Part shown: positions 1 through 55,094 of the stretch, in pieces | Position numbering within the stretch: the stretch's first letter is position 1 | How the letters are laid out: each line of letters begins with the position of its first letter | Origin: a bacterium | Lineage (GTDB): Bacteria > Elusimicrobiota > Elusimicrobia > UBA1565 > UBA9628 | NCBI GenBank assembly: GCA_021782205.1 | Contig: JAJXVH010000013.1 | Coordinates: 1 to 55,094 of the forward strand | Length of the DNA: 55,094 nt | Direction of reading: 5' to 3' | Translations under genes and position numbers: made by a program | The notes under the pieces: generated by a model | The model's database searches: none | What the model saw: only the letters and a program-made list of their open reading frames with translations | Told to the model about the DNA's origin: nothing

Positions 1-740
1 CCGCGACCGTAGCCGCCGCGCCGGCCGCGGCCGCCGCCGCCGCGTCGGCCAAGCCGCGCCGCCGCCTCGTGGTCATCGACGCCGGACACGGGGGCAAGGA
101 CCCGGGCGCGACCGGCACGCGCGGCACGCGGGAAAAAAACGTGACCTTGAAGACCGCGCTGGAGTTGGCGCGCGTCCTGCGCGAGCGCGGGGATTTCGAC
201 GTGGTGCTGACGCGCTCCGACGACACGTTCGTACCCCTGTCGGAGCGCTCGAAGAAGGCCAACGATCTGGGCGCCGACCTGTTCGTGTCCCTGCACTGCA
301 ACTCGTCGAAGAACCCGCACGAGCGCGGCTTCGAGGTGTATTCGGTCTCCGAGACCGCGTCGGACCCGGAGGCCGAGGCCCTGGCCGCGGCCGAGAACGC
401 GCCGCTGGCCCTCGAAGGCAAAAAGCCCGAAGACGAGAGCGCCCAGCAGATCCTGCTGGCGATGACGAAGACCGAGATGCTCAACGAGTCCGCTCCGTTC
501 GCGGCGCTCGTCGAGCGTGAGATGGCCAAGCGTCTGGACGTGTCCGACCGCGGGACCAAGCAGGCCGCTTTCTACGTCCTGCGCGGCACGCACGCGCCTG
601 CGATCCTGGTGGAGACGGCGTTCCTGAGCAATTCCAAGGATGAGCTGAAGCTGCTCTCGCGCGGCTTCCGTCGACGGGTCGTCGAGAGCGTCGCGGCGGG
701 CGTGGCGGACTACGCGCGCAAGAAAGGATGGCTGCAATGA
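1..740 (+). CDS. N-acetylmuramoyl-L-alanine amidase (Amidase_3), 5' end outside window
   Basis: Zinc-dependent amidase that cuts the bond between muramic acid and the peptide stem of peptidoglycan, acting in the periplasm during cell separation or wall turnover. The frame is open to the first bases of the window, so the N-terminus (signal peptide and any AMIN domain) is missing. An Ala-rich linker leads into the catalytic domain at about position 69. Visible family residues are the zinc His in VVIDAGHGG, a Glu in TREKNVTL, the second His in SLHCNSS and the catalytic Glu in ETAFLSN. The GTG at 69 lies inside the domain and is not a credible start. The gene overlaps murI by four bases. Confidence 0.9.
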   Translation, partial: ATVAAAPAAAAAAASAKPRRRLVVIDAGHGGKDPGATGTRGTREKNVTLKTALELARVLRERGDFDVVLTRSDDTFVPLSERSKKANDLGADLFVSLHCNSSKNPHERGFEVYSVSETASDPEAEALAAAENAPLALEGKKPEDESAQQILLAMTKTEMLNESAPFAALVEREMAKRLDVSDRGTKQAAFYVLRGTHAPAILVETAFLSNSKDELKLLSRGFRRRVVESVAAGVADYARKKGWLQ

Positions 741-1540
741 AGGCCGCTTCTCCCATCGGCGTGTTCGACTCGGGACTGGGCGGCTTGACCGTGTTCGGCG
801 CGCTGGCGCGGCGCATGCCCGAGGAAGCCTTGATCTACTTCGGCGATACCGCGCGCGTGCCCTACGGCTCCAAGTCCCCGGAGGCGATCGCGCGTTTTTC
901 CGCGCAGGCCGCGCGCTTCCTGGCCTCGCGCGGCATCAAGCTTCTGGTGGTCGCGTGCAACACGTCCTCGGCGCTGGCCCTGCCCGCGATCCGCCGCGCG
1001 GCGCGCGTTCCCGTGATCGGCGTCATCGAGCCCGGCGCGCGCGCCGCGGCCGCCGTCACGCGCGGCCGCGTCGGCATCGTCGGCACCGAGGCGACGGTGC
1101 GTTCCGGCGCGTATCCGCGCGCGCTGCGCGCGCTGTCTGCGCGCATCAAGACGGAGTCGCGCCCCTGCCCGCTATTCGTGCCGCTCGTGGAGGAAGGCTG
1201 GTGGAACGGACCCGTGGTCGCGGCGGTGGCGGCGCGCTACCTGGCGCCGCTGAAGGCCGCCCGCGTCGACGCGCTGATTCTGGGTTGCACGCACTATCCG
1301 TATCTGAAGCCCGCGATCGCGCGCGCGATGGGCCCGCGAGTGCGGCTGATCGACTCGGCCGAGGAGACCGCGCGCGAGACCGAACGCGCGCTCGAAGGGC
1401 TGGGCCTGCGCGCACCGCGCGGCAGACGCGGACGGCGGGAATTCTATGCGTCCGACGCGCCGGATCGGTTTCGCCGTCTGGCGCGGCGCATGCTGGGCCC
1501 CGGCGTGGGTCAAGTGAAGCTGCATTCGTTCGACGCGTGA
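737..1540 (+). CDS. murI: Glutamate racemase
   Basis: Interconverts L- and D-glutamate and so supplies D-Glu for the peptidoglycan stem peptide; cytoplasmic and cofactor-independent. The 267-residue product has the N-terminal GVFDSGLGGLTV motif with the catalytic-site Asp, the first catalytic Cys in VACNTSSA and the second in LGCTHYP. An in-frame ATG at 728 exists. I prefer the ATG at 737 because it forms an ATGA overlap with the amidase stop and has AGAAAGG about nine bases upstream. Pairing with a wall amidase fits a peptidoglycan role. Confidence 0.96.
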   Translation: MKAASPIGVFDSGLGGLTVFGALARRMPEEALIYFGDTARVPYGSKSPEAIARFSAQAARFLASRGIKLLVVACNTSSALALPAIRRAARVPVIGVIEPGARAAAAVTRGRVGIVGTEATVRSGAYPRALRALSARIKTESRPCPLFVPLVEEGWWNGPVVAAVAARYLAPLKAARVDALILGCTHYPYLKPAIARAMGPRVRLIDSAEETARETERALEGLGLRAPRGRRGRREFYASDAPDRFRRLARRMLGPGVGQVKLHSFDA

Positions 1541-1566
1541 GCGATGATTTTTGAGAGGACAATGAG

Positions 1567-2787
1567 ATGATGAACGAAGAGAACGTGGGCGGACCGGCCG
1601 GACAATCGGGGCAAGGCTCTCAAGGAGGCGCGGCGCCGGGCGGCGGACAGCCGGGAGGAACGTCCGGTTCGGGCGGCGGACAGCCGCCGCAGTCTTCGGG
1701 ACAGCCGAATCCTCATGGCCAGAATCAGGGCCAGCACCATGGCCCGCATCATGGCGGCGGGCGGCGGCGGCGCCGCCGCAACCGGGGCGGCGGCGGGGGC
1801 GGCCAGCATCACGGCCAGCAGCAGCGTCAGGGCGGCTACGGCTCCCAGCAATATCAGGGCCAGAATCAGAACCGCAACAACGGCCAGTCGCGGCCGCCCC
1901 AGGCGCCGCAGGCGCCTCAGCGCAGCGAGATCGAAGTCGCCTTTTCGGCTCAGACCCCGGTCGATCCTTACGAGTGGCTGCGGCTGGAGAAGGGCTCCAA
2001 CGATCCGTCCATGCGCGCGCTCGATCTGCTGGCACCCATCGGCAAGGGCACGCGCGGCCTGATCGTCGCGCCGCCGAAAGCGGGCAAGACCACGTTCCTG
2101 AAGCAGATTTCGAACGCGGTGCACGCGGTGGATCCGAAAATCCGCCAATACTGCCTGCTGGTCGATGAGCGCCCCGAGGAGGTCACCGACTTCAAGCGCT
2201 CGGTGCCCGCCGAGGTCTGGGCGTCCTCGTCGGACCAGACCTACCAGCAGCACAAGAAGATCGCCGAGGATCTGATGCGCACGGCCATCGAGAAGGTCGT
2301 GGCCGGCGAGGACGTGTTCATCCTGCTGGACTCGCTGACGCGTCTGGCGCGCGTCTACAACCAGTTTGCGACCGGCAACCGCACGATGTCGGGCGGCCTC
2401 GACAGCCGCGCGATGGAGACCCCGCGGCGCTTCTTCGGCGCGGCGCGCAAGATCGAGAACGGCGGCTCGCTGACCATTCTGGCCACCATCCTGGTCGACA
2501 CCGGCTCGAAGATGGACGACATCATCTTCCAAGAATTCAAGGGCACCGGCAACATGGAGCTCGTGCTCTACCGTCAGGCCGCGGAAATGCGCATCTTCCC
2601 GGCGCTGAAGGTGCGTGACAGCGGCACCCGCAAGGAAGAGAAGCTCTTCACCAAGGACTACCTTGAGGGCGTTTATAAACTGCGCCGCCATCTCGCGGGA
2701 TTGGGAGATCTGGAGGCGATCAAGGCCTTGACCGAGCTGATGCGGGCGCACAAGCTCAACGACAAGCTGTTGGCCGCGCTGAGGTGA
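1567..2787 (+). CDS. rho: Transcription termination factor Rho with atypical low-complexity N-terminus
   Basis: Hexameric RNA-dependent ATPase/helicase that ends transcription. Residues about 120-406 are a standard Rho motor: Walker A APPKAGKT (about 168-175), [12 protein letters not shown], Walker [14 protein letters not shown], the [16 protein letters not shown] segment, and the TGSKMDD and FKGTGNME segments. The first 120 residues are low complexity, very rich in Gly, Gln, His, Asn, Pro and Arg, with a run of six Arg near residue 66. I see neither a Rho_N helical domain nor the cold-shock/OB fold that forms the primary RNA site of other Rho proteins. GAGAGG precedes the start; a second ATG follows the first directly. 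Confidence 0.95.
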
Positions 2788-2791
2788 CGCG

Positions 2792-3178
2792 ATGAAGAAA
2801 ACCGCCGTCGGCACCGCGAAGGCTCCGGCCGCGATCGGCCCGTATTCTCAGGCGATCGCGGCGGGCGGCCTGGTGTTCGTCTCCGGACAGACCCCGCTTC
2901 GGCCCGACGGGACGATGTGTTCCGGCGACGCGGCCGAGCAGACCGAGCAATGCGTGGCCAATATCCGGGAGATACTGGCGGCAGCGGGCTTAAGCCTGGC
3001 CGACGTCGTCAAGACCACGGTGTTCATGACGGACTTGGGACAATTTTCAGCCATGAACGCGGTCTACGCGCGTCATTTTCCGGCGCCGCACCCGGCGCGG
3101 GCGACGGTGCAGGTGTCCGCGCTACCCAAAGGAGCGGCGGTGGAAATCGAGGCCGTCGCGGTGCGCCCGGCCGCGTGA
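2792..3178 (+). CDS. ridA: RidA family enamine/imine deaminase
   Basis: Small cytoplasmic protein (128 residues, the usual length) that hydrolyses reactive enamine/imine intermediates made by PLP enzymes. Family signatures are the N-terminal AIGPYSQAI, LVFVSGQTPL, the NIREILAAAG helix, VVKTTVFMTD and the C-terminal AAVEIEAVAV with the conserved Glu. The start lies five bases after the rho stop, and the gene overlaps the next one through GTGA, so it belongs to the same transcription unit. Confidence 0.94.
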   Translation: MKKTAVGTAKAPAAIGPYSQAIAAGGLVFVSGQTPLRPDGTMCSGDAAEQTEQCVANIREILAAAGLSLADVVKTTVFMTDLGQFSAMNAVYARHFPAPHPARATVQVSALPKGAAVEIEAVAVRPAA

Positions 3179-4116
3179 GCGAACGCCTGCGCGCGCCGCT
3201 GGCCGCGCTCGCCGCCCTGCTGATCGGCGGGGAGCTTGCCGCGCGCGGATCGGCCGTGTTAACCGATGTCGGCGGCTTTTTATTTCCGTACGTGTGGCTG
3301 TTTCTGCTTTTTGAGTTGCTGAGCTCGCGCCGGCGCCTGGGCGATGCCGAGGCGCTCATGGTCGGCGCGGCCGCGGGACTTCTGCACGACGGCGTCTACG
3401 CGAAGGCATTGCAGGAGGGAGCTTTGCCTTTCGGCTTCGATGCGCTGGGAGCGGTCTTCGCCGTCTTCGACTGGGGAATGACCGCCGTCCTCGCCCTGCA
3501 CGTGGCCGACGCGCTCCTGCCCCGCGTCGAGGAGTCCCGCGACCTGCGGCCCGAAGCCGCGGCGGCGGCGGCCATCGCCGCGGCAGCGGCGGCGGTCTAC
3601 GCGCTGATGACCTTGACCGGACGTTATCGCTACGAGCGCATGATCGGCTCGTTCTGGCTGCTGGACGACTTGCTGTTCATCGGCGCGGCCGCCGCGCTGG
3701 TGCGGCGCGCGTGGTCGCGTGCGGCCCGGGAGGAGCCGCAGGACCGCGACGGCTGGCTGTGGGCGCTGGGCGCGTTGTGCGCGTGGCTGCCGGGGATGCA
3801 GATTCTCTATCGTGCGGCGCGCGGAGAGCCCGGATTTTTCGCCGTCTTCTTCATGATCCTTTGGACCATCGTCGCGGGCGGCGCGATGTTCCGCCTGTGG
3901 AACGACCGGGCTTATGCGGACTCGGCGCCGCGCCGCGTCTGCCGCGCGGCGCTGGGACTGGCGCTGTGGCGTTTGGCGGCCGGCGCGATCTTGCTGGCCG
4001 TGTATGGTCCTGCGGCCGACAATCTCCGCGCCGTCGGTCCTTTCCAGGTCTTTGTCGATCTGCCTTCACGCGCCGCCTTCTGCTGGCTTTTCTTCTCCGG
4101 GCGGCTGGCGGTATGA
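3175..4116 (+). CDS. Multi-pass membrane protein, unrecognised
   Basis: I do not recognise this 313-residue protein. It has about eight hydrophobic stretches, including VWLFLLFELLSS, an Ala-run segment near residue 130, FFAVFFMILWTIVAGGAMF, and a C-terminal AFCWLFFSGRLAV. Polar loops carry Arg and Asp/Glu but no catalytic signature that I can name. The start is a GTG whose last two bases begin the ridA stop codon (GTGA). It is coupled to the next membrane protein by ATGA, so the two probably work together. A frame open upstream of 3175 is antisense-like shadow inside ridA. Confidence 0.75.
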   Translation: MSERLRAPLAALAALLIGGELAARGSAVLTDVGGFLFPYVWLFLLFELLSSRRRLGDAEALMVGAAAGLLHDGVYAKALQEGALPFGFDALGAVFAVFDWGMTAVLALHVADALLPRVEESRDLRPEAAAAAAIAAAAAAVYALMTLTGRYRYERMIGSFWLLDDLLFIGAAAALVRRAWSRAAREEPQDRDGWLWALGALCAWLPGMQILYRAARGEPGFFAVFFMILWTIVAGGAMFRLWNDRAYADSAPRRVCRAALGLALWRLAAGAILLAVYGPAADNLRAVGPFQVFVDLPSRAAFCWLFFSGRLAV

Positions 4117-5477
4117 AGTCCGAGGTCCTGCGCCGCGCCGACGCCGCGCGCATTTTCCTGCTGGCCGCGGCGTGGATTATGTTTTTCATTCTTGTCGATC
4201 CGCGCGGCGCGGGAGCGACGGCTCTTCGGCTTTGGCTCATCGCCGCCGCGGGTTTAGGTGCGGGACTGGTCTACGTTCTGGCCCGCCGCTGGCGCGCGTC
4301 CGTCGACGCGGCGCTACTCGCGGCGCTGACGCTGTCATTCTGCCCTGTCTACGCCACGTTGAGCGCGAACGCCGGGGCCGACGCGGCCGCTTCGGTTTTG
4401 GCGCTGGCAGGACTCTTTGCCTTTCTGCGCGGTCGTGAGGACCGAGCGTTGTCGCGGCTGGCGGCTTGCTCGGCGCTGGTCGGGGTCGCGGGTGTTTTCC
4501 GCCCGGAATATTTCTTGTGCGCCGCCGCGGGGGCCGCGGTATTGACGCACGAGGGGCGCTTCGGTCGCCGCCCGGCGGCCGCCTTGCTTGGCCCCGTGCT
4601 CGTCGCGGTCGTCGGTGCCTTGATTCTGGGTCGTTGGCGCGGCGCGTCCTGGGGAGGTGTCGATGCGGCGGAGTTCGGCGTCTTCGGCGGCGCTGAAATC
4701 GCGGCCCTCTGCCTGGCTCCGCTCGCCGTCGCCGCGGCGCTGGGCATGCCGCGCCGCGAAATGACGCGCGTCGAAAAGGGGGCGTTGGCGAGCGTCGGTC
4801 TTGCCGCGGCAGTGTTCTGGTTTCGCGCGCGCGGCATGGACCCGCTTGCCGGCATCGTGAGCCGCTGGGGCCTGGGGGTCCTTGACCTCGCGGGCGTGGA
4901 CGGCAAACCCGCGGGCTGGTGGGCCTCCTCTTGGTTCTGGTACGCGGCGGCGGCCGTGGCGACGGCGTCTTCCGTGCAACTGGCGCGGCGCGCACTAGAG
5001 ACGGCTCGCGCGGCGTATTTCGGCGAAATCGCGGTCGCGGCGCTGTTCTGCGGCGTGCCATGCGCGGCGGCTCTGGCGGCGGGCGACGCGCGCGGCCTAC
5101 TGGCGGCTTTGCCCGTCGCTGTCGCGGCCGCGGCCGCGGGCCTGAGCGGCCGAGCGTGGCGCTTGGCGCCCGCGTTCGGCGTCGCGCTGGGCTTGGCATT
5201 GGTCAGCTCGGGAGGGCTTGAGGATTATTTCGCCTGGAGCCGGGCGCGGGCCGCGGCGCTGGACGCGGTCGCGGCGCACGGGGCGCGTCCTCAGGACATC
5301 GCCGCGGGCCGGGTCGTGGTCTCGTTTACGCGGGTCCCGCCGCGGCCGGGCTTAATGGCGTTGGCGGCTTTTCCCTACCGCAGCATTCTGGTGCCCGAGG
5401 GCGCGGCCGTCTATCTGTTCGGCCAAGTGGATTTCGTCGGGCTCCCGCCCTCGCGTGCGGTCCCGCCGGGGCGCTAG
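4113..5477 (+). CDS. Large multi-pass membrane protein, possibly GT-C-like
   Basis: A 454-residue polytopic membrane protein with roughly ten hydrophobic segments. The arrangement (short N-terminal cytoplasmic stretch, FFILVDPRGAGA in the first loop, a FRPEYFL motif after a membrane segment) recalls GT-C glycosyltransferases, where an Arg-Pro-Glu motif often follows TM4-5. I see no clear paired acidic motif in the first loop, so the assignment is weak. ATG at 4113 overlaps the preceding stop (ATGA). It ends the amidase-murI-rho-ridA run; ten bases later a separate promoter starts the next unit. Confidence 0.7.
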   Translation: MKSEVLRRADAARIFLLAAAWIMFFILVDPRGAGATALRLWLIAAAGLGAGLVYVLARRWRASVDAALLAALTLSFCPVYATLSANAGADAAASVLALAGLFAFLRGREDRALSRLAACSALVGVAGVFRPEYFLCAAAGAAVLTHEGRFGRRPAAALLGPVLVAVVGALILGRWRGASWGGVDAAEFGVFGGAEIAALCLAPLAVAAALGMPRREMTRVEKGALASVGLAAAVFWFRARGMDPLAGIVSRWGLGVLDLAGVDGKPAGWWASSWFWYAAAAVATASSVQLARRALETARAAYFGEIAVAALFCGVPCAAALAAGDARGLLAALPVAVAAAAAGLSGRAWRLAPAFGVALGLALVSSGGLEDYFAWSRARAAALDAVAAHGARPQDIAAGRVVVSFTRVPPRPGLMALAAFPYRSILVPEGAAVYLFGQVDFVGLPPSRAVPPGR

Positions 5478-5480
5478 AAT
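5475..5480 (+). promoter_or_regulatory. -10 box TAGAAT, leaderless promoter for the ArsC-like gene
   Basis: TAGAAT lies six bases before the ATG at 5487, so initiation about seven bases downstream of the box would fall on the start codon itself. There is no Shine-Dalgarno sequence between box and ATG. Confidence 0.55.
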
Positions 5481-5486
5481 AGACCC

Positions 5487-5852
5487 ATGAAGATCCGCGT
5501 CTACGAATACGAGGGCTGCTCGACCTGCCGCAAGGCGCTGAAGTTCCTCGACGCGCGCGGCGTCGACTACGAGCGCGTGCCGATCGTCGCGACGCCGCCG
5601 GCTCTTTCGGAACTGAAGGCCATGCTTGCCTTCGCCGGCGACCGCCGCCGCCTGTTCAACGTCTCCGGAGTTCTCTACCGCGAATTGAAGATCGCCGAAA
5701 AGCTCAAAACTCTCTCCGACGCGCAGGCCCTGGCCTTGCTGGCCGCGCACGGCAAGCTGGTCAAGCGGCCGTTCGTCCTGCTAGAAGACCGCGGACTGCT
5801 GGGCTTCAACGAGACCGAGTGGCGGGCAGCGTTCGCACGGTGGAAGGCCTAA
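5487..5852 (+). CDS. ArsC/Spx-family thioredoxin-fold protein
   Basis: A 121-residue protein of the arsenate reductase-like/Spx family. It has a thioredoxin-like fold with the N-terminal redox motif C-S-T-C (residues 11-14 region), the LFNVSGVLYRE segment where ArsC proteins place a substrate Arg, and the conserved cis-Pro region KRPFVLL. The CxxC form occurs both in Spx-type regulators and in uncharacterised ArsC-like reductases. No arsenic-resistance gene lies nearby, so real arsenate reduction is doubtful. It is preceded directly by a -10 box and looks like a single-gene unit. Confidence 0.85.
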   Translation: MKIRVYEYEGCSTCRKALKFLDARGVDYERVPIVATPPALSELKAMLAFAGDRRRLFNVSGVLYRELKIAEKLKTLSDAQALALLAAHGKLVKRPFVLLEDRGLLGFNETEWRAAFARWKA

Positions 5853-5884
5853 TCCGGTGTCCGGGTGCGTTGCCGCCATTTTGA

Positions 5885-5890
5885 TAGAAT
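5885..5890 (+). promoter_or_regulatory. Extended -10 box (TGA-TAGAAT) before gmhA
   Basis: TTGATAGAAT ends seven bases before the ATG at 5898. The TGn extension and the spacing fit a leaderless transcript that opens the heptose operon. I see no Shine-Dalgarno motif. Confidence 0.55.
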
Positions 5891-5897
5891 TCCGCTC

Positions 5898-6533
5898 ATG
5901 AGCCGGGCGAAGAAAACGGTCCGCGGCACCAAGCCGGGCGCCACGCACGCGCTCGGGCCCGGGGGCCTGGACGCGGCGGGCTTCGCGCGCTGGTATCGCG
6001 ATCGGTCTCTGGAGCAGTGGAACGCGCTGGATCTCAAGGCGCTGGGGCGCGTGGCGGCGGTGCTCGAAGGCGCGCAGGCGCGTGGGCGCTTCGTCTGGGT
6101 GTGCGGCAACGGCGGCTCGGCGGCCAGCGCGGCGCATGTCGGCTGCGATTTCGGCAAGACGGCGGCACGGCCGGGCGCGAAGGCTCTCAAGTGCGTGTCG
6201 CTGTGCGAGAATTCCGCGTTTCTGACCGCGGCGGCCAACGACGAGTCCTTCGACCGCATCTTCTCTCGCCAATTGGAAAACGTGCTGGCACCGGGCGATG
6301 TGGTGCTCCTGCTGTCGGGTAGCGGCAACTCGCCGAATCTTATCGAAGCCGCCGAGTTGGCGCGCGCGCGCGGCGCCGCGGTTGTCGGCCTGCTGGGCTT
6401 TGATGGAGGGGGGCTCAAGTCGCTGTGCGACGAGGTCCTGCTGATTCCGTCGGATCAGTATGGTGTCATCGAGGATCTGCACATGGCCGTGGCACATATC
6501 CTAACGTTCTATCTCAAGCAGAAGAAACCTTGA
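5898..6533 (+). CDS. gmhA: Phosphoheptose isomerase (SIS domain)
   Basis: Converts sedoheptulose 7-phosphate to D-glycero-D-manno-heptose 7-phosphate, the first step in nucleotide-heptose synthesis for LPS core or surface glycan; cytoplasmic. The 211-residue SIS domain shows the phosphate-binding CGNGGSAASAAH motif, the AANDESFDRIF segment, the second Ser-rich loop LLSGSGNSPN, and the C-terminal EDLHMAVAHIL with the catalytic-region His. The start at 5898 is chosen because of the -10 box seven bases upstream; a GTG at 5865 would lie upstream of that box. It overlaps the next gene by TTGA. Confidence 0.93.
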   Translation: MSRAKKTVRGTKPGATHALGPGGLDAAGFARWYRDRSLEQWNALDLKALGRVAAVLEGAQARGRFVWVCGNGGSAASAAHVGCDFGKTAARPGAKALKCVSLCENSAFLTAAANDESFDRIFSRQLENVLAPGDVVLLLSGSGNSPNLIEAAELARARGAAVVGLLGFDGGGLKSLCDEVLLIPSDQYGVIEDLHMAVAHILTFYLKQKKP

Positions 6534-7234
6534 TCCCCGCGGTGATCGTTGCCGGCGGCCGCGGCGAGCGCATGGGGGCCGCGACTCAGGGGCTGCCGAA
6601 GCCGATGCTTCCGCTCGGCGGCAAGCCCATACTTGAGCGGCTGATCGAGGGTCTGGCCGCCGCCGGCTGGAGCGAAATACACCTCAGCCTCGGCTACCGC
6701 GCCGAAGCCGTGACCGAGTACTTCGGCGACGGCGCGCGTTGCGGCGTGCGTTTGCACCATCACGTCGAGCGTGAGCCGCGTGGAACCGCCGGGGCCGTTG
6801 CCGATCTTCGTGGTGAGCTGGGCGACGACATTCTGGTGGTTTACGGCGACTTGTATGTTGCTATGGACCTGCGGCGGTTCATCGACTGGCACTCGGCCCG
6901 TCTTTCCGCGGCGGCGACGCTTGCGCTAATCGAGACCGACCATCCTTTCGATTCCGACCTGGCGAGGCTGGACGGCGAGCGACTGACCGGCTTTTATCGT
7001 GCCTCCCCAGGGCAGCCGTATGAGCCGCTCGCGCTCGCCGCGCTATGGGTCGTGCGCGGGCCTGTGCTGGATCTGATTTCCCCCAGTCGCCCCTGCGATT
7101 TTGGCCGCGACGTTTTTCCTGAGGCCGTGCGCCGCGGCCTGGATGTGCGCGGCTACCGCACGCGGGAGACGCTGGACGACCTGGGAACTCCGGAGCGCCT
7201 GGCGCGCGCGGAAGCCGTGCTGAGGCGTTCATGA
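6530..7234 (+). CDS. hddC: Heptose-1-phosphate nucleotidyltransferase (HddC-like)
   Basis: Probably transfers GMP (or another NMP) to D-glycero-alpha-D-manno-heptose 1-phosphate. The 234-residue product has a nucleotidyltransferase Rossmann fold: AVIVAGGRGERMG signature loop, GLPKPMLPLGGKPILE, the metal-binding VVYGDLYV, and DFGRDVFPEAV near the C-terminus. The family is that of mannose-1-phosphate guanylyltransferases rather than HldE. The start is TTG at 6530, which overlaps the gmhA stop (TTGA) and places the signature loop at residue 4 onward as usual. Its position between gmhA and hddA supports the heptose role; the nucleotide is inferred. Confidence 0.85.
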   Translation: MIPAVIVAGGRGERMGAATQGLPKPMLPLGGKPILERLIEGLAAAGWSEIHLSLGYRAEAVTEYFGDGARCGVRLHHHVEREPRGTAGAVADLRGELGDDILVVYGDLYVAMDLRRFIDWHSARLSAAATLALIETDHPFDSDLARLDGERLTGFYRASPGQPYEPLALAALWVVRGPVLDLISPSRPCDFGRDVFPEAVRRGLDVRGYRTRETLDDLGTPERLARAEAVLRRS

Positions 7235-8202
7235 TCATCTCGCGCACGCCGTTTCGAATCAGTTTCGCCGGTGGCGGTACGGACATGGCCGAGTTTTACC
7301 TCCGCCGCCCCGGCGCGGTCGTTTCGACCGCGATCGACAAATACATGTACGTGACCGTCAACCGCTATTTCGACGACTCGATCATTTTGAAATACCGGCG
7401 CACCGAACTGGTCAAGCGCGTGGCCGACGTCCGCCATCCGATCCTGCGCGAGTGCCTGAAGCTTGTCGGCATCGATCGCGGCGTCGAGATCACATCCATG
7501 GCCGACGTCGTGGGTGGCACCGGATTGGGATCTTCCTCCAGCTTCGCCGTCGGCGTACTCCACGCCCTGCACGCCTTCAAGGGCGAGTACCGAACCGCCG
7601 AGGAGTTGGCGCGCGAGGCATGCACGGTGGAGATCGCGCGTCTCAAGGAGCCGATCGGCAAGCAGGACCAGTATATCGCTGCCTACGGCGGCCTTCAGTC
7701 CATCGAATTCATGCCCGACGAAACCGTGCGAGTCGACCCGATCGTGCTGGGAGAAAAAGTCCGCACGGCGCTGTCCCAACGACTGCTGCTTCTCTACACC
7801 GGTGTCACACGCCGTGCGTCCCCGGTTTTGCGTCGCTTCCGTACGAAATTCGAGGCCAAGGACCGCCAGATGACGCGCCTGCGCGACCTTGCCTACGAGG
7901 CTCGCGAGGCCCTGCGCGGCGGCGACGTCGACGCGCTGGGCGAGATGCTCCATGAGGGTTGGATGCTCAAGAAGGGCATCTCGGGGGGCATCTCCAACTC
8001 CGTCATCGACCGCGCCTACGCGGCCGCGCGGGCGGCGGGCGCTTCGGGCGGGAAAATTCTGGGAGCGGGCGGCGGCGGATTTCTTCTGCTGTACGCCAAG
8101 CCCGCGCGGCGCGCCTCGGCGCGGCGCGCGCTGTCGTCTTGGCGAGAGATCCCGCTGGCGCTCGAGCCCGAGGGATCGAAGATCGTCTACGTGAGCCGCT
8201 AG
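7231..8202 (+). CDS. hddA: D-glycero-alpha-D-manno-heptose-7-phosphate kinase (GHMP)
   Basis: GHMP-family kinase (323 residues) that phosphorylates heptose 7-phosphate at C1. It begins with SRTPFRISFAGGGTDM, has the GHMP ATP loop GGTGLGSSSSFAVG (about residues 91-104), KEPIGKQDQYIAAYGG, and the C-terminal GAGGGGFLLLYA. ATGA overlap with hddC shows translational coupling. With gmhA and hddC it gives three of the four enzymes of the GDP-heptose route; the bisphosphate phosphatase GmhB is not in the window. Confidence 0.9.
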   Translation: MIISRTPFRISFAGGGTDMAEFYLRRPGAVVSTAIDKYMYVTVNRYFDDSIILKYRRTELVKRVADVRHPILRECLKLVGIDRGVEITSMADVVGGTGLGSSSSFAVGVLHALHAFKGEYRTAEELAREACTVEIARLKEPIGKQDQYIAAYGGLQSIEFMPDETVRVDPIVLGEKVRTALSQRLLLLYTGVTRRASPVLRRFRTKFEAKDRQMTRLRDLAYEAREALRGGDVDALGEMLHEGWMLKKGISGGISNSVIDRAYAAARAAGASGGKILGAGGGGFLLLYAKPARRASARRALSSWREIPLALEPEGSKIVYVSR

Positions 8203-8205
8203 CCG

Positions 8206-8937
8206 ATGAAGCTCTCGATCGTCGTTCCGGTCTACAACGAGAAGGCCACCTTCCCGATTCTTATCGACAAGGTTCTATCGGTGGCCTTGCCGCGGAATCT
8301 CGAAAAGGAAATCATCATCGTCGAAGGCCGCTCGACGGACGGTACGCGCGATTTGGCGCTCGCGCTCAAGGACCGGCCCGGCGTCAAGGTCGTCTTGGAA
8401 GACGCGCCGCATGGAAAAGGCGCCGCCGTGCGCCGCGGCCTGGCCGAGGCGACCGGCGACTTTCTCGTGATCCAGGACGGCGACCTGGAGTATGACGTCG
8501 CCGATTACGCGCGGCTTCTCAAGCCTCTCTTGGATGGGACGTGCGACGTCGTGTTTGGTTCCCGTGAACTGGGATCGTCGCGCCGCTGGCTCTTCCGCGA
8601 GCTCTCCGGGCGCGATCGCTTCTACGGCCTTTTCGTGAACTCCGGCGGCGCACTGTTGTCTGCGTTGTTTAACATTCTCTACGGCACGCATCTGACCGAC
8701 GGCGCGACGATGTTCAAGTTCTTCCGCTTGCGAGATCTGCGTGAGTTGACTCTACGAAGCGACGTCTTCGATTACGACTGGGAGATTATCGGGAAACTGG
8801 CGAAGCGCGGAAAGACATTTCTCGAGTTGCCGGTGAACTACCGCGCGCGCAGCCGCGAAGAAGGAAAAAAGATTCGTGTGTGGCGCGACGGACCGCGTGT
8901 CCTGTTCGCGATCCTGCGCTACCGTTTCATGGATTGA
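8206..8937 (+). CDS. Family 2 glycosyltransferase
   Basis: GT-A fold glycosyltransferase of family GT2 (243 residues), related to polyprenyl-phosphate mannosyl/glucosyltransferases. It shows SIVVPVYNEKATF at the N-terminus, EGRSTDGTRD, GKGAAVRRGL, and the metal-binding QDGDLEYD (the DxD-type motif). There is no C-terminal membrane segment. It starts four bases after hddA and directly precedes a GT-C protein, so it may make the lipid-linked sugar donor that the membrane enzyme uses; this pairing is inferred. Confidence 0.87.
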   Translation: MKLSIVVPVYNEKATFPILIDKVLSVALPRNLEKEIIIVEGRSTDGTRDLALALKDRPGVKVVLEDAPHGKGAAVRRGLAEATGDFLVIQDGDLEYDVADYARLLKPLLDGTCDVVFGSRELGSSRRWLFRELSGRDRFYGLFVNSGGALLSALFNILYGTHLTDGATMFKFFRLRDLRELTLRSDVFDYDWEIIGKLAKRGKTFLELPVNYRARSREEGKKIRVWRDGPRVLFAILRYRFMD

Positions 8938-8960
8938 AGCGTGAACATGAGGCCGGGGCG

Positions 8961-10244
8961 ATGATCCGACGGGGAATGCTATTCTTGTCGAAAATTCCGG
9001 ACTGGGCATGGTTGGCGACGGCGTTCCTTTTGCGCGCCGGGTTCGTGCTGACGATCGGTGAGAGGCTTCTGCAGACCGACGAGTTGGGCTACACCGGCGC
9101 CGCGGCGCAGTGGGCGGCGACCGGGATCATCGGTGCCGGCGGGAAGGCGGTGGCCTTGCCGCTTCTGCCGGCGCTTTTTTTTGGCGCGTTTTTTAAATTC
9201 AGCTCCCGCCTTCTTTGGCCGCGCCTAGGCCAAGCCGTTGTCGGGACGCTTGCCGCCTGGCTGATTGGAAGGATGGCGCGGACATTGAGCGGCTCGGAAG
9301 CCGCGGGCCGCGCGGCGCTGGCAGTAGCCTGCGTGTATCCGTTCTTCATCTACTACTGCGGGATTCTCCAATCGGAGACGCTGGACGTGACCATGATCGC
9401 GGCGGGCCTGTGGGCGCTTGGCGCGAGCCTAGCGGACGGCGGAAAAGATGCGCCGCGCGCGGCGGCCGCCGGTTTATTTCTCGGCGTATCCGCGCTGGTC
9501 CGTGCCGAAAGCTTTCCCATTTTCGGCGTGATCTGGCCCGCTCTTCTCGTTCTTACCGCGACGGGACGCTGGCGCCTGCGGGCTTGGTCGCTGGCGGCTG
9601 TATTTTGGCTTGCCCCTATCCTGTGCATGTGCGCGCGCAACCAGCGAGCGACCGGACACTTCACGTTGGACGACCACGGCGGGATGGCGATGGTGCACGG
9701 CACCATCTTGTTTAATCTTAATGAACAGGACACCGGTATCGCGATGTCCGAATTCAAGCAGACGTCGATCTACCGTGAGGGGCAGTCTCTTGATGACCAT
9801 GAGCGCGACCGATTCTATTTGAGAGAAAGCCTTGAATTCATGTCTTCTCATCCGGCCCAGACGGTCCGCCAATGGGGGGCTAAATGCGTCAATTTCTGGC
9901 GCTTCTATCCAAGGCTCGATAAGCGCTATGCCGAGACTTCCTTCAGCCATCCCGGCGCCGGATTCAGCCGTCTGGCTCTAGTCGTCATTAGTCTCCTTTT
10001 TGAGCCGTGGTTGATCGTGGGAGGCCTCTGCGGCCTATGGGATATGCGGCACCGATGGCCGTACCTCCTGCCGGGGGTGCTGTTCCTGGCCGGGACCATG
10101 GCCGTTCACGTGCTGAGCGTCAGCCAGATGCGCTACCGGCTCCCCATCATGCCCATCCTGATGGTCGGCGCCGCGTCACTGCTGGCGCGGCTGGCTGGCG
10201 GTAAGAGCGCGGATTGCCGGTTCAGGTCCAGGCCGCGAGATTAG
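8961..10244 (+). CDS. GT-C membrane glycosyltransferase (ArnT/PMT-like)
   Basis: A 427-residue integral membrane protein with about ten to twelve membrane segments and the GT-C layout. The first periplasmic loop carries the acidic pair in LLQTDELGYTG, followed by YPFFIYYCGILQSE, and a SALVRAESFPIF stretch resembling the conserved Arg-x-Glu region. Such enzymes move a sugar from a polyprenyl-phosphate donor to lipid A, glycan or protein in the periplasm. ATG at 8961 is chosen; GTG-type starts upstream lie in the GT2 gene. The last 23 bases overlap the convergent methyltransferase gene. Confidence 0.8.
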   Translation: MIRRGMLFLSKIPDWAWLATAFLLRAGFVLTIGERLLQTDELGYTGAAAQWAATGIIGAGGKAVALPLLPALFFGAFFKFSSRLLWPRLGQAVVGTLAAWLIGRMARTLSGSEAAGRAALAVACVYPFFIYYCGILQSETLDVTMIAAGLWALGASLADGGKDAPRAAAAGLFLGVSALVRAESFPIFGVIWPALLVLTATGRWRLRAWSLAAVFWLAPILCMCARNQRATGHFTLDDHGGMAMVHGTILFNLNEQDTGIAMSEFKQTSIYREGQSLDDHERDRFYLRESLEFMSSHPAQTVRQWGAKCVNFWRFYPRLDKRYAETSFSHPGAGFSRLALVVISLLFEPWLIVGGLCGLWDMRHRWPYLLPGVLFLAGTMAVHVLSVSQMRYRLPIMPILMVGAASLLARLAGGKSADCRFRSRPRD

Positions 10245-10902
10245 ACGCGAACGGCCGCCAGCCAAAGCCGACGTACTCTGTGCGCACGCGCCCGGGGTCC
10301 GTGAACAGCGCGGCCAATTCGGCGGCGGTCATATGATTGAGGTTGTCTTCGCTCGCCCAATGCCTTAAAGGCGTCCATCCGAGCAGAGCGCGAAAGACCG
10401 ATGCCGGAAGATAGTGCAGGAATGGCAGCCCAGTGTGCTGCTCGATGGGAAACCAGCGATTGGGCGCGGCGATAAAGACGCGGCGTCCGACGCGCTGGGC
10501 TTCGCGCACGAAGGCGGACTGCCGTTCGCGCGACCCGGCGTGCTCCAGCACGGCGTTTGAGTAGACGATGTCGAAACTTTTGTCGGGGAACGGCAGAGGC
10601 TCGTGCGGGCGGATGCGCTGGAAGGCAACGCCCGGATAAGTCTGCGCGACGCTTTCGGAATCCTCCAGGCCGGCGCAGGTGATGTTCTCGGGGTGCGGGT
10701 AAAGGCGCTCCAGGACGTTGGCCTCCAGGGCGGCGGTGTCACCCGACACGCCGATGTCCAGTATTTTCGCGGTCGCTGAGGGATTCATGCGGGCGATAAA
10801 TAAAGCGTAGATGCGGCGGCGCGCGCTTAGGGAAATGCGTGACACCAGCGGCAACGCGCCGGCATGGGCGTAGTAGATGGAATCAGTCGCGGGATCGCTC
10901 AT
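10222..10902 (-). CDS. Class I SAM-dependent methyltransferase
   Basis: 226 residues. A Rossmann-type methyltransferase core is visible: motif I KILDIGVSGDTAA (an unusual Ser-Gly instead of the commoner Gly-x-Gly), FDIVYSNAVLEHAGS as motif IV/post-motif, and RVFIAAPNRWFPIEQHTG. The substrate is unknown; surface-glycan modification is the natural guess from its neighbours. TAAAAT (10920-10925) lies 17 bases before the start and may be its -10 box, giving a leader of about ten bases without a clear Shine-Dalgarno motif. Confidence 0.82.
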   Translation of the reverse strand: MSDPATDSIYYAHAGALPLVSRISLSARRRIYALFIARMNPSATAKILDIGVSGDTAALEANVLERLYPHPENITCAGLEDSESVAQTYPGVAFQRIRPHEPLPFPDKSFDIVYSNAVLEHAGSRERQSAFVREAQRVGRRVFIAAPNRWFPIEQHTGLPFLHYLPASVFRALLGWTPLRHWASEDNLNHMTAAELAALFTDPGRVRTEYVGFGWRPFASNLAAWT

Positions 10903-10981
10903 CGTGGAGGCGGCGTCCTATTTTACCAGTTGCTCGATCCAGGCGGGGGTTGGCGCCGTTACGCCGAAGCGCGGTGTGCCC

Positions 10982-11821
10982 TTAAGAACGCCAAGACGCG
11001 GCCATTCCCGCATCGCGAATGGCAAGAAAATTTGAAAACCCAAACTTCTCGTAGGTCTTGTCGTAGCCGTCCATGAAAATAAGGCGTTCTCGCGCGAGCT
11101 TGCCGACGATGTAACCTTTATCGATCAGCGGAGTCACGGCCTCGCGCAGGAAGTGGCCTGCGTCGATCCAGCCGTGAAAATATTCGAACTGCACATAGTC
11201 AATTGCTTTGCGCGAAAGCATCTCTTCGAAACCGCGCAGCACTTCAACCTCGTGACCCTCCGTGTCGATCTTCAAAAGATGAACCCGCTTGATTCCGCGC
11301 AGAGCGCAGAATGCGTCGCCGCGCAGGAGCGAGACCGTTTCTTGCTTTGCCGCGCGGCTCGGGCCGTCGCCGGAATAATCGGCCAGAGAATGTTCGTGGA
11401 GGGAATTCGTTCCATGAAGTTCCCCATCGACATGAAGAATGCCCTCACCATCTTGATCGCTGAGCGCCGCTTGGACCGGATGGATTCTCGCGGATGAGCG
11501 CCTTCTTTCGACCGTCTCTTTAAGCCGCGCGAAAGTTGCGGCGGAGGGCTCGACACTATAAATATCTGATCCCTCGGGAAGGCCGTCCACCGCCTGCAGG
11601 GTCCACTCGCCGACATGCGCTCCGGCATCGATCAGGACGGCGGCTCCGCTTAAGGAGCGCTTGATTCGCCCCAGGGCCCAGTACTCGCCGTTGGAATTCG
11701 GATCGTAGTCGTCATCTCCGCGTGCGCGGTTGGCGATGTGCATCCCTAGACGAAACTGAGCGTCGGGGCTCAGGGTCCAATCGAGCAGACCGTCGACGAC
11801 GCGCTTGACGAGGCGGAGCAT
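10982..11821 (-). CDS. FkbM family methyltransferase
   Basis: 279 residues. FkbM-type SAM methyltransferases usually O-methylate sugars or small molecules. Seen here: motif I VLIDAGAHVGEWTLQA (about residues 63-78), SVEPSAATFARLKE, and the FkbM hallmark HLLKIDTEGHEVEVLRGF followed by YVQFEYFHGWID. A second FkbM gene lies at the far end of the window, also among glycan genes. The start is an ATG six bases after a TAAAAT box, suggesting a leaderless message. Confidence 0.88.
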   Translation of the reverse strand: MLRLVKRVVDGLLDWTLSPDAQFRLGMHIANRARGDDDYDPNSNGEYWALGRIKRSLSGAAVLIDAGAHVGEWTLQAVDGLPEGSDIYSVEPSAATFARLKETVERRRSSARIHPVQAALSDQDGEGILHVDGELHGTNSLHEHSLADYSGDGPSRAAKQETVSLLRGDAFCALRGIKRVHLLKIDTEGHEVEVLRGFEEMLSRKAIDYVQFEYFHGWIDAGHFLREAVTPLIDKGYIVGKLARERLIFMDGYDKTYEKFGFSNFLAIRDAGMAASWRS

Positions 11822-11827
11822 CGCGAG

Positions 11828-11833
11828 ATTTTA
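11828..11833 (-). promoter_or_regulatory. -10 box TAAAAT before the FkbM gene
   Basis: On the minus strand TAAAAT is followed by six bases (CTCGCG) and then the ATG at 11821, placing the expected transcription start on the start codon. Confidence 0.5.
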
Positions 11834-11892
11834 GCTTTCTTACGGCGCGCTCACGTCGCGGGCCTCCGGTGATTTTATAGTATGGCGATCCA

Positions 11893-12918
11893 GTGGAAAA
11901 CGACGCAGGTTCCTGTCCGGCGTGTCTTCGGAGCGTGCGGCCTTTGTTCATCGAAGCGCACGCGGATCGCGTTTTGGGCGAGGGATATCGCGTCCTGCGG
12001 TGCCCCGACTGCGGCGTCGATTTTTCCGAACCGCGCGTGGCCGTAGGCCCGGATTGGTATGAAAAATCGGCTCCGCTGCGTGCGATAGAGCGCCGGCCGC
12101 CGCCGGAGTCGGACTGGAGATTCCGGCAGTTCATTTCCGATTCTTTGCCCCCCGGGCGCTTGCTTGATGTCGGGTGTGGAGACGGTGGTTTTTTGAGATT
12201 GGTCCGGGACATCGGCTTTTCGCCCGCGGGATTCGATTATGAAAAACGCATGGTGGATTTGGCCCGTTCGCGCGGCATTGCGGACGCGGAATGCGCGGAG
12301 TTCGGCGCGTATTGCCGGGGCCGTGCCGCGGAGGAATTCGACTGCGTGACCTTGTTCGACGTGCTGGAGCACGTGCCCGAGCCGGCCGCGTTTCTCTTGG
12401 AGATTCGACGCCTGCTCAAGCCCGGCGGATATCTGGCCGTCACTTTGCCCAACGCGCTCAGGCCCCTGCCGTGGGGCCGTGAGGAGCATGATTACCCGCC
12501 CTGCCATTTCACGCGGTGGACGCCGGTGGCCATGAAAACTTTTCTGGAACGCCACGGCTTTGATGTCGTGCGCCAGGATGCGTCGAGTCTTTCGCTCGTC
12601 CATCTGGCCGATCATTTCTACTATCTGGCGCTCATGCCGCGGATTCTTCGATTGGCGCGCCGACTGATTTTCGGCCGCGTTTCGACGCAAGCGACGCTGT
12701 CTGAGCTGTACGCGACAAGCCCCTCGAATGGCCGGCAATCTCCGCATGGCTGGCGAGGGCTTCTCGCCGAGAAAGCGGCGCGTCAGCGCCTAACCGACGC
12801 GTTCAAAACGCTGTGCGCGCCGGTCTCTTATTGCGTCGCGATCGCTCTGTCTTTTTATTATCACGCACAACGCAGGGATTGCGGGAATGTTCTCTATACA
12901 TTGGCGCGCCGTCGCTAG
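11893..12918 (+). CDS. Zinc-ribbon class I SAM methyltransferase
   Basis: 341 residues. An N-terminal zinc ribbon (CPAC near residue 8 and CPDC near residue 38) leads into a methyltransferase core with motif I LLDVGCGDGGFLRLV, FDCVTLFDVLEHVPEP, and GGYLAVTLPNALR. This architecture (Methyltransf_23 with a leading Cys-ribbon) is common in O-antigen and sugar clusters. The C-terminal 100 residues contain hydrophobic stretches (FYYLALMPRILRLA and YCVAIALSFYYHA) that could touch the membrane. The start is GTG at 11893; the ATG at 11882 is in another frame. Confidence 0.84.
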   Translation: MENDAGSCPACLRSVRPLFIEAHADRVLGEGYRVLRCPDCGVDFSEPRVAVGPDWYEKSAPLRAIERRPPPESDWRFRQFISDSLPPGRLLDVGCGDGGFLRLVRDIGFSPAGFDYEKRMVDLARSRGIADAECAEFGAYCRGRAAEEFDCVTLFDVLEHVPEPAAFLLEIRRLLKPGGYLAVTLPNALRPLPWGREEHDYPPCHFTRWTPVAMKTFLERHGFDVVRQDASSLSLVHLADHFYYLALMPRILRLARRLIFGRVSTQATLSELYATSPSNGRQSPHGWRGLLAEKAARQRLTDAFKTLCAPVSYCVAIALSFYYHAQRRDCGNVLYTLARRR

Positions 12919-12921
12919 CCG

Positions 12922-15030
12922 TCAGGCTAAGTCGATCCAGTTCCAGCGGCTCTGGTAGAGCGCCAGCAGGCGGCGGCGCAGCAGGGCGTGTTCGGCGCGC
13001 CGCAGTTTCGGGTCCGCGGCCAGCAGCGCGGCGGCGTCGGCGCGGGCGTCGGCCAGCAGGCCGGCGTCCTTGACCAGGTCGGCGACTTGCAGGGACAGCT
13101 CGCCCGACTGGGCGACGCCGAGGAGCTCCCCGGGGCCGCGCAGCTTGAGGTCCTCCTCTCCGATGCGAAAACCGTCGGTGGTGGATGCCAAGGTCTCCAG
13201 CCGCGCGCGCGCCTGCGGGGTGCGCGCCTCGCCCACCAGAAAGCAAGACGATTCCGCGGCCCCTCGGCCGATGCGGCCGCGCAACTGGTGGAGACTCGCG
13301 AGGCCGAAGCGATCGGCATTCTGCACCACCATCACGGTGGCGTTGGGCACGTCGATGCCCACCTCGATGACCTGGGTGGCGACCAGCACCTGCGCTCGCC
13401 CGCGCGCGAACTCCTCCATGGCCTGGGCCTTCGCGCGGCCGGGCATGGCGCCGTGGATCAGCGCGACCTTGAGGTCCGGGAAAACCTCGGCGCGCAGGCG
13501 CTCGTATTCGGCCTTCGCGGAGCGCAAGTCCAGGGCGGCGGACTCCTCGATGATCGGGTAGACCACGTAGGCCTGGCGGCCGGCGGCGGTCTCGCGGCGC
13601 ACCGCGGCGAAAGCCTCGGCTTCGGTGGCGAGCGCGGTTTTTATGGGGGTGCGGCCGGGCGGCATTTCGTCGATGGTGGAGATCTCCAGATCGCCGTACA
13701 GCGCGAGGGCCAGCGTGCGCGGGATGGGCGTGGCGGTCATCACCAGCAGGTCGATCAGGCTGCCCTTCTGGCGTAAGGTCGTGCGCTGGCGCACGCCGAA
13801 GCGGTGCTGTTCGTCGATGACGGCCAGCCGCAGGCTTTTGAAGCGCACGTCTTCTTCGAGCAGCGCGTGGGTGCCCACCAGCAGGTCCACTTCGCCGGCG
13901 GCGACGCGCGCCAGAATTTTGTCGCGTTCTTTTTTCGGCGAACGCGAGGTCAGCGAGGCCACGCGCACCGGGAGATTCTTCAGGAATCGGTCCAACGTGG
14001 CGCGGTGCTGCTCGGCCAGGATCTCGGTCGGCGCCATCAAGGCGCCCTGGCCGCCGTTCTCGACGGCCAGCAGGAGCGCCGACAGCGCGACGACGGTCTT
14101 GCCGGAGCCCACGTCGCCCTGCAGCAGCCGCGTCATCGGCGGCGCGCGGCGCAGGTCGTCGAAGATCTCGTTGATCACGCGCTTCTGCGCGGCGGTCAGC
14201 GTGAAGCCCAGGCCCGCGCGAAACGGCGAGAGCAGCGTGCGCTTGACCTCATAGCGGTGCGGCTTGTCCAGGCCGCCGGTCTGGCGGCGCTTGAGCGTCC
14301 AGGCCAGTTCCAGCAGCAGCAGCTCCTCGTAGGCCAGACGCTCGCGCGCGGCCTCAAGTTCCGCCTCCGAGCGCGGGAAATGGATGCCGCGCAGCGCCTG
14401 CGGCGCGGCCAGCAGGCGCCGCCGGGCCGCCAAATCCGCGGGCACCGCGTCCACGGCCGCGTCGGCGTGCGCCTCCATCGCCGCGTACGCGAGTTCGCGC
14501 GCGAAGCGCGGGGACAGGCCCTCGGTCAGCGCGTAGACCGGCGTCAGGCGCGCGACGTGTACGCGCCAGCGCTCGTCGGACAGAGGGTAGTGCTCGTCGA
14601 CACGGATCTCCCGAATGCCGGTCAGGTCCGGATCGGCGCGGCCGACCACCCACAGGTCGGCGCCTTCCCTCACCTCCTGCTTGAGCGCGGAGAACACGTC
14701 GAAGCGGCGGCTGAGGTGCTTGAACCACACGCACTCAACCTTGCCGCGCGCGGTCGCCAGCGTGGCCTTATACAGCGCCAGGCGCGGTCCCGCGCCGAAC
14801 GCGCCGGCGCGCAGCACGCGTCCGCGCGCGACGACCAGCCCTGTGGCGGTGGGCAGGCGCAGGTCTGCCGTTTCATGCCGGTCCTGCCAGGCGCGCGGGT
14901 AGTGATGGAGAAGATCCTCGATGGTACGCACGCCCAGGCGCTCGTAGAGCGCGGCGCGCCGCGGACCCACGCCCTTGAGAAACTGGACGGAGCTCTCCAG
15001 CGTTTCGCTCACGGCGTTGCGGCCGCCCAC
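12922..15030 (-). CDS. recG: ATP-dependent DNA helicase RecG
   Basis: Branch-migration helicase that regresses stalled forks and processes Holliday junctions. At 702 residues it is full length: an N-terminal wedge region beginning VQFLKGVGPRRAALYERLGV, an OB-like domain, Walker A LLQGDVGSGKTVVAL (about 300-314), GTHALLEEDVRF, the DEQH box VIDEQHRFGVRQR, MTATPIPRTLAL, and the TRG-type C-terminus with QVIEVGIDVPNATVMV and QLRGRIGRG. The start is GTG at 15030; an internal GTG at 15012 is possible. It is convergent with the methyltransferase, with three bases between the stop codons. Confidence 0.96.
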   Translation of the reverse strand: MGGRNAVSETLESSVQFLKGVGPRRAALYERLGVRTIEDLLHHYPRAWQDRHETADLRLPTATGLVVARGRVLRAGAFGAGPRLALYKATLATARGKVECVWFKHLSRRFDVFSALKQEVREGADLWVVGRADPDLTGIREIRVDEHYPLSDERWRVHVARLTPVYALTEGLSPRFARELAYAAMEAHADAAVDAVPADLAARRRLLAAPQALRGIHFPRSEAELEAARERLAYEELLLLELAWTLKRRQTGGLDKPHRYEVKRTLLSPFRAGLGFTLTAAQKRVINEIFDDLRRAPPMTRLLQGDVGSGKTVVALSALLLAVENGGQGALMAPTEILAEQHRATLDRFLKNLPVRVASLTSRSPKKERDKILARVAAGEVDLLVGTHALLEEDVRFKSLRLAVIDEQHRFGVRQRTTLRQKGSLIDLLVMTATPIPRTLALALYGDLEISTIDEMPPGRTPIKTALATEAEAFAAVRRETAAGRQAYVVYPIIEESAALDLRSAKAEYERLRAEVFPDLKVALIHGAMPGRAKAQAMEEFARGRAQVLVATQVIEVGIDVPNATVMVVQNADRFGLASLHQLRGRIGRGAAESSCFLVGEARTPQARARLETLASTTDGFRIGEEDLKLRGPGELLGVAQSGELSLQVADLVKDAGLLADARADAAALLAADPKLRRAEHALLRRRLLALYQSRWNWIDLA

Positions 15031-15040
15031 GCGGGTTTGC

Positions 15041-15046
15041 TATGCT
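15041..15046 (+). promoter_or_regulatory. Extended -10 box (TGC-TATGCT) before rpmB
   Basis: TTTGCTATGCT ends 11 bases before the bL28 ATG, giving a leader of about four or five bases. It lies in the 27-base gap between recG and rpmB. Confidence 0.45.
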
Positions 15047-15057
15047 CTGTGTACATT

Positions 15058-15258
15058 ATGTCCTTCAAGTGTCAGATTCCGGGTTGCGGAAAAGGTCCGA
15101 AGACGGGATTCAGCTACAGCCATTCGAACAGGGCGACCAAGCGGATCTTTCGGCCTAACCTCCAGCGGCAAAAGGTCGTCATCGAAGGCCGCACGATGAC
15201 CGCCTACGTGTGCACGGACTGCATCAAGTCCGGGCGCGCGATCCGTCCGACCCGATAA
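15058..15258 (+). CDS. rpmB: 50S ribosomal protein bL28, zinc-ribbon form
   Basis: 66-residue large-subunit protein. The sequence shows CQIPGCGKGPKTG at the N-terminus, SHSNRATKRIFRPNLQ in the middle and VCTDCIKSGRAIRP at the C-terminus. The two Cys pairs (C5/C10 and a CxxC near residues 52-55) make it the Cys-containing (C+) form, expected to bind zinc. It stands alone rather than with rpmG. Confidence 0.94.
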   Translation: MSFKCQIPGCGKGPKTGFSYSHSNRATKRIFRPNLQRQKVVIEGRTMTAYVCTDCIKSGRAIRPTR

Positions 15259-16841
15259 TACCCAAAGGGAGCGTCGCTCTTAAAGGGGGCGTCAGGGCCT
15301 GGGCTTACGCCCTGGCCCTTTTCGTCTTGGCATTTCCCTTATTCAATCCAGACGTCTTCTGGCACTTGGCGGCCGGACGCTGGATTTGGGCCCACCATGC
15401 GGTGCCGCGCGCGGATTCTTTTTCCTTCACGCGCGAAGGAGCGCCCTGGATCGACTTCGAGTGGCTCACGCAGGCGCTCTGGTTTGTCGTCCAGAGCGTC
15501 GCGGGACTTTGGGGTCTATGGGCGCTGAAGGTCGTCCTGATGGCCGCGGCTTTTTTTCCGATCGACGGTCTTCTGCGCGACAAGGGGGCGACGCCGCTGG
15601 CGCGCGCCGCCGCCGCGGCGCTGTGGAGTGGCGCCGCGCTGGGCGTGGCCGACGTGCGCCCCGACCTGGCCTCGCTGATATTCTTCGGCGTACTCCTGCG
15701 CCGCCTGGAGGCGGGACGTGCCTCCTTCCGCTTTGGGTTCGTGTTGTTTGCTCTGTGGTGCAATCTGCACGCGGGCTTCGTCTTCGGCTTCGCGTTGTAT
15801 GCGCTGTATGCCGCCGTCTCGATGCGCCGCGGACGCGACACGACGGCCGTCGCATCGGAGGCGGCGGGAGCGGCGCTCGGCTGTCTGCTCAATCCTTACG
15901 GCTGGGGCCTGTTCTCGGTCTATTTCGCCCATGCGTCCGGGCCTTCCGTCAAACGCTACGTGATGGAGTGGGCACCACCTACATGGCGGCATTCGTTTCA
16001 GATTCCGCTGGTCGCGCTCTTATTCGCCGCGCTGGCCGCGCTAGCCGTGCGTCTGTCCCGGCGCCGCCGCATGCCCGCGGAATTGACCGCGGCCACCGCG
16101 CTGTTTGGTGCCGCCGCCGCGTTCAGCGCCCGCTTCGGCGGCTTTTTTGCCTCCTCCGTCGCCGCGTTGGCCTTCTGTGTGTTCCCCGATCCGCCGGCCG
16201 TCGCCGTCGCTCTTGGGCTGGCGGTGCTGACGCCGATGATCCCCGTATTCCAAAACCGCTGGACCTATCCGTTCCATTCGAACTATGTCGCGCGGCGCGC
16301 GGTGACTTTCGTGGCGTGCCAGAAGGCAACGCTCGGCGGCCTGCGCCTGTTCAATCAATACGAGTGGGGCGGCGATATGGACTGGCGCCTGGGCCCGGGC
16401 TGGCGCGTCTTCGACGACGGCCGCTACCTTTTCGCGGGACTGCTCGCGCAGACGCAGGGTGCTCTGGAAAGTCCGCGGTCATTGGATGAATTCGCGTCGC
16501 GTTGGCGACTGGACGGTTTCCTGATCGCGGATTATCCGAGCAAGGCGGAGACGGTTCGTATCGAAAGCGACGGCACACGCCGCGAGATTCCGCGGCCCTG
16601 GCACATTCTTTTTTTCCCGCGACAGCGCTGGGCGCTGGTCTATTGGGATGATCAAGCCCTGCTCTATGTCGACCGCGCGAAAGTCCCCGCGGACTGGCTG
16701 GCGGCGCACGAGTATCGCTGGCGTCATCCTGGAGACGACGCCGCTCTCTCCGATGCGTTGGCGCACGACGAAGTGCCGCGCGCGGCCCTGGCCGCCGAAG
16801 ACGCGCGCCACGCCGCCGAACTCGCGGCCGGAGTCTATTAG
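15210..16841 (+). CDS. Polytopic membrane protein of the WHL...EWL type, start uncertain
   Basis: About 520-543 residues with roughly ten membrane segments and a soluble C-terminal portion. The N-terminal loop reads PDVFWHLAAGRWI, then VPRADSFSFTREG and WIDFEWLTQALWF. I recognise this pattern from large uncharacterised bacterial membrane proteins that resemble GT-C glycosyltransferases, so a sugar-transfer role is a guess. The only usual start codon is GTG at 15210, inside rpmB by 49 bases; otherwise the gene would need a CTG or TTG near 15310-15330. The stop codon is part of the 5-bp target duplication of the adjacent insertion element. Confidence 0.75.
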   Translation: MHGLHQVRARDPSDPIIPKGSVALKGGVRAWAYALALFVLAFPLFNPDVFWHLAAGRWIWAHHAVPRADSFSFTREGAPWIDFEWLTQALWFVVQSVAGLWGLWALKVVLMAAAFFPIDGLLRDKGATPLARAAAAALWSGAALGVADVRPDLASLIFFGVLLRRLEAGRASFRFGFVLFALWCNLHAGFVFGFALYALYAAVSMRRGRDTTAVASEAAGAALGCLLNPYGWGLFSVYFAHASGPSVKRYVMEWAPPTWRHSFQIPLVALLFAALAALAVRLSRRRRMPAELTAATALFGAAAAFSARFGGFFASSVAALAFCVFPDPPAVAVALGLAVLTPMIPVFQNRWTYPFHSNYVARRAVTFVACQKATLGGLRLFNQYEWGGDMDWRLGPGWRVFDDGRYLFAGLLAQTQGALESPRSLDEFASRWRLDGFLIADYPSKAETVRIESDGTRREIPRPWHILFFPRQRWALVYWDDQALLYVDRAKVPADWLAAHEYRWRHPGDDAALSDALAHDEVPRAALAAEDARHAAELAAGVY

Positions 16842-16843
16842 TT
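16839..16843. repeat. Target-site duplication TAGTT, left copy
   Basis: TAGTT at 16839-16843 includes the TAG stop of the upstream membrane-protein gene; the matching copy is at 17394-17398. Confidence 0.7.
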
Positions 16844-17393
16844 CGTTGCTCCTGAAAAATCTGCTCTAAAATCTGACCCCGTCATCGACGAGCGCGGTTG
16901 AATTCCTCGATGAGGAACGATCCGATGTCCGGCACCTCTCCGTCGTAAAATCCCCTCATGCTCCAGCTCAAGCCTGAGACCCCGGACCTGTGGGACGGCA
17001 TCCTCCCCGAATAACTGCGCAAGCTCCCGGAGGAACTGGCCTGAGTCGACATCCTGCGCCGGGGCAAAGACCCGCGCGTGCGCGGGCATCTCGAGACGAC
17101 GCTGGGCCTCGCTGATCGTGCCGCCGACCAGAGCGCGGAGCGCCTGGCCGCCGGCAAACCCACGGATCGCGTCGTCAGTCTCATCGATCCGGGCGCTCGC
17201 CCTATCGTGAAGAGCAAGCTCGCCGTGCCCCTCGAATCGTACCGCGGTTGGTGCGTGATCGCGGCGAACCTGTAGTCCGTCGTGGGAAGCCGGGCGCCGA
17301 TGTTCGACGCAAGACGAAAGAGTGGGGCCGTCTCCCCGCCGACGGCCGTCGCAGAGCAAAAACGGTCTTGTTGGTCGCTTTTTTAGGAGCAAC
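16844..17393 (+). mobile_element. Decayed insertion sequence, 550 bp, with terminal inverted repeats
   Basis: This is the only stretch longer than 300 bases without a live gene. Its ends are inverted repeats: 16845-16859 (GTTGCTCCTGAAAAA) and the complement of 17379-17393 (GTTGCTCCTAAAAAA), matching at 14 of 15 positions. TAGTT flanks both sides (16839-16843 and 17394-17398), as a target-site duplication would. Inside is a transposase remnant with in-frame stops and a deleted core. Removing the element and one TAGTT copy restores two convergent genes whose stop codons touch. I cannot name the family; the protein remnant is IS5/IS1182-like. Confidence 0.82.
16958..17275 (+). pseudogene. Transposase remnant with in-frame stops and internal deletion
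   Basis: Read in one frame from the ATG at 16958, the start resembles the N-terminus of IS5/IS1182-type transposases (LWDGILPE, stop, LRKLPEELA, stop, VD). It then jumps to material resembling the domain centre (PTDRVVSLIDPGARPIVKSK) before a stop at 17273-17275. The TAA and TGA in the N-terminal part and the missing catalytic segments make it dead. Beyond the stop, a shifted frame gives a basic RGKPGAD-like stretch that may be the C-terminal remnant. Family assignment is by eye only. Confidence 0.65.
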
Positions 17394-17398
17394 TAGTT
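17394..17398. repeat. Target-site duplication TAGTT, right copy
   Basis: The right copy directly follows the right inverted repeat and reaches into the complement of the TAA stop codon of the minus-strand lipoprotein gene. Confidence 0.7.
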
Positions 17399-17768
17399 AG
17401 CGAGCGGCCGAGGTTGAAACAGCGGGCGGCGCCAGCGACGTCCGCGGCGTGGGCGGCAGAGAGGAGACGATGTCGACTCCGCCGCAGCGGATGCTTTCGA
17501 CGTGACCGTTCGAATCCTGAACGCTGACGTGGTCCGGGCTGGGCATCTCCGGCGGATTGTTCCACTCGTAGGCGGTGCGGCCGCGCAGATAGTCCGGCGT
17601 ACGTCCTTCGACGAAGGGCTCTACGTCGTCGGGTGGACCCATGAAGTGCAGCAGTTCTTCTTTGGTCATGCCCACGCGCAGGCTTAGGCAGCGATGATAA
17701 TTGCGCGCTTCGCGCCTGGAGCAAGCACCGGCGGCAAGCGTAAGCAGGACGACGGCGATCTTCTTCAT
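17397..17768 (-). CDS. SmpA/BamE-like outer-membrane lipoprotein
   Basis: 123 residues. A lipoprotein signal (basic MKK, hydrophobic core, lipobox LAAGAC with Cys16) is followed by LRVGMTKEELLHFMGPPDD, the hallmark of SmpA/OmlA (BamE-type) domains in which a G-M-T-x-x-E-(V/L) helix precedes a G-x-P-D turn. The tail is Pro/Ser/Ala-rich. BamE stabilises the BamA-BamD complex in proteobacteria. Here it is the last gene of an operon that starts with bamA, which fits, though a general envelope lipoprotein is also possible. ATGA overlap with rel. Confidence 0.7.
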   Translation of the reverse strand: MKKIAVVLLTLAAGACSRREARNYHRCLSLRVGMTKEELLHFMGPPDDVEPFVEGRTPDYLRGRTAYEWNNPPEMPSPDHVSVQDSNGHVESIRCGGVDIVSSLPPTPRTSLAPPAVSTSAAR

Positions 17769-19210
17769 TCCACGAGCCCCCGTTCGCGCAGCCAGTGGCG
17801 TATCTTCGAGCGCGCGCGCGCGGTGCGCGCCAAATTCAACCAGTCTTTCTTGGGCGCCGAACCCTTCCGGGTGACGATTCGGCAGATGTCGCCGGATTTG
17901 AGCGGATGGTCGAGTTTAACCATCTTGTTGTTGACCACCGCGCCGACGCATGACTCGCCGACCTGGGTGTGGACGGCGTAGGCGAAGTCCAGCGGCGTCG
18001 CACCCTCGGGCAAGACCTTGACCTCGCCCGACGGTGTGAAAACGAAGACCTGATGGAACTCAAGATCGGTCTTCAGGCTGTCGAGGAACTCCCGCGGCGA
18101 ATTCAGATCCTGAAGCCACTCCATCCACTGGCGCAGCCAGTTCATCTTCTCTTCCAGATGGACGTCCTTCGCCTGCTCGCCGGTCTTGTAGCGCCAGTGA
18201 GCGGCGATGCCGTATTCGGAGGAACGGTGCATCTCCTCGGTGCGGATCTGGATTTCCACGACGTCCCCGGCGGAGCCCACGATGGTCGTGTGCAGCGAAC
18301 GGTAGAGGTTGAGCTTCGGCGTCGAGATGTAGTCTGTGAACGTGCCCGCGACGGGCTTGAAGTGCGTGTGCACGATGCCGAGTAGGGCGTAGCAGTTGGC
18401 GACGGTGTCGGTGATCAGTCGCACGCCCAGACCGTCTTGAATTTCTTCGAAGGGCTTTTTCTGACGCTCCATTTTCTTGTAGATCGACCACAAGGTCTTG
18501 GTGCGCGAAAGAATGCGGCACGGAATCTCGGAGCCCGCGAGCACCTGTTCGATCTCCGTGCGCGCCTGGGCGAGCTTCTTCTCGCTTTCGGCCAAGCGCG
18601 CGCCGACCTTGGTTTTGATCTCCGCGTGTTCGGAAGGGTGAAGATAGGCGAACGAGAGGTCCTCCAGTTCGCTCTTGAGCTTGAACATGCCCAGGCGGTG
18701 GGCCAGCGGCGAGTACAGTGCCATGGTCTCCGCGGCGATGCGCTGTTGCTTCTCGCGCGCCAGGAAGCTCAGCGTCTTCATGTTGTGCAGGCGGTCGGCC
18801 AGCTTCACGACGATGACGCGAATGTCCTTGGCGGTGGCCAGCAGCATCTTGCGCCAGTTCTCGGCCTGCGCGTCGTCGCGCGATTCAAATTTGAGTGCGT
18901 CGATCTTGGTCACGCCCATGACCAGCATCGCGATTTCTTCGCCGAACTCCGCGCGCAGTTGGGTCTCGGTCGTCGGCGTGTCCTCGATGGTGTCATGCAG
19001 GAGGCCGGCGCACACGGAGGGCAGATCCATGCGCCACTCCACCAGGGAGTCGGCGACCGCCGCGCAGTGCGTAATGTAGCGGTCGCCGGAGGCGCGCGCC
19101 TGGTGGGAGTGGGCTTTTTCGGCGAAGTCCCAGGCCAGCTCCAGCGGCAGAGGGTCGACGTGCGGCGAATAGGCTGTGAAGCGGGCCAGCAGATCATTGC
19201 GCTCGATCAT
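17765..19210 (-). CDS. rel: Short RelA/SpoT homologue (HD-synthetase-TGS) without C-terminal domains
   Basis: (p)ppGpp synthetase/hydrolase of the stringent response. Residues about 25-180 form the HD hydrolase (YITHCAAVA, LLHDTIEDT, VVKLADRLHNMKTL). About 215-330 form the synthetase (RTKTLWSIYKKM, IQDGLGVRLIT, KLNLYRSLHTTI, VVEIQIRT). About 385-450 form TGS (VFVFTPSGEVKVLPEGATPL). The protein ends at 481 residues, where long Rel proteins continue to about 730 with helical, zinc-finger/RIS and ACT domains. The ATGA overlap with the next gene argues against a sequencing frameshift. Hydrolase residues look intact, so it should be bifunctional but regulated differently at the ribosome. Confidence 0.92.
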   Translation of the reverse strand: MIERNDLLARFTAYSPHVDPLPLELAWDFAEKAHSHQARASGDRYITHCAAVADSLVEWRMDLPSVCAGLLHDTIEDTPTTETQLRAEFGEEIAMLVMGVTKIDALKFESRDDAQAENWRKMLLATAKDIRVIVVKLADRLHNMKTLSFLAREKQQRIAAETMALYSPLAHRLGMFKLKSELEDLSFAYLHPSEHAEIKTKVGARLAESEKKLAQARTEIEQVLAGSEIPCRILSRTKTLWSIYKKMERQKKPFEEIQDGLGVRLITDTVANCYALLGIVHTHFKPVAGTFTDYISTPKLNLYRSLHTTIVGSAGDVVEIQIRTEEMHRSSEYGIAAHWRYKTGEQAKDVHLEEKMNWLRQWMEWLQDLNSPREFLDSLKTDLEFHQVFVFTPSGEVKVLPEGATPLDFAYAVHTQVGESCVGAVVNNKMVKLDHPLKSGDICRIVTRKGSAPKKDWLNLARTARARSKIRHWLRERGLVE

Positions 19211-20949
19211 CTTGCCTCAGACGCGGGGCGCGGCGCGTCTTCCAGTTCAAACAGACGGCGGTAGAGCCCGCGCGCGTCCATCAGCGTACTGTGTGTGCCG
19301 TGTTCCACAACGGCACCCGCGCTCATCACCGCGATGCGGTCAGCGCCCGCGACGGCGCGCGGCTCGTGGGCGATCACGATGACCGTGCGGCCGGCCAGTG
19401 CGGTCTCTAGCGCCGCGCGGGTTTCACGCTCCGAGGGGCCGTCCAGGTGCGCGCTTGCTTCGTCCAGCACGACGAGCTCGGGATCACGCAGGAGCATGCG
19501 CGCCAGCGCCAGTTTTTGACGTTGGCCGGCCGACAGCGCAAAACCCCAATCGCCGAGCAAGGTGCGGTAGCCCTCGGGCAAGGCCTCGATGAATTCGGCC
19601 GCGCCGACGGCGCGGCAGGCGCGTTCCACCTCCGACAAGGTGACGGTGCGGCGGCCCAGGGCGACGTTGCGCAGGACCGTGTCGTTGAAGAGGGCGGACT
19701 CGGTCGTGACCAGAGCGGCGCGCTCGCGTAAGGAGCCTGCGTCGAAACTCCGCGCGTCCGTGCCGTCGAAGCAGAGGCGGCCTTCCTCGGGATCGTAGAG
19801 GCGCAACAGCAGACGGCCGAGCGTCGATTTGCCGCTGCCGTTGGGTCCGACGATGGCTAGCTTTGTGCCGCGCGAGATTTCCAAATCAAGGCCGCGTAGA
19901 GCCCAGGCGCGCGCGCCCGGATAGCGGAAGCCTACGCCTTCAAGCCGTAGAGAGCGCAGGAAGCCAGGAAAGCGCGGGAGCGCGGCTTTCGGGGCCACGG
20001 TTTTCTCATCGAGCGCGTTGAAAAGACGCTCGGCCGAGGCCCACGCGCGCTGGAGTTCGGCGTTGGTGCGCGCGAGATTCTTGACCGGCGCGTAGGCGGC
20101 CAGCAGGCCGCCGAGGAACGCGAAGAAAGCGCCCGGAGTCATGCGGCCGAGGATGACCTCACGCCCGCCCACGTAGACGATCGCCGCGACCGCCGCGGAC
20201 GCCCCGACCTCCAGCAGAGGCGACGTCAGCGCCGTGGCGCGCAGGTATCGCATCACCGGCTGGAAGAAGGCGTCGTTCTCCTCCTGAAAGCGCTCGATGG
20301 CGGCATTCTCGTCGTTATAGGCCTTCAGCACGGCCATACCCTGGACGCTCTCTTGAAAGCGATGATGGAGGCGGTCGACGGCGAGCTGGGCTTGGCGGCT
20401 GGATTCGCGCATCTTGCGCGACAGGATGTACAGCGCGCCCAGTGACGGTGGAGACGCGAGCACGGCCAAGGTCGCGAAGCGCCAGCTCAGATGGAACAGT
20501 GCGACGGCCAAAAACATGAGCGTCAGGCTGTCGCGGACCGCATAGACGGGCAAGGTCGTCAGCGCGGCCTGGACCAAGGTCAGGTCCGCGGTGACGCGCG
20601 AGAGCACGTCGGCGCCCCTGCGTCCGGAGTAATACTCAAGCGGCAGTTCGTGCAGGTGACGAAACAGATCTTCGCGCAGCTGTTGGACCGTCTTCTGTCC
20701 GATCCAGGCGGCCAGATAGTTCTGCGCGTAGGACGCGATCGACTTGAGAATCACGAGCAGAGGAACGCCGGCGACGACCAGCTCGAGCATCTCGAAGTCC
20801 TTGGCGATGAAGAGCCGGTCGATGATGGGTTTGAGCAGGAGGATGCCCAGTCCGTTAAAGGCGGAGACCACGGCCATCGCAGCGACGGCCCAGCCGCAGC
20901 GGCCCGCGTAGGGCTCCAGATAATGGCGGAAACGCCGAAAAGTTCTCAT
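19207..20949 (-). CDS. msbA: MsbA-like ABC exporter (fused TMD-NBD)
   Basis: 580-residue half-transporter; as a dimer it probably flips lipid A-core across the inner membrane. Six membrane segments occupy about residues 15-320. The nucleotide-binding domain follows, with Walker A VGPNGSGKSTLGR, the Q-loop area ALVTTESALFNDT, signature ALSAGQRQKLALARML, Walker B ELVVLDEASAHLDG and the switch His in IVIAHEPRAV. The start is the ATG at 20949, which overlaps the lpxB stop (ATGA); a longer upstream frame is an lpxB shadow. Its place after lpxB supports the lipid A role. Other lipid or peptide exporters share the fold. Confidence 0.85.
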   Translation of the reverse strand: MRTFRRFRHYLEPYAGRCGWAVAAMAVVSAFNGLGILLLKPIIDRLFIAKDFEMLELVVAGVPLLVILKSIASYAQNYLAAWIGQKTVQQLREDLFRHLHELPLEYYSGRRGADVLSRVTADLTLVQAALTTLPVYAVRDSLTLMFLAVALFHLSWRFATLAVLASPPSLGALYILSRKMRESSRQAQLAVDRLHHRFQESVQGMAVLKAYNDENAAIERFQEENDAFFQPVMRYLRATALTSPLLEVGASAAVAAIVYVGGREVILGRMTPGAFFAFLGGLLAAYAPVKNLARTNAELQRAWASAERLFNALDEKTVAPKAALPRFPGFLRSLRLEGVGFRYPGARAWALRGLDLEISRGTKLAIVGPNGSGKSTLGRLLLRLYDPEEGRLCFDGTDARSFDAGSLRERAALVTTESALFNDTVLRNVALGRRTVTLSEVERACRAVGAAEFIEALPEGYRTLLGDWGFALSAGQRQKLALARMLLRDPELVVLDEASAHLDGPSERETRAALETALAGRTVIVIAHEPRAVAGADRIAVMSAGAVVEHGTHSTLMDARGLYRRLFELEDAPRPASEAR

Positions 20950-22094
20950 CGCGCGGCCTCCGCTGCGGTCAGCGAAAGCAGGGCGCGAGCCGCGCGGTCC
21001 GTGGCTCCGGGTATGCCCAGGGAACGCCGCAATTCGAGAAGGTCCTCGCGGGTTTTTTTCCCGTAGCCCGCGTCGTCCAGGAACCGCGCCAGTTCTCCGG
21101 CCGCGCGCGCGGGCGTGGCGTCGCGCTGGATCAGCTCCGGAACGACGGCGCGGCCCGCCAGTAGGTTGGCCATCGCGATATACGGCACGCGGATCAGCGC
21201 TCGCGCGATCGCGTACGTGGGCCAAGAGAGCTTGTAGACGACGACCATGGGTACGCCCAGCAAAGCGTTTTCAAGCGTTGCTGTGCCGGAGGAGCACAGT
21301 GCCGCATCCAGCGTGCGGCGGCGCGCGTAGTCGGCTTCGCGCACGAGCTCGACGCCCTCGGGCAATCGGCCGTAGACTTCGTCGCGCTGGTGTCCGGCGG
21401 CGAACAGCAAACCTTTCACGTTCGGATGAGACTTCCTGAGCGTCTCGAAGGCGGCGTAAAACACCGGTAGATGGCGGCGCAGTTCCGAGGTGCGGCTTCC
21501 CGGCAAGAGCCCGATCATCGGCGGCACGCCGAGAGATTTCGTCTCGCTGGGCGCCGGAATCAAATCGAGCAACGGGTGGCCGACGAATTCGACGGGGACG
21601 CCTGCGTCGCGATAGAGCTTTTCCTCGAATGGAAAAATCACCAGCATGCGGCGCACGAATCGCTTGAGCACTTTCACGCGTCCGGGACGGCTGGCCCAGA
21701 CCTGCGGGCTGATGAAATAGTACGCGGGCACGCCCGCGGCTTTGGCCAGCGGCAGTACGCGTCGGTTGAAGCCGTAGTAGTCGACGCAGACGAGTGCTGC
21801 GGGGCGGCGTTGGGCGATGAAATCCTTGAGCCGCGCGCGCAGGCGCAGCAGGAATGGAATCTTCAGCGCTGGCTCCAGAAAGCCCGTGACGCCGCGCGAG
21901 GCGAGGTCCTCGATAAACTCATCGGCCGCCGCGCGGCACAGTCGGCCGCCGACCGCCGCGACACGCACGGATGGATCGAGGCTCTTGAGCGCTCGGATCA
22001 GGCCCGCGGCGTGCAGATCCCCGGAGGGGTCGCCCGCGACGATGAGGAAAAGTGCCGGAGCCGTTTTTTGGGAAGCGTTATACACTTTGTTCAC
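20946..22094 (-). CDS. lpxB: Lipid-A-disaccharide synthase
   Basis: Glycosyltransferase (GT19, 382 residues) that joins UDP-2,3-diacylglucosamine to lipid X to form the lipid A disaccharide at the inner membrane. It shows IVAGDPSGDLHAAGLIRAL (usually AGE-x-SGD; here Asp replaces Glu), YYFISPQVWASRPGRVKVL, ILPFEE-like VIFPFEEKLYRDAGV, EFVGHPLLD, GLLPGSRTSELRRH and SSGTATLENALLGVPMVVVYK. The start is GTG at 22094; there is no in-frame ATG nearby. A perfect palindrome lies eight bases upstream, in the 60-base gap behind the oxidoreductase gene. Confidence 0.94.
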   Translation of the reverse strand: MNKVYNASQKTAPALFLIVAGDPSGDLHAAGLIRALKSLDPSVRVAAVGGRLCRAAADEFIEDLASRGVTGFLEPALKIPFLLRLRARLKDFIAQRRPAALVCVDYYGFNRRVLPLAKAAGVPAYYFISPQVWASRPGRVKVLKRFVRRMLVIFPFEEKLYRDAGVPVEFVGHPLLDLIPAPSETKSLGVPPMIGLLPGSRTSELRRHLPVFYAAFETLRKSHPNVKGLLFAAGHQRDEVYGRLPEGVELVREADYARRRTLDAALCSSGTATLENALLGVPMVVVYKLSWPTYAIARALIRVPYIAMANLLAGRAVVPELIQRDATPARAAGELARFLDDAGYGKKTREDLLELRRSLGIPGATDRAARALLSLTAAEAAR

Positions 22095-22101
22095 GGGGCC
22101 G

Positions 22102-22117
22102 CTGTCGGCGCCGACAG
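22102..22117. repeat. 16-bp perfect palindrome upstream of lpxB
   Basis: CTGTCGGCGCCGACAG reads the same on both strands. It begins eight bases upstream of the lpxB GTG, in one of the few real gaps of this operon. It could be a protein-binding operator or, in RNA, a six-base-pair hairpin close to the ribosome site. There is no T-run, so it is not a normal terminator. Confidence 0.6.
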
Positions 22118-22154
22118 TTCATCATCAGAACATGTCCTCTTTGATCGCGAGGAA

Positions 22155-23198
22155 CTAATTGCGCAGTATATCCTTGCCGACTGACTTGGCGATTTTTCCC
22201 AAATCCTGCGCCCAACTGGGGATCAGCGAGCGCGAGCCGGCGTGGCCGGACAGTTCGTAGCGCTGTAGCTCGTCGGAGATCTGGAGCGCGAGCTTCAGGG
22301 CCTCGACGCCCCGCTCGCCGCTGGGCCAGGGCTTGCGGTTGTGGCGGATGCAGTCGAGAAAGTGAGTCTGCTCGTTCTTGAGCGGGTCCACGCCGGTGAG
22401 CTTGGGCGTGAGTATTTCCACGTCCTTGAGGCTCTTGATGACCGGGGCCTTCTTGCGGTAGATCTTCAGAGCGCCGGCGCCGTAGTCCAGCGAGATGTAG
22501 GAGTCCTTTTGGAACGCGCGCAGCTTGCGGCTGCGGCCCAGCGAGATGCGGCTGGCGGTCAGGTCGGCCACGCAGCCGGTCTTGAAGCGCACGCGGACGT
22601 TGGCGATGTCCTCGTGGCCGGAGAGCAGGTTGGCGCCGAGCGCCTCCAGGCTCTCGACCTCGGAGCCGACCAGGGTCAGCAGTATGTCCAGGTCGTGGAT
22701 CATCAGGTCCATGACCACGCCGATGTGGCTCATGCGCGGGTCGTAGGGCCCCAGGCGCTCGACGGTGATGTAGCGCGGGTCACGGATATGCTGGACGGCT
22801 TCCAGAACGGCGGGGTTGAAACGCTCGATATGGCCGACCTGCAGCACCAGCTTGCTGCGCTGCGCGGCGTCCAGCAGTTCGCGCGCCTCCTCCACCGATG
22901 AGGCGAGCGGTTTCTCGATGAGCGCATGCGCGCCCGCCGACAGGGCGGCCATGCCGACTTCATGGTGCATCGGCGTGGGCACGGCGACGACGACCGCATC
23001 CACTCGGCCGAGCACGTCCTTGTAATCGCGGACCGCGACGGTGTTCGACTGCCAGGCGGCGAGCTGGGCGCGCCAGACGTTGGTGTCGCAGACGCCCACC
23101 AGGTCCACGCCGGGGGTGCGGCCCAGGAGCTTGGCGTGGTAGGTGCCCATCTTTCCCGCGCCGACGACGGCGACGCGGATTTTAGACGTTTCGGTCAT
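22155..23198 (-). CDS. Gfo/Idh/MocA NAD(P)-dependent oxidoreductase
   Basis: 347 residues with an N-terminal Rossmann fold (VAVVGAGKMGTYHAKLL), the dehydrogenase signature HALIEKPLASSVEEA containing the EKP lysine, and the catalytic-region helix MDLMIHDLDILLTLVG. In an lpx operon the best precedent is GnnA, which oxidises UDP-GlcNAc at C3 so that GnnB can aminate it and lipid A can be built with amide chains. No GnnB-type DegT aminotransferase is in the window, so the precise reaction is open. It overlaps lpxI by 17 bases. Confidence 0.85.
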   Translation of the reverse strand: MTETSKIRVAVVGAGKMGTYHAKLLGRTPGVDLVGVCDTNVWRAQLAAWQSNTVAVRDYKDVLGRVDAVVVAVPTPMHHEVGMAALSAGAHALIEKPLASSVEEARELLDAAQRSKLVLQVGHIERFNPAVLEAVQHIRDPRYITVERLGPYDPRMSHIGVVMDLMIHDLDILLTLVGSEVESLEALGANLLSGHEDIANVRVRFKTGCVADLTASRISLGRSRKLRAFQKDSYISLDYGAGALKIYRKKAPVIKSLKDVEILTPKLTGVDPLKNEQTHFLDCIRHNRKPWPSGERGVEALKLALQISDELQRYELSGHAGSRSLIPSWAQDLGKIAKSVGKDILRN

Positions 23199-24033
23199 GA
23201 TTGGGCCCCTCCGGGGGAAAGCCGGCGACGGAAATGGAGGCCGCGTCGGCGTCGGCGGCGAAGCGATCGCGGTCGAAGATCAGGGTCGCGCCAGCTTCCA
23301 GCGCGAGAGCCTCGACGCCGCAGGCGCGGAAGTTGGCCAGGGTGTCCAGGCCGACGACGGGCAGGTCGAAGCGGAAATCCTGGCGCGGCTTGGCGACCTT
23401 GACGACGACGAGCGCGGGCTCGCGGCCTTGCGAGCGCGCCAGCTCGGCGGCGCGCTTCACGCACGCGTCGGTGCCCTCCATGCCCTCGACGGCGACGATC
23501 GCGCCGCCCTGCGCGACGACGGTCTGGCCGATGTCGAAACCCGCCACGGCCTTCGCGGCGCGCCAGCCCAGTGCGGCGTCTTCGAGCTGGGTCTTGGACA
23601 GCGCGCGACGCGTGAGCGCCCCGGCCGGCGCCAGCAGATGCTCTAGAAAAGTGGCCGAGGACACGAATTCCAGACCGTCCTTTTCGAACTCCCCGACGAC
23701 CGCGCGCAGAATGGTGTCGGTGCGCTTGTCCTTCAGGCCGAGCAGAAGCTTGGCGGCGCGCCAATCCGGCAGGACGCCGCCGAACAGCGACACGTGCTGG
23801 ACCTTGCCCGCCATCACGACTTTCCGCACGCCCGCGTCCTTGAGGGCCTTGATCGGCGCGTCGATCTGGCCGAGCTTGAACCAGCGCAGGCTGCCGGCAG
23901 CGGCCTCCAGCGCCGGGTCGGTCACGCCCGGGATGCCGAGAGCCACCACGGGCACGCCGCGCCGGCGCGCCTCCTGCGCGACGAGCAGGGGGAAGCGTCC
24001 GGAGCCGGCGACAAGCCCGAGCGGCTCGGTCAG
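23182..24033 (-). CDS. lpxI: UDP-2,3-diacylglucosamine pyrophosphatase LpxI, apparent CTG start
   Basis: Hydrolyses UDP-2,3-diacylglucosamine to lipid X, in place of LpxH. The 283-residue product begins LTEPLGLVAGSGRFPLLVAQ, matching the LpxI (DUF1009) N-terminus. It has VRKVVMAGKVQH, the DFEKDG-like GEFEKDGLEF, DIGQTVVAQGGAIVAVEGMEGTDA and the C-terminal DLPVVGLDTL. No ATG, GTG or TTG lies near the family start. The CTG at 24033 overlaps the lpxA stop as CTGA, exactly like the other NTGA junctions here. The next upstream start would add about 34 Arg-rich residues from inside lpxA. Confidence 0.9.
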   Translation of the reverse strand: MTEPLGLVAGSGRFPLLVAQEARRRGVPVVALGIPGVTDPALEAAAGSLRWFKLGQIDAPIKALKDAGVRKVVMAGKVQHVSLFGGVLPDWRAAKLLLGLKDKRTDTILRAVVGEFEKDGLEFVSSATFLEHLLAPAGALTRRALSKTQLEDAALGWRAAKAVAGFDIGQTVVAQGGAIVAVEGMEGTDACVKRAAELARSQGREPALVVVKVAKPRQDFRFDLPVVGLDTLANFRACGVEALALEAGATLIFDRDRFAADADAASISVAGFPPEGPNHDRNV

Positions 24034-24839
24034 ACGGACGCCTCCTCGGCCTCGGTCGCGCCGACGGCGGGGCGCATCACGCCGCGCTTGCCGGCGGACT
24101 CGATGAAGGCGATCCACTCCTGGACTTCCTTGCACGGCGAGGACGCCTTCAGCTTAGCCACGTTCTCTTCCAGCGAGCCGCCTTGGAGAAACAGGGACTT
24201 GTAGGCGGACTTGACCGCCGACATGGCCTCGCGGCTGAAGCCGCCGCGGCGCATTCCCAGCATGTTGAGTCCGCGCAAAGTCGCGCGGTCGCCCTGCGCG
24301 GTGGCGAAGGGCAGGATGTCGTGGCCGACCATCGAGCCGCCGCCGATCATGACGAAGCGGCCGATGTTGACGTATTGATGGATCGCGCAGATGCCGCCCA
24401 GCACCGCGCAGTCTCCGACGTGCACGTGGCCGGCCAGCGCGACCGAGTTGACCAGGATGACGCCGTTGCCGATGCGGCAGTCGTGGGCGACGTGCGAGTA
24501 GGCCATGAACAGGCAGTGGGAGCCGATCTGAGTCACGCCGCCGCCTTGGGAGGTGCCGCGGTTCATCGTCACGCACTCGCGCACCACGTTCTTATCGCCC
24601 ATGATCAGGCGCGTCTTCTCTCCCGCGTATTTGAGGTCCTGCGGCGGCGTCCCGACGTAGCAGCCGGGGTGCAGGAGATTGTCCGCGCCGAGGGTCGCGT
24701 GCTCCACGACGGCGTGCGCCCCGACCTTCGTGCGCGCGCCGATCACGGCGTCGGGGCCGATGATCGCGTAGGGGCCGATCTCGACGGTCGGGTCGAGCTT
24801 GGCCGTGGCGTCGACGACGGCGGTGGGGTGGATGGCCAT
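24030..24839 (-). CDS. lpxA: Acyl-ACP--UDP-N-acetylglucosamine O-acyltransferase
   Basis: First enzyme of lipid A synthesis; adds a 3-hydroxyacyl chain to UDP-GlcNAc (or its 3-amino analogue). The 269-residue protein has the left-handed beta-helix hexapeptide repeats from the N-terminus (IHPTAVVDATAKL, VEIGPYAIIGPDAVIG), the catalytic His in SHVAHDCRIG, GDRATLRGLNMLGMRRGGF, and the C-terminal helical part. It lies five bases after fabZ. I cannot decide ester versus amide acceptor preference by eye; the neighbouring Gfo/Idh gene makes the question real. Confidence 0.95.
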   Translation of the reverse strand: MAIHPTAVVDATAKLDPTVEIGPYAIIGPDAVIGARTKVGAHAVVEHATLGADNLLHPGCYVGTPPQDLKYAGEKTRLIMGDKNVVRECVTMNRGTSQGGGVTQIGSHCLFMAYSHVAHDCRIGNGVILVNSVALAGHVHVGDCAVLGGICAIHQYVNIGRFVMIGGGSMVGHDILPFATAQGDRATLRGLNMLGMRRGGFSREAMSAVKSAYKSLFLQGGSLEENVAKLKASSPCKEVQEWIAFIESAGKRGVMRPAVGATEAEEASV

Positions 24840-24843
24840 GGCG

Positions 24844-25332
24844 TCAGCCCTGCGCCTTGTCGACCAAGGCGAACGTCATCGTCGCCTCGGCCGCGAGCTT
24901 GCCGTCCACGTAGGCTTCGCCGCGGAACTTTCCGGCGCGGCCCAAGCGCAGAATTTCGATGTGATGCTTGAGCACGCAGCCGGGCAGAACCGGCGCGCGG
25001 AACTTGGCCTCGTCGATGCCCATGAAGAAGGCGATCTTGCCTTCGATGCCGCCTTTGGACAGAAGCATGGCGCAAGCCGTCTGAGCCATGCTTTCGACGA
25101 TCAACACGCCGGGCATCACGGGTTGTCCGGGGAAATGGCCCTCGAAGAAGTGTTCATTGACCGTCACCATTTTGGTGCCGACGCAGTACTTGTCTTCCTG
25201 AATCACGTCGATCTTGTCGACGAGCAGGAACGGGTAGCGGTGCGGGATCGCCTTCTTGACGCCGGCGGTGTCCAGGGAGCGGATCGGGGCGGCGGAAAAC
25301 GGATTCGGCGCGGCAGCTGTGTCGGTGCTCAT
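24844..25332 (-). CDS. fabZ: 3-hydroxyacyl-ACP dehydratase FabZ
   Basis: Dehydrates 3-hydroxyacyl-ACP in fatty-acid elongation and so competes with LpxA and LpxD for the same substrate pool. The hot-dog fold (162 residues) carries IPHRYPFLLVDKI and the active-site stretch EGHFPGQPVMPGVLIVESMAQ with catalytic His and Glu. An N-terminal extension of about 25 residues is rich in Ala and Ser. ATGA overlap with lpxC. In Bacteroidetes lpxC and fabZ are fused; here they are separate but adjacent. Confidence 0.95.
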   Translation of the reverse strand: MSTDTAAAPNPFSAAPIRSLDTAGVKKAIPHRYPFLLVDKIDVIQEDKYCVGTKMVTVNEHFFEGHFPGQPVMPGVLIVESMAQTACAMLLSKGGIEGKIAFFMGIDEAKFRAPVLPGCVLKHHIEILRLGRAGKFRGEAYVDGKLAAEATMTFALVDKAQG

Positions 25333-26222
25333 TTTGCCTCCAGGGCGTGAAGTTTGGACTTACGCAGTTTCTTGGCGGCCTCGTCGAGCTTTTTGGCGAA
25401 CTCGACGTTGTGGGCATGGCCGAGCCGCTCGGCCTCGATGCGCATCTTGAAGAGAGGCCGACCGATCAAGGTCAGGTCCCCGATCAAGTCCAGCATTTTG
25501 TGGCGGACGAATTCGTCGGCATAGCGCAGGCCTTCGGCGTTGGTGTGGAACTGGTCCTTGCCGATCACGATGGCGTTCTCAAGGCTTCCGCCCTGCGCCA
25601 GGCCCTGCGACTTCAGGTAGGCGACCTCGTGCTCGAAGCAGAACGTGCGCGCGCGCGCGACCTCGGCCAGGTATCCTTCGCGGTCGACGGTCATCGACAA
25701 GGACATCTTCGGCATCATCGGATGGTCGTGGATCAGGGTCGCCACGATCTCGAATTTTTCGGATGGGATCGCGCGGTAGCGCGCGCCGTCTTTTGCTTCA
25801 TAGGTCACTTCGTGCGGCAGATGCAGCCAGCGTTTCGGCGCGTCCAGGTCGACGAGGCCGGCGCGCAGCAGGGCCTCGACGAACGGCAGGGCCGAGCCGT
25901 CCATGATCGGCGGCTCGTTGGCGCTGACCAGCACGTCGAGGTTGTCGATTCCCAGGCCCGTGCAGGCGGAAAGGACGTGTTCAACCGTGTGCACCTTCGC
26001 GTCACCGAGCCCCAGGTTGGTGCCGCGCACCGTGGTGACGACGAAGCCGAGGCGCGCGGGGATCATCGGGATGCCGGGCAGGTCCGAGCGGAAGAAACGG
26101 ATTCCGGTGTTGGCGGGCGCGGGCCGGAACGTCAGTTCGGACTTGTTGCCGGTGTGCAGGCCGACTCCTTCCAGGCTGACCTCCTGCTTGATCGTGTTCT
26201 GCAGCGGATTTTCTCGGTTCAT
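25329..26222 (-). CDS. lpxC: UDP-3-O-acyl-N-acetylglucosamine deacetylase
   Basis: Zinc amidase for the committed step of lipid A synthesis. The 297-residue protein has GVGLHTGNKSELTF, the zinc His pair region KVHTVEHVLSA, the LDVLVSANEPPIMDGSA segment, ARARTFCFEHEVAYL, and the second zinc site FVRHKMLDLIGDLTLIG (His and Asp). The C-terminal GHAHNVEFAKKL places the catalytic His. Its position between lpxD and fabZ differs from the proteobacterial order, where lpxC lies with division genes. Confidence 0.96.
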   Translation of the reverse strand: MNRENPLQNTIKQEVSLEGVGLHTGNKSELTFRPAPANTGIRFFRSDLPGIPMIPARLGFVVTTVRGTNLGLGDAKVHTVEHVLSACTGLGIDNLDVLVSANEPPIMDGSALPFVEALLRAGLVDLDAPKRWLHLPHEVTYEAKDGARYRAIPSEKFEIVATLIHDHPMMPKMSLSMTVDREGYLAEVARARTFCFEHEVAYLKSQGLAQGGSLENAIVIGKDQFHTNAEGLRYADEFVRHKMLDLIGDLTLIGRPLFKMRIEAERLGHAHNVEFAKKLDEAAKKLRKSKLHALEAK

Positions 26223-26243
26223 TGTTGACCTCTCAAAATTGTT

Positions 26244-27314
26244 TCAGGGCGCGGTGTCGGCGCCGTCGTCGATGTCTAACTTTTTTTCCAAGGCCTTCAG
26301 CCTGGAGACCAGTTCCGGCAAACGGCCGTAGAGCGCCTGTAGCTTGAACGCCTCGCGATGAGGGCGGCCCGGCGTGCCGAAGAGGATGGTCTTGCTGGCC
26401 ACGTCGCTCATCACGCCGGTCTGCGCGGTGATCACCGCGCCGTCGCCGATCGTCAGGTGGCCGGCGATCCCGGTCTGTCCGGCGAAGACCGCGTTGTTGC
26501 CGACGGTCGTCGAGCCCGCGAAGCCGGTCTGTCCGGCGATAAAGCAATCGCGGCCGATGCGCACGTTGTGGGCGAGGTGCACGAGGTTGTCGATTTTGGT
26601 GCCGCTTTCAACGATGGTGGATCCGAGCGTCGCGCGGTCGATCGTGACGTTGGCGCCGATCTCGACGCGGTTTTGGATCACGACGTTGCCGATCTGCGGT
26701 ATCTTCGCGTGCCGCCCGGTTTTGCGATCGGTCGTGAAGCCGAATCCGTCGGCGCCGATCACCGCGCCCGCGTGGACGATCACCTCGTCGCCCAGTTCGC
26801 ACTCCTCGCGCACGACGACCTGCGGGTAGAGCCGGCAGTCGCGGCCGATCTTCGCGTCCGCGCCCACGTAGACCTGGGCCATCAGCACGGCGCCGTCGCC
26901 GATGACGGCGCCCTTCTCGATCACCGTGAAGTCCCCGACGGCCACGCCGGCGCCAAGCTTCGCCTCGGGGTGCACGGACGCGCGGGGGCTGACGCCGGGG
27001 GGGACGCGCGCGTGCTTGGCCGCGTCGATGAGGCCGAGCAGCAACGCGAACGCGGCTTGGGGATCGGCGACGATCACCTTCGCCTTCGCCGCGCAGGGCG
27101 CGCCTTCCGCGGCCGGGGGCACGAGCAGGCAGCCAGCTTTCGAGGCGGCGGCTTCGGCCGCGTACTTCATGTTGTGGAACGTGGCGGCGTCCTTCGGTCC
27201 GGCCGAGGCCACCTCGGCGACGGACTCGACGACGCCGGTCGCGTCGCCGACGGCGCGGCCGCCGACCAAAGCGGCGATCTCGGCGACGGTCAGCGGTTTG
27301 GGAAGATGTTTCAT
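26244..27314 (-). CDS. lpxD: UDP-3-O-(3-hydroxyacyl)glucosamine N-acyltransferase
   Basis: Adds the second 3-hydroxyacyl chain (N-linked) to UDP-3-O-acylglucosamine. Of the 356 residues, the first about 100 form the uridine-binding domain (LTVAEIAALVGGRAVGD, FHNMKYAAEA). A long hexapeptide-repeat beta-helix follows with IGADGFGFTTDRKTG, NVTIDRATLGSTIVESGT, the catalytic His in NLVHLAHNVRIGRDC, and GQTGIAGHLTIGDGAVI. A C-terminal helix (LPELVSRLKALEKKLD) completes the trimer. It overlaps ompH by ATGA. Confidence 0.96.
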   Translation of the reverse strand: MKHLPKPLTVAEIAALVGGRAVGDATGVVESVAEVASAGPKDAATFHNMKYAAEAAASKAGCLLVPPAAEGAPCAAKAKVIVADPQAAFALLLGLIDAAKHARVPPGVSPRASVHPEAKLGAGVAVGDFTVIEKGAVIGDGAVLMAQVYVGADAKIGRDCRLYPQVVVREECELGDEVIVHAGAVIGADGFGFTTDRKTGRHAKIPQIGNVVIQNRVEIGANVTIDRATLGSTIVESGTKIDNLVHLAHNVRIGRDCFIAGQTGFAGSTTVGNNAVFAGQTGIAGHLTIGDGAVITAQTGVMSDVASKTILFGTPGRPHREAFKLQALYGRLPELVSRLKALEKKLDIDDGADTAP

Positions 27315-28297
27315 GGCGGAGAACTCCTCAAGTAATGAAGAACTTTTTCGGTCAGGTCGACGCCTTGGTGGCCGTAGAGGATCGAGGCGCGGTCGATGAC
27401 GATGCTGATGCCTTCCTCTTGGGCGACCGAGGTGATCGCACGGTAGATGTTGGCAAGCACCCGGTCGGTCTTGCGGCCCTCGATGCTGACTAATCCTCGG
27501 TCCGTGGTGTTGCGCTCAGTCGCAAGAGCCTGTTCCTTGCTCAAGATTTCGGCCTGCAAGGCGATGATCTTGTTGTCGAGGTCCAGGGCGCGCATGGCCA
27601 GGCTGGGCGGGCCGGGCGCGACCGCGGGAGCGGACGGCGCCGGCGCAGCGGGGGGAGGCCCGGAGCGTGTCGTCGAAGAAAGCGCGACCGCCGCCGCGGC
27701 CGGAGGCTGGGCGGCCGCGGTCATCTGCGCGGGGGAGGTCGAACGCGCGACGACCGCCGTGGGTGGGGCCGAGGAGACGGCAGGCGCGGCCAGCGGGCCG
27801 CCGGCGGCGGGAAGGCCGGGCAGGGCGGCGGCCGGCGTTAGTCCGGCGGGAACGGCGGTCGAAAGTTCCGGAGGCGAAAGCCGCGACAGCGCCGCAGGCG
27901 AAAGAAGTCCGGCGGGAGCCGCCTTCGCCGCGGGAGGCGCGATCGCGGCGGGGCGCGCGGCGGCCGACGAGACGGCGACGGACGGCGCGGCCGCCGAGGA
28001 GAAGACGACCACGGCCTGTTTCGACAGCCGCACGCGTTCGGCCTTGGCGTCTTCCAGCTGGCGCTGGAGTTTGAGTATCTCCGCGCGCTTGAGGTTGACC
28101 TTGTCCTCGGCCTGGCGGACGATGGCCTCGAAGCTTTCCTTGGCCTGCGCCGAATCGGGGCTTTCGGCGAAAATGCGCTGCATGTCGACGTAGCCGACGC
28201 TGCCGCGCAAAGTCCGGTTCTGCTCCAATGAAAGCTCCAGCGCGCGCAACGGCGCTGCGAGGGCGAGGACGGCGCAGGCCAGGGCGAGGGGCTTCAT
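27311..28297 (-). CDS. ompH: OmpH/Skp-like periplasmic chaperone with a large Ala/Pro-rich insert
   Basis: Skp-type chaperones hold unfolded outer-membrane proteins for BamA. The 328-residue protein starts with a signal peptide (MKPLALACAVLALAAPLRA), then VGYVDMQRIFAESPDSAQAK, a charged coiled-coil helix to about residue 95, a low-complexity Ala/Pro/Ser stretch (about 98-235), a second coiled coil (about 235-265), and the closing NIYRAITSVAQEEGISIVID strand region. Typical Skp is about 160 residues, so the insert nearly doubles it and sits where the two tentacle helices should meet. It directly follows bamA (TGATG overlap), as in many diderms. Confidence 0.85.
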   Translation of the reverse strand: MKPLALACAVLALAAPLRALELSLEQNRTLRGSVGYVDMQRIFAESPDSAQAKESFEAIVRQAEDKVNLKRAEILKLQRQLEDAKAERVRLSKQAVVVFSSAAAPSVAVSSAAARPAAIAPPAAKAAPAGLLSPAALSRLSPPELSTAVPAGLTPAAALPGLPAAGGPLAAPAVSSAPPTAVVARSTSPAQMTAAAQPPAAAAVALSSTTRSGPPPAAPAPSAPAVAPGPPSLAMRALDLDNKIIALQAEILSKEQALATERNTTDRGLVSIEGRKTDRVLANIYRAITSVAQEEGISIVIDRASILYGHQGVDLTEKVLHYLRSSPP

Positions 28298-30795
28298 CAG
28301 AACAGGGGTCCCATGCCGAAGTTGATCTGATAGGCCTTCTGGCCGGGCTGGTGATTGAGGCCGTAGCCGTAGTCGAGGCGGATGGGAAACGCGGGCGTGA
28401 CGAAGCGTATGCCCAGGCCGACGTCGCTCTTGAGGTCCTGGTTGTTGCCGCCGAAACGGTCGTTGATTTGGTGGACGCTGTCCCAGGAGCCGCCGGCGTC
28501 GGCGAAGACCACGAGCTTGACGATGGTCTTGTGGTGCTCGCGCGCGACGGGAAAGCCGAATTCAAGATTGGCGACGTCGTAGGCGACGCCGCCGTCGGCC
28601 ACGCCGGCGTCGGCGGCGGGCAGGTAGCCGCGCAAGGTGTCCTGGCCGCCGATGAAGAAGCGGTCCTGCACGTCGACGGTCCGAGACCCGCCGAACGGGG
28701 TGATGTATCCGCCGCGGTTGTAGAGCGACATGACGAACGGCCAGTCGTCGACGGCCTCGAACAGGGTGAAGTGCGCCTGGTTGCCGTAGGTCGGCTTAAT
28801 GAAGTTGACGTTGCCGAACAGCGGACCGCCGGACAACTGAGAGCCGATGCTGTTGCGCGTGCCGTGCGTGGGGTCGATGATGCTGTCGCGCGTGTCGCGC
28901 GCGAACTCGACGCTGGCCATGGACTGGATGCTGGTGCCCGGCGTCAGCAGGCCGTTGAAGTTCATCGTCGGGTCGATGTTCTCCACGCCGATCTGCTGGA
29001 GGGTATAGCTCATGTTGACGATGTAGCGGTCGTCCTCGAAGCGCGGCCCTAGGCGCACGTCGCCGCCGACGCGCCGCATCGTGTAGGCCGACAGGTCGCC
29101 GTAGAACGGGGTGATCATCATGCTGTCGAACACGTCGTAGCCCAGGCTCGTCGGGTGGTCGCCGATCCAGGGCTCCGTCCAGCTCAGCGTGAGATCGTTG
29201 ACGCGCGCGCCGAAGGACCAGTTGATGCTCACGCGTTGGGCCAGTCCGAACACGTCCATGTGCGACAGCGACAAGGTGCCGATGATGCCGTCGATCGACG
29301 AGTAGGCGGCGCCGGCCGTGAGCATGCCGGGCTTGCCCTCGGTCACGTCGAAGGTCATGTCCACCTTGTCCGGATCCGTCGGGGACGGCTGGAGGTCTGG
29401 CTCCACGTCGTCGAGAAAGCCCAGGTTCATCATGCGCTCCCGGCAGCGCTTGACCCGCGCGGCGGAGAAGCGGTCGCCGGACTTCATCGAGCACTCACGC
29501 CGGAGCACGTAGGTCTTCGCCGCCTTGTTGCCCTCGACGTCGATGTGGTCCACGTAGGAAACGGGGCCCTCGATGATGTCGTAGCGCACGTCCATGCGGT
29601 CGGTCTTGGGGTTGAGCGTCTTGAGCGGGATCACGCGCGTGCGCAGGCGGCCGGCGTCGGCGTAGAGCTCCTGCACGGCGCGGATCGTGTCCTCGTATTT
29701 CTGCTCGTTGAAGCGCTGGCCCGGCTTGTAGTCGACGGCGTGGTAGAGTTCGGAGGACTTCAGCACCAGGTAGCCGGAAAACGAGGTGTCGCCGAACAGG
29801 TAGGAGCGGCCCTCGATGACGCCGAGCGCGATGTGAATGCGCGTCTTGTCCGGGCTCAGCGAGACGACCGGGGTGCTGATCCTCACGTCCAGGTAGCCGG
29901 CGTTCTTGTATTCGGCCTCGATTTTCTTGACGTCTTCGGCGAGCTCTTTCTCGGTGAAGACCTTGTGGTACTTGTTCTTCATCAAGCCCAGGAGCTTGTG
30001 CGGCTTGAAGGCCTTGACGCCGGAGATCTCCACCAGTTCGATGCGCGACTTCTGCGCCTCATCGATCTTGAAGGTCACGTTCACCTTCTGCGTCTCGGTG
30101 TCGAGCTTGACCGCGGTCTCGACCGTGGCGTCCAGGTAGCCCTTTTCGTGGTATTTGTCGACGACCTTCTTGCGGTCCTCCTCCAACTTGAAGCGGTCGT
30201 AAGGGTCGGCGACCTTGAGCGTGATCTCGTCCATCAAGGTGCCTTTCGATAGGCCCTTGTTGCCCTCGATGTCGACCTTATGGATCACGGGCTTCTCTTT
30301 GACCACGAAGGTCAGGAGTATTTCTCGGTCGGTGCCCGCCACTTTGCGAAAGTTCGCCGGCACGGGCTTGTCGAGCAAGGTGATTTCGGCGCCCACGCGG
30401 TCGAATTCGCCCAAGCCGAGCAGGGCCTGGACATCCTTGTCCAGGTCGGGACGGTCGTAAAGGTCGCCTTTGCGAGCCTTCGTTTGCGCCCGGATGGTGC
30501 TGAACTTGACGTTTTTGAGCCCGGAGGCCCGGATATCGCCGATCACCCAGGGCCGCGGGACGAGAGCGGGGGGCAGCGCGGCTGGTGCGGGGGCCGGGGA
30601 GGGGGTGGGAGCGGAGACGGCGGCCGTGGATGCTGAGACGGTTCGGGTGGACACGGACGGAGCAGTCACGGACGTGGCGGTCGAGACCGCGGGCGGCTGA
30701 GCGGGGGATGTTGCCGTACCCGAGGAATCAGCTTGGGCGGAGGCGGAACACGAGAAAAGCGTCGCCAGGAGGGCGCTCATAAGGAACTTATTCAC
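28297..30795 (-). CDS. bamA: Outer-membrane assembly factor BamA
   Basis: Omp85 protein that folds beta-barrels into the outer membrane. The 832-residue protein has a signal peptide (MNKFLMSALLATLFSCSASA), a Ser/Thr/Pro/Ala-rich spacer of about 70 residues, then about five POTRA repeats (for example VIGDIRASGLKNVKFSTIR, VIHKVDIEGNKGLSKGTL, VDHIDVEGNKAAKTYVLR), and a C-terminal barrel with the RGY-type motif FIGGQDTLRGYLPA and a terminal Phe (NFGMGPLF). GTG at 30795 gives a normal basic signal start; ATG at 30780 is the alternative. It is the first gene of the lpx operon. Confidence 0.95.
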   Translation of the reverse strand: MNKFLMSALLATLFSCSASAQADSSGTATSPAQPPAVSTATSVTAPSVSTRTVSASTAAVSAPTPSPAPAPAALPPALVPRPWVIGDIRASGLKNVKFSTIRAQTKARKGDLYDRPDLDKDVQALLGLGEFDRVGAEITLLDKPVPANFRKVAGTDREILLTFVVKEKPVIHKVDIEGNKGLSKGTLMDEITLKVADPYDRFKLEEDRKKVVDKYHEKGYLDATVETAVKLDTETQKVNVTFKIDEAQKSRIELVEISGVKAFKPHKLLGLMKNKYHKVFTEKELAEDVKKIEAEYKNAGYLDVRISTPVVSLSPDKTRIHIALGVIEGRSYLFGDTSFSGYLVLKSSELYHAVDYKPGQRFNEQKYEDTIRAVQELYADAGRLRTRVIPLKTLNPKTDRMDVRYDIIEGPVSYVDHIDVEGNKAAKTYVLRRECSMKSGDRFSAARVKRCRERMMNLGFLDDVEPDLQPSPTDPDKVDMTFDVTEGKPGMLTAGAAYSSIDGIIGTLSLSHMDVFGLAQRVSINWSFGARVNDLTLSWTEPWIGDHPTSLGYDVFDSMMITPFYGDLSAYTMRRVGGDVRLGPRFEDDRYIVNMSYTLQQIGVENIDPTMNFNGLLTPGTSIQSMASVEFARDTRDSIIDPTHGTRNSIGSQLSGGPLFGNVNFIKPTYGNQAHFTLFEAVDDWPFVMSLYNRGGYITPFGGSRTVDVQDRFFIGGQDTLRGYLPAADAGVADGGVAYDVANLEFGFPVAREHHKTIVKLVVFADAGGSWDSVHQINDRFGGNNQDLKSDVGLGIRFVTPAFPIRLDYGYGLNHQPGQKAYQINFGMGPLF

Positions 30796-30805
30796 CGGAA
30801 CGCAA

Positions 30806-30811
30806 AGTATA
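30806..30811 (-). promoter_or_regulatory. -10 box TATACT upstream of bamA
   Basis: On the minus strand TATACT ends ten bases before the GTG start of bamA, predicting a leader of only a few bases for the large lpx operon. The 102-base gap to the inositol operon also holds a weak hairpin (30868-30884, stem CAGCGC/GCGCTG) without a T-run, so I do not call it a terminator. Confidence 0.5.
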
Positions 30812-30897
30812 CAAAATCGCGTCCGGTGCGCCCTCAAAACGACGATTAAGCGCCGCTCTCCTTGATACAGCGCCAGAAGCGCTGGTTACGGCTTCTT

Positions 30898-32292
30898 TCA
30901 GCGTGCGGTTTTCGCTGGAGCCCTTCTTCGGGCGGCGGGCCGGGGCGGAGCTGCGGGCGTGGGTCGGCCCCTGTCGGCGTCGTAGTAGTCCAGGCCGGCG
31001 TGGTCCAGCACCTCCTCGCCCATGAGCAGGCGCAGGGTATTCTTGAGCTTCAGGTGCTGGATGAAGAGGTCGTGCTCGGGCTTGAGATCCTCGCGGCATT
31101 GCGGGCTCTTGAAGTAGAACGACAGCCATTCCTGGACGCCCGCAAGGCCCGCGCGCTGGGCCAGATCCAGGAACAACACTAGGTCCAGGACGATCGGCGC
31201 GGCCAGAATCGAGTCGCGGCACAAGAAGTTGATCTTGATCTGCATCGGCATGTCCAGCCAGCCTCGGATGTCGATGTTGTCCCAGCCTTCCTTGGCGTCG
31301 CCGCGGGGCGGGTAATAGTCGATGCGGACCTTGTGATGGTAGTTCCCATACAGGTCCGGGTAGCGGTCCGGCTCTAAAATGCTGTCGAGCACCGACATCT
31401 TGCTCTTTTCCTTAGTTTTGAACGAGCCCGGGTCATCCAGCACCTCGCCGTCGCGGTTGCCCAGGATGTTCGTGGAGTACCATCCGGTCAGCGCGAGCAT
31501 GCGCGCCTTCAGCATCGGCGCGACGGTCGTTTTCATCAGCGTCTGGCCGGTTTTGAAGTCCTTGCCCATGATCGGCGTTCCGGTCGTTTCCGCCAATTCC
31601 ACCAGGGCGGGCGTGTCGGCCGAGAGGTTCGGCGCACCGTTTCCGTAGGCGACGCCGGATTTGATGGCCGCGTAGGCGTAAATCATCGATGGAGGGATTG
31701 CTGGGTCGTTGTCCTGGAGGCCGCGCTCGAGGGCTGCCAAGTCTTCGTGGCAGGCGGCGAGCGCGGGGAGTATTTCGGTGGAGCCGCACCACAGCATCAC
31801 GACGCGGTCGCAGCCGTTCTTTTTCTTGAACGCGGCGATGTCGGCCATGACTTGGTCGGCCAGTTCCATCTTGCTGCGGCCTTTCTTCGGGGCGACGGCC
31901 CGGATATTTTTGATGAAGGCCGGGTCGTAGACCGCGGACATGGGCTTGACGGCCGCCAGTTCCTTGCGCACCGGCGCCAGTTGTTCCGGGGGGAGAACCG
32001 CCGCCTTCTGGGCCGCCGTCCACATATCGTCGGGAAAGAAATCCCAGCCGCCGAACACGAGCTGGTCCAGAGATGCTAGTGGGACGAAATCCTTGATCAG
32101 CGGTGCCCGGTTTTCGTAGCGCTTGCCCAGACGAATGGTCTGCAGTTGGGTCAGGGAGCCCACGGGCTTGCCCAAGCCCTTTTTGACCAGCTCAATGCCG
32201 GCGATGAAGGTGCTGGCGACCGCCCCCATGCCGGGAAGCAGCACGCCAAGCTTGCCTTTAGCCGGCGGTATGCGGCGCGCGTGCTTGTTCAT
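30898..32292 (-). CDS. ino1: Myo-inositol-1-phosphate (inositol-3-phosphate) synthase
   Basis: NAD-dependent enzyme that cyclises glucose 6-phosphate to L-myo-inositol 1-phosphate. The 464-residue product shows the dinucleotide loop VLLPGMGAVASTFIAG, the LWCGSTEI segment, the SGVAYGNGAPNLSADTPAL region, the catalytic Lys stretch TPIMGKDFKTGQT, GWYSTNILGNRDGEVL and SILEPDRYPDLYGNYHHKV. The C-terminal 20 residues are Pro/Ala/Arg-rich. The ATG at 32292 gives the usual N-terminus; longer readings run into the preceding gene. It is the last gene of the seven-gene operon and overlaps the CDP-alcohol transferase gene by 35 bases. Confidence 0.94.
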   Translation of the reverse strand: MNKHARRIPPAKGKLGVLLPGMGAVASTFIAGIELVKKGLGKPVGSLTQLQTIRLGKRYENRAPLIKDFVPLASLDQLVFGGWDFFPDDMWTAAQKAAVLPPEQLAPVRKELAAVKPMSAVYDPAFIKNIRAVAPKKGRSKMELADQVMADIAAFKKKNGCDRVVMLWCGSTEILPALAACHEDLAALERGLQDNDPAIPPSMIYAYAAIKSGVAYGNGAPNLSADTPALVELAETTGTPIMGKDFKTGQTLMKTTVAPMLKARMLALTGWYSTNILGNRDGEVLDDPGSFKTKEKSKMSVLDSILEPDRYPDLYGNYHHKVRIDYYPPRGDAKEGWDNIDIRGWLDMPMQIKINFLCRDSILAAPIVLDLVLFLDLAQRAGLAGVQEWLSFYFKSPQCREDLKPEHDLFIQHLKLKNTLRLLMGEEVLDHAGLDYYDADRGRPTPAAPPRPAARRRAPAKTAR

Positions 32293-33454
32293 GGGCGTGG
32301 ACTCTCCTGAGGTGCAACATGATCGCGGAATACAAAAGGCCTCCGACCGCGGCGGCCCACAAGAACTCATAGACGCAGTCGACGAAGGCGAGAAACACGA
32401 GTAGATAGATGAAGTCCCGTTGGGCCAGGGCGTTTTCCAGGCGGGAGAGGAGGGAATCGATGCCGGCGGCGGCGGGTTCGTCGACCACGCCGGCCTCCGG
32501 CCCGGCCGTGCCCGCGCGGCGGCGTTCGCGGCGATGGAGCCAGGCGGTCCAGGCCGAGGCCAGCACGCCCAGATCGGCGACCGCGGCCAGGACCAAGGTG
32601 TGGGCGCCGTTGTCCTTCCAGAAGCCGAGTCCCAGGCATGTGAACAGCGCGAGATGCACGAGGTTGTCGCCCCAAAAATCCAGGTCGGCGCCGAAGTCAC
32701 TTTCCTGAAAACGCACTCGCGCCAGTTCCCCGTCGCAACCGTCCAGGACCGAGTGTAGCCAAACCATTAGGGCTCCCGGAATGTACCATGCCCGCGTCGT
32801 GCCCAGGAAGAGCGCCGCGCCGGCCAGGCCCAGCAAGGTGCTGAGGACGGTCATTTGATTCGGCGTGACGTCGGTGTCGAGCAGGCGCCGCGACACGGCC
32901 AGCGAGATGTGACGGTCGAAATGCCGGGCCATGAAGCCGTCCTGGCTTTTGGGCCCGGACACCATCAGCCAGTCGAGCGTCTCTTCTCCGTTGATCGGAG
33001 ACTCGAGGCGCCGATAAGTGCCTTCGGCGAGCGCCTGCCGATGACGCGCCACGGCTTCGTCGCGCGTCATCACGATCTGGACGACGCCCAGTCCAGAGGC
33101 ATCCTCGTAGGAAATCGATTCGGCGCAGCGCGCGCGCGCGATATGGGCCAGCGTCTCGACGCGCACCAGATGATCGGCGGACAGGCCGAGGTAGGGGGCC
33201 GCGCATTCGGTCAATTCACCGCCCCCCTTGGGCAACCAGCGTATCTCCAGTCCTTCCGGCGCGCGCAGATCCGCGGCCAGATTTTCGGGGTGGATCATGG
33301 AGACCCACAGCGTCTTGACGCCCGCGCGCGCCGCGGCGAAGAGCTGGCGTTCGTAGACCGTCAGGCCCCCGACGCGCTGGAACAGCAAAGCGGGATGGGC
33401 GACCCATAGGATCGCGCGTTCGTAAAGCGCCGGTGTCGTTGCGCGTTCAGGCAC
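32258..33454 (-). CDS. CDP-alcohol phosphotransferase with degenerate nucleotidyltransferase-like N-domain
   Basis: 398 residues. The C-terminal membrane half has the CDP-alcohol motif D-G-x2-A-R-x8-G-x3-D-x3-D, read in DGCDGELARVRF followed by GADLDFWGDN (about 265-290), and several membrane segments. It is led by RHFDRHISLAVSRRLLDTDV and TPNQMT, as in di-myo-inositol-phosphate-phosphate synthases. The N-terminal 170 residues (VGGLTVYERQLFAAARAGVK and LTECAAPYL) resemble a sugar nucleotidyltransferase that lacks the AAGxGxR loop, so this half is probably not catalytic. The GTG at 33454 overlaps the preceding gene. The likely product is an inositol phosphodiester or phosphatidylinositol-phosphate. 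Confidence 0.82.
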   Translation of the reverse strand: MPERATTPALYERAILWVAHPALLFQRVGGLTVYERQLFAAARAGVKTLWVSMIHPENLAADLRAPEGLEIRWLPKGGGELTECAAPYLGLSADHLVRVETLAHIARARCAESISYEDASGLGVVQIVMTRDEAVARHRQALAEGTYRRLESPINGEETLDWLMVSGPKSQDGFMARHFDRHISLAVSRRLLDTDVTPNQMTVLSTLLGLAGAALFLGTTRAWYIPGALMVWLHSVLDGCDGELARVRFQESDFGADLDFWGDNLVHLALFTCLGLGFWKDNGAHTLVLAAVADLGVLASAWTAWLHRRERRRAGTAGPEAGVVDEPAAAGIDSLLSRLENALAQRDFIYLLVFLAFVDCVYEFLWAAAVGGLLYSAIMLHLRRVHAHEQARAPHTAG

Positions 33455-34427
33455 GGGCGGTCTCCTTTGAGCGATAAGCCGCGTGGATGGCGCGTAGGCA
33501 GAACTCCGCCGCGGCCAGGCTCTCGCCGCGGCCGCGGCCCGCGCATTCGACCCGGAACGCGGACCACATCGCGGCCAGCCAGTCGGGGTGCGCCGAACCC
33601 GCGGAGAGTTTTTGCGGGAAGCGTTCGGTCTGCGTGCGGCCGCCGGTTTTGACGACGAGAACATCGTCGTTCAAATCGGCGGTTCCGCGGTCACCCTCGA
33701 CGGAGATGAAGTTCGCGCGCTCCTTGGCGCGCCAGGACAGATGAATCGTGCCGACGGCTCCGGGAGCGTGGAAATGGACGTCGACGACCTCGTCGATGGC
33801 GCCCTCGGGAAGGAGCTGTGCGGAGTCAAGCTCAAGTCCGGGGCCGAGGAGGCTGCGCAGCAGATAAAGGTTGTGCCAGCCGTGATCGACGAGGATGCCT
33901 CCGCCCGCGATCGCGAGGTCCTTGCGCCAGTCGCCGGGCACGGCGGAGGCCGAGGGCTTCGTGCGCGTCACGCGCAGTTCCGCGCGGCGGAGGCGGCCGA
34001 GGCGGCCCGAAGTCGTGATGTCCAGAAGTCGCGCAAGCGCCGGCGCGTAGGTCCAATTGTCAACCGTGTAGACGCAGCGATCGCGCCGGGCGGCCTCGGC
34101 GCGCAACGTGGCGAAGACGGCGGGGTCCAGAGTGAGCGGTTTTTCACAGAGGACATGGAGTCCGGCGCGCAATCCGGCGAGGACCGCCTCCGCGTGGAAT
34201 TTCGGCGGAGAGCAGACGATCAAAGCGTCAAGGGCGCGCTCGGCGGCCAGCAGTTCCTCGAGGTGCGCGTAGAACCGTGCGCCTGGGACCAGCCGCGCGG
34301 CCGCTTCACGGCGCTCGGGCGCGGGATCGAACACGGCCGCGACCGAGACGCCGATCTGCGCGAGCGCCGGAAGGTGGGCGTTCTCGGCGACGGCGCCGAA
34401 ACCGGCGAGGGCGATACGCCGGATCAG
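33447..34427 (-). CDS. Gfo/Idh/MocA oxidoreductase, apparent CTG start
   Basis: 326 residues. The Rossmann fold starts at once (RRIALAGFGAVAENAHLPAL), with IVCSPPKFHAEAVLAGL, the VLCEKPLTLDP signature Lys, and GGGILVDHGWHNLYLLRSLL as the active-site helix. In this operon it may oxidise a hydroxyl of inositol or its phosphate to a ketone (inosose) ready for amination by the next enzyme; this is inferred from family and neighbours. The start appears to be CTG at 34427, overlapping the aminotransferase stop as CTGA; no ATG, GTG or TTG fits the family N-terminus. Confidence 0.82.
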   Translation of the reverse strand: MIRRIALAGFGAVAENAHLPALAQIGVSVAAVFDPAPERREAAARLVPGARFYAHLEELLAAERALDALIVCSPPKFHAEAVLAGLRAGLHVLCEKPLTLDPAVFATLRAEAARRDRCVYTVDNWTYAPALARLLDITTSGRLGRLRRAELRVTRTKPSASAVPGDWRKDLAIAGGGILVDHGWHNLYLLRSLLGPGLELDSAQLLPEGAIDEVVDVHFHAPGAVGTIHLSWRAKERANFISVEGDRGTADLNDDVLVVKTGGRTQTERFPQKLSAGSAHPDWLAAMWSAFRVECAGRGRGESLAAAEFCLRAIHAAYRSKETARA

Positions 34428-35767
34428 AGGCCTCTCCTGCGGCGCACGACATCGAGCGCCTCGCCCAAAAGATCCAGCCCGCGCACGGCCTCGGACTGCG
34501 TGATGACCAGAGGAGGATTGATCCGCAGGCTGGGGTTGTAGGCCATGGTCAGCACGCCGCGCTTGAGGCCCTCCTCGAAGACTTCGCGGCAGACGGCCTT
34601 GTCGAGAGGCTTTCCGCTTTTCGGCTGGACGAGATCGACGCCGATCATCAACCCGCGCCCGCGTACCGCGCCGATCAGCGGCTGAGCGGCTTTTAGGCGT
34701 TCGAGTTTTTCGAGCATCACGGCGCCGACTTTCGCGGCGTTTTCCGCCAGATTGTCGCGCAGGATCACCTGCAGGGTCGCGTCGCACGCGGCCGCGGCCA
34801 GAGGATTACCGCCGTAGCTCGACGAGGAGCCCGACGGGTTGGACCACGGCGCGGCGCGGGCCGTCTCATCGGACGTCACCACGCCGGACACCGGAAATCC
34901 TCCGCCGAAACCTTTGCCGATGGTCATGAGGTCTGGGATCGTCCCTTCATGGTCGCAGCCGAACATCCGACCGGTGCGGCCGAAGCCGGTGATCATCTCG
35001 TCGGAGATGAACAGCGCGCCGATCTCGCGCGCGATGTCGCGCACGCCTGAAAAAAATCCCGGAGGCGGGACCACGTTGCCGTTGGTGCCCTGCACGGGCT
35101 CCAGGATGATCGCGGCGACCGCGCCCGTCGTCTCGCGTCGAATTTTCTCGCGCAGGAAGCCGAGGCAGTGCGCGCCGCAGTCGTGAGGCCCCGAAGCGCC
35201 TAGCGGACAGCGCCGGCTGTCGGGATAGGGCGAGAGGTGTAGTCCCGGCGCCATGGCGCCGTAGGAATTTTTGAAGCCGTCGTTGAGCAGGCCCAGGACG
35301 CCCAGCGTCTTGCCGTGAAAGCCGCCCCAGAATCCGATCACCTCAAATTTTCCGGTTTTTGATTTGGCGAGGCGTAGGGCCGCTTCGACGGCTTCGGCGC
35401 CGGAACTGTAGAGTTGGCAACGCGTCAGGCTCTGCGGAGTCACGGACGCCAGAGTCTTGAGGAAATTGAGACGATGCGCCGAGGTAAAAGACCCGACCGC
35501 AGTCTTGGCCGCCTGTTCCGCGACGGCCTTCGCCCAATCCGGGTGCCCATAGCCCAGCGAGGCCACGCCGATGCCGGCGACCAGATCCAGATACTCCTTG
35601 CCGTCGACGTCGCGCAGGAGCGCCCCCGTTCCGCCCTCGACGGCGAGTTGGGCGTACAGCGCGATGGTCTGTAGGCCGGGGGCGATGTAGTTCTGCTCTT
35701 CTTGGAACAACGCGCGTGATTTGGGCCCGGCTCGATACGCGTTATCGGCAACGGTTTGCGGGGTCAT
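34424..35767 (-). CDS. Class III PLP-dependent aminotransferase
   Basis: 447 residues, fold type I. Seen: VDGKEYLDLVAGIGVASLGY, LYSSGAEAVEAALRLAK, GFHGKTLGVL, AAIILEPVQGTNGNVVPPPG, the PLP-binding Asp region LFISDEMITGFGRTGRM, the Schiff-base Lys in LMTIGKGFGGGFPVSG, and GRGLMIGVDLV. Relatives act on 4-aminobutyrate, ornithine, putrescine or keto-sugars. Sitting between a Gfo/Idh enzyme and an ATP-grasp enzyme in an inositol operon, it may aminate an inosose, but the substrate cannot be read from sequence. It starts one base from the preceding stop. Confidence 0.86.
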   Translation of the reverse strand: MTPQTVADNAYRAGPKSRALFQEEQNYIAPGLQTIALYAQLAVEGGTGALLRDVDGKEYLDLVAGIGVASLGYGHPDWAKAVAEQAAKTAVGSFTSAHRLNFLKTLASVTPQSLTRCQLYSSGAEAVEAALRLAKSKTGKFEVIGFWGGFHGKTLGVLGLLNDGFKNSYGAMAPGLHLSPYPDSRRCPLGASGPHDCGAHCLGFLREKIRRETTGAVAAIILEPVQGTNGNVVPPPGFFSGVRDIAREIGALFISDEMITGFGRTGRMFGCDHEGTIPDLMTIGKGFGGGFPVSGVVTSDETARAAPWSNPSGSSSSYGGNPLAAAACDATLQVILRDNLAENAAKVGAVMLEKLERLKAAQPLIGAVRGRGLMIGVDLVQPKSGKPLDKAVCREVFEEGLKRGVLTMAYNPSLRINPPLVITQSEAVRGLDLLGEALDVVRRRRGL

Positions 35768-35768
35768 G

Positions 35769-36611
35769 TCAATTCTTCCTTGCGCAGGCCTCGCGCAAAC
35801 GCAGGCGCAGTCGGCGCGCGATCTGGACGGACGCCTCGGCGCGCACGCGCGCGAAGCTGGGCCAGGAGTTGATGTCGATGACGAAGATGCCGCCGTCCGG
35901 AGCGATGATCGCGTCGCCGCCGAAGACCTCGACGCGGACGGCGGAGGCGGCCAACTCGGCCTGGCGAGCCAGGTCTTCCAGCTCGAAAGGCAGGCGGCGC
36001 GCGCTTGCGGGGTCGTGGTAGAACCAGGTGAACCACTGCCCCGGGCCGACGCCGTAGAACTTGATCAGATCACCGTCGACGTGGCGTTGGACGATCATGT
36101 CCTTGATTTCGCGGCCTTCGAACTCGCGGCGCACGGCGTCTGCTTCCGGCCATGAGCGCGCGTGTACGACGTCGAAGGCGCAGGTGTTGTGCACGTCGCC
36201 GCGCTTGAGCCACCAGCCGCCGGCCGACTCGAACGCGGGGGGCCGCTTGTTGGCCGCCGCGGTCGTGCGCCGCACTTCGGTCGGCGGATACGTCAAGCCC
36301 GGCGTGCGCGAAAAAGAAGCAAGCATGCGCGTGCGGTAGCAGCCCAGCACCGAGTCGGCGGGGTTGACCATGGCGATGCCGGTCCCGGCGGCGAGCGTCT
36401 TGAGGCGCATCAGACGCGGGTAGGCCTCGCACATGGGTGCGATCAGGTCGAAGTCGGAGGCGTCGGCGGCGTCAAATTGCTCCGGGGTCATCAGAGCGCA
36501 GTCCGTTTTCAAAATGGAAAGCTGGTCCATGACGGCTTTTAAGATCAGCGCGTCGTCACTTTCGCGATTCGGGGAGTTCTGGACTTCGCGAAAGACGCCA
36601 AGGGCTCTCAC
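35769..36611 (-). CDS. ATP-grasp domain protein, substrate unknown
   Basis: 280 residues. The C-terminal half has ATP-grasp features: the central-domain Lys in GGWWLKRGDVHNTCAF, MIVQRHVDGDLIKFYGV, and the metal-binding close GGIFVIDINSWPSFARVR with the Asp and Asn expected to hold Mg-ATP. The N-terminal half (FDLIAPMCEAYPRLMRLKTL) resembles the pre-ATP-grasp part of RimK-like ligases. Inositol phosphate kinases of the ITPK type also use this fold. Possible jobs are attaching an amino or carboxylic acid to an aminated intermediate, or phosphorylating it. The GTG at 36611 overlaps the previous stop (GTGA). Confidence 0.72.
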   Translation of the reverse strand: MRALGVFREVQNSPNRESDDALILKAVMDQLSILKTDCALMTPEQFDAADASDFDLIAPMCEAYPRLMRLKTLAAGTGIAMVNPADSVLGCYRTRMLASFSRTPGLTYPPTEVRRTTAAANKRPPAFESAGGWWLKRGDVHNTCAFDVVHARSWPEADAVRREFEGREIKDMIVQRHVDGDLIKFYGVGPGQWFTWFYHDPASARRLPFELEDLARQAELAASAVRVEVFGGDAIIAPDGGIFVIDINSWPSFARVRAEASVQIARRLRLRLREACARKN

Positions 36612-37348
36612 GAGGCGCTCCGCTCCATCTTCGGATCGGCGCAGTGCCGTCGGCGGACGGCGTAGGCCGTCGCCGCGACGACATCCTGCGGCCGGTCCAC
36701 GTCCCATGTCTCGTCGAGCAAAGGTCCCGCCACGCGCGCCCCTTGCGCGCACAGCGCCCGCCAGAAATCGCGCAAGCGCGCGTGGGTCGCGGCTCCGGGG
36801 AGTCGCGCGGCCGCGTCGCGAGTCAAATAATAGAGTCCGCAGGTCGCGTGGCGTCGGACGCGGGCGTCGTCGCCGACGGCGGTCACGAAGCCGAACTCAT
36901 CGACGTCGGACCAGAGGGGCTTCTCATCGTCAACGTGAGCGGTCAGGGCCAGGCCCGCTTCGGCGCGCGCCGCGCGGCACTCGGCACGGAAGCGGGCGAC
37001 ATCTTTGGGCGTGATGAGCGCGTCAACGGTGGAGATGAGAAAGTCCTCGGATTTCTCGGCCAGCCTCAGCGCCACGAGCCGGAAGCTCTCGAAGGAGGAG
37101 GCGGTGTCGGCGGTGATAAAATCGAAGGAGAGATGCGGGAATGCCGCGCTCAGGCTGGGCGCAACGTCAAAGCCGCGGGAATTGGTCAGCACGGTCAAGG
37201 CGTCGGCCCCGGCTTGCGCAAGCGAAGCGGCGACCCAATGCGACAGCGGCCGTCCCGCGACCGGTATGAGCGGTTTGACGATTCCCGGGTAGCGTGCGGC
37301 CAGGCGCGAGCCTTCCCCCGCGGCGATGATCCCGGCGGAAAAACTCAT
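36608..37348 (-). CDS. Sugar/inositol-phosphate nucleotidyltransferase
   Basis: 246 residues with a full nucleotidyltransferase signature: AGIIAAGEGSRLA, GIVKPLIPVAGRPLSHWV with the substrate-side Lys, DFLISTVDALITP in place of the usual Gly-Asp metal motif, and the late metal Asp region ETWDVDRPQDVVAA. With Ino1 and the CDP-alcohol transferase in the operon, it is a natural candidate for inositol-1-phosphate cytidylyltransferase, i.e. the active copy of the domain that is degenerate in the transferase protein. A sugar-1-phosphate substrate is the alternative. It overlaps the HAD gene by ATGA. Confidence 0.78.
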   Translation of the reverse strand: MSFSAGIIAAGEGSRLAARYPGIVKPLIPVAGRPLSHWVAASLAQAGADALTVLTNSRGFDVAPSLSAAFPHLSFDFITADTASSFESFRLVALRLAEKSEDFLISTVDALITPKDVARFRAECRAARAEAGLALTAHVDDEKPLWSDVDEFGFVTAVGDDARVRRHATCGLYYLTRDAAARLPGAATHARLRDFWRALCAQGARVAGPLLDETWDVDRPQDVVAATAYAVRRRHCADPKMERSAS

Positions 37349-38010
37349 GACAGCGCTGCCTCCAACTCCGTTACCGAGCGCACGGTCCAGTTCTGTCCGG
37401 CCTCCGGCGCCTTATCCTGTGCGCAGACCAGGACGGACTTCATGCCCGCGGCGGCGGCCCCGCGGATGTCTCGGGCAACGGAGTCCCCGACCATCACGCA
37501 ATCCTGCGGACGGCTGTCCAACGCGCGTGCCGCGTGCAGGAAGATGGCCGGGTCCGGCTTTTGAGCGCCGAGGGCGCCGGAATCCACGACGACGCCGAAG
37601 AGATCGCGTAGGCCTTCAGCCCGCAGGAGGCCATCGAGATTCCCGTAAAAATTAGACACGATTCCGAGCCCTCGCTTCCGGGCCAGACGTTCGAGCGTCG
37701 GCCGCAGCCGCGCGCAATGCCGCCGCGATTGCGCGGCGAAGCGTGCCGCGATCTCATCCGCCCGGCCGAGGAATTCGGGAGCGAGGCCGGCCAGCAGGTC
37801 GCGCGTCTGAAGGCGCACCGTGCTTTCCAAGTCCAACCCGGACAGCGTGTGGCGGAGGGGAAGTCCATCGTCGGCGTCATAAAAAGCGCGGTCGAAGCGA
37901 TCTTTCTGGATGTCCAGGCCGAATTCCTTGTATAGAGGGCGGAAGCGCTCTATCCATGAGATCCCGTCGGCGTCCAGGGTCCCACCGTAATCAAACAATA
38001 GGGAACTCAT
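37345..38010 (-). CDS. HAD-superfamily hydrolase, first gene of the inositol operon
   Basis: 221 residues with an alpha-helical C1-type cap. Motif I is LLFDYGGTLDADG: the nucleophile Asp is present, but the second Asp (general acid in most phosphatases) is Gly. Motif II is GIVSNFYGN, motif III Lys lies in GALGAQKPDPAIF, and motif IV is VMVGDSVARDIRGAAAAG. A phosphatase for an inositol phosphate intermediate is the simplest role in this operon, though the altered motif leaves room for another reaction. It is not GmhB-like. The ATG lies seven bases after a consensus TATAAT box. Confidence 0.8.
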   Translation of the reverse strand: MSSLLFDYGGTLDADGISWIERFRPLYKEFGLDIQKDRFDRAFYDADDGLPLRHTLSGLDLESTVRLQTRDLLAGLAPEFLGRADEIAARFAAQSRRHCARLRPTLERLARKRGLGIVSNFYGNLDGLLRAEGLRDLFGVVVDSGALGAQKPDPAIFLHAARALDSRPQDCVMVGDSVARDIRGAAAAGMKSVLVCAQDKAPEAGQNWTVRSVTELEAALS

Positions 38011-38017
38011 TTCGAAA

Positions 38018-38023
38018 ATTATA
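38018..38023 (-). promoter_or_regulatory. Consensus extended -10 (TGA-TATAAT) for the inositol operon
   Basis: On the minus strand TTTTGATATAAT ends seven bases before the HAD gene ATG, again a leaderless arrangement. No good -35 is seen; the TGn extension may compensate. Confidence 0.6.
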
Positions 38024-38044
38024 TCAAAAGACGGCCATCAGGCC

Positions 38045-38073
38045 TTGACAACCCCGAGCAAACCTGTTATTAA
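38045..38073 (+). promoter_or_regulatory. Sigma70-type promoter for pilMNOPQ
   Basis: A perfect -35 TTGACA (38045-38050), a 17-base spacer and TATTAA (38068-38073) give a strong housekeeping promoter on the plus strand, divergent from the inositol operon. The expected start of transcription, near 38080, is immediately before a terminator-like hairpin. Confidence 0.65.
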
Positions 38074-38081
38074 TCCTACGC

Positions 38082-38121
38082 GCCGAGTCCCCCCCGCAGT
38101 CTGCGGGAGACTCGGCTTTTT
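38082..38121 (+). terminator. Terminator-like hairpin in the pil leader
   Basis: GCCGAGTC (38082-38089) pairs with GACTCGGC (38109-38116). An inner CCCGC/GCGGG stem closes a five-base loop, and TTTTT follows (38117-38121). This is the form of an intrinsic terminator on the plus strand. It lies between the pil promoter and the pilM start at 38131, with no plus-strand gene upstream to terminate. It could be an attenuator, a 5' stabilising stem or an insulator. Confidence 0.7.
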
Positions 38122-38130
38122 AATGGGCAA

Positions 38131-39279
38131 ATGAACATGGCCGTCAACATGGATGTCGTCAAAGCGAAATTAGGCGCCCTGAAAGGGTACTCGGAGCTTT
38201 TTTTCGGTTCCAGGGATTTAATCGGCATTGATGTGGGCAGTGTCTCGGTCAAGGTCGTCCTTCTGAGGCGGGAGGGGCCGGAGTGGCACCTGAAGGCTTG
38301 GGCTCTCTTGCCGATCAACGTGCGGCCGGACTCGACGCCGGAAGAGAAAAAAGTGGCGATCGTTAAGCCGTTGCGCGGCTTTTTGATCGAAAAGAGCGTC
38401 AAGGTCCTGGATACCGCGACCGCGCTGTCGGGCAACGCGGTTATCGTGCGCTATGTAAAGTTTCCGCGCTTGACGAAGAAAGAACTGGAGGCGACGCTGA
38501 CGACGGAGGCGGAGCCATTCATCCCGTTCGACATCAACGAAGTCCAGCTTGGATTCCACATTCTCGGTGATGTCGTCGAGGACGGTCAGAAGAAGATGGA
38601 AACCGTGCTTGTCGCGGCAAAGAAAGAGTTGGTGACCGCGCGGCTCGACGTGCTCCAGGCGTGCGGACTTCAGCCGGCCGTCGTCGACGTCGACAGCTTC
38701 GCTCTTGAAAACGTTCACGAACGGCTGCGCGACCCGAAGGAAGGTGCGGCGGCGCTATGCCTCAATATCGGCCACATGGTCACGAATTTGTCGATCATCG
38801 AAAACGGCGTGACCCGCGTGGTCCGCGACGTGTTCATTTCCGGCCAGACGATGACGAAGGCGATCATGAAGGCGTTTCAGTGCGAAGCGCCGCGCGCCGA
38901 CGAGCTCAAGAAATCCTTCGGCCTCATCATTGATCCTGCCGAAAAGGAAAAGGCCCTGTCGACCGGCAATCGCGAGGCGCTCGGCGTCTCTCAGGCCCTC
39001 GGCCAGGTCGCTCGGGATCTCGTTGGCGAGGTTCACCGCTCCGTCGATTTCTACCTCTCGCAGGGTCCTGACCGCGCGATCGGCCGCATCTTCCTCTCGG
39101 GCGGCTCCGCGCGCGTGAAAAACCTCGACAAGCACCTGGCCAACGAACTCAAGGTGCCGGTGGCTGTCTTGGATCCGTTCGCGTTCGTCAAGGGCGCCGA
39201 ATCGGTACCGCAGGACCTGCGGCCTTCGTTTGGTGTCGCCATGGGTCTGGCGCTTCGGCACAACCGGGACTGGGAATAG
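38131..39279 (+). CDS. pilM: Type IV pilus inner-membrane platform protein PilM
   Basis: Actin-like cytoplasmic ATP-binding protein that binds the N-terminus of PilN and links the pilus alignment complex to the cytoplasm. The 382-residue product has LIGIDVGSVSVKVVLL (phosphate 1), VIVRYVKFPRLTKKEL, FIPFDINEVQLGF, LCLNIGHMVTNLSIIENG (phosphate 2) and IGRIFLSGGSARVKNLDKHL (adenosine). Start codons at 38131, 38137 and 38149 are all possible; no strong Shine-Dalgarno motif separates them. First of five pil genes in the canonical order. Confidence 0.94.
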   Translation: MNMAVNMDVVKAKLGALKGYSELFFGSRDLIGIDVGSVSVKVVLLRREGPEWHLKAWALLPINVRPDSTPEEKKVAIVKPLRGFLIEKSVKVLDTATALSGNAVIVRYVKFPRLTKKELEATLTTEAEPFIPFDINEVQLGFHILGDVVEDGQKKMETVLVAAKKELVTARLDVLQACGLQPAVVDVDSFALENVHERLRDPKEGAAALCLNIGHMVTNLSIIENGVTRVVRDVFISGQTMTKAIMKAFQCEAPRADELKKSFGLIIDPAEKEKALSTGNREALGVSQALGQVARDLVGEVHRSVDFYLSQGPDRAIGRIFLSGGSARVKNLDKHLANELKVPVAVLDPFAFVKGAESVPQDLRPSFGVAMGLALRHNRDWE

Positions 39280-39280
39280 C

Positions 39281-39826
39281 ATGATCAAGGTCAACCTCGT
39301 CCCGCTCGAACTGCTCGCGCGCGCGCGACAGCGTCAGCTTATTCTGCAGGCGTCGGCCGTGGGTGCCGTGGTCGCGGTCGTGCTGGCGGGAGTCTCGTTG
39401 ACTCACTGGATGGGGCTCTTCCGGCTTCAGAACGATTATAAGTATGACGAGTCGCGCCTTGAAAAGCTCAAAGCGATCGTCACTCAGGTCGAGGATTTAG
39501 AGAAATCTTCGGCGGCGGTGCACGCGCGACTGGACGTGATCGTCAGTCTGGTGAAGGGCCGCACGTTCTATCCGTTGTTTATGTCGGATTTCGCGCGGAC
39601 TGTGCCAGGCAGCGTCCGCGTGACTCAGATGACGACGATCACGCAGGCCAGCAACTCGATGAAGCTCACGATCACGGCCGTCGCCCAAGGCAGCGACGAT
39701 ATCGCGACGTGGATGCGAACGCTTCAGTCCAACGCCAATTTTCAGAACGTGGAGCTCGGGACCGTCAGCGGGACGAGCACCCAGTATATGTTCACGATCA
39801 ACGCCGCGTACACGCGCAAGCTCTAG
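39281..39826 (+). CDS. pilN: Type IV pilus assembly protein PilN
   Basis: 181 residues: a short cytoplasmic N-terminus MIKVNLVPLELLARARQR carrying the PilM-binding I-x-V-N-L-(V/L)-P motif, one membrane segment (about residues 25-45), a coiled coil (YDESRLEKLKAIVTQVEDLE) and a ferredoxin-like periplasmic domain. It pairs with PilO. It starts one base after the pilM stop. Confidence 0.92.
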   Translation: MIKVNLVPLELLARARQRQLILQASAVGAVVAVVLAGVSLTHWMGLFRLQNDYKYDESRLEKLKAIVTQVEDLEKSSAAVHARLDVIVSLVKGRTFYPLFMSDFARTVPGSVRVTQMTTITQASNSMKLTITAVAQGSDDIATWMRTLQSNANFQNVELGTVSGTSTQYMFTINAAYTRKL

Positions 39827-39828
39827 CC

Positions 39829-40374
39829 ATGGCCATGAACCTGACGAGGCAACAGCAACAGTCGATCGGCGGGGGAGTATTTCTTTTCCTCGTGGGGGCG
39901 GGCCTTTATGTTCAGTTCTTCTGGCTGCCGATCTCACAGAAGAAAGAAGATCTCTCCAATCAGATCCAAGGCATCGAGGACAAGATTTCGAAGGCCCAGG
40001 CTCAGGCGTCTCGGCTCAAGCGTCTTCAGGATGAATTGGCCGCGCTCAACCAGGAAGCGGTCGACGCCGAGAAGCGCCTGCCCAAAAATAAATCCGTGCC
40101 CGACATCCTCAACAGCCTCACCGCGATCGGAACAAAATACGACGTCGTAATCCAGAGTTTTGCGCCCGGCCCGCAGAAGAGCCAGCAGTATTTTATCGAG
40201 CTCAATTATCCGATGACCGTCAGGGGCGGTTATCACAGCATCGGCCGTTTTCTCGCGGCTTTGGCGCAAGAGGAACGTATCTTCAACGTCAAGGACATCT
40301 CCTTTCCTTCCCCCGGACCGGACGGCCAGATGCTCATCACCTTCACTTTGATCACGTACCAATATAAAGGATGA
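39829..40374 (+). CDS. pilO: Type IV pilus assembly protein PilO
   Basis: 181 residues: N-terminal membrane segment (IGGGVFLFLVGAGLYVQFF), a coiled coil (KKEDLSNQIQGIEDKISKAQ) and a periplasmic ferredoxin-like domain with LNYPMTVRGGYHSIGRFLAA, the usual PilO signature region. It forms the alignment subcomplex with PilN and PilP. ATG at 39829 is used; ATG at 39835 is equally possible. Confidence 0.92.
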   Translation: MAMNLTRQQQQSIGGGVFLFLVGAGLYVQFFWLPISQKKEDLSNQIQGIEDKISKAQAQASRLKRLQDELAALNQEAVDAEKRLPKNKSVPDILNSLTAIGTKYDVVIQSFAPGPQKSQQYFIELNYPMTVRGGYHSIGRFLAALAQEERIFNVKDISFPSPGPDGQMLITFTLITYQYKG

Positions 40375-40895
40375 TCCAGCTTATTTTTGCCGTTCTCCTC
40401 GCTCCCGCGGCCGGCGCAGTCGTTGCGGCCGCGCCGACGACGGCGGCATCTCCGGTCGTGCGCGCGTCCACCGCCGCCGTGGCGAGCAAGAACCTCGCGC
40501 CGGTCCTGCCGATGCCGCCGGCGCTCATGCTCAGCACCTACACGGTCTCGACGCTGTATACCGGCGATCAGGTCCGTGATCCATTTTTGCCGGCCTCGGC
40601 CGGCCCGGCCAAGCGCGCGGGCGGCTCGCCGGACGTCGTCGACATCCATTCGGTCCAGCTGCGCGGCATCTTGAAAGACGAAAAAGCGGATTACGCGGTA
40701 TTCACGAACGATTTCGGCGCCACTTTGATCCTGCGCGGCGGTCGTCTCTACGACGAACGCTCGCGTGTCGTGCCCGGGATCACGGGCCGCATCAAGCCCA
40801 GGCAGAAATGGGTGGAGCTCATGACGACCGACAAGGACGTGCAGCCGTTCCATCTCGGCGAGCCGTCGGCAAACGCGGGTGACGGCAATCCTTGA
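40371..40895 (+). CDS. pilP: Type IV pilus assembly protein PilP-like
   Basis: 174 residues with a cleavable signal (MIQLIFAVLLAPAAGAVVAA), an Ala-rich linker, YTGDQVRDPFLPAS (the R-D-P-F motif that marks PilP), and a small beta domain VQLRGILKDEKADYAVFTND. Classical PilP is a lipoprotein; I see no lipobox Cys here, so it would be soluble or held by PilN/O. PilP bridges the inner-membrane complex to PilQ. ATGA overlap with pilO. Confidence 0.85.
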   Translation: MIQLIFAVLLAPAAGAVVAAAPTTAASPVVRASTAAVASKNLAPVLPMPPALMLSTYTVSTLYTGDQVRDPFLPASAGPAKRAGGSPDVVDIHSVQLRGILKDEKADYAVFTNDFGATLILRGGRLYDERSRVVPGITGRIKPRQKWVELMTTDKDVQPFHLGEPSANAGDGNP

Positions 40896-40913
40896 CGCGC
40901 AGCGGGAGATACT

Positions 40914-43250
40914 ATGATCAGGAACGATTTTAAGAGAACGGCGGCGGCCCTTCTGGCGGCGGCATTGATCTGCCCGCACGCGACTTTCGCCGCGGAGGCG
41001 GCCAAGTCTGTCGCGACCCCTGCAGTTTTCCAAGGCGTGGACGTTTCCGGCGACTTCGTCGCGATCAAGCTCAGCACGGCCGTTCAATACAACAGCTTCG
41101 TCACCCAGACGCCGCCCCGGCTGGTCGTCGATTTGCTCGACACGCAGGATGGCGCGCCGGGGGCTTCCGTGAAGGGCTCGGGCCGCCTATTGACACGCGT
41201 ACGCTCGGGACAGTTCCAGAAGCGGCCGCGCTTGATCACGCGCGTCGTGCTCGATCTTGCGAAAACGGCGGGCTACCGCGTCGGTTTGCTGTCCTACGGT
41301 CTCGGCATCCGGCTGATCGACGGCAGCGAGAAGTTTCATGCCGCCGATCGCTCGGAAGAAGCCGCGACGGCCGAGGCGCCCGCCGCGCCCGTCCCCGCTC
41401 CCGTTCCAGCAGTCGCCCCGGCGCCGGTGAAGTCGGTGTCGAAGGCTCCTGCGCGGGCTCCGTCGGCCATCGCGGCGAAAAAAGCCGCGGCTCAGCCGCT
41501 CGTCGCCGCGGCCGTCCCCGTACCGGCGGCGGCTCCGGTCGCGCCGGTGCCCGTTCAGGCGGCTATTCCCATTGCGGTCGTGCCGCGCGAATCTCCGGCG
41601 CCGGTTGCGCCCGCGGTCGAATCGAAAGCCGTTCCCGCTAAAGCCAAAGTCGCCGAAGACGAAAGCATGGACGCGGCTTCCGCCGACACGCAGGGCGAGG
41701 ATTCGTCCGATCAGATCCTGGTACCCGCGACCGATTCCCGCTTCGCCGTCGAGAAGATGGCGCCGCCGACGTCGGAGAAGCTCAGCGCCGCCGCGGCGTT
41801 CAAGCGCGCCGGACTGGAGGGGGAGATGCATTCGGAGATTGCCGCCGTCGCGGAGTACTCCGATGCGAACAAGAGCCGCGTCACGTTGCCCGTTTCGGTT
41901 CACCCGGGACATGTCGATTCCGGCCGCATCGGCGGCTCGATCTACCAGGACCTGATCAGCCGCCTTCCGCGCGATCCGGTGACTCTGGATTTCGATGGGA
42001 CCGACATCCGCGACGTTCTCAAGCTGCTGGCGGCGAAGTCGCGCGTCAACATCATCTACGGGCCTGACGTGACCGGCACCTTGACCTTGCATCTGTCGGA
42101 CGTGCCGTTCAACGAGGCTTTCCGCACGATTCTGTCGATGATGCAGTTGACGACATCCCAGACCGGCTCCAACGTGCTGCGCGTGCTGACGCCTGCGGAG
42201 TTGACTAAACAGAGGACGGCCGGCACCACGATCACGAAGGTGATCCAGCTCAACTACGCCAAGCCCGAGGACGTGAAGAAGACCGTCGACGCCGTGCGCA
42301 CCGCTGAGGGCCGCCTGGGCAACACCAGCGTCGACGACAAGACGAACTCGGTGATCGTGACCGAGACGCTGGAGGGCATGACCGCCACCGAGAATCTGGT
42401 CGGCCAGCTTGACCAGCGTCCGCAACAGGTTCTTATCGAAGCGAAGATCGTCGAGGTCAACGCCAACATGCTCTTCGACTACGGCGTGCAGTGGTCGCAA
42501 TACGGCGCCCAGAACGGCTCCGTCGGCGGCCAGCAGGGTCTGAGCACGTTCGGCTCGCCGGCCGGCTATTTCAGCACGACCAGCAATCAGCCAGCGACGT
42601 CTATGGCTCCCGGCGCCAACGGCGGCCTCTTTCCGATCGGCGGCACCGGCCAGGGCACCGGCGTCCAGCTGCCGGCCGACAACATCTTCGGCGCGCTGAC
42701 TCTTGGTCGCATTACAAGCAGCTACATCATCAACGCGACGATCACCGCGGCCGCGTCTGAGGGCAAGGCCAAGATCCTGTCCGACCCGAAGATCGCGACG
42801 CTCAACAACCAGGCCGCGACCATCGCCGTCACGTCGCAGATCCCCTATGTGACGTCGAACGTTAGCCCGACCGCCGCGACCGTCACCGAGACGGTCAACT
42901 ACGTGACGACGGGCATCACGCTGACGGTGACGCCGACGATCAATGCCGATGGGCGAATCCTCCTGATCATTCAGCCCAACGTCAGCCAGCCCTCGGCGAC
43001 CGCGGCGGCCAACACGCAGACCGGCGCGCCGGCCATCGACACGCGCAACGCAAACACCACCGTGCTCGTGCGCGATGGAGAGACGGTCGTCATCGGCGGC
43101 CTGATCAGCGATTCGGTTTCCGACACGATCTCCAAGATCCCGTTCCTAGGAGACATCCCGGTGCTCGGTTGGTTGTTCAAGAAGAAGTCCCAATCGCGCA
43201 CCCGCACGGAACTGCTGATCTTCGTGACCACGAGGATCATGCCCGATTGA
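40914..43250 (+). CDS. pilQ: Type IV pilus secretin PilQ
   Basis: Outer-membrane pore for the pilus. The 778 residues read: signal peptide (ends near ATFAAEAAK), an AMIN domain (about 35-140; binds peptidoglycan), a 100-residue Ala/Pro/Val linker, an STN/N0 domain (VTLDFDGTDIRDVLKLLAAK), an N1 domain (VIQLNYAKPEDVKKTVDAVR, VDDKTNSVIVTETLEGM), and the secretin core (VLIEAKIVEVNANMLFDYGV, ILSDPKIATLNNQAA, the VPFLGDIP-type IPFLGDIPVLGWLF, ELLIFVTTRIM). One AMIN domain is seen where many PilQs have two. It has its own AGCGGGAGA-type ribosome site after an 18-base gap. Confidence 0.95.
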   Translation: MIRNDFKRTAAALLAAALICPHATFAAEAAKSVATPAVFQGVDVSGDFVAIKLSTAVQYNSFVTQTPPRLVVDLLDTQDGAPGASVKGSGRLLTRVRSGQFQKRPRLITRVVLDLAKTAGYRVGLLSYGLGIRLIDGSEKFHAADRSEEAATAEAPAAPVPAPVPAVAPAPVKSVSKAPARAPSAIAAKKAAAQPLVAAAVPVPAAAPVAPVPVQAAIPIAVVPRESPAPVAPAVESKAVPAKAKVAEDESMDAASADTQGEDSSDQILVPATDSRFAVEKMAPPTSEKLSAAAAFKRAGLEGEMHSEIAAVAEYSDANKSRVTLPVSVHPGHVDSGRIGGSIYQDLISRLPRDPVTLDFDGTDIRDVLKLLAAKSRVNIIYGPDVTGTLTLHLSDVPFNEAFRTILSMMQLTTSQTGSNVLRVLTPAELTKQRTAGTTITKVIQLNYAKPEDVKKTVDAVRTAEGRLGNTSVDDKTNSVIVTETLEGMTATENLVGQLDQRPQQVLIEAKIVEVNANMLFDYGVQWSQYGAQNGSVGGQQGLSTFGSPAGYFSTTSNQPATSMAPGANGGLFPIGGTGQGTGVQLPADNIFGALTLGRITSSYIINATITAAASEGKAKILSDPKIATLNNQAATIAVTSQIPYVTSNVSPTAATVTETVNYVTTGITLTVTPTINADGRILLIIQPNVSQPSATAAANTQTGAPAIDTRNANTTVLVRDGETVVIGGLISDSVSDTISKIPFLGDIPVLGWLFKKKSQSRTRTELLIFVTTRIMPD

Positions 43251-43257
43251 CGCGCCC

Positions 43258-44724
43258 GTGTTCGCGGCCCTCGTCGGTCTGCAGGTCGCGGCGGGCCTGC
43301 TCCTAAGGGGAGCGTGGGACGCGTGGGCGCAGGCGTTGGTCCTTCTGTTGATCGTCGCGGGCGCGGGCCTGGGCTTGGCCGTACAGTCCGCAGCCGGGCG
43401 CGTGAGGCTTGCAGCGCGCGGGGTTTCCGTCTGGGCCGGGGCGCTCATCCTGCTTTCACTGGCGTCGGCTTTGGAGAGTCCGGTTCCGGCCTACGCTCTC
43501 CCCGCCTGGGCTGCCGCGGCGGCCGGACTGTGGCTGATTCCGGCGGCGACTTTACTGGACGTCGATGAACGTGCCCGCGTCGAGCAGGTCGTGCGCGCGA
43601 CGGGCTGGGCGCTGACGCTGCTCGCCTTCTATCAGCGCCTCCACGGCGACGCGCGCCCCACGGCTGCGTTCCCGAATCAGAACGTCTTCGCCGGTGCTAT
43701 TCTCCTCCTTCTGCCGTTTGCCGCTCGCAGGCGCGACCCGTTGCTGATCGGCGGCCTTTTGTGCGCGCTCTGGTGGACGCGTTCGGTTGGCGCGTGGCTG
43801 GGCTTGGCCGTTGCGCTGTTGCTCAGCCGCCGCGCGGTCGGCGCGGCCGCGGCTTGGGCAGGCGCGTTTGCGGGCGGCGTCGGCCTCGTCGCGGCCTACG
43901 CGAAGCTGGAGTCTCCGGAAACATTGCATCGCTGGGCGTGGTGGGCTGCGGCATGGCGCATGGGATATTCCTCTCCCATATTGGGGCTTGGCCCAGGTTC
44001 CTTCGCCTACGCCCTGCCGGCGTACACCCCGGCCGGAGCGGGACTTTCGACATTGTATGCCCACCAGCATTTCTTGGAAACTTTCGCCGAGCGAGGAGGA
44101 CTTTATCTGATACTCTGGGTCGGAGGCCTGGCCGTTCTCCTGTGGCGCGCGCGGCCGGGGCTGCGCGTCGGCCTGGTCGCGGCGCTCGTACACGGGCTCG
44201 TCGACTACCCGCTCAGCATCCCCGGCATTTTTTGGCTATTTTGTCTTTCGGCGGGCTGGACGTTGCCCGAGTCGGACGAGGCAGCGGCCGTGCGCGGCGG
44301 ATGGCGGATTTCGTCCGCGGCGGCTGCGTTGTCGGTAGCGATGGCGCTGGGCTATTGGATCCAGCGCGGCTGGCACGCCGAACGATTGCGCGCGCGCGCC
44401 GTGGACGATTTTGCGTTGGGAGTGTCGCCCCGACGCGTCGCCGAGGAGCTAGCGGAGTCCGAACGTCTGCGGCCGCATCCCGAGACGGCGCGTTTCAGCG
44501 CGGAGTTGGCGCTGTCGCGCGCCGCGGCCGGAGACCAACCGGGACGCCGCCTCGTTCAAGCGGCCGCGGAACTGGAGCGTGCCGCGTTGCTGGACCCCTA
44601 TCGAGCCTCGAACTGGAGCCTGCTTGAGACGGTTTACCGCCGCCTTGGTCGCCCCGCGGATGCCGCGAACGCGCGTCGTCGCGGAGCCCTCACGTGTCCT
44701 TCGTTGCGCGGAGAGCTCTCATGA
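43258..44724 (+). CDS. O-antigen ligase/polymerase family membrane protein (Wzy_C type)
   Basis: 488 residues with about ten to twelve membrane segments, the Wzy_C hallmark in a periplasmic loop (LYAHQHFLETFAERGGLYLI, with the conserved His), an earlier ILGLGPGSFAYALPAYTP, and a C-terminal soluble helical part with TPR-like repeats. Such proteins join glycans to lipid A, polymerise O-units, or transfer glycan to pilin. It begins seven bases after pilQ, so it is probably co-transcribed with the pilus genes; pilin glycosylation is therefore a live alternative to LPS ligation. GTG start. Confidence 0.8.
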   Translation: MFAALVGLQVAAGLLLRGAWDAWAQALVLLLIVAGAGLGLAVQSAAGRVRLAARGVSVWAGALILLSLASALESPVPAYALPAWAAAAAGLWLIPAATLLDVDERARVEQVVRATGWALTLLAFYQRLHGDARPTAAFPNQNVFAGAILLLLPFAARRRDPLLIGGLLCALWWTRSVGAWLGLAVALLLSRRAVGAAAAWAGAFAGGVGLVAAYAKLESPETLHRWAWWAAAWRMGYSSPILGLGPGSFAYALPAYTPAGAGLSTLYAHQHFLETFAERGGLYLILWVGGLAVLLWRARPGLRVGLVAALVHGLVDYPLSIPGIFWLFCLSAGWTLPESDEAAAVRGGWRISSAAAALSVAMALGYWIQRGWHAERLRARAVDDFALGVSPRRVAEELAESERLRPHPETARFSAELALSRAAAGDQPGRRLVQAAAELERAALLDPYRASNWSLLETVYRRLGRPADAANARRRGALTCPSLRGELS

Positions 44725-46661
44725 GGAGCGGATCTCGCGCGGACTCAGGCGAGGCGGCGGCATTCCTGGCTGCCGCGACGCTCGCATTTTTTCTTCCGTT
44801 ATGGCTGCGCGGCCTTTCGCCTTACTGGGGCGACCTGACCTACCTGCACCAAGGCTGGCGCGCCGCGCCTGCGGAGTTGATTCAAGGCGGTCGCGCGCCG
44901 TTGTGGGATCCTTCGCTTTACTTGGGGATGCCGATGGCGGCATCGATGCAGGGAGGATTGTTCTATCCGCCCGGCATCCTGTTCGACGTGTTCGGCTTTG
45001 CGACGGCGACGGCGCTGTTTGAAGCCCTACACGTATTTTTAGCCGGCTGGCTGGCCGCGTTGTGGCTGCGCTCTCTACGTCTGAATTGGGGGGCCAGCGT
45101 CGGTGGCGGACTTTCCTTCGCTTTCGGAGGGCTGATGATTTCACGGCTGCCCCTGCTCAATCATCTGGCGACGTTGGCGTGGGCGCCGGGGCTGCTTCTC
45201 TTTTTTCGACGGCCGTCGGCGCTGGCCGCGGTATTGGCGCTGGCATTTCTTTCCGGCTACCCGACTTTTCTTCCCGGCATGGCCCTTGTCGCGTGGGCGT
45301 TGGCCGCGCTCCTGCGCGCGCCCACCGCGCCGCCCATGACGCGATGGGTGGGGATTTGGGCGGCGGCTCTGGCGCTTGCCGTTTCGCTGTCGGCGGCGCA
45401 ACTCTTCCCCGCGCTTGAGTTGGCCGTGCACTCACGCCGCGCGGTCGGTGTTGAGCCAACCGAGGCGTTGAATTGGAGCTTCGCCTACGGTGATCTGCGG
45501 CAATGGCTCTCGCCGCTTTTCGGCGAATTTCGGTCGGCGGTCGATTGGTGGAGGTGCGTCTATTTGGGCCTGTTCGCGTCGGCCGCCGCCATCCGCGGAC
45601 TTATTATTCTGCCGCGCAGGCGCGCGGGGGGCCTGTCGTTGATCTTGGTCGCGGTCGTCCTGCTCATTCTCGGCGGCTCCAATCAGGTCTCGCGCGCGCT
45701 GTGGCACGACCTGGCGCCGTTGCGCTATGTCCGCTATCCAGGCAACTTGGCCTATCTGGCCGCCTTACCCTTGCTCGCGCTTGTCGGCGCGGGGCTGTCT
45801 CGCGCGCGCCGCGCTCCGGCGCTGGCCGGGGCTCTCACCCTCGAACTTTTGGCGTACGGCTGGCATGTCACGCCGAGCGCGCCGCGGAGTTTTTTTGTCG
45901 AATCCGGCCCGTTGGTTCGGCTGCTTCAGGCGCGCCTCGGCGCGACGCGCTACCTGATTTCGCCGTTGGCGCTGGAAGCCGATACGGGCCGCGATGTCAC
46001 CGATTGGAAGACGCGCCTCTATGGGTTGACGAACGCACCGTATCGGTTGCGCTCCGTAGCCAATTTCGGAGAACCGCTGGTTCCGAAGGACAGCTACGAA
46101 TTCATGGACGCCCTATTGAGCTTGCCTGGGGCTGCGCAGGCCGCGGCGTGGCTGCCCTGGACTGGAGCTTCGTGCTTGCTGACGCGCGACGCGCCGCCGG
46201 CGACGCCACTGCTGATCCCGGAGGGACGCGCGCTTTGGTTTATCTCGCGCGCGGCGCAATCGGTCTCAACGGCCTACTGGCTTGACTCGACTGCGGGTGC
46301 CGCGTTGCCGGCGGCTCTTCCGACGCGGCCGCCCGCCGCCGGCCGTCCGCTGGAAGTCGAAAGGCCGCGCGAAGACCGGCTGTCCGTGTCCGGAGAAGGC
46401 GCGGGCTGGGTATTCCTCAGCGAACCGCGCTATCCCGGTTGGTACGCCGAACTCGAGGGTCGCGCCGATCGGGCCGACGTTGAGCCCGTGCCGGCGCTGG
46501 GTCCCTTCCAGAAATTCAAAGTACCGGCCGGGCCCTGGACTCTGCGTCTGCGCTACGATCCACGGTCGTGGCGGGTGGGCGTGCTTCTGAATCTGGCCGC
46601 GTTGCTCGGCCTGGGCGGCTATTGGTATCATCGCCTTTCCCGCCTCAATCATGTCGCGTAG
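44721..46661 (+). CDS. YfhO-like polytopic membrane protein, copy 1
   Basis: 646 residues. The N-terminal region YWGDLTYLHQGWRAAPAEL followed by APLWDPSLYLGMP and GGLFYPPGILFDV matches the YfhO family, GT-C-like proteins with an acidic first loop, implicated in glycosylation of lipoteichoic acid in Gram-positives. About twelve membrane segments precede a periplasmic beta-rich C-terminal domain (VFLSEPRYPGWYAELEG). Start at 44721 through ATGA overlap. The following gene is a paralogue. Confidence 0.75.
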   Translation: MRSGSRADSGEAAAFLAAATLAFFLPLWLRGLSPYWGDLTYLHQGWRAAPAELIQGGRAPLWDPSLYLGMPMAASMQGGLFYPPGILFDVFGFATATALFEALHVFLAGWLAALWLRSLRLNWGASVGGGLSFAFGGLMISRLPLLNHLATLAWAPGLLLFFRRPSALAAVLALAFLSGYPTFLPGMALVAWALAALLRAPTAPPMTRWVGIWAAALALAVSLSAAQLFPALELAVHSRRAVGVEPTEALNWSFAYGDLRQWLSPLFGEFRSAVDWWRCVYLGLFASAAAIRGLIILPRRRAGGLSLILVAVVLLILGGSNQVSRALWHDLAPLRYVRYPGNLAYLAALPLLALVGAGLSRARRAPALAGALTLELLAYGWHVTPSAPRSFFVESGPLVRLLQARLGATRYLISPLALEADTGRDVTDWKTRLYGLTNAPYRLRSVANFGEPLVPKDSYEFMDALLSLPGAAQAAAWLPWTGASCLLTRDAPPATPLLIPEGRALWFISRAAQSVSTAYWLDSTAGAALPAALPTRPPAAGRPLEVERPREDRLSVSGEGAGWVFLSEPRYPGWYAELEGRADRADVEPVPALGPFQKFKVPAGPWTLRLRYDPRSWRVGVLLNLAALLGLGGYWYHRLSRLNHVA

Positions 46662-48498
46662 CGATTTTCTAGTCATAAGCTTTTGGTGCGCGGCGGTCCT
46701 GGCCCTTCTGGCTCCGGTCTGGGGCCGCCCAGATGCCGTCTTCTTCAATCACGGGGATCTCTTCACCTACCACGTGCCGTTGCGCTCTTTGACCGCGGGG
46801 GCCCTTCAAGGCGGACGCTTGCCCTTTTGGAATCCGTATATCCTCCTCGGCTTGCCTCACGCGGCCAATCCGCAGGCCGCGCTGTTCTACCCTCCGGCCA
46901 TGCTTTGCGTATTTTTTCCCGTCGCGCGCTCTCTGACATGGGATCAGGTTTTTCATTTGTTGTGGGCCGGAATCGGAATGTTTCTGCTCGCGCGCACGCA
47001 GCGACTGGACCGAGCGGGCGCGGCCATTCTCGCCTCGTCCTTCGCGCTGTCGCCGCTGTTGGTCTATCGAGTGACCGCTGGTATCCCCACTTTGCTGGCG
47101 GCGCTGGCGTGGATTCCGTGGTTGTGGTTGTTCTGGCTGGCGGGCGACACAGCCCTGTTGACCGGCGCGATCGCGCTTCAGCTGCTGTCCGGCCACGCGC
47201 AATTTTTGCTGATCAACGCGATCGGCATGGGTCTCTGGGCGGTGCTCCGTTCAGAGCGGGGGAAACTCTTGAAAGTGCTCGCGGCGGCCGGAGCGGGCGC
47301 GGCGGCTCTGACCGCGGTGCAATGGGCCCTGACCGTTCAGTTCCTGCATCTTTCGGTGCGCTCGAATTGGCAAGGAGCCTCGGACCTCTATACGCTGAGG
47401 CCCGCGAACCTGTCCTCCTGGATATTCCCGGGTGCGCTCGGCACTCCGTTCGACGGACGCTGGAGCGGGGCGGTCTCGGAATTTTATGAGACCGGCGTCG
47501 GCAACGTCGGTCTCGTGGCGCTCGCACTTGCCGCAGTGGGCCTTGTGCGTGGGCGGCAGCGCGGACCCGCGCTCGCCGCGGGGTTGTTCGGTCTGGGGCT
47601 CAGTTTTGGACCACGCTTCGCGCCCGCGCGTATTTTGTCCGCCTTGCCGCCGCTGTCCTACCTGCGTACCCCGGCGCGCTGGCTTCTCCTGCCGGTGTGG
47701 GCGGCACTGCTGCTGGCCGGAGCGGGCTTGGCGAGCCTCCGCGGCGTTCGTGTTCTTCGCGGCGCGCGGGCGTTCGCGGCGGCGGCCGCATTTCTGTTGC
47801 TCGCCGCCTGGGGGATGCGGTTCCTCGGTCCGCAGGATCCGACGATCTATCTGGCCCCGCACGCGCAGATCGCCGAGCGCTTCGGCGGACGCCCGATGCG
47901 CGTGCTGACCGATCCCGTGATGGCCAATCCGAACAAAGCCGCGTTGTACCGGATGCGCAACGTCAATGGTTACGAGGCCTTTTATTTGCGCGGCGTGCCT
48001 GTGTGGGCTGCGGCGGCCCAGGGCGCTCCCGCGGCCGACGCCAGCCGTGTCTACGTTTCGCGGTGGCCTTCCGCTGTGCTCGCGCGGGCGGGCGTCGTCG
48101 CGCGGCTGGGGGCGGGGGGTGTGGACTGGGCCAAGGCCTGGCCGATGACGGCGTTCGTCAACGCCGCGGGCGCGCGACTAGACGAGCCGCTGAAGATCTT
48201 CGCCGAAAGGCCGGGACTGTGGCGCGCGATCGGGATCGTGCCGTCCGGCGCCGTCGCGCTGGAATTGTCCGAGCCCGCGTATCCGGGTTGGCGTGCATGG
48301 CGCGACGGAAGCCCGGCGAGGCTATCGTCTTGGGACGGCCTTTTTCAGAAGGTGCGCATTCCTCCCTCGGAGATGGGCCGCAAGATCGCCTTCACTTTCG
48401 GGTTCGAGCCGACCAGCTGGGCGTTTCTTGCTTGCGCGGCGGCGGCGGCGTGGGCGGCGTGGCTGGCACTGCTGCTCGTCCGCGCGGAGGCGGCATGA
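46651..48498 (+). CDS. YfhO-like polytopic membrane protein, copy 2
   Basis: 615 residues, with the same layout as its neighbour: FFNHGDLFTYHVPLRSLTAG, PFWNPYILLGLPHAANP and AALFYPPAMLCVFFP at the N-terminus, about twelve membrane segments, and a C-terminal LELSEPAYPGWRAWRDGSPA that mirrors the other copy. The 11-base overlap between the two genes and the matched motifs point to an old tandem duplication. The substrate is unknown; surface-glycan side-chain glycosylation is the family-based guess. Confidence 0.75.
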   Translation: MSRSDFLVISFWCAAVLALLAPVWGRPDAVFFNHGDLFTYHVPLRSLTAGALQGGRLPFWNPYILLGLPHAANPQAALFYPPAMLCVFFPVARSLTWDQVFHLLWAGIGMFLLARTQRLDRAGAAILASSFALSPLLVYRVTAGIPTLLAALAWIPWLWLFWLAGDTALLTGAIALQLLSGHAQFLLINAIGMGLWAVLRSERGKLLKVLAAAGAGAAALTAVQWALTVQFLHLSVRSNWQGASDLYTLRPANLSSWIFPGALGTPFDGRWSGAVSEFYETGVGNVGLVALALAAVGLVRGRQRGPALAAGLFGLGLSFGPRFAPARILSALPPLSYLRTPARWLLLPVWAALLLAGAGLASLRGVRVLRGARAFAAAAAFLLLAAWGMRFLGPQDPTIYLAPHAQIAERFGGRPMRVLTDPVMANPNKAALYRMRNVNGYEAFYLRGVPVWAAAAQGAPAADASRVYVSRWPSAVLARAGVVARLGAGGVDWAKAWPMTAFVNAAGARLDEPLKIFAERPGLWRAIGIVPSGAVALELSEPAYPGWRAWRDGSPARLSSWDGLFQKVRIPPSEMGRKIAFTFGFEPTSWAFLACAAAAAWAAWLALLLVRAEAA

Positions 48499-49475
48499 AA
48501 CGCGCGCTGTCCGTGGCCGCGGCAGTCGCCGGGACGTTCCTGTGCCTGTGGCTGGCCCTGCGCAAGGTCGAATTTTCGCGCCTCTCTGCGGCGTTGGCGC
48601 AGGCGCGCTGGGGTTGGCTGGTCCCGATGGCGGCGATCGTCGTGCTCGATTTGTTCGTGCGCGGAGCGCGCTGGAAGGTCCTGCTGTCGCGCGCGCGTCC
48701 CGGCGCGCCGATCGCCGAGCTGACGCGCCTGGAAGCCATCGGCATCGCGGTCAACAACGTCCTCTTCATGCGTCTGGGGGAATTGGCGCGCGCAGCGCTC
48801 GCCGCGCGCCGTCTGCAGATGAGCGCGGCCGCGGCGTTGGCGAGCGTCGCCGTTGAGCGCGCCTTCGACGTGGCCGCTTTGCTCACGATTTTTCTCTTCG
48901 CCGCGCGCTTGGCGCCGGGCTTCGTGCCTCGGCCGGTGCTGGGTGCGGCGGCTGCCTTGCTCGCCGTTGCGATCGCGGCCCTTGTTCTGCTGGCCCTGGC
49001 CGAAGGCTGGGTCGCCGAGGGCGGCTTCATTGAACGTCTGCTGCGGCCCTGGCCGAAGCTGCATGGGCTCGTCGAGCAGCTGGTGTTGGGCGCGGCGGTC
49101 CTGCGCTCGCCGGCCGCGGCGGCGAAAGTCGCCGCGTGGAGCCTCCTGCTCTGGACCGTGGACGCCGGCGTCTATTGGGCCGGCGCGCGGGCTCTTGGCT
49201 TCGGCGCCGAGATGAATTATCCGCGCGCCGTGCTGGCGCTGTCGTGGGCCGGCGCCAGCTCCGCGATCCCGGCGGCTCCCGGCGCCATCGGCGCGTTCGA
49301 GGCGGTCGTCGCCGACATCGCCGGCCGGTTCGGCGCTGGCACCGAGCAGGCCTTCGCCTACGCGCTCGTCTGCCACATGACCATGTTCCTCATCGTCACC
49401 GTGGCCGGCCTGATCCTGCTCTCGCGCCTGGGCCTGTCGCTGGCCGAATTGCGCGGCGAGGCAGGCAAGCCGTGA
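48495..49475 (+). CDS. Lysylphosphatidylglycerol synthase TM region/UPF0104 family membrane protein
   Basis: 326 residues, about eight membrane segments. Family signs are LCLWLALRKVEFSRL near the N-terminus, FVRGARWKVLLSRA, NNVLFMRLGELARAALAARR with the conserved R-x-G-E, VAVERAFDVAALL, and SSAIPAAPGAIGAFEAVV. Related proteins (AglD, flippase domain of MprF) act on lipid-linked substrates; without a catalytic domain it is probably a flippase-like helper of the adjacent glycan genes. ATGA overlap with the YfhO gene. Confidence 0.8.
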   Translation: MKRALSVAAAVAGTFLCLWLALRKVEFSRLSAALAQARWGWLVPMAAIVVLDLFVRGARWKVLLSRARPGAPIAELTRLEAIGIAVNNVLFMRLGELARAALAARRLQMSAAAALASVAVERAFDVAALLTIFLFAARLAPGFVPRPVLGAAAALLAVAIAALVLLALAEGWVAEGGFIERLLRPWPKLHGLVEQLVLGAAVLRSPAAAAKVAAWSLLLWTVDAGVYWAGARALGFGAEMNYPRAVLALSWAGASSAIPAAPGAIGAFEAVVADIAGRFGAGTEQAFAYALVCHMTMFLIVTVAGLILLSRLGLSLAELRGEAGKP

Positions 49476-50494
49476 GGCTGTTCCTTCTGGGCCTGCTCGC
49501 CTGCCCGGACTGCGGCGGCGACGTCGCTTTCGCGCGCCTGGAGACTTTGCCGCGCCCGGAGGAAAACGTGGAGAGCGGCGTGCTGGCCTGCCGCGGCTGC
49601 CTCCGGGAATTTCCCATTGAAGGGGGCATCCCGCGCCTGCGGCCGCGCGCTCCGGCCGGCGCGCGCGCGGAAAAAACCCGGCGCGCCTTCGGCTGGGAGT
49701 GGCTGCGCTATCCCGGCTCCCGCCCGGGCGACGAGGCGGTTTTTCTTGAAGAGACGATGATCCCGCGCGAGGCGTTTGCCGGCAAGCTGGTCCTGGACGC
49801 GGGCTGCGGCATGGGACGCTACAGCGCGGTCGCGCGCTCTTTCGGCGCGGAGGTCGTCGCCGTCGACATGTCGGAGAGCCTCCTGCGGGTGGCGCAGGCC
49901 GCGCGCGCCGACGCGAAGCTGCACCCAGTCGAGGGCGATCTTCTGCGGCCGCCTTTTAAAAAAAGCGTCTTCGATTTGGCCTACAGCCAGGGAGTTCTGC
50001 ACCATACCGCGGATACTCGCGCGGCGTTCGCCGCCGTGGCCGCGCTGGTCAAGCCGGACGGCCTGCTCTCGGTCTGGCTCTACGGCAAGGCCGGGCGCTT
50101 CGCGGATTTCGCGACCAATCCCCTGCGTCCCGGCCGCGAGCGGCTGGCCGCGCATCGCCGTCTGGCCTGGTGGGTGGTGCTCCTGCGCCACGCCTTCAGC
50201 GACTTCGTGCGTTTCTTCACGACGCGGCTGCCCGTGCCGCTGGTCTATGCTCTGTGCTATCCGCTCACGGTGCTGGGCGCGATTCCCGGCCTCAAGTACC
50301 TGACGTTCTCCGTCGATCCTGACTTTCAAGCGCGCCTGATCGAGAACTTCGACTGGATCTCGCCGCCCTATCAATGGCACCACACCAAGGAGGAGCTCGC
50401 GACGTGGTTTCGCCAGGCGGGTTACGTCCCGTTGAGCCTTCTGGCTCATGGTCTGGTTCCGAAGCCCGGCATGCTCGGGCGGCGCGGCCGGTGA
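49472..50494 (+). CDS. Methyltransferase with N-terminal zinc-ribbon (Trm112-like)
   Basis: 340 residues. The N-terminus has LACPDCGGDV and VLACRGCLREFPIEGGIPRL, a Trm112-like ribbon (CPDC...CRGC), then a SAM-binding core with LVLDAGCGMGRYSAVARSFG, VVAVDMSESLLRVAQ and FDLAYSQGVLHHTADTRAAF. The C-terminal part contains an HHTKEELATWFRQAGY segment seen in sugar-cluster methyltransferases. GTG start through GTGA overlap. A differently built zinc-ribbon methyltransferase lies at 11893-12918. Confidence 0.86.
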   Translation: MRLFLLGLLACPDCGGDVAFARLETLPRPEENVESGVLACRGCLREFPIEGGIPRLRPRAPAGARAEKTRRAFGWEWLRYPGSRPGDEAVFLEETMIPREAFAGKLVLDAGCGMGRYSAVARSFGAEVVAVDMSESLLRVAQAARADAKLHPVEGDLLRPPFKKSVFDLAYSQGVLHHTADTRAAFAAVAALVKPDGLLSVWLYGKAGRFADFATNPLRPGRERLAAHRRLAWWVVLLRHAFSDFVRFFTTRLPVPLVYALCYPLTVLGAIPGLKYLTFSVDPDFQARLIENFDWISPPYQWHHTKEELATWFRQAGYVPLSLLAHGLVPKPGMLGRRGR

Positions 50495-51624
50495 GGCCGT
50501 TGTCGGTCGTGATGGTCGGCGCGGGCTTCTGGCCGGCGCTCGGCGGCGCGGAGCGGCAAGCGCTGGAATTGTCCGCGGCGCTCGTCGCGCGCGGCCACCG
50601 CGTGACCGCGCTGGCGCGGCGTCTTCCGGGCCAACCCGCGCGCGAGCGCGTGCGCGGCGTCGACGTGCGCCGTCTGCCCGGCCCGGCGTTCGGCGCGGCG
50701 GACGCGCCGGTGTTTCTGGCGGCGGCCTTCGCCTGGCTGCTCCTGCATTGGACGGAGTGGGACGCGGTGCACGCGCATTTGGCGGGCTCACCGGCGCTGG
50801 CCGCGGCGGCCGCGGGGCGCCTTCTGGGCCGTCCCGCGCTGGTCAAGCTGGGCGGCGGGCGCGGCATCGGCGAGTTGGCCGTCTCGTCGCGCACGGCTCT
50901 GGGACGCGTGAAACTGGCGGCGCTCGCCGCATTGAATCCGCACTTCCTGGCGGTCGTCCCCGATTTGGCTGAAGAGGCGCGCGAGCATCTGCGTGGCGCG
51001 CGCGTGGAAATCCTTCCGAACGGCGTGGACGTGGGGCGCTTCGCGCCGGCGTACGCGGCGCGACGACGCGAACTGCGCGCGCGTCTGGGCTGGGACGCCG
51101 ACGCGACGATTTTTTTGTACACGGGGCGATTTTCTCCGGAAAAGCGACTGCCTTGGTTTTTGCGCCTGTGGCGCGGCGCGGCGGACGGCAACGCGCGGGC
51201 GGTGCTGGTCGGCGACGGCCCCGAGCGGGAGGCGGTCGAATTGGAGGCCGCGCTCTGCGCCGGACGCGCGCTGGTTCTGCCCACGCGTGAGGACGTCGCC
51301 GATCTGTATGCCGCCGCCGACGTCTTCTGTCTGCCCTCGACGTCCGAGGGGCTGTCGAACGCCCTCTTGGAAGCGATGGCGTCGGGACTGCCGGCGCTGG
51401 CCTCGCGCGTGGGTGGAACGGCGCAGACCGTCGTCGACGGACGCACGGGCCTGCTGTTCGAGTGCGACGACGAGGCGGGGCTTTCCTCGGCGGTGCGCCG
51501 ATTCTGCGCCGAGCCGGCTCTGGCCGCGCGGCTGGGAGAGACGGCGCGGGCGCGGGCGCTGGAACGATACTCTCTTGACGCCGTCGTCGCGCGCCTGGAA
51601 GCGCTCTACCGCGGCGGGAGTTGA
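50491..51624 (+). CDS. Family 4 glycosyltransferase
   Basis: 377 residues, GT-B fold. N-terminal GGAERQALELSAALVARGHR is the GT4 acceptor-side signature; the middle has VEILPNGVDVGRFAPAYAAR; the donor side has FLYTGRFSPEKRLPWFLRLW and the nucleotide-sugar motif PSTSEGLSNALLEAMASGLP (the E-x7-E pair). The retaining mechanism and the use of a UDP- or GDP-sugar are family knowledge. The start is GTG at 50491 (GTGA overlap). The 3' end overlaps the convergent GT9 gene by 19 bases. Confidence 0.9.
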   Translation: MRPLSVVMVGAGFWPALGGAERQALELSAALVARGHRVTALARRLPGQPARERVRGVDVRRLPGPAFGAADAPVFLAAAFAWLLLHWTEWDAVHAHLAGSPALAAAAAGRLLGRPALVKLGGGRGIGELAVSSRTALGRVKLAALAALNPHFLAVVPDLAEEAREHLRGARVEILPNGVDVGRFAPAYAARRRELRARLGWDADATIFLYTGRFSPEKRLPWFLRLWRGAADGNARAVLVGDGPEREAVELEAALCAGRALVLPTREDVADLYAAADVFCLPSTSEGLSNALLEAMASGLPALASRVGGTAQTVVDGRTGLLFECDDEAGLSSAVRRFCAEPALAARLGETARARALERYSLDAVVARLEALYRGGS

Positions 51625-52520
51625 GACAGCGCCGCCAGCGTTTCCGTCAGCACGGGCGCCAGCGGTATTGCGCCCGCCGCGCGCCGGTCCGCGCGGCGCG
51701 AGTAGAGATCGCGATTGACGAAAGGACTGATGATCTTGGTCATACGGCCGTAGCCCTCGATTTCCTGCGGCGGAGTGCACTGAAAGAGCGCGATCACGCG
51801 CTTGCGCAGAGCCAGGGCCAGGTGCATGGTCAACGTGTCGCCGCAGACCACCACGTCGCACGCATCGACGGCCGCGGCGTGCGCGGCCAGGTCCGGCTTC
51901 CATCCGAAGCGCGTCGTCGCCGCTCCCCGCGCGCGCAGGGCGCGTTCGAGGGCGCCGTAGCGCGCCCAGACTTTCAGCGGCCACCGTTCTCCGGCCCGCG
52001 CCTCCAGGCCTACTCGCGGCGCGCGGCCCGCCGCGCGCCGCGGCGGCCGACGAATCCAATAGTCCTCGCCTTGAAAGCTCCGCCCAGCCATACGAAAAAG
52101 GTGTTCTTGATAGGTGAAAATATTGGCGCGCTTCAGCGCGTCGGCGCGCCGCCGACCCAGGCGTGACAGCAGACCCATGTCGAACCAGGCCCGCGACGCG
52201 TTCGTATAGCCGAGGCGTCCGTCCCTCCCCAGCGTGGCTCCGGCACGGCGTCGCGCCCGGACGGCGGCGGCGATTTCGGCGGCCTCGCGTTCGTCGTCCA
52301 GGCACAGCGCCAGCTCGAAGCGGCGGCCGCGCAGGCTTTCCGCTTGGGCCGGCGTGAGCACGGACAGGCCTGGCCGCCGCGGCAGGAGCGGCGCGCTTTC
52401 GGGGCGCGTGACCCAGACGACGGGTCCGCTCAGCGCGCGCAGAAGCGGCGTCGTGCGCGTGACGTCTCCGGGCGCGCCGAGCTTGACGATCAACGTCGCG
52501 CCGTCGCCGGTCTCCATCAT
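51606..52520 (-). CDS. Family 9 glycosyltransferase (heptosyltransferase-like)
   Basis: 304 residues, related to ADP-heptose:LPS heptosyltransferases. N-terminal LIVKLGAPGDVTRTTPLLRA is the acceptor-side signature of GT9; the donor side has GLEARAGERWPLKVWARYGA and VVVCGDTLTMHLALALRKRV. A heptose donor would tie it to the gmhA-hddC-hddA set, although that set appears to make GDP-heptose rather than ADP-heptose. The tandem ATGs at 52520 and 52517 follow a TAGTAT box by seven bases. Longer readings upstream are shadows of the flippase gene. Confidence 0.83.
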   Translation of the reverse strand: MMETGDGATLIVKLGAPGDVTRTTPLLRALSGPVVWVTRPESAPLLPRRPGLSVLTPAQAESLRGRRFELALCLDDEREAAEIAAAVRARRRAGATLGRDGRLGYTNASRAWFDMGLLSRLGRRRADALKRANIFTYQEHLFRMAGRSFQGEDYWIRRPPRRAAGRAPRVGLEARAGERWPLKVWARYGALERALRARGAATTRFGWKPDLAAHAAAVDACDVVVCGDTLTMHLALALRKRVIALFQCTPPQEIEGYGRMTKIISPFVNRDLYSRRADRRAAGAIPLAPVLTETLAALSQLPPR

Positions 52521-52527
52521 GCGGCGT

Positions 52528-52533
52528 ATACTA
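52528..52533 (-). promoter_or_regulatory. Extended -10 (TGG-TAGTAT) for the GT9 gene
   Basis: On the minus strand TAGTAT ends seven bases before the ATG at 52520, a leaderless arrangement. It faces the opposite promoter of the flippase gene across about 35 bases. Confidence 0.5.
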
Positions 52534-52568
52534 CCACAGCCCGGATGGACGAATCCGGCGCAATCGCC

Positions 52569-52574
52569 TATACT
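52569..52574 (+). promoter_or_regulatory. -10 box TATACT for the Wzx-like gene
   Basis: TATACT ends six bases before the GTG at 52581. A partial -35 (TGGACG, 52546-52551) lies 17 bases upstream. This box supports the GTG as the start rather than the ATG at 52545. Confidence 0.5.
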
Positions 52575-52580
52575 GGGCGC

Positions 52581-54074
52581 GTGAGCCGAAGCCGCCGCTT
52601 TGCTGGAAACGTCGGCTGGAGCCTCGCGGGCCAAGGCGGGACCATCGCGGTCAATTTCATCGCGATCCCGTATCTTCTGCGCGGCTTCGGCGCGGAGGCC
52701 TACGGCGTCTACCTGCTGGTCTACGTCGCGGGCAATTACCTGGGGCTGTTCCAATTCGGCGCGGGGCTGGCCACCATCAAATACGTCGCCGAGGCGAAGG
52801 CCGCGGGCGAGGACCGCGCCCTGCGCCAGGCCGTGAGCCACTCGGCGGCGATCCACTTTTTCGGCGTGGGCGCGGCCGCTGCGGCCTTGAGCTTGGCCGC
52901 GGGGCCGCTGTCGCGCTCGTTCTTCGACGTGCCGCCGTATTACCAGGAGCGCGCGGTGTGGCTTCTGCGCGCGGCCGCGGTCGGCGGTCTGTTCTCGGCC
53001 GGCTCGCAGTGGGTCGCGGCCTCTTTCCAAGGCTTGCAGCGCTTCGCCTGGCCGTCCGCGCTCGCGCTGCTGCAGTCCCTGCTGACGCCGCTGGGCTTGG
53101 CGGCGATCCTCCTGCTCGGCCGCGGCCTGGGCGCGGCCGCCGTCTGGTATGCGGCCGTGCAGGCGCTCGTCTTCGCGCTCGGCGCGACCGCGCTGTTGGG
53201 CGCTCTCGGCGAGCACCGCGGTCAGACGGGCCGGCTCTCTTTTCGCGCGTTCGCGCGCTACGGCCTTTCGTTCTGGCCGGCCGCGCTCTCCGGCGTGGCG
53301 GCGGGACAGATCGACAAGACCTTCGTCGCGGGCCTGCTCGGCATGGCCGACCTGACCTATTACGCGGTGCCGTCGGGAATTCTCAGCCGCCTGCAGACGC
53401 TGCCGTCGACGATCTCCCACGCGTTGATGCCGGTGCTCAGCGAGTCGGGGCGCTTGGACGGCCGGGAAGCGCTCACCGCGGTCTATCTCCGGGCCACGCG
53501 CGGCATGCTGGCGCTGTGCGCGCCCGCGGTCGGCCTCTTATTCGCGCTGATGCCGCAGTTGCTGGCGCTGTGGCTGGGCCCGGCCTTCGGCGCGCGCGCG
53601 GCTCCGGCCGCGCGTCTGCTGGTCGCGGCGCAGGCCTTCGCGCTGATCTTCCACGCGCCGAACGCGCTGGCGGGCGGTTTGGGCGGAGGACGCTACGCGT
53701 CGACGGCGGCGTGGGGACAGGCCTTGCTCAGTCTGGCGTTGTGGCCCGTGCTGATCCCGCGCTGGGGCATCGCGGGCGCGGCCGCGGGCTCCTTGGCGGC
53801 GCAGGCCTCGGCGTCGCTGTTTTATTTGGACGCGGCGCATCGCCGTCTGCTGGGGCTGTCGTGGGGCCGGTTTCTGCGTGAGGCGGCGGCCCCCATCTTT
53901 CTGCCGGCCTCGGTTCTGCTGGCGCTGGCTTGGGCGGGCCGAGGGCTGGCGTGGACCTGGCCTGGATTTCTCGGCGTCGGCGCGGGGGCCGGAGCTGCTT
54001 ATGTGGTTTTACTGTGGCCGTCACTGCCGCGTGAGGATCGCCGCACGGCCATGCGCCTGCTGGGACGGGCTTGA
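52581..54074 (+). CDS. Wzx-type polysaccharide flippase (MOP superfamily)
   Basis: 497 residues with twelve to fourteen membrane segments. The N-terminus RRFAGNVGWSLAGQGGTIAV and LLRGFGAEAYGVYLLV match the polysaccharide-biosynthesis flippase family, as do QIDKTFVAGLLGMADLTYYA and the repeated Gly/Ala-rich segments. It moves undecaprenyl-linked glycan units to the periplasmic face. The GTG at 52581 follows a -10 box; an in-frame ATG at 52545 would add 12 residues. A ligase candidate (43258) and glycosyltransferases lie on the same side of the window. Confidence 0.86.
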   Translation: MSRSRRFAGNVGWSLAGQGGTIAVNFIAIPYLLRGFGAEAYGVYLLVYVAGNYLGLFQFGAGLATIKYVAEAKAAGEDRALRQAVSHSAAIHFFGVGAAAAALSLAAGPLSRSFFDVPPYYQERAVWLLRAAAVGGLFSAGSQWVAASFQGLQRFAWPSALALLQSLLTPLGLAAILLLGRGLGAAAVWYAAVQALVFALGATALLGALGEHRGQTGRLSFRAFARYGLSFWPAALSGVAAGQIDKTFVAGLLGMADLTYYAVPSGILSRLQTLPSTISHALMPVLSESGRLDGREALTAVYLRATRGMLALCAPAVGLLFALMPQLLALWLGPAFGARAAPAARLLVAAQAFALIFHAPNALAGGLGGGRYASTAAWGQALLSLALWPVLIPRWGIAGAAAGSLAAQASASLFYLDAAHRRLLGLSWGRFLREAAAPIFLPASVLLALAWAGRGLAWTWPGFLGVGAGAGAAYVVLLWPSLPREDRRTAMRLLGRA

Positions 54075-54085
54075 GCCCGACTTGC

Positions 54086-54091
54086 TAAGAT
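54086..54091 (+). promoter_or_regulatory. Extended -10 (TGC-TAAGAT) before the second FkbM gene
   Basis: TTGCTAAGAT ends nine bases before the ATG at 54101, so a leader of zero to three bases is expected. Confidence 0.4.
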
Positions 54092-54100
54092 AACCGCTCC

Positions 54101-54955
54101 ATGCGGGCGCTCGCGAACTTCATCGGCGACTTGGCGGCTCAGTTGCGCCGCCGCGGCGGTTTGGGCGCGCGGCTTTTGTGCGTTCTGCGCTACTGGGCAC
54201 GCTATGAATTCGGACGGCTGCGCGGTCTGGACCGCGGTCAAAGCCGCCTGGCCGCGCTGGCGGCGATGTCTTCGTCCGGCGCGCTTTCGGCCGTGGTTCG
54301 CGTCTCGATCGGCGGCGGCATGACGGCGGAGCTGGACGTCTTCTCGGCGGCGTTCCTGACCCGGGAAATCCTCGACGACGGCACCTATCGCCGGCCCGGC
54401 TTCGTGCCGGAGGCGGGCTGGACCGTCGTCGACGTGGGCGCGCACCAGGGCCTGTTCACGCTCGACGCGGCGCGCCGCGCCGGCCCGTCCGGGCGGGTGG
54501 TGTCCGTGGAGCCGTTCGCGTTCAACCGATCCCTGCTGGAGCGCAATGTCGCGGCCAACGCGCTGGGCAACGTGTCCGTTTGCCCGCAGGCGGCGGCGGA
54601 AGAACACGCGACCAAGACGCTGTACGCGACGCCGTATTCGACGGGCTGGCAGTCCTTGGTCCTGACCGGCGACGGCCGCGTCGGCGCGTCCGTGGAGTCC
54701 GAGCGCCTGGACGCGATCCTGTCCGCGCGCGGAATCGAACGCGTCGATCTGCTGAAGGTCGACGTGGAGGGCGCTTGGCGCCTGGTCTTCGCGGGCGCGC
54801 CGCGGCTTTTGGCGCGGCGGCCGAGGATCGTGATGGAAGTGGAGGGCGACGAGGCCGAGGTGGACGCGGCGCGCGCGCGTCTGCGGGAACTCGGCTACGC
54901 CGTCGAGCGGGATCATTCCGTCTTATTCGCGCGGCCGGAGGCGGAGATCCGATGA
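54101..54955 (+). CDS. FkbM family methyltransferase, second copy
   Basis: 284 residues. After an Arg-rich N-terminal helix region it has DVFSAAFLTREILDDGTYRR, motif I TVVDVGAHQGLFTLDAARRA, VVSVEPFAFNRSLLERNVAA, and the FkbM signature VDLLKVDVEGAWRLVFAGA followed by RPRIVMEVEGDEAEVD. It is only distantly similar to the copy at 10982-11821. Sugar O-methylation in surface glycan is the family-based guess. ATGA overlap with the open frame at the window end. Confidence 0.87.
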   Translation: MRALANFIGDLAAQLRRRGGLGARLLCVLRYWARYEFGRLRGLDRGQSRLAALAAMSSSGALSAVVRVSIGGGMTAELDVFSAAFLTREILDDGTYRRPGFVPEAGWTVVDVGAHQGLFTLDAARRAGPSGRVVSVEPFAFNRSLLERNVAANALGNVSVCPQAAAEEHATKTLYATPYSTGWQSLVLTGDGRVGASVESERLDAILSARGIERVDLLKVDVEGAWRLVFAGAPRLLARRPRIVMEVEGDEAEVDAARARLRELGYAVERDHSVLFARPEAEIR

Positions 54956-55094
54956 ATAAACGGATTGATATCGGCCGGCGGTCGGAGGGACCTTCGGCGG
55001 GCACGCGCGGCATTGAGCCGCGCTTGGCCTCGTCCGGCGGCGGTGCGACGGCTCTGCGCCGTCCGGACTCGACATCCCGCCGAAGGTCCCTCCG
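54952..55094 (+). CDS. Start of an unrecognised gene, cut by window end
   Basis: ATG at 54952 overlaps the FkbM stop (ATGA), and the frame stays open to the last base (47 codons visible: MNKRIDIGRRSEGPSAG and onward). The composition is dominated by Arg, Ser and Gly, and most of it is encoded by a nested inverted-repeat region, so I am unsure that it is a real protein rather than a repeat at a contig edge. Confidence 0.35.
   Translation, partial: MNKRIDIGRRSEGPSAGTRGIEPRLASSGGGATALRRPDSTSRRRSL
54983..55094. repeat. 19-bp perfect inverted repeat closing the window
   Basis: The arm 54983-55001 (CGGAGGGACCTTCGGCGGG) is the exact reverse complement of 55076-55094, the last 19 bases. Inside is a second perfect hairpin (55005-55011 with 55017-55023, loop ATTGA). 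This is a fold-back structure ending exactly at the sequence edge. Confidence 0.75.

Follow-up and report, generated by a model that had tools for sequence, protein, structure and literature searches.

A terminator-like hairpin with a fixed heptamer in the pilM leader of Elusimicrobiota: a probable promoter-proximal attenuator

What is a terminator-like hairpin doing at the very start of a pilus operon transcript? The question is raised by the pilM leader in a window of 55,094 nucleotides, which is the whole of one contig (C158) in a 3.09 Mb, 177-contig assembly of an Elusimicrobiota MAG. Among the 16 named loci with a protein relative, 15 belonged to Elusimicrobia or Elusimicrobiota MAGs; the sixteenth, from a Vogelbacteria MAG, was 26% identical.

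Promoter, hairpin and pil genes in the window

The first operon gene behind the leader is pilM (38131..39279, + strand; Pfam PF11104, E 5.8e-54), followed on the same strand by the pilN-pilQ stretch (39278..43250). Genes pilN (39278-39826), pilO (39748-40374) and the secretin gene pilQ (40914-43250) were named from the gene list and a Pfam search, and the gene in the pilP position (40371-40895), without a Pfam match, by its place. On the other side of a 120-base intergenic region shared with pilM lies a divergent HAD-family hydrolase gene (37345..38010, - strand). Since this neighbour is on the minus strand, there is no upstream plus-strand gene to terminate, as the initial annotation had stated.

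The predicted promoter (38045..38073, + strand) consists of TTGACA (38045-38050), a 17-base spacer and TATTAA (38068-38073), to the base as first annotated. Judging from the sequence and from relatives, transcription should start at about 38080. The promoter has the extended -10 form, contained in TGTTATTAAT. Allowing up to two mismatches, its pattern occurred once in the window; shuffled sequences held 0.19 occurrences on average, and 18 of 100 held at least one. The predicted terminator-like hairpin (38082..38116, + strand) has an outer stem (38082-38089/38109-38116) and an inner stem (38093-38098/38102-38107), and the U-run TTTTT (38117..38121, + strand) follows it directly. A GC-rich hairpin ending in TTTTT ten bases before pilM, whose ATG is at 38131, had also been annotated and was found as described.

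Folding of 38080-38122 gave -25.9 kcal/mol (z -4.97), a value equalled by none of 200 shuffles, and a single fold dominated this leader. Over 38080-38200 the hairpin was retained, but overall stability was unremarkable (z -1.05). A simple promoter and terminator scan of the window reported neither this promoter nor this hairpin, because its promoter rule requires a T as the final base of the -10 element and its hairpin rule admits only one unbroken stem. The window has the layout of an attenuator: a promoter, then a terminator-like hairpin, then a gene, with no gene upstream to terminate.

A putative mini-ORF, ATG GGC AAA TGA (38123..38134, + strand), follows the U-run; its stop codon shares bases with the ATG of pilM. 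Such an overlap might couple its translation to that of pilM; inspection of the mini-ORF by eye for a Shine-Dalgarno sequence (SD) found none. Open reading frames of two to three codons occur at the same spot in relatives (L003, L004, L006, L007, L035), and in L005 the ATG at this position is in frame with pilM.

Conservation of the leader and of its heptamer

Conservation of promoter and hairpin in related genomes had been proposed as a check. Of 58 genomes, including that of the window, 54 contained pilM, and we read the upstream regions of 50 of them (30 and 20 loci, in two batches; G026, G047, G048 and G049 were left out). A hairpin with CGCCGA[G/A] and a U-run was present at 45 of these 50 pilM loci (the window and 49 relatives), so that the annotated arrangement proved to be kept. 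TTGACA lay at most 140 bases upstream of the heptamer in 44 of the 45 elements, accompanied by TG(N)TA in 43. The exception, L028 in G037, has a promoter-linked copy (L183) 205 bases further upstream, and G037 hence carries two successive heptamer hairpins with U-runs before pilM. The element was absent at L042 and L043 (both of genus g6), L048, L049 and L050. By family, it was present in f1 (outside g6), f2, f3, f4, f7, f10, f11 and f15, and lacking at a single locus in each of f5, f8 and f9. A strict automatic terminator test was passed by 43 of the 50 loci. By eye, the element also precedes pilM or a pilM-like start in G047, G213 and G216 (L099, L166, L182), three leaders beyond these 50; L099 and L166 passed the strict test, and L182 and L183, with interrupted U-runs, failed it. 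In some relatives, for example L047, a same-strand gene lies upstream of the element.

The U-run directly behind the stem is itself conserved, measuring 4-9 bases across the 45 elements (interrupted in L041), and their minimum free energy folds ranged from -19.0 to -64.6 kcal/mol. In 46 of the 50 loci, a motif-blind search settled on a hairpin followed by a U-run; with its crude choice of window, only 33 of these picks overlapped CGCCGA. With a covariance model (R1), 16 of 19 genus genomes yielded the pilM leader at E values no worse than 4.1e-5; the remaining three lacked a pilM match. Of the model's further matches, 12 were read (L200-L211), and most of these lay, by eye, inside coding sequence.

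The 5' arm of the hairpin contains the heptamer CGCCGAG (38081..38087, + strand), a putative recognition site. It reads CGCCGAG in 43 elements and CGCCGAA in 2, its first six letters being ascertained because the 45 elements were gathered by a CGCCGA search. The six bases before the U-run took 17 forms across the same elements, and the last pairing partner of the heptamer lay between 4 bases ahead of the U-run and 1 base into it. In the folds, the stretch of the heptamer region bound by the 3' arm was CGCCG(A) in most elements, GCCGAGTC in the window and L003, CGAGTCG in L022 and L023, and CCGAG in L037, L038 and L046. The pairing register was shifted with the heptamer unchanged at the window locus and in L003, L016, L022, L023, L037, L038 and L046. 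One arm is fixed while the other moves, and therefore the helix alone is insufficient to explain this constancy; CGCCGAG looks conserved as a sequence in its own right.

For compensatory change, a further proposed check, alterations on both sides were seen in the inner stem only. Among 14 genus sequences (10 distinct), five cells of the inner stem had changed on both sides, which was matched by 1 of 500 shuffles. Two of the five covariation measures were unremarkable: just 2 pairs carried a change in both bases (51 of 500 shuffles), and the pair types were ordinary (194 of 500). All these scores are inflated because the sequences are closely related. In the outer stem, no compensatory change was found in the genus alignment or by RNAalifold, which over 38 sequences kept 4 pairs without any.

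We considered a dispersed repeat (BIME-like) or a DNA uptake sequence and rejected both, as the 111-base element has one match in the genome and the window holds 56 copies of CGCCGAG against 41.1 expected. Of the 56 window sites, only the pilM copy passed the terminator test.

Promoter-linked heptamers at other genes

Scanning 225 genomes of the class for the promoter followed by CGCCGAG gave 82 sites in 51 genomes, counted by hand, and 4 with a reversed-pattern control. The order-level subset (55 genomes) gave 63 sites. There the reversed pattern had no match, and a scrambled heptamer matched 5 times, twice (G042, G019) in overlap with a CGCCGAGCG. Judged by position or translation, the 82 sites divide into 32 at pilM and 50 elsewhere. 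We read 43 of these 50, and 11 passed the strict terminator test (L077, L092, L085, L088-L090, L091, L098, L102, L164, L175), L175 weakly and L085 on a hairpin other than its evident first one. The genes behind L077 and L092 are similar, with signal-peptide-like starts; an amidase (PF01520) lies downstream of L089 and L090 and, by eye, of L088; the gene behind L098 is a response regulator (PF00072). Inspection by eye showed U-run hairpins in L100, L101 and L094, all of which failed the test. In L086 and L087, which precede similar amidase genes, the stem is retained and the U-run is weak. At the promoters of pilB-pilT-like operons (L080, G036:C8; L081, G038:C54), CGCCGAG stands right before the start region without a terminator. 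Many of the remaining non-pilM sites look like chance occurrences, and the wider set is enriched but loose and lineage-specific.

In the amidase leaders L088-L090, the first codons of the gene form the 3' arm and the U-run, and the stem of these g11 leaders encloses the SD and start codon. A conserved amidase leader was nonetheless rejected. In a survey of 30 amidase loci from 34 matching genomes (L148 was unreadable), TTGACA with the heptamer behind it was present in just 3 of the 29 that were readable (L126, L127, L130); in L154 the heptamer stood behind a weaker promoter-like stretch, and most other loci had a promoter-like stretch without it. No amidase leader was seen in the window's genus when looked for. 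At L128, the amidase locus of G029, a hairpin without CGCCGAG and then seven T were seen by eye in the leader and first codons.

A hairpin-first search of 56 genomes returned 20 rows, some overlapping, and 5 control matches; by eye, L112, L113, L120 and L125 lie behind a promoter-like stretch, and the others read fall within genes. A wider regulon within the genome that holds the window was also rejected: there the hairpin pattern matched 9 times and its control 6 times, only pilM being convincing by eye. With a relaxed promoter pattern this genome gave three matches (pilM, L105, L106) and its control none. L106 looks like a chance match. At L105 (G000:C58:91063), as at L094 (G033:C128), a CGCCGAG hairpin with a U-run precedes a ribonuclease D-like gene, assigned by Pfam for L105 (3'-5' exonuclease/HRDC) and not for L094; the L105 hairpin may instead be the terminator of the preceding gene.

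Two loci, L204 (G003:C84) and L206 (G007:C31), carry three CGCCGAG copies with spacings of 18 and 34, identical in both, upstream of or at the start of similar secreted-protein-like genes; the last copy sits in a hairpin before TTTTTT. None of the sites at groES-like genes (L104, L170, L179), nor L181, passed the terminator test. In L104, L179 and L181, CGCCGAGTGCTA(A) resembles, by eye, a CIRCE half-site.

Probable attenuation, its alternatives and its meaning

The layout of promoter, hairpin and heptamer is well supported by comparison of sequences, and we think that the pilMNOPQ leader is probably a promoter-proximal transcription attenuator. RNA polymerase would initiate at the conserved promoter and soon meet an intrinsic terminator, about 40 bases past the start in the window and between roughly 40 and 130 in relatives. 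The default outcome would be the release of short leader RNAs, and full-length pil mRNA would require read-through. A trans-acting factor, either an RNA-binding protein or a small RNA, could bind CGCCGAG before this part of the nascent RNA has paired and block folding of the terminator, so that transcription continues into the pil genes. We infer both that termination occurs and is regulated at this leader and that the 5' arm is the target of a trans-acting antiterminator, whose existence and sign are part of the same reasoning.

The promoter-terminator unit could instead encode a stand-alone, trans-acting sRNA, with pilM transcribed by read-through or from elsewhere; in a variant, the element could be both leader and sRNA. 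A short unit of this kind is present in 45 of 50 loci, two sub-threshold matches to the sRNA family BcKCsr2 (see below) overlap the element, though they are taken for chance, and leaders that double as sRNAs are described for greA and rnk (PMC2965389). Against this, the element stays upstream of pilM across families, and in L018, L026, L039 and L046 its U-run directly abuts the pilM start. The sole constant segment is hidden in a stem, leaving no free seed, and element length and inner sequence are highly variable. We consider an sRNA of this kind unlikely.

The initial annotation had offered attenuation or a stem protecting the 5' end of the message, and of the two we favour attenuation, because a conserved U-run would be superfluous for a merely protective stem and because the arrangement also precedes unrelated genes. 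The stem could protect or structure the mRNA or tune translation, the hairpin being non-terminating and the U-run serving as a ribosome landing site. In 24 of the 45 elements an ATG lies 0-2 bases behind the U-run, and the g11 amidase stems that enclose SD and start codon, like the weak U-runs of L086 and L087, are in keeping with such a role. However, families f2 and f3 have the hairpin at a long distance upstream of pilM, and U-runs of up to 9 bases are nonetheless retained in several of them; a strong stem immediately before the AUG would sooner impede translation. We give a non-terminating stem a low probability. It is highly improbable that CGCCGAG acts at the DNA level, binding a transcription factor behind the promoter, and that the hairpin is incidental: heptamers near promoters without a terminator (L080, L081) and the triple copies at L204 and L206 would suit this, but the distance from -35 to heptamer varies from 36 to 82 bases and the pilM heptamers come with a U-run hairpin (43 of 45 by the strict test).

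Returning to attenuation, several regulator types were rejected. No segment able to pair with the terminator arm was found upstream of it in the window leader, and a cis antiterminator would not fit there, because the predicted start and the heptamer are about 1 base apart; the longer leaders of relatives were checked by eye only. No known riboswitch (GEMM or other) was recognised, as no Rfam family reached threshold: covariance models gave no match on the window at gathering score, and none at threshold on 15 relative loci searched at E up to 1. The two sub-threshold matches (L051, L036) were to BcKCsr2, a Burkholderia sRNA family, with E 0.12 and 0.76 at about half the gathering score. Antitermination by a NusG paralogue of the LoaP or RfaH type was set aside, since PF02357 was matched in 49 of 58 genomes, once each except for two matches in G019. 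The window's genome has one, and a NusG paralogue is unlikely to be the relieving protein. These searches yielded no candidate factor.

Two readings are left: a factor recognises the fixed arm, or a terminator with one arm frozen damps transcription constitutively. We prefer the former, because the sequence is fixed and is used before unrelated genes. A broader proposal, that Elusimicrobiota possess an antitermination system in which a dedicated trans-acting factor reads CGCCGAG and opens pilus and cell-surface genes, is tentative and leaves the balance of probability against it. Such a system would do without aptamer, cis antiterminator or NusG paralogue; pilMNOPQ would be its core, with secreted-protein-like genes, amidases and a response regulator as single-lineage targets.

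Protein-dependent leader attenuators include those of BglG/LicT, HutP, TRAP and ANTAR regulators, whose binding site overlaps the terminator. As proposed for the pilM leader, their site occupies the 5' side of the leader terminator and can be shared by several genes; here, in contrast, the putative site would be seven bases within the terminator arm itself. To our knowledge, CGCCGAG matches no described target motif.

PMC9262584 describes a leader terminator before pilM in Geobacter metallireducens, controlled by a cGAMP-sensing GEMM-type riboswitch. The control point is alike, a leader terminator before pilM, but the Geobacter aptamer is binding-competent from a transcript of about 77 nt, and the window leader has no room for an aptamer and no Rfam family at threshold. 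LoaP acts through a leader hairpin plus a separate terminator (PMC12691694). Leader hairpin and leader terminator likewise govern operon read-through under LoaP and RfaH, whereas here the hairpin is the terminator itself and 48 of 49 matching genomes have one NusG. Genome scans have found families of 5' terminators (rimP leaders, greA/rnk leaders, attenuator regulons), conserved before orthologous genes and sometimes common to non-homologous ones, as is the element described here; the greA/rnk models have a clear antiterminator, and none fits in the window element (PMC2965389). The main text of that paper mentions neither Elusimicrobi nor pil, and that of PMC2864571 neither pilM nor Elusimicrobi. 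Among the matches listed in literature searches on Elusimicrobia pili, riboswitches, attenuation and CGCCGAG leaders, the element was not described.

If attenuation is the correct reading, elongation and not initiation would be the step that gates pilus assembly in much of a bacterial class, through a factor of which we know no description. The near-invariant heptamer would offer a handle for fishing out the candidate factor, and the shared leader suggests further genes of the same response.
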